DNA of 42,147 bases from contig JAAWOG010000028.1 of NCBI GenBank assembly GCA_022799355.1, positions 1-42,147 on the forward strand, in the 5' to 3' direction. The DNA comes from Lachnospiraceae bacterium. Its GTDB lineage: Bacteria > Bacillota > Clostridia > Lachnospirales > Lachnospiraceae. A model generated the notes under the pieces. The model worked only from the letters and a program-made list of their open reading frames with translations, had not been told where the DNA came from and ran no database searches. Made by a program: the position numbers and the translations under genes. Shown piece after piece: positions 1-42,147 of this stretch (within the stretch, counting starts at the first letter, position 1; each line of letters starts with the position of its first letter).

Positions 1-265
1 TTTAGATCTTACTCTAAGCTAAACTTGGCTTTTCCTTTTTTACTGCTTCTCTTAGGTTTGTTTCGTTCGTTCTTTTTCTTTCTCTGAAATCATTCCGCCG
101 TCTTCACCGCCTGCTTTACGACGAGGTGTTTTCACCCCTCCGCTCTGCTTTTGGCTTTGACAGCTTCGGAATATTTTCAGGGCTGCATTACTGTTTATTT
201 GTCAAGGTTCTCTTCTTTTTTGTGCTTCACCCGAGGCTCTCTTTCTCCCTCTCTGCGGCGACAGC
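1..265 (-). other. Probable rRNA operon leader (rRNA outside the window)
   Basis: No convincing gene is seen here: the short plus-strand reading frames are compositionally odd and lack ribosome sites. Read leftward, the stretch follows two consensus promoters and contains motifs I associate with clostridial rRNA leaders, such as GAACCTTGACAAATAAACAG near 190-210. The 16S start is not in the window, so this is inference from promoter strength and leader style. Confidence 0.5.
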
Positions 266-271
266 TTTGTT

Positions 272-300
272 ATCTTATCACGTACTGTTCACTCTGTCAA
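272..300 (-). promoter_or_regulatory. Strong sigma-A promoter, downstream member of a tandem pair
   Basis: On the minus strand TTGACA (295-300) and TAAGAT (272-277) are separated by exactly 17 bases. The predicted start is near 265, reading off the left end of the window. The tandem arrangement with the promoter at 372-400 is typical of rRNA operons. Confidence 0.75.
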
Positions 301-371
301 GCACTTTTTTCTACTTTTTTACAATTTTTTCTCTACAAGATAAGTAGCCATCGCTCAAGCGGTGGAATTCT

Positions 372-400
372 AATATAGCACATTGAACTATCCGTGTCAA
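372..400 (-). promoter_or_regulatory. Strong sigma-A promoter with extended -10, upstream member of a tandem pair
   Basis: On the minus strand TTGACA (395-400), a 17-base spacer and TATATT (372-377) preceded by TGC, an extended -10. It shares the ATGGTTGACA context with the tRNA-Ser promoter at 648-676, suggesting both drive stable RNA. Confidence 0.75.
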
Positions 401-452
401 CCATAAATTTTCAAAAAATGTAAATTTATGAACGTACCATTTAGAATATAAT

Positions 453-479
453 AGGAAGTGTTGCTTACCAACACTTCCT
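453..479 (-). terminator. Terminator after tRNA-Ser
   Basis: A perfect 11-bp inverted repeat (AGGAAGTGTTG, 453-463, and its complement, 469-479) with a 5-base loop lies 21 bases beyond the tRNA 3' end. On the minus strand an AT-rich tract follows, but no long U-run. Confidence 0.65.
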
Positions 480-500
480 CACCTCATCTGGTAAAGAAAA

Positions 501-588
501 CGGAGAAAGAGGGATTTGAACCCTCGCGCCGGTCACCCGACCTACACCCTTAGCAGGGGCGCCTCTTCGACCTCTTGAGTATTTCTCC
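501..588 (-). tRNA. tRNA-Ser(GCT)
   Basis: The minus strand folds into an 88-nt class II tRNA. The acceptor strand GGAGAAA pairs with TTTCTCC before discriminator G. The anticodon loop reads CTGCTAA, giving anticodon GCT (serine AGC/AGU codons). A long variable arm and the GGTTCAAATCC T-loop are present. No CCA is encoded. Promoter at 648-676 and hairpin at 453-479 make it a single-gene unit. Confidence 0.95.
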
Positions 589-647
589 TTAGTTCGAACC
601 ACGTCTCTACCAATATATAATGTGTTCTATTGCAGAACGCAAGAATA

Positions 648-676
648 ATTATAACCAAGGCATTCGCGTTTGTCAA
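648..676 (-). promoter_or_regulatory. Consensus promoter for tRNA-Ser
   Basis: TTGACA (671-676), a 17-base spacer and TATAAT (648-653) on the minus strand: both hexamers are perfect. Transcription would begin near 641, about 53 bases before the mature tRNA. Confidence 0.85.
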
Positions 677-737
677 CCATATTTTAAATGAATCTGAAAA
701 TTCTGGTAACAGTTCAGCATATAAAAATGTGTAATGG

Positions 738-784
738 GAAAATAGAATCCGCCCTTTCCCATTCCGCCTCAGATTCCTATTTTC
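738..784 (-). terminator. Hairpin after the fumarase beta gene
   Basis: Arms at 738-749 and 772-784 (GAAAATAG-AATC with one bulged base) lie 3 bases past the stop codon of the beta-subunit gene. It is a plausible transcript end, though the following tract is short in U. Confidence 0.45.
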
Positions 785-787
785 TAT

Positions 788-1327
788 TTATCTTATACTA
801 ATACCTTCATATAAATCATTTCCTTCCGCATCCATTACAACAATGACAGGAAAATCCTCCACCTCCAGCCTTCTGATTGCCTCCGTCCCCAGATCTTCAT
901 AAGCGACTACTTCCGATTTTTTAATTGCTCTCGACAAGAGAGCTCCGGCGCCGCCGATTGCCGCAAAATAAACACAACCATTTCTGATAACGGCATCTTT
1001 TACTTCTCCGCTTCTTTTTCCCTTTCCAATCATTCCTTTCAGCCCTAAATCCAACAGCGCGGGAGTATATCTGTCCATCCTCCCCGAAGTAGTCGGTCCG
1101 GCAGAACCGATCACTCTGCCTTCTCTCGCCGGTGACGGTCCCAGATAATATATGATATTATCCTTCAATTCAATGGGAAGTGCTCCGTCTTCCATAAGTG
1201 TTTCCGCCATTCTCTTATGCGCCGCATCCCTTGCGGTATAAATGACTCCGGTAATATATACAAAATCTCCGACTTTCAAATCGCTTATTGTTTTCGCATC
1301 CAATGGGGCCTGAATGTATTTTTCCAT
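788..1327 (-). CDS. fumB: Fumarate hydratase (class I), beta subunit
   Basis: The 179-residue protein is the C-terminal half of the two-subunit oxygen-sensitive [4Fe-4S] fumarase, which interconverts fumarate and malate in the cytoplasm; the alpha half is encoded just upstream. Recognisable family segments are GSAGPTTSGRMD and KGMIGKGKRS. L-tartrate dehydratase beta subunits look alike and cannot be excluded. The frame is open further upstream to 1354, but the ATG at 1327 has an AAGGAG site 10 bases before it and gives the usual N-terminus (MEKYIQAPLD). It ends the five-gene leftward run that starts with the rhomboid gene. The symbol fumB is used here for the beta subunit. Confidence 0.88.
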   Translation of the reverse strand: MEKYIQAPLDAKTISDLKVGDFVYITGVIYTARDAAHKRMAETLMEDGALPIELKDNIIYYLGPSPAREGRVIGSAGPTTSGRMDRYTPALLDLGLKGMIGKGKRSGEVKDAVIRNGCVYFAAIGGAGALLSRAIKKSEVVAYEDLGTEAIRRLEVEDFPVIVVMDAEGNDLYEGISIR

Positions 1328-1406
1328 ATTCCCGCATCTCCTTATCGGTTCCATTTCCGTATGCTTCCTACCATATTATAAAATAATGCCGGCAAAACCC
1401 ACCGCC

Positions 1407-2249
1407 TTACAACACTCTCACAACATGCCGGTTGACATGGCAGCAAATATTCACCGCCACCGGCAGTCCCGCAATATGTGTCGGATAAGTATTGATATGT
1501 ACCGCCAGCGCAGTGGCGGTTCCGCCCAAGCCTCCCGGTCCGATACCGCTTTGATTGATCTTTTCAAGCAGCTCCTGTTCCAATTCTTTTATATAAGGAA
1601 TCTCTGAGAACTCCTGCACCGGTCTTATGAGTGCCTGCTTTGCAAGAATCGTACATTTTTCAAAAGTGCCTCCTACTCCCACCCCTACTACCATGGGCGG
1701 GCAGGCATTAGGACCTGCCTCCCGCACTGCCGCCAGTACCGCCTGCTTTACCCCTTCTATCCCATCCGCCGGTTTCAGCATAAATACTCTGCTCATATTT
1801 TCGCTGCCAAAGCCTTTTGGCGCAACCGTAATCTTCACCTGTTCTCCCGGCACAATACGACAGTGGATCACCGCCGGCGTATTATCTTTTGTATTCTCTC
1901 TGATCAGGGGATCTCCCACCACGGATTTCCTCAGATATCCCTCCTGATATCCCTGCCGTACCCCTTCATTAATGGCATCTTCCAGGTAACTGCCTGCAAA
2001 ATGTACCTCCTGCCCTATTTCCATAAAAATAACCGCCATTCCCGTATCCTGGCAAACAGGTATCATATCCTCACCGGCTATTTTCATATTTTCACAGAGT
2101 TTCTCAAGAATGTGCTTTCCAACTTCGGACTCCTCCGATGCAGCCGCCTCCCTTACCGCCTGTTCCATATCCGGCGATAAAAAATGATTTGCCTCAATGC
2201 ACATTTCTTTAATATGTTTTATAATCTCTTCCGTCCGTATTATCCTCAT
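1407..2249 (-). CDS. fumA: Fumarate hydratase (class I), alpha subunit
   Basis: A 280-residue alpha subunit of the iron-sulphur fumarase/tartrate dehydratase family. Cluster-ligand and active-site regions are visible: VCQDTGMAVIF near residue 65, ACPPMVVGVGVGGTFEKC in the middle and GPGGLGGTATALAVHI near the C-terminus. Length and order match split clostridial fumarases. The beta gene begins 79 bases downstream, so the two are probably co-transcribed and form the heteromeric enzyme. Fumarase versus tartrate dehydratase cannot be settled from sequence; the lack of tartrate transport genes nearby favours fumarase. Confidence 0.9.
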   Translation of the reverse strand: MRIIRTEEIIKHIKEMCIEANHFLSPDMEQAVREAAASEESEVGKHILEKLCENMKIAGEDMIPVCQDTGMAVIFMEIGQEVHFAGSYLEDAINEGVRQGYQEGYLRKSVVGDPLIRENTKDNTPAVIHCRIVPGEQVKITVAPKGFGSENMSRVFMLKPADGIEGVKQAVLAAVREAGPNACPPMVVGVGVGGTFEKCTILAKQALIRPVQEFSEIPYIKELEQELLEKINQSGIGPGGLGGTATALAVHINTYPTHIAGLPVAVNICCHVNRHVVRVL

Positions 2250-2299
2250 ATTTGATCCTGTCCAAACTGCCCCCTGAGCAGATAAAATTTTGAAATTAT

Positions 2300-2713
2300 T
2301 TATTCTTCCACTATCAGCTTCCGTATTTCTTCCAACTCCGCATCCCCAGGTTTTCCCGGCTTCCAGCCAATAACCTGTCCATCCCCCTCATAGCGCGGAA
2401 TCAAATGTATATGAAAATGAAATACTGTCTGCCCGGCTACTTCTTCATTATTCTGCACCAGATTAAATCCGTCACATGCAAGCCTCTCCCGCATCCGCAG
2501 TGCCATTTTTTTTGTCAAAATCATTGCTTTCTGCGCCTCTTCCTCCGGTAAGTCAAAAAGATCCCTGTAATGATTTTTAGGCAAAATCAATGCATGCCCC
2601 TTTGTTGCGGGCCCCAGATCAAGAATCACTTTGAACTCCTCATCCTCATACAACGTCTTTGACGGGATCTCCCCCGCTGCGATCTTACAAAAAATACATG
2701 ATTCATCCATCAT
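2300..2713 (-). CDS. HIT family nucleotide hydrolase
   Basis: A 137-residue histidine-triad protein. The signature HFHIHLIPR near residue 100 supplies the catalytic histidines, and the N-terminus (CIFCKIAAGEIPS) is typical of the HINT/Hit branch, which hydrolyses nucleoside phosphoramidates or dinucleoside polyphosphates. I chose the ATG at 2713 because GGAGG lies 8 bases upstream; a longer reading to 2788 would overlap the neighbour and adds an unrelated N-terminus. It lies between the flavodoxin-SCP2 gene and fumarase, with no obvious functional link. Confidence 0.9.
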   Translation of the reverse strand: MMDESCIFCKIAAGEIPSKTLYEDEEFKVILDLGPATKGHALILPKNHYRDLFDLPEEEAQKAMILTKKMALRMRERLACDGFNLVQNNEEVAGQTVFHFHIHLIPRYEGDGQVIGWKPGKPGDAELEEIRKLIVEE

Positions 2714-2762
2714 TTCCCTGTCCTCCGTTTTATTTTGTGAATACCTTTTATTATTGTGCCAT

Positions 2763-3767
2763 CTACAGCCTGTCCTTATTGAACACAAAAAGCTGGTCCA
2801 ACTGTCTGAGCAGTTTAAAGTCTCCCTTCATCTTCATCACACCGCTCATAAATCCTCTCTGGAACGTCATTCTTCCATGTATAATATCATTCATGGTTTC
2901 CTCTGTCATCTGAATTTCCACATCCACCCTCTCCCTGTAATCATAGCCGCACGCCATATCTTTTTGATCTATTTCAATATACATTGGAAGTTTTTTGGCA
3001 TCAAAAACAATTTTATACATTCCTCTGAACCCCACGGTCGGTTCAAAATGTTCTCTCAATGCCTTAAGAAACATTGTCTGGTCATCCTGCTCATTTTCTC
3101 CTAATTTATCCCGGAAAATACTGGTCAGTTCTCTGATATCTTCTTTTGTTTTCTGCACATAGCTGTCATCCGAGGCATACTGAGAAAGCTGTTCCGCCTC
3201 CTTCGGCGTAAGATCCATATTCTTCGTAATGGATACAAAGCGATTTACCGCCTGATTGCTGGCGGGCAGCGCAAGAATCTTTTTATTGATCGTGCGATAC
3301 ATATCCTCCGCCTTCTTTTCTATCAGATCATTATAAGCTTCATTATTTTCCAATACGGCAATGTCCTCGATATAGCCGCAAATACCGCTGCATGGACGCC
3401 CCCCGAGAATTTCCCACGCCGAAGCCATATTCAATTCCCCGTCTCTTTCTCCATAAGTCGTAGACATCACCACCGGACACATATAAATTTCAGCAATTTT
3501 CTCTTTGTCCCCATAAAGCCAACAGGCATCCAAAAACTGCATCATATAGCCTCCAATGCCATACCATTCCACTGTGGTCGCAAGGATAATGCCATCCGCA
3601 TCCTTCAAAGTCTGAGGCAGCATGGTAATACTGTTTTTCATATCATACAGCATAAATCTTTCGATTGTGACATGAAGTTCCCTGAATACCTCCTCCATCT
3701 TCTCAATCGCATAAAGAGTAGGATCATCAATCAATCCCCGCCCGCCATAATAAATATTAATTTTCAT
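2763..3767 (-). CDS. Flavodoxin-like NAD(P)H oxidoreductase fused to an SCP2-type domain
   Basis: A 334-residue two-domain protein. Residues 1 to about 180 resemble NADPH-dependent FMN reductase/flavodoxin-fold proteins: an opening beta-strand, a TTVEWYGIGGYMMQFLD segment typical of the flavin-binding loop, and a TTYGERDGE loop. Residues about 230-330 resemble an SCP2 sterol-carrier domain, a lipid-binding fold (IVFDAKKLPMYIEI, MTFQRGFMSGVMKMKGD). The start overlaps the rhomboid stop by 4 bases (ATGA), implying translational coupling; AAGGAG lies 6 bases upstream. The substrate is unknown. The pairing suggests redox chemistry on a hydrophobic ligand, which is inference. Confidence 0.75.
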   Translation of the reverse strand: MKINIYYGGRGLIDDPTLYAIEKMEEVFRELHVTIERFMLYDMKNSITMLPQTLKDADGIILATTVEWYGIGGYMMQFLDACWLYGDKEKIAEIYMCPVVMSTTYGERDGELNMASAWEILGGRPCSGICGYIEDIAVLENNEAYNDLIEKKAEDMYRTINKKILALPASNQAVNRFVSITKNMDLTPKEAEQLSQYASDDSYVQKTKEDIRELTSIFRDKLGENEQDDQTMFLKALREHFEPTVGFRGMYKIVFDAKKLPMYIEIDQKDMACGYDYRERVDVEIQMTEETMNDIIHGRMTFQRGFMSGVMKMKGDFKLLRQLDQLFVFNKDRL

Positions 3768-4372
3768 ATGTGTCTCCTTCCCCCCTTTAAGTTCTGTATA
3801 AAGATATAAATAATCATTAACCCACCACCGGCAAACAATCCGCCGATGTGAGCCGCATTATTTACATTTGATGTGCGCAGTCCCATATATGCCATATAAA
3901 ATATCATAAACCCCATTCTTCCTATTGTAATATTGCCATATCTTCCTTTATTACACAAGACAATAATAAACAACGCACCGACAATGCCAAATACCGCACC
4001 GCTGGCACCGATAGAGTTCGCATATTTTCCGGAATAACATTCATATGCCGCGTACAAAAGGGAACCGGCTGTTCCGCTGAAAAAATAGAGTATTGCATAC
4101 TTCCGTTGCCCAATATACGTTTCAACCAGCTCACCCGCCAGATACAGCATTAACATGTTTCCTACCAGATGATCCGCATCAGCATGCAAAAACATGGAGG
4201 TAATAAGGCGCCACCATTCTCCCCCGTTTAGTAAATACCGAACACTGAACGCACCTTCCTCATATAACAGATCACCGGTGAAGAGGCTGATGACAAACAA
4301 CATTATATTAATCACAATAAATCCGATCGTAGCAATCTTTTCTTTCCATATGGTTACATTCGTCCTGTTCAT
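3764..4372 (-). CDS. Rhomboid family intramembrane serine protease
   Basis: A 202-residue multi-span membrane protein with the rhomboid catalytic dyad: Ser124 in GASGAVFG and His175 in NAAHIGGLFAGG. The HLVGNM motif in the second transmembrane region is the conserved HxxxN. Rhomboids cleave transmembrane segments of substrate proteins within the membrane. I chose the ATG at 4372 because GGAG is 6 bases upstream; the ATG at 4399 has no ribosome site. The last bases overlap the start of the flavodoxin-SCP2 gene. The substrate cannot be inferred, although the pilus operon lies immediately upstream. Confidence 0.88.
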   Translation of the reverse strand: MNRTNVTIWKEKIATIGFIVINIMLFVISLFTGDLLYEEGAFSVRYLLNGGEWWRLITSMFLHADADHLVGNMLMLYLAGELVETYIGQRKYAILYFFSGTAGSLLYAAYECYSGKYANSIGASGAVFGIVGALFIIVLCNKGRYGNITIGRMGFMIFYMAYMGLRTSNVNNAAHIGGLFAGGGLMIIYIFIQNLKGGRRHI

Positions 4373-4480
4373 ACGCCACTCCATTTCCATACGTTTCATT
4401 CTACTATAGAAGTGCCACTGTTTACAAGCGGCATCTTAATTTATCGCAGCGCAAAACAGGCTTTTGCTTCCCTGCACTTT

Positions 4481-5725
4481 TTATCTGAAAATAAATTGTA
4501 CCCTTCCGAAGCCCACCTCATCCTCCTTTTCTAATATTACTTTCTCGTTAGGACGCAATCGAATCCCATTATGGTAAGTACCATTGGTCGAATTTAAATC
4601 CTGCATCCGGAATGTTTCTTCTTCCATATAAAATCTGGCATGCATTCTGCTTACGGAGGAATCCGAAATAATATGATCGGAAAGCGTACCATCTTTTCCG
4701 ACCGTGCACGGCAGGCTATCTAAAACTATTTTTTCCCGGCGGAACTTTCCTATTCCATACAGCCTCTTTTCCTGCGCCTCGCCAATGTCAAAATACACGG
4801 TTTTTTCTTCTGTCTCCTGCTCCTTTGTCAGTTCGGCATGATACGGAATTTCAACTTTCTCCGTAGTTGTCATATCGGTATCCTCCTGATCCGTTTCCCC
4901 ATATTTCCTGCGTTTTCGCCTTATGTAAAACAACAGCAGCGTTAAAACAGCCGTTACCGCCCCACCGGGCAGAATCACCTCCCCCATACTCCTTCCGAAA
5001 AAAGCGGTGCCGCCCGCCGCAAGACACCACAAAACAATCAGCAATATCTGCAGCCCTTTTTTTGAAGTCTCTTTTTCCGTTTCTATGTCGTATTCTGATT
5101 CTTCCACCTCCTCCCACTGATCATCTATGATAATATCCTCCTGCATATCCTGCTCCGGCTCCGGTTCCTCCTGAAATTTTTTATCCTCCCTTTCAAGAAA
5201 GAAATTCGGCTGCATCCTCCCCGCACAAATTTCCTCATAAAAACGATAAACCGTCTCCGTCAGTCTCTTATCCTCATAGTCAATATGCATCACTAAAAAT
5301 TCCGCGAGCTGCTCTCTCTCCGCCTGTATCTCCGGCAGATACTGCTCCTCCTGTTTTGGTACGTAGACAAACTTCCATCTTTGTGCATTCAGATCCCAAA
5401 ATAATCCCATTGGCTCTAAGCAAATCCCATCTCCCGGCAAAAACAGTTCTCCGCACTGCTCTATCGCTTCATGAAGATTCCACATAAAAATCTGAAATGC
5501 TTTCTGATCCATCGGTTTTTCCCCATGAATTATCTCCATATTCTGCATCCCCGAAATATTATAGTAAAGAAATGTCTGCCCATCGAGCCTTCTTAACTCA
5601 ACCGTCAAAAACTTGTCCGTCACGTTTTCTATCAGCATCCGCAGTGCAAAATCACTTTCCGTTTTCATGTACGGAACTACCAGATAGTTATAGCGCAGAT
5701 CATTTACAAACTCAGCTCCCTGCAT
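4481..5725 (-). CDS. FHA-domain membrane protein of the Tad pilus operon (DUF6382-like N-terminus)
   Basis: A 414-residue protein. Residues 1 to about 180 match, from memory, the DUF6382 type of N-terminal domain. An acidic linker follows, then two hydrophobic segments around 225-270 and a C-terminal forkhead-associated domain (about 325-414) with SSVSRMHARF and LNSTNGTYHNG, the phosphothreonine-recognition motifs. The usual Gly-Arg of the first loop is Gly-Lys here (TVGKDG). FHA domains bind phosphothreonine peptides, so the protein may tie pilus function to Ser/Thr kinase signalling; no kinase gene is in the window. It is the last gene of the operon and overlaps the preceding stop by 14 bases. 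AAAAGCCTGTTTTGC-type hairpins just beyond the stop may end the transcript. Confidence 0.8.
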   Translation of the reverse strand: MQGAEFVNDLRYNYLVVPYMKTESDFALRMLIENVTDKFLTVELRRLDGQTFLYYNISGMQNMEIIHGEKPMDQKAFQIFMWNLHEAIEQCGELFLPGDGICLEPMGLFWDLNAQRWKFVYVPKQEEQYLPEIQAEREQLAEFLVMHIDYEDKRLTETVYRFYEEICAGRMQPNFFLEREDKKFQEEPEPEQDMQEDIIIDDQWEEVEESEYDIETEKETSKKGLQILLIVLWCLAAGGTAFFGRSMGEVILPGGAVTAVLTLLLFYIRRKRRKYGETDQEDTDMTTTEKVEIPYHAELTKEQETEEKTVYFDIGEAQEKRLYGIGKFRREKIVLDSLPCTVGKDGTLSDHIISDSSVSRMHARFYMEEETFRMQDLNSTNGTYHNGIRLRPNEKVILEKEDEVGFGRVQFIFR

Positions 5726-6158
5726 ATTTCCCCATCCTCCTGCATATTCTGATAAATCCTACCGGATCATATTTTTTCGCCTCATATTCTGCCGCATATC
5801 CGAAGGTCTTCCAATGGTCCCCTTTTGCCAGATTGTTTAATATGGTATTTACCTTTCCGCCTATTCTGACTTTCGCTTTATCTTTTGTTAAATAAAACTC
5901 TTTTTGAACCGAATGACTGAATAATAATTTTTTCTTGCCTGCAAGCTCACCTTTTTCCATCACTTTTCGTATTACTTTTGCCTCATCTTTCTCTCTCATA
6001 TCGGATGCACGCACTACGATCATCTTGCCATCCTGCTCCGCGATACACCTGTCATATTGAAAAAATCCTGCAAAAATAATAAAAAACAGAGAAAATAATA
6101 CCATTGGCATTAAAAGTGCGGCTTCCACTGTCATATATCCATGTAATGTATGTTTCAT
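5712..6158 (-). CDS. TadE-like pseudopilin
   Basis: A 148-residue protein with a short basic N-terminus, the GYMTVEAALLMPMVLF motif (glutamate five residues after the likely prepilin cleavage glycine) and one hydrophobic helix, as in TadE/TadG pseudopilins. The rest is a short extracellular domain. I chose the ATG at 6158 because GGAGG sits 5 bases upstream and the longer reading to 6221 would overlap the peptidase gene. It lies between a prepilin peptidase and the FHA gene and is probably processed by one of the two peptidases of the operon. Confidence 0.78.
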   Translation of the reverse strand: MKHTLHGYMTVEAALLMPMVLFSLFFIIFAGFFQYDRCIAEQDGKMIVVRASDMREKDEAKVIRKVMEKGELAGKKKLLFSHSVQKEFYLTKDKAKVRIGGKVNTILNNLAKGDHWKTFGYAAEYEAKKYDPVGFIRICRRMGKYAGS

Positions 6159-6190
6159 ATTTGCCTCCATTTCTTTCAAATGTGTCCCTT

Positions 6191-6628
6191 TTACCAGGCA
6201 CCTGTTATCACTATCTGCCACAACATTCCCGCTGTCAAAAAGGGGAGAAACGGCATCGTTGTTTTACGGTCCGCTTTTTTCCTTATCATTCGTATGATAC
6301 CAATGATACTGAACAAAATCATTCCACCTGTTACGGCTCCCAGCAGCTTTTCCCCTGAAACAACACTTCCCAGAATAATCAGACAGACTGCGTCCCCATA
6401 ACCGATCTGCTCTTTTGTCATAAACGCAAGCAACGAGGCAACTATACCGGGTAATATATTACATATTCTTTCTTTTGCTGTCATATCCTCAAACATAAAG
6501 GACAGCATAAAAAACAATATACCTGATGCAATAAGCATTTTCAGCGACAGCTTTTCCTCTCTGATATCCTGTATACAGCAAAGACCTAAAAAAACAATGA
6601 TTGTCAGTACCTTTGCAGCTTCCCACAT
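6191..6628 (-). CDS. Prepilin peptidase, A24 family (second copy in the operon)
   Basis: A 145-residue integral membrane aspartic protease of the TadV/CpaA type, cleaving class III signal peptides. The two catalytic aspartates are visible: CIQDIREEKL near the first helix and GYGD in the middle. The ATG at 6628 has GGAGG 9 bases upstream; the in-frame ATG at 6646 has none. A second A24 enzyme with different flanking residues is encoded at the head of the operon (13766-14203), so the two probably divide substrates among the Flp pilin and TadE-type pseudopilins (inference). Confidence 0.85.
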   Translation of the reverse strand: MWEAAKVLTIIVFLGLCCIQDIREEKLSLKMLIASGILFFMLSFMFEDMTAKERICNILPGIVASLLAFMTKEQIGYGDAVCLIILGSVVSGEKLLGAVTGGMILFSIIGIIRMIRKKADRKTTMPFLPFLTAGMLWQIVITGAW

Positions 6629-6674
6629 ATATATCTTCCTCCACATTGTCTACATCTTTTTCCTGAACTTTCTT

Positions 6675-7505
6675 TTATCCTCCGCATTTACTGCACGCTC
6701 CTCTTCCCCCTGTTTCACTCAGTTTCACTTCATAAATGGTACGTTTTAACGCGGAGCACGTTATACTCAAATGGTAATTTGTCCCATAATCTGTTACGAA
6801 ACAGTTTCCCTCCGCCAACATATCGGCACAACGCGGGCAGGCATAGTAAACAGCCCCGCCTTTGTTCCTGATGTCATCCACTTTATCCAACGCAATACTG
6901 TGTATACTTGGATTCAAATAGCTGCAGCTGCGATTTTTATGATAAACTGTTCCTGTCTCGGTAATATACACATACGTCTCCTCACTCTCCTCCGTTCCTG
7001 CGTCCCCGCCAAGCACATAACCGGTCCACGCATGTCCATAGTAATGATTTTCCACTGCTTTTCCAACAGGCGTCAGGGATGGAAAAAGAGGATGGATCTG
7101 ATAACTGCAATCTATATGGATCGTACCATCTTCCTGCGTCCTGCCGCTTACCAAAAAACCTCCTCTCCCGCCTGTTACCATTCTCTCCCACCCCGGGTAG
7201 CTGTTTAAATTTTCTATGATGTCTCCGTGCCCCGACAGGGAAATTAACAGCATTTCTATCTGTGAAAAATCAATTTCTTCACTATCCGGGAGAATATTGC
7301 CTGCTGCCTCTTTTGCATATAAAAATTTTGCGCTCTCTCTTCCCTTCTCCCATAAAGTTTCCGCAACACTGCTATGAATCCTGTATACTTCTATCATCGA
7401 AAGCAGGTTCATAAAAAGCAGGATGAATATTGGCAGTATTAATGATGCTTCTACGGTCATTGCTCCGCTTATGCTTTTTCCAACTGAGTTTTTTGCTTTT
7501 TTCAT
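6675..7505 (-). CDS. TadE-like pseudopilin with duplicated cysteine-pair tail
   Basis: A 276-residue protein. The N-terminus carries the class III prepilin-like motif (SGAMTVEASLILPIF, Glu at +5) and one membrane helix. The exported C-terminal third contains two related units: TGTVYHKNRSCSYL followed by ACPRC, and YGTNYHLSITCSAL followed by ACSKC. Each is YH-x4-C-x2-L, a spacer, then C-x2-C, a pattern seen in small putative zinc-binding repeats. Start at 7505 has AAGGG 9 bases upstream. A large inverted repeat separates it from the preceding gene. The tail may bind metal or form disulphides on the cell surface; that is inference. Confidence 0.75.
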   Translation of the reverse strand: MKKAKNSVGKSISGAMTVEASLILPIFILLFMNLLSMIEVYRIHSSVAETLWEKGRESAKFLYAKEAAGNILPDSEEIDFSQIEMLLISLSGHGDIIENLNSYPGWERMVTGGRGGFLVSGRTQEDGTIHIDCSYQIHPLFPSLTPVGKAVENHYYGHAWTGYVLGGDAGTEESEETYVYITETGTVYHKNRSCSYLNPSIHSIALDKVDDIRNKGGAVYYACPRCADMLAEGNCFVTDYGTNYHLSITCSALKRTIYEVKLSETGGRGACSKCGG

Positions 7506-7545
7506 CCTCTTCTTCCCTTTTGTCTTTTTGCATACTTTTTTTGAT

Positions 7546-7671
7546 AAAAGGGCGGATAACAACAGCTTTTTGTCTTGGGGAATTTTGATGAAACATGAGC
7601 CTTTGCCCGGAGAGAATTTTGTTTACGAATTATTATATTATTTACAAAAAGCTGCTGTTATCCGCCCTTTT
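7546..7671. repeat. 28-bp inverted repeat with 70-nt loop inside the Tad operon
   Basis: Arms 7546-7573 and 7644-7671 are complementary over 28 bases with one mismatch (a G-U pair on one strand), core GGCGGATAAC. The element fills the gap between the DUF5702-like gene (ends 7678) and the TadE-like gene (starts 7505). The transcript would carry a very stable stem with a 70-nt AT-rich loop; no U-run follows, so it is more likely an RNA stability or processing element, or a small transposable remnant, than a simple terminator. Confidence 0.8.
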
Positions 7672-7677
7672 ACTTTT

Positions 7678-9135
7678 CTAGTAATAATACGTTCTTATAA
7701 AAGAACAGTTTCCGCTGTCATCTTCAAACTCCGTCACCGCCTGAAATCCGCTGACGCAGCCATCCATACGAAAATTTTCATTGAATGCCGTCTTTCTGAT
7801 ATCCATCTCCATGACATCCATCATGGAAAACAGCAATTCGTTTTCTTTTTTTGTCATAAGAAACATGGACAGATACTGCCCGTAATCGAGTCCTTTAGAT
7901 GTGTTTTTATTTATGGCGCCGCCCGAAAAATTCAAAATACTGCTTAACCCTGTCTGCCAATCCGATGCGGACTTCAATATCGGAACCTTTCCACCCGCCA
8001 GCAAAAGCTTTACATCCTGAATGCTTTCAATATATGCCCAGGCAAAGAGGATGGAAGTTTCCAGCATTGGCTGTAAATACGGCGCTATTGCCACCGCGGC
8101 AACCGAAGCTGCCATCGCTGATATCTCCGCCCGTTTTGCCGTATCGCCATATAAATATGCCGCATTGGCAGCCTCCCGGAACAACAGAAGTTTGTTCACC
8201 ACCGCCTTCAGATTTTCCACATCCGAAGATTTCCCTGCAAGCAGATATTCCACCTGGTAATCCAGTGCCGCATTCTCCTTCTCCATTCCGTAATAACCAT
8301 ATTTCTGAAAAATATAAGCCTGCAGAAGGATATCCTCCTTCAGATCCGTCAAAGCATTTCTCCCCTCCTCTCTCTCCGTCAGAATACCGTTCCCCTGTAA
8401 AATATCATTTCTGCCGGAGAGATACTGATCCGGAGATATCCCGCTGCCCGAAATCCCTGAAGTATCCTCTACCACCAGATTCAGGATTCCCTTATGTCGG
8501 AGTTCATTTACGGAAGAGGCCGGATTTACGATCGGTACCTCTTCCTCCACTTCATATGTGGTTGTTTCTCCCGTTTTCAAATTATATCTTTTTCTGGTCT
8601 CTTTTTTTACCGGCGGCGGTTCTTTTGCCAGTCTCTCCTCATTATTATCGCGCATCCTGATCAGTTCCTTTTCACTGACCTGGTCCTTTTCGGCAAAATC
8701 ATATGCTGAAAAAAGTTCTTCCAACGCCTCTATTCCAAAATAATTTTCTTCATATTCTGCTATCTGCCTTTTCAGAACCTGCCCTCCATGATCCGCAGCA
8801 ACTTCTGCCTCCCGGATTTCAATTGCTGTCAGGCGCCCTTCCATCAACCCGGTGTCCTGCAGATTTTTATTTGCATAGTCTTTCACATGCTCACCCAAAG
8901 CTTCTATCTCCGGAAAACCGCTTCCATAAGATGTATCTATGAAAAACAGATCATACTGCCGAAAAAGTTCCTGGTGATATTCTGCCAGCGCCGACCACCC
9001 CGCCGTATTCAGTGCAAGTTCTTCCTCCATGCGAATCGTATTTTTCTTTACTCCCATAAGGAGTACCATAACGACCGACAGCATAACCGTAAGGGAAAGT
9101 GCCAGATAAATTGTAAGATATGCTTTACATTTCAT
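7678..9135 (-). CDS. DUF5702-like Tad-locus membrane protein
   Basis: A 485-residue protein with an N-terminal hydrophobic helix (YLTIYLALSLTVMLSVVMV) followed by a large extracytoplasmic region with helical, acidic stretches and a second hydrophobic segment around residues 345-380. It matches, from memory, the DUF5702 family found in clostridial Tad loci; its biochemical role is unknown and it may be a minor pilus or envelope-spanning component. The ATG at 9135 lies one base after the pilin stop (TAGTATG), suggesting coupled translation without its own strong ribosome site; an in-frame start at 9180 would overlap the pilin gene. Confidence 0.7.
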   Translation of the reverse strand: MKCKAYLTIYLALSLTVMLSVVMVLLMGVKKNTIRMEEELALNTAGWSALAEYHQELFRQYDLFFIDTSYGSGFPEIEALGEHVKDYANKNLQDTGLMEGRLTAIEIREAEVAADHGGQVLKRQIAEYEENYFGIEALEELFSAYDFAEKDQVSEKELIRMRDNNEERLAKEPPPVKKETRKRYNLKTGETTTYEVEEEVPIVNPASSVNELRHKGILNLVVEDTSGISGSGISPDQYLSGRNDILQGNGILTEREEGRNALTDLKEDILLQAYIFQKYGYYGMEKENAALDYQVEYLLAGKSSDVENLKAVVNKLLLFREAANAAYLYGDTAKRAEISAMAASVAAVAIAPYLQPMLETSILFAWAYIESIQDVKLLLAGGKVPILKSASDWQTGLSSILNFSGGAINKNTSKGLDYGQYLSMFLMTKKENELLFSMMDVMEMDIRKTAFNENFRMDGCVSGFQAVTEFEDDSGNCSFIRTYYY

Positions 9136-9136
9136 A

Positions 9137-9307
9137 CTAAATGCTGCTGCTCTGTGAGGCGATTTTTTCAAAGATATCATTCACTATCTGAGTCAGTTGT
9201 GTTTTAAATATAATGACCAGGCCAATCAACACTACAATGATCAATATAACCTCCACTGTTCCCATTCCATCTTCTTCTCTTAAAAAGTCTTTCATCGTTT
9301 TTTTCAT
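9137..9307 (-). CDS. Flp1-family type IVb pilin (major pilin candidate)
   Basis: A 56-residue prepilin. A charged leader ends in EEDG; cleavage there leaves MGTVEV with the conserved glutamate at +5, followed by a continuous hydrophobic helix (ILIIVVLIGLVIIF). Length and motif are those of Flp1-like pilins of Firmicutes, the structural subunit of the Tad fibre. The ATG at 9307 has a perfect AGGAGG 8 bases upstream, one of the best ribosome sites in the operon, as expected for an abundant subunit. A longer reading to 9331 lacks such a site. Confidence 0.88.
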   Translation of the reverse strand: MKKTMKDFLREEDGMGTVEVILIIVVLIGLVIIFKTQLTQIVNDIFEKIASQSSSI

Positions 9308-9333
9308 CCTTTTTTCCTCCTGTTTTTTCATTT

Positions 9334-10743
9334 TTAAAAAGTCATAAATGCCGGCAGCAAAATCATTAACATAACAACACAGAGCATCATCATCATTGGC
9401 AGCAGCAGTTTTGTTCCCGCCTCTTCTCCTGCCTTTCTTGCGGCATTTTTTCTCTCTTCAAATGCCATCTGGCTTTCCTCTTTAAAAAGTGCCCCCAATC
9501 TGGTGCTCCCTTTTCTCAGATTCTGAATAAGAAGTGTGGAAAATTTACCGTATATCTGTATACCGCACCTCTTTCCAAAGCGTTCATATGCTGATATTTC
9601 CGAAATCCCGCTTTTCATTTCCTGACAGGTTATCTTCATTTCTTCATAGACGGGATTTTTTACGGCATTTGCATCTCTTTTTTCATAATCTGCACATATT
9701 TTCTCCCATGCCGTCCTGATTGTCATACCGGCCCCCAAATAAATGGATAACTTGCTGACCACTTCGGGATACCCGAGATACATCTGTCTCTCCCGTTCTT
9801 TTACCTCCTTTTTCAGATCTTCATCTTTCAGGAAGTATGCCGTCCCGGCGCCGCAGACCGTAAAAAACAATATGATCAGCAAATTCTCATTTCCGCCGCT
9901 GCTCCAGACCAGTTTTTTTCCCTCCAGTTCTGCCGGAAGTAGCAGAACTTCGCTTTCTCTGCTATGCCTTTCCACTTCATTTACGGCACGCAGCAGCTTT
10001 TCCTTCTCTTCCTCTTCCTTTGTGAGCGTCCGCGGGTATATATGTATATAGATCAGATATTCCGCCCTGAAATCATGATACGTAAAAATCCCACGCAGCC
10101 CCACCTGCTCGCCTTCCTCAGAAACAGGGGCTTTCTGCAATTTCCCTTCCGCATCGATAAGCCTGTAATTCTGACTCTCCCATTCAATCCGAAACGGATA
10201 CCCCGGAAGTTCTTTTACCAGCACCAGGTCCGTTTCCACACGTTCCAGTCCCTCATTTTCACCCAAAATGGCTCCTTCCAACTTATCTAACGCCTCTTCA
10301 TACAGCTTTTCAATCTGTTTTCTTTCATAGATCCGTTCTCCGATCTGCAAAATCAACTCATGCTGCATGTTCTCGCCTACGGTAACTTTCACCGGAACTT
10401 CCCGCATATTTCCCTGAAAACCCTGCCTGCAAATTTTATTTTCTTTTACGACCGGTTGTAATATCTCTGCCAAAAGCATTCCGCCGGTAAGGATTACGCC
10501 GATCAGGCACAGCAGCAGAGAAAATCTGATTTTCTGTATATAATATTCTCTGATCTTTTCTTTTCCGGAAAACGGATACAACCTTTCCAGATTCCCTTTT
10601 ACCTGAGCTGAAAGCCATTTTTGCTTCGCATCTTTTTTCGCAAACCGGTTAAATAACATTTCTGCCGCTTTGTATAAAAAATCTTTTTTCATATGTTTAC
10701 CATTCTTTTTGTATGTTATCGCATCGGCTATACAGAGAATCAC
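9334..10743 (-). CDS. tadC: TadC-like type II secretion system F protein
   Basis: A 469-residue inner-membrane platform protein. A hydrophobic segment near residue 75 (LLLCLIGVILTGGMLL) and one near 290 frame a large soluble region; the C-terminal part (about 325-469) is a T2SSF domain with VVSKLSIYLGAGMTIRTAW and LLIQNLRKGS, closing with a strongly hydrophobic segment. The assigned start is GTG at 10743, 3 bases after the preceding stop, with AAAGG about 8 bases upstream; the ATG at 10692 (452 residues) is the alternative. Works with TadB to anchor the assembly ATPase. The roughly 200-residue insert between membrane segments is larger than in classical TadC. Confidence 0.82.
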   Translation of the reverse strand: MILCIADAITYKKNGKHMKKDFLYKAAEMLFNRFAKKDAKQKWLSAQVKGNLERLYPFSGKEKIREYYIQKIRFSLLLCLIGVILTGGMLLAEILQPVVKENKICRQGFQGNMREVPVKVTVGENMQHELILQIGERIYERKQIEKLYEEALDKLEGAILGENEGLERVETDLVLVKELPGYPFRIEWESQNYRLIDAEGKLQKAPVSEEGEQVGLRGIFTYHDFRAEYLIYIHIYPRTLTKEEEEKEKLLRAVNEVERHSRESEVLLLPAELEGKKLVWSSGGNENLLIILFFTVCGAGTAYFLKDEDLKKEVKERERQMYLGYPEVVSKLSIYLGAGMTIRTAWEKICADYEKRDANAVKNPVYEEMKITCQEMKSGISEISAYERFGKRCGIQIYGKFSTLLIQNLRKGSTRLGALFKEESQMAFEERKNAARKAGEEAGTKLLLPMMMMLCVVMLMILLPAFMTF

Positions 10744-10746
10744 CCT

Positions 10747-11529
10747 CTAAACCTTTATTTCTATTATCCTTTTTCCCGACACATAAGCCGCGATATAGAC
10801 AGCCAAACATATTGTCATGATCACTCTTCCGGCGGATGTTGTATATAAAACATCGAAATAGCCGCCGGACGCTATACTTACATAGAGTATGATCGCAAAA
10901 GGAATAACCGACATAATATTATGTTCCAGCCTTTTTGCAGATAATAATACCTGTATCTCTTTCTCTACCTCTATCTTTTCTCCGATTAATGCCGCCGTCT
11001 CATAAATAATTTCCGTCATATTGCCGCTGCTTTGTTTCGTTATGGCAAAAATATCAGCAAATTCCTGAATTTCTTCCAGCTTTGCCCTCCCGGCAAAATG
11101 CCCCATCAATGTCTCGATACTGATCCGGTTAGCCAACCCCTGCACGATTTTATATAATTCCTGGTAAATCGGCGCCTCTTCCCCGTGCAGTACTTTCATT
11201 TCCTGTAATGTTTCCCGAAATGCGTTTTCAACGGCATAGCCTGCCCTCAGATTCGCGGCAACTGACAGGATCGCATCCTTAAACTCACTTCGCAGCCTTT
11301 CTCTTTTTCTTTTTCGCTCCTGTCTCTCCAGCATAGTGAGATACATCAGCCCCGCCGGCAGCATAACAGGAATCGCTTTATATGTTCTATAGAAAAACAT
11401 TCCCAGAAATATGGTTATCCCGATTGCCCAGATACTCCTTACGACTTTTTGCATACCGGTTAAACAACTTTCTTTTCCGTAGATTCTGCTATACCAGTGA
11501 AAGACCTGCCGCCTGCATTTTTGCCACAT
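10747..11529 (-). CDS. tadB: TadB-like type II secretion system F protein
   Basis: A 260-residue platform protein with hydrophobic pairs near the N-terminus (about 30-70) and C-terminus (about 210-260) and a T2SSF domain between, including SVAANLRAGYAVENAFRE and TKQSSGNMTEII. It forms the membrane base for CpaF-driven pilus assembly together with TadC. The ATG at 11529 lies inside the end of cpaF (about 41 bases overlap) with AAGGGG 9 bases upstream, so it is translationally coupled to the ATPase; a longer reading to 11580 overlaps more and lacks a site. Confidence 0.86.
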   Translation of the reverse strand: MWQKCRRQVFHWYSRIYGKESCLTGMQKVVRSIWAIGITIFLGMFFYRTYKAIPVMLPAGLMYLTMLERQERKRKRERLRSEFKDAILSVAANLRAGYAVENAFRETLQEMKVLHGEEAPIYQELYKIVQGLANRISIETLMGHFAGRAKLEEIQEFADIFAITKQSSGNMTEIIYETAALIGEKIEVEKEIQVLLSAKRLEHNIMSVIPFAIILYVSIASGGYFDVLYTTSAGRVIMTICLAVYIAAYVSGKRIIEIKV

Positions 11530-12712
11530 TTTCCAGTTCCCCTTCTCTTTCCAGCTCTCCGCTCTCATATCGATATGCAAAAAGCGGCTTTAACCTGATC
11601 TCCTGCCCTTCATAAGGACAAACCTCCGCAATCTCCAGCACTTTCCTGCTCTTATCCCGCAATCGTCCCAGATGAATCATAATATCGATTGCCGATGCAA
11701 TCTGCCCTCTGATCGCGGATATCGGGATGTCCATGCCCATCAATACCATAGTCTCCAATCTGCTGATCATATCCGCGGCACTGTTGGAATGGCCGGTGGA
11801 AAGGGAACCATCATGCCCGGTATTCATAGCCTGCAGCAAATCTATCGCTTCCGCCCCTCTGACCTCCCCCACAATGATACGGTCCGGTCTCATTCTGAGT
11901 GCGGTCCTGATCAGATCCCTTATGGTGATTGGCAGACACCCCTCCGCATTGGCATTTCTTGTCTCCAGCCGTACCAGATTTTCTACCGAAAACAACTGCA
12001 GTTCCGCACTGTCTTCGACCGTAATCACTCTCTCTTTTTCGGGAATAAAATTTGATAAAGCGTTTAGAAAAGTCGTTTTACCGGAGCCGGTTCCTCCGCT
12101 GATAAGAATGTTATACCCTGCCAGTACAAGTTTTTTCAGAAATGCGCCATGTGCCTCCCGCAGTGCACCGAGTTCAATCAATTTTTCCATATCCATCGGT
12201 TTTTCCGGAAATTTTCTGATCGTAACGATCGGTCCGTTCAATGCAATCGGCTTTAATACCACATTGACACGGGAACCATTCTCAAGCCTGGCGTCCACAA
12301 TAGGCGACATTTCATTTACAACCCGATTACAGCCCGCCACCATCTGCTGGATAATGTTGTTCAATTTCTCCTCCGAGTCAAAGCCATTTTCCCAGCGAAA
12401 AAGCTTCCCATCCTGTTCCATAAAAATATGATCCCTGCCGTTGATCATGATCTCCGTTATTTTCGGATTCTCGATCAGTTCCTGCAAAATATCAAGCTGG
12501 CGCATCGACTGGAATATCTCTTTTCTCATCTGCTTCCGTTCTTCCAGCCATAAACCCTTTTTCAGCGCAGTCTCATGTATCTTTTCATCGATAAGCCCAA
12601 ATAATTCCTCTTCTTCGAGTTCCTTTGTAAAATCAAGTTCTCTGAAAAGTTCCTGCTGTATTTCTTTTTTGATATCCTGATAATACTCTTTTCTCTTTTT
12701 CCTGTTTTCCAT
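11489..12712 (-). CDS. cpaF: CpaF/TadA-type pilus assembly ATPase
   Basis: A 407-residue secretion ATPase (VirB11/GspE superfamily) powering Flp pilus assembly at the cytoplasmic face. Walker A is GGTGSGKTTF with Lys212, the Asp box is TVEDSAELQL near 231-240, Walker B is RPDRIIVGEVRG near 275-286, and the His box is TGHDGSLSTGHSN near 298-310. The N-terminal ~160 residues match CpaF's helical and CTD#-like region (ENPKITEIMINGRDHIF). GGGAG lies 5 bases before the start. It follows tadZ by 12 bases. Confidence 0.95.
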   Translation of the reverse strand: MENRKKRKEYYQDIKKEIQQELFRELDFTKELEEEELFGLIDEKIHETALKKGLWLEERKQMRKEIFQSMRQLDILQELIENPKITEIMINGRDHIFMEQDGKLFRWENGFDSEEKLNNIIQQMVAGCNRVVNEMSPIVDARLENGSRVNVVLKPIALNGPIVTIRKFPEKPMDMEKLIELGALREAHGAFLKKLVLAGYNILISGGTGSGKTTFLNALSNFIPEKERVITVEDSAELQLFSVENLVRLETRNANAEGCLPITIRDLIRTALRMRPDRIIVGEVRGAEAIDLLQAMNTGHDGSLSTGHSNSAADMISRLETMVLMGMDIPISAIRGQIASAIDIMIHLGRLRDKSRKVLEIAEVCPYEGQEIRLKPLFAYRYESGELEREGELENVAKMQAAGLSLV

Positions 12713-12724
12713 ACCATCTCCCGC

Positions 12725-13726
12725 TTATAGCAGCCCATCTTCCGTCAACTGTTTTTCCACATAATCTGCCAGTTCACTGTGACTTAAGTTCTCCAGCTGA
12801 AAGGACAGATTTTTAAAAACCGGCAGCCTGCACTTCTCCGTCTTTTCAAGAATCTTTCGGTGTTCTTCCTGCTCCAGCAATAACTCATACTGTGCCAGCT
12901 TCGCTTTTGCCATACGGTCATCTCTGATCAGCGTATAGATTTTGTCACAGTCTTCCAGCAGAGAATACACACCCCTTACCTGTTCCGTCAGATCAAGAAG
13001 AATCGTTTCATATCCCCCTGATTTCGCAATCCTGGTGAGAATCGGTATCCACTCCTCCTCTTTCAGATCCTGAAAGTCTTCAAAAGAAGCGGCAGGCGGA
13101 ATAAAATACAAATCTCCCATCTTCTGTACAATACTTTCCAGCCTGTAAGAAAATTTATCTCCCGCATTGTCATAATAATAGAGTACATCTGTCAGGTTTC
13201 CTCCAAAACGTTTCCCAAGCAGCATCTCAAAACCGGAAAAACATTCAAAATTGATATACAATACTTTTTTCTTTCTGGCCAGCAGCTGTCCCGCCGTTAA
13301 TGTAAATGTTGTCTGCATACAACAATGCAGTGGAGAATATATACCTATCATCTGAAACTTCTCTTTTCTGCTCCCCCTTAAAGGAACAACCTTTTCCCCT
13401 TCCCCGTAGGCTCTCATAATTTCCCGGTACAGTGCCCCTGCCGGCTGGAACTTATTGACCACGGCCACATTTTCCGGCAGCGTCCCTGTTCCCTCCTGTA
13501 AAACCAAAATCCGGTCAATCGCTTTTTTCTGCAGTTCTTCCCTGTAGTCCGGCTCCGAAATAATAAGAAGCGCGATCTCATGTTCACCGCAAAATTCCTG
13601 CAGGCTGTCATTTTTTGTAAACCCGTAGATTTCAAAAGGCAGCTCCTTCTTTTCCTGAAACAGCGCAATCAACTGGTTCGTATAACCGGGATGCCTGTCA
13701 CATATCGCCAAAATTGGTTTTCCCAT
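12725..13726 (-). CDS. TadZ/CpaE-like ParA-family protein with degenerate P-loop
   Basis: A 333-residue protein. Residues 1-105 look like an atypical receiver domain, and from about 125 there is a MinD/ParA-type ATPase fold. The deviant P-loop position reads YSPLHCCMQTTFTL (130-143): the lysines of KGGxGKT are absent, although the following helix and KKVLYINFE strand are in place. TadZ proteins, which localise the pilus machine to a pole, are known for atypical Walker A motifs. The gene lies directly upstream of cpaF, the usual position. It may bind but not hydrolyse nucleotide (inference). Confidence 0.82.
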   Translation of the reverse strand: MGKPILAICDRHPGYTNQLIALFQEKKELPFEIYGFTKNDSLQEFCGEHEIALLIISEPDYREELQKKAIDRILVLQEGTGTLPENVAVVNKFQPAGALYREIMRAYGEGEKVVPLRGSRKEKFQMIGIYSPLHCCMQTTFTLTAGQLLARKKKVLYINFECFSGFEMLLGKRFGGNLTDVLYYYDNAGDKFSYRLESIVQKMGDLYFIPPAASFEDFQDLKEEEWIPILTRIAKSGGYETILLDLTEQVRGVYSLLEDCDKIYTLIRDDRMAKAKLAQYELLLEQEEHRKILEKTEKCRLPVFKNLSFQLENLSHSELADYVEKQLTEDGLL

Positions 13727-13765
13727 TTCCTCATCCTCTCCTTACGCCGGCCAAACCGGCATAAC

Positions 13766-14203
13766 TTATTTTATCAGTGTTTCAATCAGGCAGATAAATA
13801 CTGCCATCAAAAATGCCGGTGCAAAATGTATGGTCTTTATTCTTTTCTTTTTTCTCATTATTCCACGTACTAATTCCAGAACTAATATTTCTGCCGCCGC
13901 CGCAAAAAATGTACCTACTACTACAAATAATGCCTGTTTTGCCGGCAGAAACACGCCAGCCATCAGAAGGAGCTTACAGTCTCCGGCTCCCAGACCGCCC
14001 ATCCTGTAGAAAGGGCATAAGCAGATAAAAAGAAGAATCACTTCCGGTACCATCATCAGAATATGAAGCGGTGCCCTCTCCGAAATACTCACTGCGATCC
14101 GAAGCACCACACCCAAACCGGCACCAAAAATCATTAATTGATTTGGAATAATATCCTTTCGCATATCATACCACGCCGCCGCACCGGCAAGCAGGGCAAG
14201 CAT
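13766..14203 (-). CDS. Prepilin peptidase, A24 family, first gene of the Tad operon
   Basis: A membrane aspartic peptidase of the TadV/CpaA group. Both catalytic aspartates are present: AAAWYDMRKDIIPN and GGLGAGDCKL. As annotated from the ATG at 14203 it has 145 residues and an unusually short first helix with only a weak ribosome site. The same frame stays open upstream without a start codon for about 12 codons of good hydrophobic sequence (AGVIF), and a strong AAGGAGG-ATG lies at 14243-14252 in another frame. One base fewer in either T4 run (14231-14234 or 14236-14239) would join them. The true start is therefore doubtful. Confidence 0.82.
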   Translation of the reverse strand: MLALLAGAAAWYDMRKDIIPNQLMIFGAGLGVVLRIAVSISERAPLHILMMVPEVILLFICLCPFYRMGGLGAGDCKLLLMAGVFLPAKQALFVVVGTFFAAAAEILVLELVRGIMRKKKRIKTIHFAPAFLMAVFICLIETLIK

Positions 14204-14350
14204 GAATATTACGCCTGCATTTTCTCCATTAAAACAAAATCATCGCCTCCTTTTCCATATATAAGTTTTAAAAAGTTTTCAATACTGTTGGGAAATAAGT
14301 CAAAAATAGAATATCAGATATATTTTTCAGAAATCTCCCGATATGGTCCT

Positions 14351-14368
14351 TAAGTCCGAACGGACTTA
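14351..14368. promoter_or_regulatory. Palindrome, possible operator in the Tad promoter
   Basis: TAAGTCCG and CGGACTTA flank two bases, a perfect 18-bp palindrome centred about 15 bases downstream of the predicted Tad transcription start. The half-site AAGTCCG recurs overlapping the -35 region (14399-14405). This spacing suits a repressor or a two-site regulator. Confidence 0.5.
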
Positions 14369-14381
14369 TGAAGTAACTCCG

Positions 14382-14410
14382 ATTATAGGTGCTTTTTACG
14401 GACTTGTCCA
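14382..14410 (-). promoter_or_regulatory. Promoter of the Tad pilus operon
   Basis: On the minus strand TGGACA (14405-14410), 17 bases, then TATAAT (14382-14387). The start would be near 14375, giving a leader of 130-170 bases before the first gene. A symmetrical A/T tract (TTTTCACAAAAAA and complement, 14417-14444) lies immediately upstream of -35 and may act as an UP-type element or end the bofA transcript. Confidence 0.7.
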
Positions 14411-14446
14411 GCCTTTTTTTCACAAAAAATTTTTTTTGTGAAAACT

Positions 14447-14722
14447 CTATATCATGCTCAGTATCTGAACGCAAAACAACAGTAAGAAGCCCGGAATACC
14501 AAGGAATCCGCATGTCAAAACCGTAAGCGGATTCAGCGCAATAATAGAAACGATATTTTGTGCCAAAAAAAACTGATTCATCCCATAAATTAAAATCCCG
14601 CCCAAAATACTTTGTATCATAAAGCGAAATACCATATTAGCCTTACTTTTCAGTACTACGACCAGTATCACAAATGATGTTACCAGTCCGATCATCCATT
14701 CTGCCTGATCCACACCTCTCAC
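14447..14722 (-). CDS. BofA-family protein (pro-sigma-K processing inhibitor-like)
   Basis: A 91-residue protein made almost entirely of three hydrophobic segments, ending in ALNPLTVLTCGFLGIPGFLLL, the conserved BofA tail motif. In Bacillus BofA holds the SpoIVFB protease inactive in the mother cell during sporulation. The divergent neighbour is yaaL-like, matching the bofA-yaaL neighbourhood of Bacillus. A sporulating ancestry is implied, though BofA homologues also occur in species lacking sigma-K control. A good CTCACCTCCC-type ribosome site is present on the opposite strand just before the start. Confidence 0.75.
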   Translation of the reverse strand: MRGVDQAEWMIGLVTSFVILVVVLKSKANMVFRFMIQSILGGILIYGMNQFFLAQNIVSIIALNPLTVLTCGFLGIPGFLLLFCVQILSMI

Positions 14723-14854
14723 CTCCCTTCTTAAATATATGCCACAGCTTTTCCATTATGAATTATAAATATATTTTGTGTTTTTCCACAATATGGAATA
14801 AATCCATAATTCGGCGTCTATACTTATAGTAGATTACTTTATGGAGGTAGCTGT

Positions 14855-15145
14855 ATGAAATCTTTTTTCAGTCACACTACATATGCGACTGATAAACCGG
14901 AACTGCCGGCAAAGGACAAGGATGAAAAGCGTTTGATGGATGATCTGAAATTAACCCGGACCGAACTGGAAATTGCCTATTCCGGTTTTGACAATGTAAC
15001 GGATCCTGATCTGATCGACTGTTATATTTACAAAGTAAATGCGGTCCTCAAGCGCTATAAATTTCTGATGGAAAAAGCTGCTGAATTGAATATTATAAAG
15101 GCAGCGGATTTCACACCGCTGCCCAAAGAAGATTTTCAGGATTAA
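14855..15145 (+). CDS. YaaL-like (DUF2508) protein
   Basis: A 96-residue soluble, mostly helical protein. The segment DDLKLTRTELEIAYSGFDNVTDPDLIDCYIYKVNA is shared with DUF2508/YaaL proteins (only part quoted: LTRTELEIAYSGFDNV). Function unknown; in Bacillus it lies beside bofA, as here. GGAGG is 7 bases before the ATG. The gene converges on the fliS-like gene with 2 bases between stops; AGGCT/AGCCT near 15149-15162 may form a small shared hairpin. Confidence 0.75.
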   Translation: MKSFFSHTTYATDKPELPAKDKDEKRLMDDLKLTRTELEIAYSGFDNVTDPDLIDCYIYKVNAVLKRYKFLMEKAAELNIIKAADFTPLPKEDFQD

Positions 15146-15147
15146 AT

Positions 15148-15624
15148 TCAGGCTAAAAAGCCTCTGTTGCTGACCGGCTGCGCAATGCTTTCCACGAGAG
15201 AATGTTTCCCGTAAGTCAGTCCCGCATAGATCTGCTGTGCATTATCCATGACCGGTTCAAAAGAACCGGTCTTTTCCAGTTCCAGATAAGCATCCCGAAG
15301 CCTTTTTAAAATACTTTCCGGCTGCCTCAAAGGTTCCGCTGATGAAGTGACAATGGCTCTCGCCAATTCTTTGTGCATATATAAATACAGCGCATACAAA
15401 GCAGGGGCCGGATCATACCGCATTTGAAGAGAACCCACCAACTCCATCAGGCAGTCCTGCGCACGGTGGATCTCCCGTACAAATTTCTTCTCCTGTTTTT
15501 CCGCATCTGCCCTTTCCGCATCTGCCAGATATGTCAGCGTCATCTCATAGAGAATCGTGATCATCGAAACAGGATTCGCCTGCGCGATACGCCTCGTAAA
15601 TTCTTTTTTCAGTTCGTCTCTCAT
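15148..15624 (-). CDS. fliS: FliS-like flagellin chaperone
   Basis: A 158-residue helical protein. The N-terminus (QANPVSMITILYEMTLTYL) and the middle helix (LVGSLQMRYDPAPALYALYLYMHKELARA) follow the FliS four-helix pattern, with the chaperone's typical 'aP..L...LY' and 'L..lY.Ym...L..A' spacing. FliS binds the C-terminus of newly made flagellin and prevents premature assembly. It directly follows the flagellin gene (24 bases), supporting the call. The C-terminal extension beyond residue 125 is longer than in classical FliS. GAGAGG precedes the start. Confidence 0.75.
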   Translation of the reverse strand: MRDELKKEFTRRIAQANPVSMITILYEMTLTYLADAERADAEKQEKKFVREIHRAQDCLMELVGSLQMRYDPAPALYALYLYMHKELARAIVTSSAEPLRQPESILKRLRDAYLELEKTGSFEPVMDNAQQIYAGLTYGKHSLVESIAQPVSNRGFLA

Positions 15625-15648
15625 GGTCCTCTCCGTCCGCCTTTCATC

Positions 15649-16917
15649 TTACTGCAATAACTGCAGCACCTGAGAAGGGCGCTCATTCGCCTGTGCCAGC
15701 ACGGAAGTGCTCGCCTGAGAGAGTACCTGGTAAGTCGCATATTTTGTATACTCTTCAGACATATCCGTATCCAGAATATTAGAATATGCACCTGTCATAT
15801 TTTCATGATTGACCTCATTACTGGTCACAATTGATTCCAGACGATTCTGATAAGCACCCAGTTTACTCCGAATGGAGGACAATTTATCGATGGCGGCACC
15901 TACCCTCTCTATTGTCATCAGGGAATCCTCTTTTGTTTTCGTATTGGCAATATCAATTCCCAACTCCTTGATACCAATATTGGGAATCTCCACATCCAAT
16001 TCCTGGCCTTCGTTCGCACCCACCTGTATTGTCATGGCTCCGAGCCCCGTAACATTTATATTAACGGGATTTGCTCCGGTTCCGACAACACCTTCCCTGA
16101 TGTCAAGTTCCATCTTAAACCCTGTCTGGTCTTCCAGTGTTACAATGGTACCATTTACATCGGAAACGTGCAGTTTTATATTATTTCCATCCGGACCTGT
16201 TGCAGTAATGACCGCACCACTTTTATTATTAACTTCTACAGTCTTATCAAATTCATCCGGAAATACGGTTCCCGGCGCCGCCGCCTTCGTAGGATCGTCC
16301 GGATCCGCGCGGACACTGACCGTCGGATTTGCCGCTGCATCTGGCGTATTAAACGCTTCTTCTATCAGGTTTCCGTCCACATCAAACAGTGTATTATCAT
16401 CAAATATACTTAAGTCAAATTCATACACCCCGACCTGCACATTTTCACCATAGGAAGCTACTTTAATATTAATATTATCGGTATATCCCTTTAACTGAAA
16501 GGAACCGTCCAAAAGCTTCTGTCCGTTAAACTCAAAAGTCTCGGAAATACGCTGTATTTCTTCTTTCAGCTTCTGAACTTCCTCATCCATAAGTTCTCTG
16601 TCGCCATTAGACCAGGTTCCCGTCGATCCTTTAATCGCAAGTTCATTGATCCTTTGCAGCATATCATGTACTTCCGAAAGAGCTCCGTCCACCGCTTTCA
16701 TAATATTAACACCCGTGTCGGAATTGTCTCTTGCCTGCATCAGGCCCTCTAACTGGGCACGCATCTTTCTGGACATTGCATAACCGGACGGATTATCTTT
16801 TGCTCTGTTGATCTTATAACCGGAACTCAGTTTTCCGGTCGATACCGACAGATTTTCATCATTCACATTTAATCTGTTTACCGCCATCATGGCTGTCGCA
16901 TTATAATTGATTCTCAT
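15649..16917 (-). CDS. Flagellin
   Basis: A 422-residue flagellin. The N-terminal D0/D1 region (1-150) has the hallmark LSTGKLSSGYKINRAKDNPSGYA-type sequence (here SVSTGKLSSGYKINRAKDNP), and the C-terminal D1/D0 region (330-422) has IRSKLGAYQNRLE and ends in QANERPSQVLQLLQ. The central 170-310 is a variable, surface-exposed, Thr/Val-rich domain. AAAGGA lies before the ATG. A sigma-28-like promoter at 16988-17014 is well placed. Only flagellin and FliS-like genes of the flagellar set are in the window, so the basal-body genes must be elsewhere. Confidence 0.95.
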   Translation of the reverse strand: MRINYNATAMMAVNRLNVNDENLSVSTGKLSSGYKINRAKDNPSGYAMSRKMRAQLEGLMQARDNSDTGVNIMKAVDGALSEVHDMLQRINELAIKGSTGTWSNGDRELMDEEVQKLKEEIQRISETFEFNGQKLLDGSFQLKGYTDNINIKVASYGENVQVGVYEFDLSIFDDNTLFDVDGNLIEEAFNTPDAAANPTVSVRADPDDPTKAAAPGTVFPDEFDKTVEVNNKSGAVITATGPDGNNIKLHVSDVNGTIVTLEDQTGFKMELDIREGVVGTGANPVNINVTGLGAMTIQVGANEGQELDVEIPNIGIKELGIDIANTKTKEDSLMTIERVGAAIDKLSSIRSKLGAYQNRLESIVTSNEVNHENMTGAYSNILDTDMSEEYTKYATYQVLSQASTSVLAQANERPSQVLQLLQ

Positions 16918-16987
16918 TCTTTTTTCCTTTCAGCTTCACAAATCCGTTTGTAAATATTATAAATTCAGATCCATCTTTCTATGTAAC

Positions 16988-17014
16988 TTATCAAAATATC
17001 ATCTTACATTTTTA
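16988..17014 (-). promoter_or_regulatory. Sigma-28 (SigD)-like promoter of flagellin
   Basis: On the minus strand TAAA (17011-17014), exactly 15 bases, then TTTGATAA (16988-16995), close to the flagellar consensus TAAA-N15-GCCGATAA in the GATAA part. The predicted start is about 65 bases before the flagellin ATG. The -35 overlaps the stop codon of the preceding gene. Confidence 0.5.
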
Positions 17015-19993
17015 ATTTCGGACAGATTCCAGAAAAATCTTAGCAATTTGATAAAGTTCTCCGGTAGAAATTTCTTTTTCCTCCTTCGCCTGCATCGTTC
17101 CTGAGACGTCTCCTGCTTTGCCTGCCCCTTCGTCTCCCTTTCCCGCAACGCCATCCGGCATTCCGGATATTCCTCCTTTTAACCGGCCGCCCTGCACAAT
17201 ACGCATCTCCTCAACGGAAATTCCGGCATCCTGCATTCTCTCTTGTATGCTTGCCGCTACACTCTTTAGCAGCCCGGCTCCGCTTTCCGTCTCCGCAAAA
17301 AGATTCCCTGCCATATGAATGGAAGAACCGCCCTCTCTTGCCTCATTACTCTTTGTGAACAAAGCTTCCAGCCTGCCATATCTTTCTGTTTTTACGGAAA
17401 TCTCCGCCTGCGCCCTTCCCGTTCCTCTCTTTACCGTCAGATTCATGATGGTATAGCCTGTTTCCGATTTTACCGGAATCTGGTAATGTGACTCTTTGGA
17501 AAGCTCTGTCCTGAACCGAATTCCTTTATAAATCTGCTGCATATCTCTGATGTCCAGTTCCGTGATGCCTTCCTGCCCTTCGGCTTCCCGGAGTATCGTT
17601 TCCGCCTGCCTGGCAAAAGCTTCCATTCCTTCCCGGAGAGATTCTTCATCCCCGGCTCTCTCATGCAGATCCATCACATAACCTTCCAGCCTGCTTTGCT
17701 CCTCTTCCAGCCTCTCCTCCCGTTTTATCTCCTTCTCATAATCCTCTATTTTCTGATAAATGCCCGCATCCTCCTGCAGTACCGAGGATGCTTCCAGCAG
17801 ATTGGAGATCGTAACCAGCTGATTTGTTTCTTTCAGAAATTCCACCGCATCCTTCTCTCCATGGCTCCCCCCGCGCTTTGCTCCTTCGAGCGTCCGCATC
17901 GCCGCTTCATATTCTCCTGCGCTTTCATAAGGAGCAGCATTTATCTGATCAATAATGTCCTTTCCCTGCCGCAGGGCATCCACACCGGAAAAGCTTTCAT
18001 CTATTTTATAATCCATGTAACCTTTTTTGCCGCTGCGTACTCCTGTCAGCAGGTTTTCCATGGTAAGCTGCGCCCCGCTCCCGAGCAGATAGCCTTCCGC
18101 CTTTCCGTCGGATTTTTCAACCTGCCGGATAAGCCTGTAAATCCCAATATAGCTTTCTCTTTCTTCGGGTGTAATGCCGCCGTTCTTATCCAGCTTATGC
18201 AGGAATCTGGCAAACTCTTCACTTTCCTCCACAAACGTGCCGCTTTGCTGCGCTAAATAGGCATCCAGCTCCTCGATATCCGTGTGAAGTACATCCACCC
18301 CTTCCCGGATCATCTGCAAAACTTTTCCGGGCTTCATATTCTGAAACAGGTCCTGTACCTTTTTATCCACCTCCAGGGCTCTCTCCAGATTTTCTTCGGT
18401 AATTTCCAGCCAGTTATATCCCAAAATACGCACTGCCCTGCGGTTTTCCTCGGAAGGCTCCCGATTCATATCCGTCAAAATATCATCCACATTCCTGAAC
18501 GCCTTCCGAATAGAGTCTCCCATATCCGCCCGGGGTGCGGTCTGCATCGTTTCATAACGCGCCTTTGCCTCATCGAGCTTTCCTTTTTCTCTGTCTGCCT
18601 TTTCAAACTCTCCCTGCAGCTCGCTTCCTTTTTCATGGAGCGCTTCTATGGTAAATGAAATTTCCCTGTTTACCACATACCCAAGGGTATAAGCCGGCAT
18701 GGAACGCAACTCATTTATTGTTTCGTCAATCCGGGCCGTCTGGGAAACCCCCTCGCCCGCAAGCGTCTCTTCCATTGCTCTGAGCCGCTCAATCAGCTTC
18801 TCCATGGGCGCCGTATCGATCTGAAAGCCACTGCGCAAAAGTTTGACATTCGCTTCTACCGTCATGCGCAGGCGCACTTCTTCCAGCCTCCTTCTGGCTG
18901 TCAAAAATTCCATACTGCGGTCCGTCTCCTCCGGGAGATTCCCGTATTCCGGCTCTTTTGACGCTTCTCCCTCCGAACCCGCCTGCACCTTCTCCTGACT
19001 TTCCATGAGATCTTTCAATGTGATCTCTTCCCCTTCGGTACGGTTTTCATATGCATGCTCCGCTGCCTCCGGCGATAATCCCTGCACCGCATCGAAAATT
19101 TCCTGTGCCTGTTCATAAATGCTTTCTTTTCCGGAAAGATCCGCCTGCGCAGCGTCCGTTCCCTCATATACCTGCATGGCAATCCGATACTTTAACTCTT
19201 CCTCCGAAATCCCCTGACTGCCTTTCTCAAAATTTTTCAGTTTCTCATATAACTGTAAATTCTCTTTTGTCACCGGAATATCATGCCTCAGCAAAAAGGC
19301 AGCGCTCTCCCTGCTTTCCTCCCCCTGTGCAAGTCCCGCTTCTTTTATAATTTTATCAATCTGCTCCCAGAAAGCCTTTCCCCCATCTTCTTCCATATCC
19401 GGTACATCCGCCTCCGGGCTCTTCTGACCGACGCCGGCAGAGTACTTTGCCCGATACAGATTTTCAGCGGTAGGCTCCATCTGCTGATCCACCATATAAG
19501 CAATGCTCCCTTCCTCAAGGCCGCCCCGCAAGGCTTCCGCATAAGCACTGCTCCCCAGAATCTGTTCCAGCGTCTCCTTAGACAGATCGTCCGTAAAACC
19601 TGTAATATCTCCGCCGCCCTTTGCCACCGCAACTCTGATCCGGTCCAAAATCGTCACCACGGTTTCAATATCCACATCCGTTACATGAACGCCCTCTTCC
19701 AGCATTTCATGAAATTCATCCTGAGACATGGAATTTGACATAACCGCCATATACAATTTCTGTACATCCATATCCATCTGCTCTGCCTGCAGGGAAACTT
19801 CTTCTGCTGTCATATTTTCTTTTTTATAGGTACCGTCCCTCTGCGCACGGGCATCCTGGGCACCGATATTAACGGAATATGCGCCCGCCCTTTCCTGCTT
19901 TTTTACCTCATCCCGCACTGGCGCATGCATTCTCTCCGCACCGCCTCTGCTTTGTATATTATGTTCCTGTACCGATTCAAATGTTATTCTCAT
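17012..19993 (-). CDS. Large flagellin-neighbour protein with repeated 'TxENL' units (DUF6240-like)
   Basis: A 993-residue, charged, soluble, largely helical protein without signal peptide or membrane segment. A motif of the form T-x-x-N-L recurs at least five times, e.g. EPTAENLYRA, PVTKENLQLY, EITEENLERA, LTMENLLTG, VTISNLLEA, each followed by a helix, so the protein is built from degenerate repeats. From memory it fits DUF6240, a Lachnospiraceae family seen near flagellar genes; function unknown. The C-terminal part (about 850-930: VKSETGYTIMNLTVKRGTG) is beta-rich and recalls FliK-type hook-length proteins, but that is weak. No strong ribosome site is seen at the start. Confidence 0.65.
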   Translation of the reverse strand: MRITFESVQEHNIQSRGGAERMHAPVRDEVKKQERAGAYSVNIGAQDARAQRDGTYKKENMTAEEVSLQAEQMDMDVQKLYMAVMSNSMSQDEFHEMLEEGVHVTDVDIETVVTILDRIRVAVAKGGGDITGFTDDLSKETLEQILGSSAYAEALRGGLEEGSIAYMVDQQMEPTAENLYRAKYSAGVGQKSPEADVPDMEEDGGKAFWEQIDKIIKEAGLAQGEESRESAAFLLRHDIPVTKENLQLYEKLKNFEKGSQGISEEELKYRIAMQVYEGTDAAQADLSGKESIYEQAQEIFDAVQGLSPEAAEHAYENRTEGEEITLKDLMESQEKVQAGSEGEASKEPEYGNLPEETDRSMEFLTARRRLEEVRLRMTVEANVKLLRSGFQIDTAPMEKLIERLRAMEETLAGEGVSQTARIDETINELRSMPAYTLGYVVNREISFTIEALHEKGSELQGEFEKADREKGKLDEAKARYETMQTAPRADMGDSIRKAFRNVDDILTDMNREPSEENRRAVRILGYNWLEITEENLERALEVDKKVQDLFQNMKPGKVLQMIREGVDVLHTDIEELDAYLAQQSGTFVEESEEFARFLHKLDKNGGITPEERESYIGIYRLIRQVEKSDGKAEGYLLGSGAQLTMENLLTGVRSGKKGYMDYKIDESFSGVDALRQGKDIIDQINAAPYESAGEYEAAMRTLEGAKRGGSHGEKDAVEFLKETNQLVTISNLLEASSVLQEDAGIYQKIEDYEKEIKREERLEEEQSRLEGYVMDLHERAGDEESLREGMEAFARQAETILREAEGQEGITELDIRDMQQIYKGIRFRTELSKESHYQIPVKSETGYTIMNLTVKRGTGRAQAEISVKTERYGRLEALFTKSNEAREGGSSIHMAGNLFAETESGAGLLKSVAASIQERMQDAGISVEEMRIVQGGRLKGGISGMPDGVAGKGDEGAGKAGDVSGTMQAKEEKEISTGELYQIAKIFLESVRN

Positions 19994-20061
19994 ATTTTCT
20001 ACCAGGGCTCTGACGAGCAGATCTCCTTTTCACTTATTCTTTTGCTCTTCTTTCACCGTAA

Positions 20062-20091
20062 AAAGAGTGTACGCATTCGCATACACTCTTT
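20062..20091 (-). terminator. Terminator after glgB
   Basis: AAAGAGTGTA (20062-20071) pairs with TACACTCTTT (20082-20091), with two further G-C pairs inside; on the minus strand the stem is followed by TTTTT. It ends the glgB transcript before the next leftward gene. Confidence 0.75.
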
Positions 20092-20142
20092 ATATCGTCA
20101 AACTCTCTTCTTCTCTAAAGCCTTTCGCCAAAACTGCCCTAT

Positions 20143-22077
20143 TTAAAATGCATAGACCAAAGCGCTGTAAGGCGGCAGATCCAATGTAATGGAATAATCC
20201 TTAAAACAGCATGGCTCTTTTTTTGCCATGATCTCCGCAGGCACCTCTCCGCCGCTTCCGCCGAACCTCTCTTCCGTACTGTTCAGCAGTAATTTATATT
20301 TCTTCTTTGCCGGCACTCCAACCCTGTAGTCTTCCCATTTCATAGGCGTCATATTGATGATAAACAGAAGCCTCTTCTTATCACTCTCACATTTTCGGAT
20401 AAAGCAATACGTACTTCTGTCGCAGTCATCCGCGTTCATCCATTCAAACCCGCTCCAATCCGCATCATTTTCCCACATGCAGGGATATTTCCGATAAATA
20501 TGGAGCAGTTCTTTGACATATTCCTGTAATCCTTTATTCAGATTCTCGCCAAGCAGATACCAGTCAAGTTCCCGCGCTTCACTCCACTCTCTCTCCTGTC
20601 CGAAATCCTGTCCCATAAACAGGAGCTTTTTCCCGTTATGCCCAAACATGTAAGTATAGCCGTTGCGCAGATTCGCATACTTATCCACCTGATATCCCGG
20701 CATCTTATTCACCATGGAGCATTTCAGATGTACTACCTCATCGTGGGAGAGCGGCAGTATATAACTCTCGCTGCTATTGTATGTCATGGCAAAAGTCATG
20801 CCGTAATGATTGTTTTTCCTGAAATAGGGATCCAGTTTCATATATTCGCAGAAATCATGCATCCATCCCATATTCCACTTAAAGGAAAAGCCAAGCCCCT
20901 CGCCTCCGATATCGCTGGTCACCATCGGCCATGCCGTAGATTCCTCCGCAATTGTGAGAAATCCCGGATAAGTGCCGCGTACCACGGAATTTAAGTGTTT
21001 GAAAAACTCAATGGCCTCAAGATTTTTGTTTCCGCCGTAAATATTGGGAACCCACTGCCCGTCCTGTTTTCCATAGTCCAGATAGAGCATGGAAGCCACC
21101 GCATCCACCCGGATACCATCCACATGGAATTCCTTCAGCCAGAACAGTGCGTTGGCAATCAGGAAATTCTTTACTTCCGTTTTCCCATAATTGAAGATCT
21201 TCGTTCCCCAGTCAGGATGCTCTCCAAGCCTCGGATCCGGATGCTCAAAAATGCATTCTCCGTCAAATCTGCCAAGTCCATGGGCATCCGTCGCAAAATG
21301 TGCAGGTACCCAGTCCAGTATCACACCGATACCCGCTTTATGAAACTTATTGACCAGGTACATGAAATCCTCAGGCTCTCCATGTCTGGATGTGGGCGCA
21401 TAATAACCCGTCACCTGATAACCCCAGGAGCCGTCAAAAGGGTACTCGGCAATGCCCATCAGTTCTATATGGGTATAACCCATCTCTTTCATATATTCGC
21501 ATGCCCTGTCCGCAAACTCCCTGTAATTATAAAAACCGTCCTCCGTTCCGTCAGGGTGTTTCATCCAGGAGCCGATATGGCACTCGTAGATTGCCATAGC
21601 CTCTTTCTTCATATCCTTTTTATCACGTTTTTCCATCCAGAGATTATCCGTCCACTTAAAGCCGGAAATATCTGTTGTTCTGGATGCATTGCCAGGACGC
21701 ATTTCCGCATAATTCGCAAACGGATCTGCTTTATACAGCCTGTCGCCTCCGGGCGTCACCACCAGGAATTTATACAACTGGTTCTTCTGCACATCCGGAA
21801 TAAAGCAGCTCCAAATGCCGCCGTCTCCCAGCTTCACCATCGGATTAGCCCCTTCATCCCAGCCATTAAATTCGCCGACCACATACATTTTTGCCGCATT
21901 AGGCGCCCATACACCGAAAAAGTACCCCTTTTTTCCGTCCTCTTCGGAAGGATGCGCTCCCAGCTTCTTATAAATATCATAGTGCGTTCCCTGTGCAAAC
22001 AGAAACTGATCCGCCTCGGATATAAATACCTTTTTTTCCTCCGGCACAATCTCCGGAGCATTCTTTTTTTTCGCCAT
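20143..22077 (-). CDS. glgB: 1,4-alpha-glucan (glycogen) branching enzyme
   Basis: A 644-residue GH13 branching enzyme that forms alpha-1,6 links in glycogen. An N-terminal CBM48 domain (FFGVWAPNAAKMYVVGEFNGW) is followed by the (beta/alpha)8 barrel with its conserved regions: DWVPAHF, GIRVDAVASM (nucleophile Asp), IAEESTAWP (acid/base Glu) and LSHDEV (stabilising Asp). A C-terminal all-beta domain ends the protein. Lengths fit the family. No other glycogen gene is adjacent; the upstream TPR gene lies 56 bases away and may share the transcript. Confidence 0.96.
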   Translation of the reverse strand: MAKKKNAPEIVPEEKKVFISEADQFLFAQGTHYDIYKKLGAHPSEEDGKKGYFFGVWAPNAAKMYVVGEFNGWDEGANPMVKLGDGGIWSCFIPDVQKNQLYKFLVVTPGGDRLYKADPFANYAEMRPGNASRTTDISGFKWTDNLWMEKRDKKDMKKEAMAIYECHIGSWMKHPDGTEDGFYNYREFADRACEYMKEMGYTHIELMGIAEYPFDGSWGYQVTGYYAPTSRHGEPEDFMYLVNKFHKAGIGVILDWVPAHFATDAHGLGRFDGECIFEHPDPRLGEHPDWGTKIFNYGKTEVKNFLIANALFWLKEFHVDGIRVDAVASMLYLDYGKQDGQWVPNIYGGNKNLEAIEFFKHLNSVVRGTYPGFLTIAEESTAWPMVTSDIGGEGLGFSFKWNMGWMHDFCEYMKLDPYFRKNNHYGMTFAMTYNSSESYILPLSHDEVVHLKCSMVNKMPGYQVDKYANLRNGYTYMFGHNGKKLLFMGQDFGQEREWSEARELDWYLLGENLNKGLQEYVKELLHIYRKYPCMWENDADWSGFEWMNADDCDRSTYCFIRKCESDKKRLLFIINMTPMKWEDYRVGVPAKKKYKLLLNSTEERFGGSGGEVPAEIMAKKEPCCFKDYSITLDLPPYSALVYAF

Positions 22078-22133
22078 ATCTTACCCCTTCTCTTTCTTTT
22101 TATTTATTATTTCCCAAATAAATGATAACCCCT

Positions 22134-24782
22134 TTATGCATAATAGAAAAAGTCTTCTTCCCTGAGTACGATCATATCTTCATGATCATAGCGTTTGCCA
22201 AACAATACATCAAAGAAATGTCCCGGCGTCTTTTTATTTGCATGTTGTATAGCCTCTTTTACAAGCCTGCGCACATCCGAAGTTGTAACGGAATGTTCTG
22301 CGGTCTGCATATCGGCGATCCTGGTATGGAGCGCTAATACCCCCATTTCATCAATGGCATATTCTCTGTCATAGGCAAATTTTTTTCCGTAAGCCACCAG
22401 CGCATCATCATTTAACGCCTCGATATCAATCCTGGTGTTAAACGGATCATTCAGCACCGCATTGACTTCCAGCAGGCTGTTGATCGCCCCTTTTGTATCT
22501 ACCAGCATTACGATAATACCTTTGCTCTCCGTCTGCAGCGCTTTTACCAGTGCTTCCGCGGTACTGCAGTTCATTCCGCCCGCCTCCACTACGATCAGCG
22601 CGCCGTTTTTTAATTTATCAATGATATCTCCCGGCTCTTTTTTATTTAACGCCCTGCCCGTGATCTTAGCCGCCCTGCCGGAAAAATTGCTGTCGGATAT
22701 CTGCAAATCCCGAACCAGATTCCTGGCAAAATTTATCGTACCTGCGTCTTCCTCACCGGTGATCAACACATTTCCCGTATAAGCCGCAAGGCTCATATTA
22801 TCAAGTACATGCAGAAGCTGCCCTCTTGATTTGCGGCTGCGCACAAAGGACTCAAACAGTTCTTTTTCCTCCGGGGAGAGAGCCCTGTCATTTAATGCCG
22901 GGCGCAGCTCCTCCGGTAAATTCCGCTCTGCCAGAGGCTCCTTTTCGCTTTCTTCCTCTGCTTCTTCCTCCGATTCCGGTTCCGTATATACCGGCTCCGC
23001 ATCCTCCGATTCCGGTTCGGGCAGTACTTCTTCGGATTCATATACCGGCTCTTCCGCCAGGAGCTCTTTTGCCGCCGCCTTCTCCGCTTCTTTAATCTGG
23101 GCCTCTTTCGCGGTCTTCTCCAATTCCCTCAGCAGCGCATCCTTGGACGCCTCAAACTCCGCAAATATATCGCCGGTACTGTCCAATACGCTTTTTTGTA
23201 CGGTATCCTTCAGCTGAGCTTCCTTATTTTTCTTCATCTGCTCCCATTCCAGCAAAATATCCTGGATGCTCATCTGACCGGTGATCTGCTTCTCCACCGC
23301 TTCTTTTTCAGGAACGACCAGCGAAATCTGTCCGTCCGCCTCCTGAGACAGCATATCATCAAAACCAGTTTTTTGTACCGCAAAATCTGCCGGTTGCATC
23401 GTGCCCCCGGGGGTTCTTAAAACTCCCTGTCCCGGATCGGCAGGCACGATCACTTTGCTTACGCCGGATACGGAACTTTCCTCTTCATAGACGGCACTCT
23501 TTACGCTCTCTGCTTCCGGCTCTTCCTCCGGTATCACAACCTCTTCTATTTCTACGTCCCCTGCCGCCTCTCTGATCTCCGGATGCGACATCATCCCGGA
23601 CATATCCACCGTATTCGGATCTTCAAAAAACACTTCTTCCATATCCGGTACGGGGGGGATCTCCTGTGTCTCCTCCAGCATGGGTGCCATCAGGCTGCTC
23701 ATAATGTGATCCGTCTCAGCCTCTTCCTCCTCTTCCGGTGTATCCTGAATAAATATTTCACCGGTATCGTTTATGGTCTCTTCCTCGTCTCCGTCAAAAA
23801 GCGCCTCCGTATCCTCCGCTTCAAGAACTTCCTCCGATATATCCTCCTGATAATAAGATACGCCCTCTTCCGCCTCCTGTCCATAGACAAAATCATCATT
23901 TTGACTATCCTGCCAGAGGGGTTCTGTCCCTTCCCATATAGGCTCCTGATTCTCCCCCTCCATCAGCCGCTTCATATCCGCCGCCAGCTCCTTCTGGAGG
24001 TTCATCGTATTATAAGGACTGTCATCCAGAATCTTTACCTGGATATCCGCAAGATCCTCCACGGGCAGCCTTACCGTTGGCGCCTCCGAGACAAGCCTTC
24101 CCTCATTTTCCTTCACCATTGCCGCATCCAGATTCGGGATAACCTGAGTATCGCCCTGTTCTATCTCGAATCGCTTCTCGCCGTTATAGACAGCCTGCTG
24201 CTTCGGTGTCAGGGGCTCATGAAGCATTTTCAACTCCATCGCCTTGCGGACATATCTGCCCTCGCCCAGCCAGAGGATCATCTCGTCGCACTCTTCCACG
24301 CATTTCGTACCAAAACCGATCTTGTGGTACAGATAGGCAAGCTCATAAACCCATCTGTCTATATATTCTTCCTCTTTCAGCTTTTCCAGTACTTTTATCT
24401 GCTCTTCCAGGCTGACTTCCTGCGCCGCATACACTTTGTACAGCAGTATGTATTTCCGGCTGTCATCCGGCGCAACCTGGCAGAATTCTTTATAGTATTC
24501 CCAGGCATTTACCACATCGCCCAGCTTCAGGCACAACTCCGTCAGCGCAAAGACGATCATCCTGCTTCCGGGACGCTTCTCATACGCCATCTCCAGAATA
24601 GTCTTACTGTCTTCATAGCGGCGGACCATCTTATAGATATCACTGATGGTACAGAGCATCTTTACGCTCTTCACCCTCCGCCAGTCGATCGTATCGGCAA
24701 TATCGGCAGCTTCCCGATAATTCTTCTCTTCTACTAAAGTCCTGATTTCCTCTGACCTTATCTTGTATTCCTGTTTATCCAA
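22134..24782 (-). CDS. TPR protein with acidic linker and degenerate AAA+-like domain
   Basis: An 882-residue cytoplasmic protein. Residues 1-150 form TPR-like helical hairpins (NYREAADIADTIDW, RYEDSKTILEMAYEKRP, DVVNAWEYYKEFC). Residues about 210-620 are very acidic and low complexity. The C-terminal 240 residues resemble an AAA+ module: strand-loop VLITGEEDAGTINFARNLV where Walker A should be, but without GK[T/S]; GALIVVEAGGM at Walker B with Glu retained; and a sensor-like NDPFNTRIDIEAL segment. It probably scaffolds rather than hydrolyses. Starts with TTG at 24782, supported by GAGGTG 7 bases upstream. Family unnamed to me. Confidence 0.7.
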   Translation of the reverse strand: MDKQEYKIRSEEIRTLVEEKNYREAADIADTIDWRRVKSVKMLCTISDIYKMVRRYEDSKTILEMAYEKRPGSRMIVFALTELCLKLGDVVNAWEYYKEFCQVAPDDSRKYILLYKVYAAQEVSLEEQIKVLEKLKEEEYIDRWVYELAYLYHKIGFGTKCVEECDEMILWLGEGRYVRKAMELKMLHEPLTPKQQAVYNGEKRFEIEQGDTQVIPNLDAAMVKENEGRLVSEAPTVRLPVEDLADIQVKILDDSPYNTMNLQKELAADMKRLMEGENQEPIWEGTEPLWQDSQNDDFVYGQEAEEGVSYYQEDISEEVLEAEDTEALFDGDEEETINDTGEIFIQDTPEEEEEAETDHIMSSLMAPMLEETQEIPPVPDMEEVFFEDPNTVDMSGMMSHPEIREAAGDVEIEEVVIPEEEPEAESVKSAVYEEESSVSGVSKVIVPADPGQGVLRTPGGTMQPADFAVQKTGFDDMLSQEADGQISLVVPEKEAVEKQITGQMSIQDILLEWEQMKKNKEAQLKDTVQKSVLDSTGDIFAEFEASKDALLRELEKTAKEAQIKEAEKAAAKELLAEEPVYESEEVLPEPESEDAEPVYTEPESEEEAEEESEKEPLAERNLPEELRPALNDRALSPEEKELFESFVRSRKSRGQLLHVLDNMSLAAYTGNVLITGEEDAGTINFARNLVRDLQISDSNFSGRAAKITGRALNKKEPGDIIDKLKNGALIVVEAGGMNCSTAEALVKALQTESKGIIVMLVDTKGAINSLLEVNAVLNDPFNTRIDIEALNDDALVAYGKKFAYDREYAIDEMGVLALHTRIADMQTAEHSVTTSDVRRLVKEAIQHANKKTPGHFFDVLFGKRYDHEDMIVLREEDFFYYA

Positions 24783-24847
24783 AGGTACTCACCTCAAAAA
24801 TATCCCATAACAGATTACTGCAAAAATCGACTATTTCCTAAGTTTTA

Positions 24848-24876
24848 AGTTTATCATAGGATATGTTATAAGTCAA
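24848..24876 (-). promoter_or_regulatory. Promoter for the TPR-AAA+ gene (and perhaps glgB)
   Basis: Minus strand TTGACT (24871-24876), 17 bases, TAAACT (24848-24853), about 65 bases before the TTG start. Confidence 0.6.
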
Positions 24877-24910
24877 AGCGATATATACAATTAACCTCTC
24901 CGCAAATGAT

Positions 24911-25774
24911 TCATAAAGAACACAATATATTGGACAGTTCCGCAAATTCATACAAAGAGAGCCTCTCCCCCCTGATCGTTTCCGGGATATCCAGTTTTTC
25001 CAGGGCTTTTATGACGTTTTCCTTTGTCAACTGCGGTATGCCCCCGCCCATCAGGGCGTTGGGAAGCATTTTTCGGCGCTGGTTGAAAGCCGCGCGGATC
25101 AAATCGAACATAAACTTTTCGTCTTTTACTTCCGCAGGCGGATTCCCGCGGCGTTTTAAATGTATCACGGCGCTTCCCACGGCGGGCCTTGGCATAAAAC
25201 AGTTAGGCGGAACATTCGCTGCGATCTGCGGCTCGGCGTAATACTGTACCGCAAGGGAAAGAGCGCCGTAATCTTTTGTGCCGGGTTTTGCCTGCATTCG
25301 TTCCGCCACCTCTTTCTGTACCATAACCGTAATGCCGGATACCGGCACATTTTTTTCAAATAAACCCATAATAATGGGTGTGGTGATATAATAAGGCAGG
25401 TTTGCCACCACTTTCAGGGGCTTTCCGCCATTGTACTCTTTTGCCAGTTCTCCGATATCCACCTTTAAAATATCGCCCTGTAAAACGGTGACATTTTCAT
25501 AAGGGGCAAGGGTTTCTTCCAGAATCGGTATCAGCGCTTTATCGATCTCTACCGCCACCACCTTTACGGCGGTTTCCGCCAAATACTGTGTCATGGTGCC
25601 GATTCCCGGTCCGATCTCCAATACACAGTCCTCCGGCCCGATCTGCGCCGCTTTCATAATCCGCTCCAGGACGGATGTGTCGATCAGAAAATTCTGTCCG
25701 TATTTTTTCTGAAAATGAAACTGATATTTCTGCAGTATTGCAATTGTATTTTGTGGTATTCCCAATGTCGCCAT
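24911..25774 (-). CDS. rsmA: 16S rRNA dimethyladenosine transferase
   Basis: A 287-residue KsgA/RsmA methyltransferase, which dimethylates two adjacent adenosines in the 3' hairpin of 16S rRNA using S-adenosylmethionine. Visible motifs: KKYGQNFLID at the N-terminus, the SAM loop LEIGPGIGTMT, and the catalytic NLPYYITTP. The C-terminal helical domain (FNQRRKMLPNAL) is complete. AAGGA lies 9 bases before the start; tatD ends 6 bases upstream, so they form an operon. Confidence 0.95.
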   Translation of the reverse strand: MATLGIPQNTIAILQKYQFHFQKKYGQNFLIDTSVLERIMKAAQIGPEDCVLEIGPGIGTMTQYLAETAVKVVAVEIDKALIPILEETLAPYENVTVLQGDILKVDIGELAKEYNGGKPLKVVANLPYYITTPIIMGLFEKNVPVSGITVMVQKEVAERMQAKPGTKDYGALSLAVQYYAEPQIAANVPPNCFMPRPAVGSAVIHLKRRGNPPAEVKDEKFMFDLIRAAFNQRRKMLPNALMGGGIPQLTKENVIKALEKLDIPETIRGERLSLYEFAELSNILCSL

Positions 25775-25780
25775 ATTTCA

Positions 25781-26599
25781 TCATCCTTCTTTTTTCTTTA
25801 TTCCCTGAATCTCCCGTTCATTTTGCGCGGAGCATTCATTCATAAACAGCCTTCTTGCATTTCTCCCCGTGACCTTTGCCACTTCTTCTTCGGATATCCC
25901 CCTGATCCTTGCAATCTCCGCCACAACATAGGGCAGATTCAGAGAACTGTTCCTTTTACCCCGGAAGGGAACCGGTGAAAGGTAGGGACTGTCGGTCTCT
26001 AGTAAAATGGAATCCAGCGGCAGATATTCCACACATTCCCGCAGTTTCCTCGCATTCTGAAAAGTAACGACGCCTCCCACACCGATCAGATATCCCATCT
26101 CCAAAAATTCCCGGGCGCTCTCTTTTGTATAGGAGAAACAGTGAATAACCCCCCGCCTTTGTACGGGCTTTTCCGTCCGCATGATATCCAGCGTATCCCT
26201 GGCCGCATCCCGTGAATGGATAATCACCGGAAGATTCACTTCGTTCGCCAGCGCAAGCTGTCTTGCAAACCATTTCTTCTGTATGTCCTTCTCCACGTTG
26301 TCCCAGTAATAGTCCAGGCCGATCTCTCCGACTGCCACAACCTTCTCCGCAAAGCACCGCTCTTTCAGCCAGGCAAAGTTCTCTTCGTTCAGTTCCCCCG
26401 AATCACTGGGATGTATTCCCACCGCCGCATAAATAAAGGGATACTTTTTTGCCAGTTCCAACGTCGCCTCCACGGAAGAGAGGTCGGAGGATACATTTAT
26501 CACCGTATCTATGCCGTTCTCCTCCAGCTTTGCCAGCAGTTCATCCCTGTCCCCATGAAATGCTTCATCATCATAATGCGCATGACTCTCAAAAATCAT
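25781..26599 (-). CDS. tatD: TatD-family metal-dependent hydrolase
   Basis: A 272-residue TIM-barrel hydrolase with DNase-type activity in characterised members. Metal ligands are recognisable: SHAHYDD at the N-terminus, GEIGLDYYW, PVIIHSRDA, GVIHCFSY and ETDSPYLSPVPFRGKRN. I chose the ATG at 26599, with GGGAG 6 bases upstream and the normal family N-terminus; a longer frame to 26728 runs back across the promoter region and gives an unrelated basic leader. Followed 6 bases later by rsmA, a common pairing in Firmicutes. Confidence 0.93.
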   Translation of the reverse strand: MIFESHAHYDDEAFHGDRDELLAKLEENGIDTVINVSSDLSSVEATLELAKKYPFIYAAVGIHPSDSGELNEENFAWLKERCFAEKVVAVGEIGLDYYWDNVEKDIQKKWFARQLALANEVNLPVIIHSRDAARDTLDIMRTEKPVQRRGVIHCFSYTKESAREFLEMGYLIGVGGVVTFQNARKLRECVEYLPLDSILLETDSPYLSPVPFRGKRNSSLNLPYVVAEIARIRGISEEEVAKVTGRNARRLFMNECSAQNEREIQGIKKKEG

Positions 26600-26668
26600 A
26601 TTTTGCTCCCATCTGTCCCTGCGGCAGCCCTGCCGCAATTTTTTTTTGAAAAATTTGTAAAAAAACAC

Positions 26669-26697
26669 TTGCATTCTTAAAAACATTATACTATAAT
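26669..26697 (+). promoter_or_regulatory. Promoter for tRNA-Lys
   Basis: TTGCAT (26669-26674), 17 bases, TATAAT (26692-26697), about 32 bases between predicted start and mature tRNA. Its -10 abuts the leftward -10 for tatD. Confidence 0.65.
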
Positions 26698-26714
26698 CAT
26701 TCTTGCGTTGTAAA
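26685..26714 (-). promoter_or_regulatory. Promoter for tatD-rsmA
   Basis: Minus strand TTTACA (26709-26714), 18 bases, TATAAT (26685-26690), 85 bases before the tatD ATG. It overlaps the divergent tRNA-Lys promoter. Confidence 0.65.
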
Positions 26715-26735
26715 TTATAACCTTTCATACGGTAC

Positions 26736-26808
26736 GGGCCATTAGCTCAGTTGGTAGAGCAGTAGACTCTTAATCTATTTGTCCAGGGTTCGAGTCCCTG
26801 ATGGCCCA
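26736..26808 (+). tRNA. tRNA-Lys(CTT)
   Basis: A 73-nt cloverleaf: acceptor GGGCCAT with ATGGCCC and discriminator A, D-arm GCTCAGTTGGTAGAGC, anticodon loop CTCTTAA giving anticodon CTT (lysine AAG), T-arm CAGGGTTCGAGTCCCTG. CCA is not encoded. Confidence 0.96.
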
Positions 26809-26813
26809 CGAAG

Positions 26814-26855
26814 CACTGTTTCTGTAACTTACGTTGTGGGGACGGTGTTTTTTTT
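26814..26855 (+). terminator. Terminator after tRNA-Lys
   Basis: A stem beginning CACTGTTTC (26814) and closing GGGACGGTG (26847), partly with G-U pairs, is followed by eight T residues. Confidence 0.7.
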
Positions 26856-26935
26856 GTATTTTTTTTAAAACAACTCTGTTTTTTCACCCCCCCACTGGAC
26901 ATTTTTACGCTAAAGTGATACATTTATTAGTGATT

Positions 26936-26956
26936 GGCAAAAGCCCTGCTTTTGCC
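26936..26956 (+). promoter_or_regulatory. Perfect hairpin upstream of the small membrane-protein gene
   Basis: GGCAAAAGC (26936-26944) and GCTTTTGCC (26948-26956) with a CCT loop, 30 bases before the ATG. TTGGCA overlaps its left arm and could be a -35, with the -10 near 26957-26963; operator or RNA leader stem cannot be distinguished. Confidence 0.45.
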
Positions 26957-26986
26957 TGAATATACGGAAAGAGAGGGAGACTCTAA

Positions 26987-27460
26987 ATGGCAAAGAAATC
27001 ATGGTCTGTTACAACAGACGAAGGCACTTTTTCAGTTGATCTGAAAGGCAGCAAAGTAAGCATCAACGGCGGCGCTCCGGAGAGATTGAACAGATTTGCA
27101 AAAAAGACGCATTTCCTTGATACGGAATACACGATTCCGCTTGGCAACAGAACTGCAACATTATTTGTTCAGTCTATGACTTCCCCCGTACTGGCATACA
27201 ATGGTACGGACTGTGCTACAGGACAGCCCTGGGAATATCAGAAGATTCCTGCATGGGGATGGATCTTTATCGTGTTGGATTTTGCCTCCATTTTAATGGG
27301 TGTGGGCTGGCTTTGGGCTTTACTTGCCGTAATTGTTACAGGCGTCGCTATCAGAAGCAAGATGAATACCGCACTGAAAGTTATTATCTCTGCTGTATTG
27401 ACGCTTATTTTAGTTGGCCTTGGCGTAATGGGTATTATGCTTGTTGCTGCCACAATGTAG
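26987..27460 (+). CDS. Small membrane protein of unknown function
   Basis: A 157-residue protein. Residues 1-85 are beta-rich and soluble (WSVTTDEGTFSVDLKGSKVS, TEYTIPLGNRTATLFVQ). Two hydrophobic segments follow around 95-120 and 130-155 with a short basic turn (RSKMN), so the N-terminal domain probably faces one side of a two-span anchor. I do not recognise the family. GAGAGGGAG precedes the ATG. It stands alone, ended by the hairpin at 27564-27604. Confidence 0.75.
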   Translation: MAKKSWSVTTDEGTFSVDLKGSKVSINGGAPERLNRFAKKTHFLDTEYTIPLGNRTATLFVQSMTSPVLAYNGTDCATGQPWEYQKIPAWGWIFIVLDFASILMGVGWLWALLAVIVTGVAIRSKMNTALKVIISAVLTLILVGLGVMGIMLVAATM

Positions 27461-27563
27461 TCAATCCTACATAGTCAACAACCTCGCGGCGATCGCCGAA
27501 TATCCGTGCATACACGGTTACCCGGTTCGTTGCCCGCGGGAATAAACAATTTTCAACCAAAAA

Positions 27564-27604
27564 GAAAACTCCCGATGCAGGTATCTCCTGTACCGGGAGT
27601 TTTC
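27564..27604 (+). terminator. Hairpin between the membrane-protein gene and the araC-type gene
   Basis: GAAAACTCCCG (27564-27574) pairs perfectly with CGGGAGTTTTC (27594-27604), with an inner CAGG/CCTG. It is G-C rich at the top and ends in a T-tract, so it can terminate the upstream transcript. It lies only 2 bases before the AAGGAA ribosome site of the next gene, so it may also act in that gene's leader. The preceding stretch 27461-27563 holds no gene. Confidence 0.75.
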
Positions 27605-27618
27605 TTAAGGAAACTTTG

Positions 27619-28473
27619 ATGAAAAAAACGGATTATGAAAAAACAGGATATCTGCACAGTCCCTTTAAGCTGTTTCACCTGACAGACCATAAAATGAAAA
27701 GCTATGACTGCCATTACCATGATTTCTTTAAAATTCTGCTTTTCTATTCCGGCGATGTGGACTATTTTATAGAAGGCATCACCTACCGCCTTGAACCCCG
27801 GGATATCGTCCTGATCGGTGCCGGCGATGTCCATAGGCCGATCATCCGTTCAGCTTCCCCATATGAGCGGGTTATTCTCTATGTCTCATCCGAGTTTCTG
27901 ACTCTTTATGCCGGACAGGATTACTCTCTCGAAACCTGTTTTCAAAAACAGAAAGAAACAGCGCAGCCCCTGCCGGTGCTGCGCACTTCCTCTTCTTCTA
28001 TAGATATACTTTTTAAATCAATCAAAAGACTTGAGGCATCCATCCATGATCAGGAATACGCTGCGGAATTATACGCCAGTACCCTTCTCGTCCAGTTTCT
28101 GATACAGCTCAACAGATGTTTTTTAACCGATTCCTTCGGCTATATCGAGACCGGCACCACCAACCGGAAGATCACAGAAATCCTCCACTATATCAACGAA
28201 CATTTAGACGACGACCTTTCCATAGAGACACTTTCCGGAAAATTCTTTATCAGCCGCCGCTACCTGATGCAGATCTTTAAACAGGAGACCGGCTGCAGCA
28301 TCGGAAAATATGTCAACGCGAAACGCCTCTTCTGGGCGAGGGAAAAGATCCGTCACGGCATGTCATTAACAGACGCATGTTATTCCTCCGGATTTCAGCA
28401 CTATTCCACCTTCACCCGCTCCTATTACCGGATGTTTCAGACTACGCCCGGGACCTTGAAAAAAGAACTCTAA
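27619..28473 (+). CDS. AraC-family transcriptional regulator
   Basis: A 284-residue regulator. The N-terminal cupin sensor (about 1-140; CHYHDFFKILLFYSGDVDYFIEG) would bind a small ligand, and the C-terminal AraC DNA-binding domain (about 185-284) has two helix-turn-helix units: DDLSIETLSGKFFISRRYLMQIFKQ and MSLTDACYSSGFQHYSTFTR (parts only). AAGGAA lies 6 bases before the ATG at 27619. The target is unknown; AraC proteins with cupin sensors usually govern sugar-use genes. It converges on the small gene behind ilvE with a 4-base overlap. Confidence 0.88.
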   Translation: MKKTDYEKTGYLHSPFKLFHLTDHKMKSYDCHYHDFFKILLFYSGDVDYFIEGITYRLEPRDIVLIGAGDVHRPIIRSASPYERVILYVSSEFLTLYAGQDYSLETCFQKQKETAQPLPVLRTSSSSIDILFKSIKRLEASIHDQEYAAELYASTLLVQFLIQLNRCFLTDSFGYIETGTTNRKITEILHYINEHLDDDLSIETLSGKFFISRRYLMQIFKQETGCSIGKYVNAKRLFWAREKIRHGMSLTDACYSSGFQHYSTFTRSYYRMFQTTPGTLKKEL

Positions 28474-28679
28474 TTTTCCATCGATGAGTCCGAATACATA
28501 TCAAGCAGCCCCACTGTCTCATTTGCGGGCCTTCCGTATACATGGCAGCATTTATGGTCTATCAGCTTCTCTTCCTCCTGCAGTTCGTTGAAATTCACAC
28601 TCATCCTCCAGGCGCCCATTTCCATCTCACTGTCCAGATGCCGTAATACTTCCTCTATCATTCTTTCCTGTTCATCCAT
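28470..28679 (-). CDS. Small acidic protein downstream of ilvE, unknown
   Basis: A 69-residue acidic protein (DEQERMIEEVLRHLDSEMEM at the N-terminus, a DHKCCHVYGRP segment in the middle). I do not recognise it. It starts 9 bases after ilvE, so it is likely co-transcribed, and its end overlaps the convergent AraC gene by 4 bases. The vicinal Cys-Cys and His could bind metal; that is speculation. Confidence 0.55.
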   Translation of the reverse strand: MDEQERMIEEVLRHLDSEMEMGAWRMSVNFNELQEEEKLIDHKCCHVYGRPANETVGLLDMYSDSSMEN

Positions 28680-28688
28680 GCCCGCACC

Positions 28689-29714
28689 TTAAAGTATCGT
28701 CCTGATCCAGCCCTTGGGCGCCTCTATCTTGCCCATCTGAATCCCTGTCAGTGTATCATACAGTTTCTTTGTGACAGGTCCCATCTCTTCCATACCGCTG
28801 GGCAGATTGATTTCCTTTCCGTGATCTACGATCCTGCCCACCGGAGAAATCACGGCAGCCGTACCGCAAAGCCCGCATTCCGCAAAGTCTTTTACTTCCT
28901 CAAACAGCACCTCTCTCTCTTCCACTTCCATATTCAAATAGTGCTGTGCAACATATACAAGCGAACGCCTTGTGATGGAAGGAAGGATACTCTCCGACTT
29001 CGGTGTCACCAGCTTATTGTCCTTTGTGATAAAAATAAAGTTCGCGCCGCCTGTCTCCTCCACCTTTGTTCTGGTCTGAGGATCAAGATACATATTCTCA
29101 GCAAAGCCTTCCGCATGTGCCGTTACGATCGCATGCAGGCTCATGGCGTAATTCAGCCCTGCCTTAATATGCCCCGTGCCGTTGGGCGCCGCTCTGTCAA
29201 AATCGCTCACCTTGATTGTCAGGGGTTTTGCGCCGCCCTTAAAGTAAGGACCTACCGGCGTCACAAAAATCCGAAACATATACTCATCCGCGGGCTTTAC
29301 ACCGATAACCGGATTCGTTCCCATCATATAGGGGCGGATATACAGGGTTGCCCCCGAGCCGAAAGGCGGAACATACGCCGCATTCTCTTTTACCACCTGC
29401 ACAACGGCATCCACAAACCTCTCCTCCGGAAATACGGGCATCTCCAGCCTTCTCGCCGAATCTGCCATTCTCGCCGCGTTCAGGTCCGGGCGGAAGCACA
29501 CGATATGCCCGTCTTCCGTCGTATAAGCCTTGAGCCCTTCAAAAATCGTCTGGGCATACTGAAACACGCCGGCACATTCATTTAAAACAATATTGGCATC
29601 CGCAACGATTGCGCCTTCATCCCACGCCCCGTCTTTATAATGGGAAACAAATCTTGCGTCCGCCTCCATATAAGCAAAACCAAGGTTCGACCAGTCAAGC
29701 TGCTTTTTTTCCAT
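28689..29714 (-). CDS. ilvE: Branched-chain amino acid aminotransferase
   Basis: A 341-residue class IV PLP aminotransferase that interconverts leucine, isoleucine and valine with their 2-oxo acids. The PLP lysine lies in GHIKAGLNYAMS, the fold IV marker ETGGANFIFI follows, and the C-terminal GTAAVISPVG motif is present. N-terminus and length match long-type (BCAT-II) enzymes. The ATG at 29714 has a strong GGAGGAGGAG upstream; a longer frame to 29738 would include that site. Promoter at 29751-29779. Confidence 0.94.
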   Translation of the reverse strand: MEKKQLDWSNLGFAYMEADARFVSHYKDGAWDEGAIVADANIVLNECAGVFQYAQTIFEGLKAYTTEDGHIVCFRPDLNAARMADSARRLEMPVFPEERFVDAVVQVVKENAAYVPPFGSGATLYIRPYMMGTNPVIGVKPADEYMFRIFVTPVGPYFKGGAKPLTIKVSDFDRAAPNGTGHIKAGLNYAMSLHAIVTAHAEGFAENMYLDPQTRTKVEETGGANFIFITKDNKLVTPKSESILPSITRRSLVYVAQHYLNMEVEEREVLFEEVKDFAECGLCGTAAVISPVGRIVDHGKEINLPSGMEEMGPVTKKLYDTLTGIQMGKIEAPKGWIRTIL

Positions 29715-29750
29715 AATCCTCTCCTCCTCCGGTAACATATTATTTTTTTA

Positions 29751-29779
29751 ATCTTAGTACAACCTCTGCCATTTGTCCA
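29751..29779 (-). promoter_or_regulatory. Promoter of ilvE
   Basis: Minus strand TGGACA (29774-29779), 17 bases, TAAGAT (29751-29756), about 30 bases before the ribosome site. No T-box or attenuator is seen between promoter and start. Confidence 0.65.
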
Positions 29780-29827
29780 TACACCGAATCAAAATTTTAT
29801 CACGGAATCCATCCGTTAAAGTCTGTT

Positions 29828-30085
29828 TCAGCCTGCTCCCCGGCCTGCATTATTTTCCATGATGCGCTTTGCCTCTTCCTTCGGCACCTTTGTTGCCCAA
29901 TGGCAAATCGGGCAGTATACATAATATACGGTCCTGTAGGGGATAACCGGGATAAAAAACAGTGTAAACCAGGAAGTCCTCTTCTGAAGCCGCCAGTTGC
30001 TGTCGTTATTGCATCTGTTGCAGTGCAGATACCCCACCGTTCCCAACTCCTTCTCCAAATCTCTGAATCCCCAGATAATAAACAT
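29828..30085 (-). CDS. Zinc-ribbon membrane-associated protein
   Basis: An 85-residue protein with two C-x2-C knuckles, HCNRC near residue 23 and YCPIC near 59, separated by a hydrophobic stretch (WFTLFFIPVIPYRTVYYVY) that could anchor in the membrane. This pattern is common in small clostridial zinc-ribbon proteins; function unknown. GGGAAG lies just before the ATG at 30085. A longer overlapping frame (to 30171) is rejected because it scrambles these motifs. Confidence 0.7.
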   Translation of the reverse strand: MFIIWGFRDLEKELGTVGYLHCNRCNNDSNWRLQKRTSWFTLFFIPVIPYRTVYYVYCPICHWATKVPKEEAKRIMENNAGRGAG

Positions 30086-30104
30086 GTCTCTTCCCGCCTT
30101 TCTT

Positions 30105-30968
30105 TTACCTTTCCCTGATAAACATACCGGTATTTTTCTCTACCTGAAACCGTCCGGCAAACCAGTCGCATTTACATAAAAACGAATAGTAGATATTTCT
30201 GCCGCAGCCATGCAAAGTCTCAAAGTTTGCCTGTCCTTTTGCCAGAATGACGTCCGCCTGCTCCAGCGCTTCCTTCGCCTCTCCATGCAGCATGTTTTCT
30301 ATCGTACCCGCTATGCCGTTTCCGTTATGTATCACCTTAGCCGCATCGCAGAGCCCCACCTCTTTGGCATCCACCATCGTGGCGTCATTCAATACTTCCT
30401 CCCCCCGCACCATAACACAGATATCCAGATGGGGAAAACGCTTTTCCAGTTCCTTAATAAACAGCTTATCCAGAACAACTTCCCCGCAGTTGTCCGTCAG
30501 CAGTAAAAATCTCTTCCCGCTCCCGCAGTCTCTCAGAAAACTCTCATAGACGGAACCATCCAGCCGGTTCTTCCCTTCATCCCGGAACAGTTCCAGAAAT
30601 ACCTCCTTCTCCACATGCTGCAGAGCCCCGAAGTCAATGTAATTTCCGATACGTGCATAAATGATCGCCTGCGCCAGCGGATCTTCCGCCTTCAAAATCT
30701 CATCATACAGCGCATCCTCCATCCCCAGCACAAAAGCATTATACTCCTTCTTAATTTCCGTGTAATCCTTTAACTCCCCGAAATACCGCTGATACACCTG
30801 GTTAAACAAATACCCCAGATAGGGCGAACTGGCCTCATCATCACTCTCCCCGATGATTTTCGTGATCTCCTTCATATAAGCCGTTTTCTTATCCTCATCG
30901 GAAAACCCCGAAATCTTCCTCTCCTGCTTCCCCACAAGACAACTGATACACATACTGTTTAAGCGCAT
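30105..30968 (-). CDS. DUF89/ARMT1-like metal-dependent phosphatase family protein
   Basis: A 287-residue protein of the DUF89 (damage-control phosphatase, ARMT1-like) family. The N-terminal CxxC (MCISCLVG) and the metal-site motifs LLLTDNCGEVVLDKLFI and ILAKGQANFETL are recognisable. Characterised relatives hydrolyse phosphometabolites; no substrate can be assigned here. It lies 19 bases upstream of the zinc-ribbon gene and a TGC-TATAAT extended -10 at 31026-31034 could start both. Confidence 0.85.
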   Translation of the reverse strand: MRLNSMCISCLVGKQERKISGFSDEDKKTAYMKEITKIIGESDDEASSPYLGYLFNQVYQRYFGELKDYTEIKKEYNAFVLGMEDALYDEILKAEDPLAQAIIYARIGNYIDFGALQHVEKEVFLELFRDEGKNRLDGSVYESFLRDCGSGKRFLLLTDNCGEVVLDKLFIKELEKRFPHLDICVMVRGEEVLNDATMVDAKEVGLCDAAKVIHNGNGIAGTIENMLHGEAKEALEQADVILAKGQANFETLHGCGRNIYYSFLCKCDWFAGRFQVEKNTGMFIRER

Positions 30969-31110
30969 AACCGGTTCCTCTCTATATAAAATAATTTTTC
31001 AGTTACTCGAACTCAATTGTATTTTATTATAGCACTCCCTCCCCCTCCCCCGCAATCACTTTGTCCGTCCCCGCCTTGGACTTCAGCGATATCAACCCGA
31101 CAACACCCTC

Positions 31111-31139
31111 TTGCAATCCCAAATCAAAAGCGCTATACT
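31111..31139 (+). promoter_or_regulatory. Promoter of the glycan gene cluster
   Basis: TTGCAA (31111-31116), 17 bases, TATACT (31134-31139), about 33 bases before the FAD-protein ATG. The opposite strand of 31030-31050 is unusually G-rich (GGGGGAGGGGGAGGG). Confidence 0.65.
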
Positions 31140-31171
31140 GAACATACTGTTTCAGGAAAGGACTACCCTCT

Positions 31172-32311
31172 ATGGCACAGCACTATGATAAGATCATTAT
31201 CGGCGCAGGACTTTACGGCTTATATGCCGCTGATTTTTGTGTCCGAAAAGGTGAGCGCGTCCTTGTTCTCGAATATGACAATGCCCCTTTCCAAAGGGCT
31301 ACCTATATTAATCAGGCGAGAGTCCATATGGGCTATCACTATCCCAGAAGCCTTACCACCGCGATAAAATCCGCCGGCTATTTTCGACGGTTTTATGAAG
31401 ATTTCGGTTTTTGTATCCATGACCGGTTTGACCAGATCTACGCCACATCGGAAAAGTTCTCCTGGACCAATGCAAAGCAGTTTCAGGAATTCTGCGCCGC
31501 GGCAGGCATCAAATGTCTGGAAACCTCACCCGGAAGATACTTTAATCCCGGTATGTGTGACGGTGCCTTTCTGACGGAAGAATACACCTATGATGCAAAA
31601 ATACTTCAGGCATATTATGAAGACAGATTAAAGGAAAACCAAAATGCCGAAATGCTCTTTGGCGTCAGGCTGCATAAAATCGAAAAAGACGGACGCATTT
31701 TTCGGATTACTCTTGAAGATAAAAAAACCTTCGATGCGCCCTTTGTATTAAATGCCACCTATGCCTCCGTCAACCAGATTATTCATAAAACGGACGGTAT
31801 TGAAAAAACATTCTTTGATATCAAATACGAACTCTGCGAGATTATACTCTGCAGGCCCTCGCAGCTTTTACAGGATACCGGCATCACCGTTATGGACGGA
31901 CCTTTCTTTTCCATTATGCCCTTTGGAAAAACAGGACTCCATTCCCTGACTTCCGTAACCTTCACACCGCATGTGACCAGCTACGAGTCAATACCGTCTT
32001 TCGGCTGTCAGCGCGGTATTGAAACGGAGTATATGGGCTGTTCTCCCGGGAAGCTGGGCAACTGCAATACCTGCATCCATAAACCGGATTCCGCCTGGCC
32101 TTATATGTCCCATCTTGCGGATAAATTCCTGAAACCGGAATATGCTTATTCCTATGTGGAATCCCTGTATTCCATGAAGCCTATTTTAAAAAGTTCGGAA
32201 GTGGATGATTCCAGGCCCACGGCAATCCGTGTCATGAGTACATCTCCCACTTTCATCAGTGTACTGTCCGGCAAGATCAACACGGTGTATGATCTCGACG
32301 AATACCTGTGA
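31172..32311 (+). CDS. FAD-dependent oxidoreductase (DAO-type) of a glycan cluster
   Basis: A 379-residue flavoprotein. The N-terminal Rossmann motif KIIIGAGLYGLYAADFCVRKG and the LVLE acidic strand end bind FAD. The motif NQARVHMGYHYPRS that follows is shared, from memory, by FAD proteins in polysaccharide clusters. A Cys-rich insert CSPGKLGNCNTCIH lies near residue 290, unusual for this fold. AGGAAAGGA precedes the ATG. It heads the four-gene rightward unit; oxidising a sugar intermediate is a plausible but unproven role. Confidence 0.8.
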   Translation: MAQHYDKIIIGAGLYGLYAADFCVRKGERVLVLEYDNAPFQRATYINQARVHMGYHYPRSLTTAIKSAGYFRRFYEDFGFCIHDRFDQIYATSEKFSWTNAKQFQEFCAAAGIKCLETSPGRYFNPGMCDGAFLTEEYTYDAKILQAYYEDRLKENQNAEMLFGVRLHKIEKDGRIFRITLEDKKTFDAPFVLNATYASVNQIIHKTDGIEKTFFDIKYELCEIILCRPSQLLQDTGITVMDGPFFSIMPFGKTGLHSLTSVTFTPHVTSYESIPSFGCQRGIETEYMGCSPGKLGNCNTCIHKPDSAWPYMSHLADKFLKPEYAYSYVESLYSMKPILKSSEVDDSRPTAIRVMSTSPTFISVLSGKINTVYDLDEYL

Positions 32312-32341
32312 TCAAACCGCATTTTCGTAAAAATAGAGGCA

Positions 32342-32459
32342 AGATTGAAAATTAAAATTTTCAATCGCGAGATTTGTGTCTGCGCGCTGCTTGTCACAAA
32401 CTCGTTTATGCGCAGGCCAGGCAGCCTGATCCAAAAGCAACGCAGAAATAAGGAAAAAT
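32342..32459 (+). repeat. Structured leader element, copy 1 (full form)
   Basis: The leader ends at the glycosyltransferase ATG. Parts: a 24-bp perfect palindrome (GATTGAAAATT, 32343-32353; complement 32356-32366); a hairpin CGAG-a-TTTGTG (32368-32378) with CACAAACTCG (32395-32404); a small hairpin CAGGC-CAGGCA-GCCTG (32413-32428) enclosed by TGCG/CGCA (32409-32412 and 32441-32444); then AAAAGCAACGCAGAAA and an AAGGAAAAAT ribosome site. A shorter copy lies at 34217-34302. Confidence 0.85.
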
Positions 32460-33401
32460 ATGAAAGATAAAAAATTTATTTCCCTGGTCATATACCTGCA
32501 CAACAACGGCGCCTGTCTGAAACACTTTCTGGATCAGGTGCTTCCGGTATGTGATAAAAAATTTGAACAGTATGAGTTGATCTGTGTGGATGACGGCTGC
32601 ACCGACAATACTATGGATATCCTTCGGGAATATATCAGCAAAATTCAGATCGGTATTATGGTAAATGTCGCCCATATGAGTTTTTTCCACGGACTGGAGA
32701 GTTCCATGAACGCCGGGCGTGATCTTGCCATCGGTGACTTTGTCTACGAATTTGACAGTATCCTTGTGGATTACGATCCCGCAATCATTTTATCCGTCTA
32801 TGAAAAACTCCTTGAGGGAAACGACATCGTAGCGGCCAGCAGCCGCGGAAAACTCCGTTTTACTTCCCGGATATTTTATGCCCTCTATAATAAGACCAGC
32901 AGAGGCAGCGGTAAGATCGGACCTGAGACCTTCCGTCTGGTATCCCGCCGCGCCATCAACCGCATCAAAGCCATGGGACATTATATTCCCTACCGAAAAG
33001 CGGTCTACAGGAACTGCGGACTTTGTGCGGCAACGATCAGTTATGACAGTATCCATCAGGGCACGGGCAGGCAGCACAGTGCGGCAGCTTCGGAGCGCAC
33101 CTCTCTTGCCTTTGACTCCTTTATCTATTTTACCAATGTGATGGAGCGGATCTCTACGATTGTCTCCGGCGCGTTTTTGCTTTTATCCGTAGGTATGGGA
33201 CTGTATACCATCTCCGACATCTTTAACAAAAATAAACCCGTGGAAGGCTGGCTTTCCACCATGAGTTTTCTGTCTCTGGGATTTTTCGGTGTCTTTGCCC
33301 TGCTTACGATTATTTTAAAATATTTATCCGTCATGCTGAATCTTATTTTTAAACAACAGCAGTATCTTGTCTCGGATATTGAGAAGATCGTATCCCGGTA
33401 A
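32460..33401 (+). CDS. Family 2 glycosyltransferase with C-terminal membrane anchor
   Basis: A 313-residue GT2 enzyme of the dolichyl-phosphate-mannose-synthase-like type. The N-terminal fold has the nucleotide-binding ELICVDDGCTDNT. The position of the usual DxD reads VYEFDSILVDYDP, so the metal motif is altered (E-x-D). Residues about 225-300 contain two hydrophobic helices (AFLLLSVGMGLYTIS, FGVFALLTIILKYLSV). It would transfer a sugar from a nucleotide donor, probably to polyprenyl phosphate, at the inner membrane. Preceded by leader copy 1. Confidence 0.78.
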   Translation: MKDKKFISLVIYLHNNGACLKHFLDQVLPVCDKKFEQYELICVDDGCTDNTMDILREYISKIQIGIMVNVAHMSFFHGLESSMNAGRDLAIGDFVYEFDSILVDYDPAIILSVYEKLLEGNDIVAASSRGKLRFTSRIFYALYNKTSRGSGKIGPETFRLVSRRAINRIKAMGHYIPYRKAVYRNCGLCAATISYDSIHQGTGRQHSAAASERTSLAFDSFIYFTNVMERISTIVSGAFLLLSVGMGLYTISDIFNKNKPVEGWLSTMSFLSLGFFGVFALLTIILKYLSVMLNLIFKQQQYLVSDIEKIVSR

Positions 33402-33452
33402 CCTGTTTTATTGTAACCCGACAAATAAATTCAGAAAAGGATTCCTGAACTC

Positions 33453-34208
33453 ATGGAACAATCCACAACAGATATCAACATTTTATTTCCGGTACTAAAT
33501 GAACGGCTGAGACTCAAAAACGGCATAGACCGCACCGTTGCCTACGTGCGCAAAAACCTCACTATCCCCTGTAAAATCACCATTCTGGACAATGGCTCAG
33601 ACGACGAAACACCGGACATCGGAAGGCAGCTTGCGGAAAAATATCCCGAGGTTTCCTACGTACGTGTCGGTGAGCGGGGTGTCGGCGTCGCTTTCCGCAG
33701 AGGAATCTCTTTAAATGAGTGCGCCCTGGTAGGTTATATGGATATTGATCTCTCCACAGACATCAAACACCTCGGACAGGCCGTCTCCCTCTTTCAGGAG
33801 AATCCGAAACTGCAGTATGTAAACGGAAGCCGTTTTTCCAAGGCCTCCGACACAAAGGGGCGAAAATGGTATCGGAAGATCACGTCCATGGGGCTTATCA
33901 TTCTGTTAAAGGCATTCTTTCATATGAAAGCAACCGATGCCGTCTGCGGTTTTACTTTTCTGCGCAGAGAAGCTGCCGAAAAGCTGGTTGCCGCCTGCGG
34001 CAATGACAACGGATGGTTTTATACCATAGAATTTCTGCTGCGTGCGGAACGCATGGGTATGTGTATCTATGATATGCCGGTAGAATGGCAGGAGGATTAC
34101 AATACCACGGTCAAAATATGGAAAACCATAAAAAATTATCTGATCCAAATGAAACGGCTGCACCGCGAATTCCGCATGGAATCATCCGGCTCACTGCCCC
34201 GGAAATAA
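33453..34208 (+). CDS. Family 2 glycosyltransferase, second of the pair
   Basis: A 251-residue GT2 enzyme. Motifs: NILFPVLNERLRL, ITILDNGSDDETPD (nucleotide binding), and YMDIDLSTDIKHL with the DxD (MDIDL) that coordinates the metal-sugar donor. No strong membrane span is seen except a hydrophobic stretch near 150 (MGLIILLKAFF). It resembles polyprenyl-phosphate sugar transferases. GAACTC precedes the start and the ribosome site is weak. It follows the first GT by 51 bases without leader element. Confidence 0.8.
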   Translation: MEQSTTDINILFPVLNERLRLKNGIDRTVAYVRKNLTIPCKITILDNGSDDETPDIGRQLAEKYPEVSYVRVGERGVGVAFRRGISLNECALVGYMDIDLSTDIKHLGQAVSLFQENPKLQYVNGSRFSKASDTKGRKWYRKITSMGLIILLKAFFHMKATDAVCGFTFLRREAAEKLVAACGNDNGWFYTIEFLLRAERMGMCIYDMPVEWQEDYNTTVKIWKTIKNYLIQMKRLHREFRMESSGSLPRK

Positions 34209-34216
34209 AGGAGAAA

Positions 34217-34302
34217 AGATTGAACATTAAAATTTTCAATCGCGAGTGTTTTGCGCAGGCCAGTCAGCCTGAGAAAAAAGCAACGCAGAAAGGAGGAAAA
34301 AT
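34217..34302 (+). repeat. Structured leader element, copy 2 (short form)
   Basis: It aligns with copy 1 at both ends: GATTGAACATT-aa-AATTTTCAATCGCGAG, then TGCG-CAGGC-CAGTCA-GCCTG with CGCA in AAAAGCAACGCAGAAA, then AGGAGGAAAAAT directly before the aminotransferase ATG. The 37-base middle hairpin of copy 1 is replaced by 5 bases. Helices are kept while loop bases change (CAGGCA to CAGTCA). Confidence 0.85.
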
Positions 34303-35397
34303 ATGCTCAAAAGAATTGATCTGACCAGAGATTATGAAAAACATAAACAGGAATATATGGACGCCATAGAGGCGGTCTGCCGTGAAACCGCTTTTTCCGG
34401 CGGCAGCTTTGCCGACAAATTTGATGAGGAGTTCGCCCGGTTCTGCGGTGTGCCCTATGCCGCCGGCGTCAACAACGGTACTTCCGCCCTGCACTGCGCC
34501 ATGATGGCGCTGGGTATCGGCAGAGGCGATGAAGTGATCGTTCCGGCAAACACCTTTATCGCCACGGCATGGGGCGTTACCTACACAGGCGCCACACCGG
34601 TATTTGTCGATTGTACCGCCGACACCTGGGAACTCGATCCCGACAAAATAGAAGAAAAGATCACGGACAGGACAAAGGCGATAATCGGTGTACATCTTTA
34701 CGGACAGCCCTTTGAATTTGCCAAAGTAAAAGCTCTTGCCGACAAATACGGACTCTATGTGGTGGAGGACTGCGCCCAGGCACACGGCGCACTTTATGAA
34801 GGAAAGCCTGTCGGCAGCCTTGGAGAGCTGGGATGTTTCAGCTTTTACCCCGGAAAAAATCTCTACGCCTTCGGGGAAGGGGGCAGTGTGACCTGTCATA
34901 AAAAAGAATATTTTGACACGATAACCACGATCAAAAACCAGGGCTGCAAAGTCCGCTACTACCATGATGTGATCGGCTATAACTACCGGCTGGAAGGGTT
35001 GCAGGGAGCTGTTCTCAGCATAAGCCTGAAATATCTGCCGCAATGGACTATGCGCCGGCAGGCGATCGGCAGGCGTTACCACAAAGAGATCACAAATCCC
35101 GCCATAACCATGCAGGTTCATCCCGAAAATACGGAACCCGTATTCCATCTGTTTGTGATCACGGCAGAAGCCCCCGAACATTTCGTATCTTATATGGGCA
35201 GGCGCGGTATAGAATGCCACAGACATTACCCCGTACCCTGCCATCTGCAAAAAGCCTATGCGGATCTGGGATATCAGGAGGGGGACTGCCCGAACGCGGA
35301 GCATCTTGCCCGCCACTGCGTCACACTGCCTCTGTTTCCGGAGATGACGGATGAGGAAGCCGAAATAGTGATCAGAGCGTGTAATGAATATTGTTAA
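34303..35397 (+). CDS. DegT/DnrJ/EryC1-type sugar aminotransferase
   Basis: A 364-residue PLP-dependent enzyme that aminates a keto-sugar nucleotide. PLP site: CFSFYPGKNLYAFGEGG, with the catalytic lysine of the family. Other marks: GVNNGTSALHCAMMALGIGRGDEV, FVDCTADTWELDPDKIE, and VEDCAQAHGA for the cofactor Asp. Length matches the family. The product, probably an amino-deoxy sugar donor, would feed the two glycosyltransferases upstream. Perfect AGGAGG inside leader copy 2. It converges with the rlmI-like gene 17 bases away. Confidence 0.92.
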   Translation: MLKRIDLTRDYEKHKQEYMDAIEAVCRETAFSGGSFADKFDEEFARFCGVPYAAGVNNGTSALHCAMMALGIGRGDEVIVPANTFIATAWGVTYTGATPVFVDCTADTWELDPDKIEEKITDRTKAIIGVHLYGQPFEFAKVKALADKYGLYVVEDCAQAHGALYEGKPVGSLGELGCFSFYPGKNLYAFGEGGSVTCHKKEYFDTITTIKNQGCKVRYYHDVIGYNYRLEGLQGAVLSISLKYLPQWTMRRQAIGRRYHKEITNPAITMQVHPENTEPVFHLFVITAEAPEHFVSYMGRRGIECHRHYPVPCHLQKAYADLGYQEGDCPNAEHLARHCVTLPLFPEMTDEEAEIVIRACNEYC

Positions 35398-35414
35398 AAG
35401 GCTGATTGCCTTAC

Positions 35415-36662
35415 CTATAATTCTCCGCACACCTGAAAAATATAAAACTTCAGATAATAGGACTCATCCGCCGCCCAGAGGATCGGATGGTCCGGCGCCT
35501 GGGTATGAAATTCTACCTGGCGCAGCCTTTTGCGGGCACCTTTTGCCGCTTCCCGGATTGTCTTTGCAAACAGTTCCGCCTCCATAAAATGGGAACAGGA
35601 ACAGGTTACAAGGAATCCCCCGTCTCTCACCAGTTTCATTCCCCGCAGGTTGATCTCCCGATAGCCCTTTACCGCACCCTTTGTGGCCTGTCTGGATTTT
35701 GTAAAAGCGGGAGGATCCAGGATCACTACATCATACCGCTCTCCCTCTTCTTCAAGCTTTGGCAGAAGCTCAAACACATCCGCACACACAAACTCCACTT
35801 TATCCTCCAGGTTATTGAGTCTGGCATTTTCCCGTGCCTGCGCTATGCCAAGCTCAGAGGCGTCCACGCCAAGGACGGATTTTGCCCCCGCTATACCTGC
35901 ATTCAGCGCAAAAGAGCCCGTATGGGTAAAACAGTCAAGCACTCTTTTTCCGGGACAGAGTTTATGGATCGCCGCCCGGTTGATCTTCTGATCCAGAAAG
36001 AACCCTGTTTTCTGTCCCTCTTTCACATCTACCTGATATCGGACGCCGTTTTCTCTGATTTCCACCTTTGTCTCAAAAGGCTCCCCCATAAAGCCCTTGA
36101 ATCGCTCCATTCCTTCCTGCAGCCGCACTTTCGCATCGCTTCGTTCATAGATGCCCCGAATCTTTATACCGTTTTCCTCCAGTATCTCTCTCAGACTCTC
36201 CAGCAGAAAAGGTTTTAATCTGTCGATCCCGAGCGCTAAAGACTCCACCACAAGTATATCCGAAAACTTATCCACCACAAGCCCCGGCAGAAAATCAGCT
36301 TCCCCAAAGATCAGGCGGCAGCTTTCCGTATCAATTACGCTTTTTCGGTATTCCCAGCAATCCCGCACACGCTTTTTCAAAAACGCCGGCGTGATACGGT
36401 TTTCCTTTCTCCGCGAAAGCATACGAATCCTGATCTTTGAAGCGCTGTTGATAAACCCATAACCCATAAAATAGCCGTCAAAATCTTCCACGGAAATGAT
36501 ATCGCCGTCTTCATAGGCCCCTTTCACCTCAGCGATCTCATTATCATAAATCCAGAGCCCTCCCGCCTTTAAGCTGCGCCCTTCTCCCTTTTTCAGGACT
36601 GCCGCCGCTGCTGCCGAAAGGTCCATATCCGGTTTTAATGTTTTCAGATCCATCGTATTCAT
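35415..36662 (-). CDS. rlmI: Class I rRNA (cytosine-C5) methyltransferase, RlmI-like
   Basis: A 415-residue protein. N-terminal PUA domain (GGLWIYDNEIAEVKGAYEDGD), a central EEHEE-type domain, then the SAM fold with VLDCFTHTGSFALNAG and the catalytic-region DPPAFTKS, with TCSCSHFM downstream. E. coli RlmI methylates C1962 of 23S rRNA; the same target is likely. I chose ATG 36662 with GGAGG 10 bases upstream rather than the longer frame to 36791, which overlaps the neighbour's end. It follows the AlkD-like gene by 23 bases. Confidence 0.87.
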   Translation of the reverse strand: MNTMDLKTLKPDMDLSAAAAAVLKKGEGRSLKAGGLWIYDNEIAEVKGAYEDGDIISVEDFDGYFMGYGFINSASKIRIRMLSRRKENRITPAFLKKRVRDCWEYRKSVIDTESCRLIFGEADFLPGLVVDKFSDILVVESLALGIDRLKPFLLESLREILEENGIKIRGIYERSDAKVRLQEGMERFKGFMGEPFETKVEIRENGVRYQVDVKEGQKTGFFLDQKINRAAIHKLCPGKRVLDCFTHTGSFALNAGIAGAKSVLGVDASELGIAQARENARLNNLEDKVEFVCADVFELLPKLEEEGERYDVVILDPPAFTKSRQATKGAVKGYREINLRGMKLVRDGGFLVTCSCSHFMEAELFAKTIREAAKGARKRLRQVEFHTQAPDHPILWAADESYYLKFYIFQVCGEL

Positions 36663-36685
36663 CTTTCTATTTCCTCCGCCCTCTA

Positions 36686-37492
36686 TTACTTCTCCTGTAC
36701 ATTCCGTACTTTCCGCTTTGCAAAACGTTTTTCCTTCTCTTTCGTTAAAAGCTCCTTTTGTTCCTTTGTCAGCCGGAAGCTCTCCCGGCACTTCTGTACC
36801 GTCTTTACATAAGTAAATTCATCCAGATGGTTATCCGGTGAACACATGTAAGCAAAACTTTTCTCCCACTGCTTTACAAGGCAGACCGAGAGCGCCCACG
36901 CTATCGCCATCTTTACATAATATCCCTCATGATGAATACCGTCAAAGGTCCTAAGCAGTTCATCTATATAGTCCGGCACCACATAAAAATCCATCAGCAT
37001 CACCACACCGAATCGCAGGTCGAACTCCCTGTCCGAATTTAGATACGGCTGCAAAAATTCCAGCATCGCCTCAGGCTGCTTTTTTGTCTGCTTTAAGCCG
37101 GCGCAAAAACTGTCGCAAAGGGACCAGTTATCGATCCTGTCAACATATCTTTTTATGTAGGGAAATAATATTTCCAGCCTTTCTTTCATGCTGCCGATCA
37201 CCATACCGTACAGCATCAGCTCTTCCATATATGGAAAGTCTTCCTGCTCTTCCTTACAACCGTCCTGTGCTTTCGTTTCTGCCTGTTTTTCCGGGCTTTC
37301 ATCAGGTAACATGTTATCCAGATATTCCCTGCCTTCGGCCTTTGCGATTTTCTTTGCAAGTTCCCGTATTTTCGGGAGGCGCACCCCCAGCATCACCGCC
37401 TCCCGTCCCAGAAGCGCACCTGAAAATTTTGCATACTCAGGCTCCGCCATCTCCATGAGAAGTTCTCTTATTCTCTCCCCTGTATATTCCAT
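36686..37492 (-). CDS. AlkD-like DNA alkylation repair protein
   Basis: A 268-residue HEAT-repeat-type glycosylase-fold protein. The segment RIDNWSLCDSFCAGL and the later helix pair VKMAIAWALSVCLVKQW fit the AlkD family, which removes bulky alkylated purines from DNA. An acidic insert near 60-85 (DESPEKQAETKAQDG) is extra. GGAGGG precedes the ATG. Probably co-transcribed with the rRNA methyltransferase. Confidence 0.85.
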   Translation of the reverse strand: MEYTGERIRELLMEMAEPEYAKFSGALLGREAVMLGVRLPKIRELAKKIAKAEGREYLDNMLPDESPEKQAETKAQDGCKEEQEDFPYMEELMLYGMVIGSMKERLEILFPYIKRYVDRIDNWSLCDSFCAGLKQTKKQPEAMLEFLQPYLNSDREFDLRFGVVMLMDFYVVPDYIDELLRTFDGIHHEGYYVKMAIAWALSVCLVKQWEKSFAYMCSPDNHLDEFTYVKTVQKCRESFRLTKEQKELLTKEKEKRFAKRKVRNVQEK

Positions 37493-37650
37493 CCGAACCC
37501 TCCATTCAGTCTCAGGTCATTTTTATGATATTTCCCTATGCGTTTTACTCCATACTCTTTACGTCAGAAAGATTCTGATACGCTGTTCCGAATTTTAGCA
37601 TAAATACCGGGAAGGTTCAAGGTATGCGCTGAAACCAAATAAATTTCTAC

Positions 37651-37680
37651 TTGACAATCATACCCAAAATAAGGTATTAT
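37651..37680 (+). promoter_or_regulatory. Promoter for tRNA-Pro
   Basis: TTGACA (37651-37656), 18 bases, TATTAT (37675-37680); predicted start about 80 bases before the tRNA. The long leader is unusual but contains no gene. Confidence 0.75.
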
Positions 37681-37764
37681 CATAGTTGTTGCGGATAAAG
37701 TAGTCCGTACGGATTCTTCACCGAATCAGAAAAGATTTTTTACGCAGATATAGCGGTTTTATAA

Positions 37765-37838
37765 CGGCGCGTGGCTCAGCTTGGTAGAGCGCTGCGTTCG
37801 GGACGCAGAGGTCGCAGGTTCAAATCCTGTCGCGCCGA
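37765..37838 (+). tRNA. tRNA-Pro(CGG)
   Basis: A 74-nt cloverleaf: acceptor CGGCGCG with CGCGCCG and discriminator A, anticodon loop TTCGGGA giving anticodon CGG (proline CCG), T-arm GCAGGTTCAAATCCTGT. CCA is not encoded. The AT-richer accessory region begins directly after its 3' end. Confidence 0.96.
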
Positions 37839-37854
37839 TTAGGTTGGAAAGTGT

Positions 37855-37893
37855 CAGAAGCCTTGATTTTACAGGGTTCTGGCTCTTTTTTTT
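37855..37893 (+). terminator. Terminator after tRNA-Pro
   Basis: CAGAA-g-CC (37855-37862) pairs with GG-g-TTCTG (37874-37881), followed by GCTC and eight T residues. The remainder of the 37839-38164 gap shows no supported gene; TGTTTCAA occurs twice in tandem near 38011-38027. Confidence 0.65.
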
Positions 37894-38164
37894 GTCTGAA
37901 AAAGGTTGAGATGAAACGGGAGTTAAAAGGCGGGTCAACAAAGTTCCAACAAGAAATAAGGTAATGTATGCCAAGAGGGGGTGTAAAAGGGACTGTAAAG
38001 GTATCTGTTTTGTTTCAAATGTTTCAACTTTTCTAGCCATAAAAATATAATAAGATTTCTTGCACATTGCATAAAATCCGGTAAATACTTCCTTGCAGTT
38101 TCACTACTGACATATGTATTTGACGGCGTTAGAATGGATCAAATAAAAAAAGGAGGCAGGAAAG

Positions 38165-38392
38165 ATGGAACGGAAAATAAGGGAAGAGATTGGAAACCTT
38201 GAAAGAAAAATCGAATGGAAACAGGAAAATCTCGACAAAGCGGTAATGGATTTCAAGGAGTCAGCCGCAACATATGACGCCCACTGTATTGAAACATTCA
38301 TTCCTGGGAAGATCGAAGAAATCACAAGATGCCGGATGGAAATAGAAAATCTGGCACAGCAAAAACAAATGTTAGAATATCTGCTTGATTAG
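38165..38392 (+). CDS. Small coiled-coil protein, unknown
   Basis: A 75-residue, all-helical protein with heptad-like pattern (EEIGNLERKIEWKQENLDKA, IENLAQQKQMLEYLLD). AGGAGG lies 8 bases before the ATG, so it is likely real. No family recognised; typical of small accessory-element genes. Confidence 0.65.
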   Translation: MERKIREEIGNLERKIEWKQENLDKAVMDFKESAATYDAHCIETFIPGKIEEITRCRMEIENLAQQKQMLEYLLD

Positions 38393-38427
38393 GAATACCG
38401 GGTATTACTTCAACTTTATTGTATGAT

Positions 38428-38470
38428 AAAAATGTCTGTATTGAAAATGGGTACAGACATTTTTATTTTT
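38428..38470 (+). terminator. Terminator after the coiled-coil gene
   Basis: A perfect 13-bp stem AAAAATGTCTGTA (38428-38440) with its complement (38452-38464), followed by ATTTTT. The remaining gap to 38697 holds only the recombinase leader, with two further TGTTTCA motifs at 38521-38540. Confidence 0.85.
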
Positions 38471-38697
38471 AAAGTACACTTTTAATTATGCTCTAAAAAG
38501 AAAAGGGGATAAATGAGATATGTTTCAGGAAGTGTTTCAAAAATTGTATTCCTGCTCTATTGGAACAGTTTTGGTGTATAAAAAGTGTATGGTTGTTCTG
38601 CATGGGTAGGGTATAGCTTTTTGGGACACCTTTCTGAAACGATGAAAATTTTTGATATCTCACATCTTAATGTCTAGTTGAGAAAGGATCAGGCACT

Positions 38698-39273
38698 ATG
38701 AAAATCGGATATGTCAGGGTGAGTACAAAAGAGCAGAATACGGCACGACAGGAGGAACTTATGAAGTCGCTGGATGTGGATAAAGTATACATTGAGAAAA
38801 TGAGCGGCAGGAATACAGAAAGACCTTTCTTACAGGAGATGATGAATTTTGTGCGTGAGGGTGATTCCGTAGTCGTGGAAAGCATTTCGAGGTTTGCAAG
38901 GAATACAAAAGATTTGCTTGAACTGACAGAGGAATTAAATAATAAACATGTTCAGTTCATCTCTCAAAAGGAAAACATTGATACAAACACCCCGGCAGGA
39001 AAGTTTATGCTTACGATATTTGGAGCGGTAGCAGAGTTGGAACGGGAGTACATAAGACAACGGCAGAAAGAAGGCATAGAGATTGCGAAGGAGCAGGGGA
39101 AGTATAAGGGCCGGCCGGCAAAACAATTAGATACATTTGATGAAATTTATCAACAATGGAAGTCCGGAAATATAACGGCTACTTCTGCAAGTATGCAACT
39201 GAATATAAGCAGAAGTACATTTTACAGAAAAGTAACAGCATATGAGGCGGATAATAAGCCGATAGACTTTTGA
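38698..39273 (+). CDS. Serine recombinase (resolvase/invertase type)
   Basis: A 191-residue small serine recombinase. Catalytic Ser9 in YVRVSTKEQN; conserved SISRFARNTKDLLEL contains the active-site arginines; then AGKFMLTIFGAVAELERE, the long E-helix, KYKGRPAK and a C-terminal Hin-type helix-turn-helix (ITATSASMQLNISRSTFYRK). Size and domains fit resolvases and DNA invertases rather than large integrases. No inverted site was found beside it, so target and reaction are open. AAAGGA precedes the start. The HTH gene follows 14 bases later. Confidence 0.92.
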   Translation: MKIGYVRVSTKEQNTARQEELMKSLDVDKVYIEKMSGRNTERPFLQEMMNFVREGDSVVVESISRFARNTKDLLELTEELNNKHVQFISQKENIDTNTPAGKFMLTIFGAVAELEREYIRQRQKEGIEIAKEQGKYKGRPAKQLDTFDEIYQQWKSGNITATSASMQLNISRSTFYRKVTAYEADNKPIDF

Positions 39274-39287
39274 AAGGAGGGCTTGAT

Positions 39288-39806
39288 ATGGGAGAGAATA
39301 TAAGAAGCAGGGAACTCGACCTTGCGTTATTTCATTTGAATACTGCAATACACGAAAAACTGGGAGACGATTATGTAAATTCGAGTTATACATTTGACAG
39401 AATGGATACTATAGAAGTAATAGAAACCATGTTAAAAAGTGTAAAACGGGCATATCGGGGATATGTGATGGGACAGCTTGCAGAAGAAAATGAGAACCTT
39501 GACAGAAGATTAAACAATGCAAAGAGGGAAATGAACCGTCTGGAAAAAGAAAGGGAAACATATAAAGAAAGAGTAGAAACACTGGAAAAGGAAAACCGGG
39601 ATTTGCTGTGGATGCAGGATGTACTGCAAAAGCAGTTAGATAAACGGGTGAAGAACAGCCGGGAGGATATAGACATTGATGAAGTAAAATATTTGTATAA
39701 AAAGGGCATGTCTGTTATAGAGATTGCGAAGCGCTTCCATACGAACCGTCAGACGATTTATAACAAACTCCGTAAGCCGTCAGCTGGCAACGGCTTATAT
39801 ATGTAA
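39288..39806 (+). CDS. Coiled-coil protein with recombinase-like C-terminal HTH
   Basis: A 172-residue protein. A long coiled coil (about 65-125, rich in Glu, Arg, Lys and Leu) is followed by a C-terminal helix-turn-helix (DIDEVKYLYKKGMSVIEIAK, then NRQTIYNKL) very like that of the serine recombinase upstream. AGGAGG lies 7 bases before the ATG at 39288; a frame extending to 39270 overlaps the recombinase stop. It may act as an oligomeric DNA-binding partner or regulator of the recombinase. A TAAGCCGT/ACGGCTTA stem (39773-39797) overlaps its last codons. Confidence 0.75.
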   Translation: MGENIRSRELDLALFHLNTAIHEKLGDDYVNSSYTFDRMDTIEVIETMLKSVKRAYRGYVMGQLAEENENLDRRLNNAKREMNRLEKERETYKERVETLEKENRDLLWMQDVLQKQLDKRVKNSREDIDIDEVKYLYKKGMSVIEIAKRFHTNRQTIYNKLRKPSAGNGLYM

Positions 39807-39841
39807 TCCAGTATTTTCAGTTAAACCTATATAAACAGGTT

Positions 39842-39864
39842 GATGTAAAAGTTACTTTTACATC
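39842..39864. repeat. 10-bp perfect hairpin in the 39807-40093 gap
   Basis: GATGTAAAAG (39842-39851) and CTTTTACATC (39855-39864) with a 3-base loop; no T-run follows, so operator or RNA stem. The gap otherwise holds AT-rich sequence and, near 40030-40060, a TTGTAA ... TTACAA pair; no gene is supported. Confidence 0.6.
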
Positions 39865-40093
39865 ATCACACATAAAATCAATTATTTCATGCTTTTCAAT
39901 ATGCATCTCAAAAATATAAAAGTGGAACAAAAACAAAATATAATGTCTGCCACTGGTACTGGGAAAAATAAAACAGTAGACATCAAAAAACTTACAGTAT
40001 ATTTGTCAGACTGAAAATTTTTATTATAGGGCTTGTAATCCCACTGTCACAGCGTTACAATCCCCTCCACCAAAAAAAGAAAGGGGGAGCGAT

Positions 40094-40345
40094 ATGAAAG
40101 ATACGGTAAAGCTACAGGCTGAATTAGCCAAGGTTGAAGATTTAGCTGATACACTGGAATTGAAGATACACAATCTGGCTGGCAATCTTGAACTAATCTG
40201 TCTGGGACTGCGGACGCTAAATAAGATAGAAGATTCTTATGAGTTGTGTAGTTTAAGGCTTGTATTGAATTATGTAGAAATGATAGAAACACTGGATATT
40301 TTAAAACTACAAGCCAAAGTGTCCGAACTAAAAGAAATGATATAA
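40094..40345 (+). CDS. Small helical protein, unknown
   Basis: An 83-residue helical protein (LQAELAKVEDLADTLELKI, LRLVLNYVEMIETLDILKL). GGGGGAG precedes the ATG by 6 bases, a usable ribosome site. No family recognised. It converges with the XRE gene downstream. Confidence 0.6.
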   Translation: MKDTVKLQAELAKVEDLADTLELKIHNLAGNLELICLGLRTLNKIEDSYELCSLRLVLNYVEMIETLDILKLQAKVSELKEMI

Positions 40346-40413
40346 CACAGACAGCTGGAAAGGCGGTGATATAACACAAGAATGACAGGGTATGTGATAC
40401 AGATACAGCCTTG

Positions 40414-40707
40414 TCATTTCTGTAAACTTAGTAAAAATGATTGTAAAAGCTGGTATTGTTCATCATTCAGCATAGACACATCAAGAAGTTTAACAGTATC
40501 AGCTTTATCAATTCCCAGCAGATAGTCAACAGAGCAGTGATATAAATGTGCAAGTGCAATGAGGATTTCAACACTGGGGGTTCTTTCTCCGCTTTCATAA
40601 TTAGATATGACGGAAGCAGACGTACCGATAAAAGAAGAAACTTCTTTTTGAGAAAAATTGCGTAAAACGCGTTGTTTCTGTAGCCGCTGACCTAATCCAT
40701 TTATCAT
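40414..40707 (-). CDS. XRE-family transcriptional repressor
   Basis: A 97-residue protein with an N-terminal Cro/CI helix-turn-helix (RVLRNFSQKEVSSFIGTSAS, then VISNYESGERTPS) followed by the family's usual YLLGI segment. The ATG at 40707 has GGAGG 7 bases upstream; the longer frame to 40779 runs through the promoter region. It is divergent from the 40847 gene, with an inverted repeat between, so it probably represses that unit and itself. Confidence 0.88.
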   Translation of the reverse strand: MINGLGQRLQKQRVLRNFSQKEVSSFIGTSASVISNYESGERTPSVEILIALAHLYHCSVDYLLGIDKADTVKLLDVSMLNDEQYQLLQSFLLSLQK

Positions 40708-40718
40708 ATAAGCACCTC

Positions 40719-40737
40719 CATGTAAAGATTCTACATG
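40719..40737. promoter_or_regulatory. Inverted repeat, likely operator of the XRE repressor
   Basis: CATGTA and TACATG separated by 7 bases, 11 bases upstream of the XRE start codon in its leader. The dyad size fits a dimeric XRE repressor. Confidence 0.5.
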
Positions 40738-40778
40738 ATGCCTATATGCTCTAGGAAATACAAAGTTTTCTAAAAGCA

Positions 40779-40807
40779 TTGAACGCTATGCAGGGAGATG
40801 GTATAAT
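40779..40807 (+). promoter_or_regulatory. Promoter for the 40847-42036 unit
   Basis: TTGAAC (40779-40784), 17 bases, TATAAT (40802-40807), then AAAGGA before the ATG at 40847. Confidence 0.75.
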
Positions 40808-40846
40808 CAACCCAAACTAAATTTACATACGAAAGGAAAAACACAC

Positions 40847-41314
40847 ATGGATATTCAGAACATTACAAAAGAACAGTTTGAAACACTGATCCTGCTCCGG
40901 TCTTTAGAAGAGTTTATAGCGGACAAACATGAAGATTTCCCCAGCCTTAGTGAAGCACTCTGTAACTTTGCAGATAATCAAGAAACAGAAGAATTTAACA
41001 GGCTGGCAAAGGACATCTGCAAGCTGACAGAAACAGGGTATGTCATATCTGACATGACAGAAATTTCAGAGGAGGAACTGGAGTTTCAAATGATGCCTGA
41101 AGTAAAGGGAATTACACCCAAAGGGAAATCAGCACTGGAAGCATTGGAACAGGAGATAAAGAGTGACATTGCAGAGGGGAAAAAGATAGTACTCTTTGAA
41201 AATTTCACTTTATTCAATTTTGATGTAAGCCTGCTTGGCGGAGCAGAGATCAGCTTATTTAAGGAAGCAGGTGCATTGTTTAAAACCATAGGAAAGGGGT
41301 TACTGAAATGGTAA
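40847..41314 (+). CDS. Winged-helix-like protein of unknown function
   Basis: A 155-residue acidic protein. The middle (about 60-105) reads LTETGYVISDM, then EVKGITPKGKSALEAL, the beta-wing and final-helix pattern of winged-helix regulators. The C-terminal 45 residues contain FNFDVSLLGGAEISLFKEAG, a glycine-containing, weakly hydrophobic stretch. Function unknown. Its last 7 bases overlap the start of the lipoprotein gene, so the two are translationally coupled. Confidence 0.65.
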   Translation: MDIQNITKEQFETLILLRSLEEFIADKHEDFPSLSEALCNFADNQETEEFNRLAKDICKLTETGYVISDMTEISEEELEFQMMPEVKGITPKGKSALEALEQEIKSDIAEGKKIVLFENFTLFNFDVSLLGGAEISLFKEAGALFKTIGKGLLKW

Positions 41315-42036
41315 ATAAGAAATTGTTTAAATCAGCAGTTATATTAACGGCAGTTATGTTAACAGTTAGTGGATGTGCAGGAGGTTGCAGTAAACAGGCG
41401 GAGCCAGTCATGGCAGATACAACAGTAGAGGCACCAGAGCCGGAAGAAAGCATAGAAAGCCCGGAGCCTTCCCCCTCTCCCACTGTTGATCTTACAGAGG
41501 AAAATACAGATGATTCCAATGTAGGTGGAATAAGTTCGGGGATAAATGAAGAGGACATCCAAGCGGAGATAACAGACCAAGAAGATACCATCTCAGAATC
41601 AGACTACACCATAAATCCTATGGAGGACACAAAATTCTACGCATTGCAAAGTTGTAATCTCCGAGGAGGCCCCGGAACAGACTATGACAAAGTAGGAAGT
41701 TTATCCTATGCACAAGAGATAGTATGTAATGGAAAAGTAGAGGATGGAGACAAGGAGTGGTTAGTCCTCAAAACCGAGGATGGCAGTACCCAAATGGTCA
41801 GTGCCAAGCTAGTCTCCCGAACCAAGCCCCAACCCCAGCAATCCACCAACACCAATAACAGTGGAGGCAACAGTAGTAGCACTACCCAACCCCCAGCCTC
41901 AAATGGAGGTTCTAGCGGAGGCCAGCCCTCTGGTGGAAGTGACCCAGGCGAAGTCCCCATAGGTGGAGGAATGTTTTCAGACCTTCCAGTATCTGGCGGA
42001 TATGGCTCAGGTAGTGTAGAAGTAGAACTCGAGTAA
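41308..42036 (+). CDS. Lipoprotein with SH3-like domain and low-complexity tail
   Basis: A 242-residue exported lipoprotein. Signal peptide with lipobox LTVSGC near residue 23, then a Glu/Pro/Ser-rich stalk (about 35-100), an SH3-type domain (about 108-170: LQSCNLRGGPGTDYDKVGSL, WLVLKTEDGSTQMVSAKLV), and a Gly/Ser/Pro/Asn-rich tail. SH3b domains bind cell-wall peptides, so it likely sits at the surface between membrane and wall. Coupled to the winged-helix-like protein, ended by the terminator at 42078-42122. Confidence 0.82.
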   Translation: MVNKKLFKSAVILTAVMLTVSGCAGGCSKQAEPVMADTTVEAPEPEESIESPEPSPSPTVDLTEENTDDSNVGGISSGINEEDIQAEITDQEDTISESDYTINPMEDTKFYALQSCNLRGGPGTDYDKVGSLSYAQEIVCNGKVEDGDKEWLVLKTEDGSTQMVSAKLVSRTKPQPQQSTNTNNSGGNSSSTTQPPASNGGSSGGQPSGGSDPGEVPIGGGMFSDLPVSGGYGSGSVEVELE

Positions 42037-42077
42037 TATTGAGCTGATAGGGGCTGTGAAAAAAGTCTCTTAACAAA

Positions 42078-42122
42078 AAAAGAACACTTTCAGGAATAAA
42101 ACCTGGAGGTGTTCTTTTCTTT
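42078..42122 (+). terminator. Strong terminator after the lipoprotein gene
   Basis: A 17-bp stem: AAAAGAACAC (42078-42087) pairs with GTGTTCTTTT (42109-42118), with an inner CAGG/CCTG extension, followed by a T-rich tract. A TATAAT at 42127-42132 and an ATG near 42142 hint at another gene starting at the window edge. Confidence 0.85.
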
Positions 42123-42147
42123 TTGGTATAATTTATCTGCTATGAAA

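Follow-up and report, generated by a model that had tools for sequence, protein, structure and literature searches.

A predicted pseudoknot leader with its own extended Shine-Dalgarno sequence recurs before unrelated genes in a Lachnospiraceae genome

Two closely similar leaders lie in a stretch of 42,147 nucleotides from a Lachnospiraceae bacterium (hereafter the window), one in front of a glycosyltransferase gene and one in front of an aminotransferase gene. What are these leaders, and what might they do at the start codons that they adjoin? An earlier note had taken them for a functional RNA which controls a glycan pathway by translational control or antitermination, and had offered as an alternative a dispersed repeat which happens to carry a ribosome site. 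Comparison within the genome and between species supports a functional RNA and the dispersed repeat alike, the two being compatible, and lends no support to pathway control.

The two leaders and their relatives in the genome

Pairwise comparison finds both structured repeats between co-directional genes, the upstream open reading frames (ORFs) ending at 32311 and 34208. Identity is 88% between 32406-32462 and 34249-34305 (57 nt) and 82% between 32329-32378 and 34204-34253 (50 nt), and a start codon closes each copy (ATG 32460-32462 and ATG 34303-34305). A 32-column alignment gap (32 nt) corresponds to the deletion of hairpin P1 and its loop from copy 2; the CGAG-a-TTTGTG...CACAAACTCG hairpin is present in copy 1 only. 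In all these points the original description was accurate (Table 1). Folding energy alone is unconvincing for the two copies: compared with 200 shuffles, z is -1.5 and -2.1, and 16 and 6 shuffles, respectively, fold as well.

Table 1. Features of the two leaders in the window
Feature	Position	Strand	Basis
Left (native) Shine-Dalgarno sequence (SD) AGAGG before copy 1	32335..32339	+	Sequence; anti-SD duplex -5.8 kcal/mol; SD and ATG directly downstream in sister species
Copy 1, start codon included	32341..32462	+	R1 match, E 2.2e-34; aligned with 13 other copies of the genome
H1, near-palindromic hairpin of copy 1, 24 nt, GATTGAAAATTAAAATTTTCAATC	32343..32366	+	GTGTGAAAAT...ATTTTCACAC in other species, both sides changed
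P1 hairpin of copy 1, CGAG-A-TTTGTG / CACAAA-CTCG	32368..32404	+	Fold; covariation in relatives
P2 5' strand of copy 1, GCGCTGCTT, inside P1 loop	32384..32392	+	8 of 9 pairs with 32435-32443, one C-A mismatch
Optional linker hairpin of copy 1, CAGGC...GCCTG	32413..32428	+	Fold; different hairpins or none in other copies
P2 3' strand of copy 1, AAGCAACGC	32435..32443	+	Pairing and covariation in relatives
Extended SD of copy 1, AGAAATAAGG	32444..32453	+	Two mismatches to AGAAAGGAGG
Glycosyltransferase family 2 gene served by copy 1	32460..33401	+	Pfam PF00535
Left (native) SD AAAGGAG before copy 2	34207..34213	+	Sequence; -8.7 kcal/mol; overlaps stop codon of upstream gene
Copy 2, P1 and loop deleted, no pseudoknot	34216..34305	+	R1 match, E 4.5e-18
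H1 of copy 2, 24 nt	34218..34241	+	Repeat comparison
Extended SD of copy 2, AGAAAGGAGG	34287..34296	+	Perfect complement of 16S tail
DegT/DnrJ/EryC1 aminotransferase gene served by copy 2	34303..35397	+	Pfam PF01041

Used as BLAST queries, copy 2 and the copy of contig C18 reveal the element on many contigs of the same genome (G000), and the 101-nt query of copy 2 retrieves many more copies elsewhere in it, beyond chance. A covariance model built from 14 copies of this genome (R1) has 29 matches in it at E<=0.1, and one built from 22 cores of several species (R2) has 30 at E<=0.001, some of them partial. Because both models contain SD and ATG, the abutment of their hits to genes is partly by construction. 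Among the 20 places with a BLAST match outside the SD/ATG part, 17, including those on C110, C89 and C131, lie directly upstream of an ORF; the copies are thus many, but they are not independent of genes. The exceptions are C25, C23 (no gene) and the first copy on C74, which a second one follows: in this tandem pair (L037, 4000-4218) the second copy stands directly after the SD of the first and before an L-lactate dehydrogenase gene. On C50 the gene, phenylalanyl-tRNA synthetase alpha by sequence, starts some 20 nt past the element. Hairpin H1 is missing in C50, C88 and the first C74 copy. On C23, a copy of the P1 hairpin (L128, about 38992-39022) has no gene start downstream.

Pfam was run on 19 downstream proteins of this genome and one from the sister species G001. 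The families comprise glycosyltransferase 2, DegT, RelA_SpoT, an ABC-2 permease, two ABC ATPases, an M56 peptidase, an exonuclease, hemerythrin, lactate/malate dehydrogenase, glycoside hydrolase 77, a histidine kinase, sigma-70 region 2, Zn_peptidase_2, FolD, cupin and microbial PARG; the protein from G001 is DUF6465, and two of the genome's own proteins have no Pfam family at 1e-8. No pathway is common to these genes. Since the element precedes unrelated gene families, what its sites share is neither a pathway nor the ligand of one, and control of the glycan pathway is unsupported. Antitermination fared no better, as a scan for terminator-like sites found none at the element.

A predicted pseudoknot ending at an extended Shine-Dalgarno sequence

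With the leaders placed side by side, the strand adjoining the ribosome site is complementary to the P1 loop, forming a helix P2; species comparison thus favours as its partner the loop of the very hairpin that copy 2 lacks. The core of the element is predicted to be an H-type pseudoknot that lies immediately ahead of AGAAANGAGG and the start codon: a hairpin loop pairs with a downstream strand, and both helices carry compensatory changes. In 23 sequences chosen for short P1 loops (set A6), two-sided changes occur in 16 of the 18 pairs (10/11 in P1, 6/7 in P2), 92.7% of the cells are paired (98.1% in P2 alone), and the covariation score is 0.495 against 0.251 (sd 0.017) for shuffled sequences, with 0 of 500 shuffles as high. 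When the partners are slid by 1-3 columns, covariation falls to 0.084-0.142 and pairing to 28.6-43.2%. The types of P2 include GCGCTGC/GCAGCGC, GCATGGC/GCCATGC and GTACTGT/ACAGTAC. Helices that are kept while bases vary, as the earlier note had proposed, are hereby borne out, compensatory changes being abundant in homologues rather than absent.

Larger sets agree. Each of the 22 rows of alignment A4, which omits 12 of 34 cores, has a P2 of 6-9 pairs; the score is 15.05, compared to 11.77 with partners swapped (sd 0.47, maximum 12.95 of 500). In the wider family the P2 score is 15.97, against 12.15 (sd 0.28) with 3' strands swapped, for 88 of 91 model matches (three rows left out, and some of the 88 not true pseudoknots); at least 6 contiguous P2 pairs are found in 69 of the 88 and at least 5 in 77. 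A full pseudoknot, with P2 of at least 5 bp within P1 of at least 6 bp, is present in 63 of 85 usable rows (six of the 91 left out) and missing in 22; in 20 shuffles the number with one averages 9.9 and never exceeds 16. P2 covaries also in copies that have the pseudoknot and no H1. Window copy 2 and the copies on C84 and C51 have lost the pseudoknot while the gene was kept; the pseudoknot is therefore not indispensable.

The nested stem TGCG-CAGGC...GCCTG...CGCA, which had been proposed from the two copies, can form in both of them, but the species comparison favours another partner for the strand next to the SD; at most, the nested stem could form in place of the pseudoknot. Its outer stem is a hairpin of the linker with the 3' strand of P2 (P3). 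Enrichment of P3 is mild, the longest match being 3.8 versus 3.1 shuffled overall (83 rows) and 4.2 versus 3.5 in the genome's own copies (12 rows); for the P3-type hairpin in one hand-chosen subset of 16 rows, the mean longest match is 5.0 versus 3.1 shuffled.

Further hairpins differ between copies. H1 reads GATTGAAAAT...ATTTTCAATC in G000 and GTGTGAAAAT...ATTTTCACAC in other species of the genus. At L043 (865-1029), before a sigma-70 region 2 gene, the linker hairpin AAGCCATATTATGGCTT stands in three consecutive units. H1-bearing relatives with a different second hairpin, CTGCG...CGCAG, lie near other genes in L058 (G008) and L059 (G002).

Concerning the ribosome site itself, AGAAANGAGG starts directly after P2 and is complementary, N aside, to the tail of the family's 16S rRNA, CCUCCUUUCU; it is an extended SD. 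In 88 of the 91 rows its ten positions count A76, G86, A81, A88, A81, (T62 A10 G9 C7), G86, A76, G85 and G80, so nine of ten agree with AGAAAGGAGG in 76-88 of the 88 rows. AGAAAGGAGG is the complement of the 16S tail CACCTCCTTTCT, and copy 2 of the window matches it exactly. A search for this tail gave 26 exact matches, spread over 9 of 100 family genomes; none came from the remaining 91 or from 9 genomes of the own genus (0/9), probably because such assemblies miss 16S genes. The spacer between SD and start codon is 5 nt in 26 rows and 6 nt in 53 (79/88 together). At position 6, the T of 62/88 rows is a mismatch to 16S rRNA and at spacer 6 creates an AUG 12 nt before the start, often in-frame; spacer 6 occurs in 43/62 rows with this AUG versus 10/26 without it.

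Upstream SD, sister sites and distribution

Copies of the H1 type have a further SD just left of the element. Among 44 rows chosen by an H1-type motif, some matching by accident, this left SD reaches <=-4.5 kcal/mol in 29, compared to 15% of 617 control windows. Anti-SD binding of the left 14 nt averages -5.9 kcal/mol in these rows and -1.9 in the controls (Mann-Whitney p = 2e-14, which is only indicative because the rows are related and some motif matches accidental). An earlier automatic picking of H1, spurious hairpins included, gave a weak signal (39/73 rows versus 39% of control windows). In G000, 13 of 14 copies have the left SD.

In the sister species G001, G007 and G008, neither window site contains the element, and the ATG follows an ordinary SD instead; this comparison covers three of eight sister species, at about 80% identity, and their records are the same as L047, L048 and L046 and thus not independent of these. 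The window loci have no match at E<=1e-10 in the other five sister species, and by eye six more distant loci (L049-L054) have no element before the glycosyltransferase gene. Since a left SD is present and the sister sites are empty, it looks as though insertion of the element has separated the start codon from its native SD; an insertion which brought along a replacement SD is the simplest reading. Candidate target-site duplications, flanking repeats that include the SD, are seen in a few cases (L190, L198), some of them explained by tandem or older copies. As means of spread, mobilisation by IS200/IS605 was rejected: the Y1 transposase (PF01797) has no match in the incomplete assemblies of G000 and G105 and is found in 7 of 13 genomes searched. 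A phage origin was dismissed as well, the pattern GATTTGTGYCTGCGCGY giving six stretches in viral contigs, none of which is the element. The window ORF 38698-39273 reads like a serine recombinase/resolvase, with no link to the element here.

The covariance-model search which the earlier note had suggested for this genome and other Lachnospiraceae brought up further copies in both. In 120 Lachnospiraceae genomes, one per genus and the own included, R2 has matches in 24 at E<=0.001 and in 18 at E<=1e-4. At the latter threshold 3 of 196 genomes of the class Clostridia are positive, namely the own, one further family member and, as the only one of 190 other Clostridia, that of L208 with a weak P2; fewer candidates per genome were scored in the Clostridia survey, which somewhat inflates this contrast. 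Genomes with many R2 matches are G016 (19), G105 (19), G024 (18) and G102 (16). Old, diverged copies precede rnfB in four species (the own, G001, G004 and G007) and scpA in two (G004 and G005); these single copies keep the pseudoknot. Another old copy, before a zinc peptidase gene, is shared by the own genome and G008. A weak hit in the genus (L093) looks like coding sequence. Four genus members (L090, L091, L112, L099) have a DUF6465 leader with the same P2 strand; these leaders have a promoter-like TTGACA...TATAGA just upstream and no left SD.

In G105, which alone represents its genus in this comparison, a BLAST search at E<=1e-5 with the version found there gives 26 matches, query included. 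Among its 19 loci 12 could be parsed, 9 of them with a left SD at <=-4.5 kcal/mol. The P1 loop of these elements has 4 nt and the P2-like match overlaps P1, hence there is no true pseudoknot. The elements of G105 (e.g. L184, L198, L243-L261) are an independent burst, in which the linker TGCGCA offers an alternative pairing partner to the strand in front of the SD.

Known systems, rival readings and the predicted role

The earlier statement that no Rfam family matches holds at gathering threshold: the window has no RNA but three tRNAs, and 32250-34400, searched up to E = 10, gives chance matches only. Twenty related loci have none at threshold except Clostridiales-1 elsewhere in L102. Of 12 further loci, searched at E<=2, L171 (94.5 bits) and L167 (76.9 bits, below cut-off) have a T-box ahead of the pseudoknot, and L151 has an L20 leader further upstream, also below cut-off. 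L167 and L171 thus have T-box and pseudoknot in succession, two RNA devices in one leader, before PheS-/TyrS-like genes; the pseudoknot is therefore not the specific regulator there.

TD-1 and TD-2 (RF03155, RF03162, clan CL00124), motifs of Treponema, have no match in the own genome or the window. The best TD-1 score is 30.1 bits (L198) with a gathering cut-off of 64.5 bits; none of 18 genomes exceeds it, and at E<=1 matches occur in 2/18 genomes and also in 2/14 control genomes. These sub-threshold matches concern G105 (3 of 4 on identified elements) and one unrelated stretch of G102, which does not show the element. TD-2 reaches 27.5 bits (cut-off 48.7) on the opposite strand of L198, the match taking in the H1 hairpin of G105. 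Only the G105 elements resemble TD-1 in hairpin order and part of the sequence, with a GCGARUUUG...CAAAYxUCGC hairpin, a linker AUUAUGCG and then a hairpin; the loop of the aligned TD-1 consensus, however, is 4 nt and leaves no room for P2. TD-1 and TD-2 may be distant relatives or look-alikes, a lead rather than a membership.

The preQ1-II and SAM-II riboswitches are H-type pseudoknots next to the SD. The element shares this layout, but it has no Rfam match to them in the window or the related loci, and its downstream genes have no pathway in common. Repeats of the MITE or REP type are short and palindromic and occur in many copies at lineage-specific sites. All this applies to the element too, which differs in its position at start codons, its own SD and its covariation at the RNA level, pseudoknot included. 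The element itself was not found in the literature searched, which returned known riboswitches and S15, or in Rfam 15. The pseudoknots of rpsO (S15) and the alpha operon (S4) lie at the ribosome site, as does that of the element, and act on translation initiation (PMC10931766). They serve single genes autogenously, whereas the element stands in many copies before unrelated genes, with its SD outside the knot; its downstream genes are diverse rather than those of a binding ribosomal protein.

We consider it probable that the element is a self-contained translation-initiation leader which has spread in this genome by insertion between native SD and start codon. It is unlikely, in our judgement, that the pseudoknot answers to a trans-acting partner (a ribosomal protein, another RNA-binding protein, a small molecule or temperature) and defines a global translational regulon, as S15 does with the rpsO pseudoknot. 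The targets lack a shared function, the conserved bases other than the SD sit in helices and covary, and copy number varies widely among genera, even though an SD-adjacent H-type pseudoknot is the layout of known translational operators (PMC10931766), the hits, about 30 at most per genome, could make up a regulon, and the linker/P2 3' strand hairpin is enriched in the subset of 16 chosen rows.

A selfish miniature mobile element, which uses its hairpins for its own transposition as DNA and whose SD does no more than make insertion harmless, would also fit several observations: near-identical copies come in bursts in G000 and G105, C74 has a tandem copy, the sites are lineage-specific, and insertion is constantly beside an SD. 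We find this less plausible still: the diverged single rnfB and scpA copies retain the pseudoknot, P2 covaries where H1 is missing, and the IS200/IS605 transposase was not found in G000 or G105. A leader peptide or start-stop element, translated by means of the left SD from a TTG or GTG at the start of H1, is very improbable. Although GATTG or GTGTG follows an SD at a distance of a few nt and the TTG frame is open through copy 1, the frame varies among copies, other species have GTG followed immediately by TGA, C84 is without TTG, and H1 itself is missing from three copies (C50, C88 and the first on C74). The candidate was rejected since the frame is not kept, and the empty sites explain the left SD without a leader peptide.

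The translation-initiation module is thus the mechanism that we favour, as a role predicted from sequence. A new copy would land ahead of a start codon, downstream of the gene's native SD; the old SD would be stranded upstream of H1, and that of the element would take over. As the SD:16S duplex begins where P2 ends, P2 probably stacks on it and would help to place or hold the 30S subunit; the mismatched T at position 6 is unaccounted for by this stacking idea. The module is found where the gene's own SD would act, its helices are kept by selection while the sequence drifts, and it can sit below a separate regulator, as in the T-box cases. More tentatively, it is conceivable that the element is a mobile ribosome-binding-site cassette with a pseudoknot-capped extended SD, inserted between SD and start; here stacking could give an advantage to 30S subunits whose 16S 3' end is fully mature, and bursts could rewire the translation of unrelated genes.

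At the least, the element is an RNA family with strong covariation which Rfam 15 leaves unmatched at threshold. If the favoured reading is true, a pseudoknot would stand upstream of an extended SD whose pairing runs right to the 3' terminus of 16S rRNA, and the effect of structure just upstream of the SD on 30S binding would become testable in a natural, repeated experiment in swapping ribosome sites. A spreading RNA part would then set the translation initiation of unrelated genes in one bacterial family.
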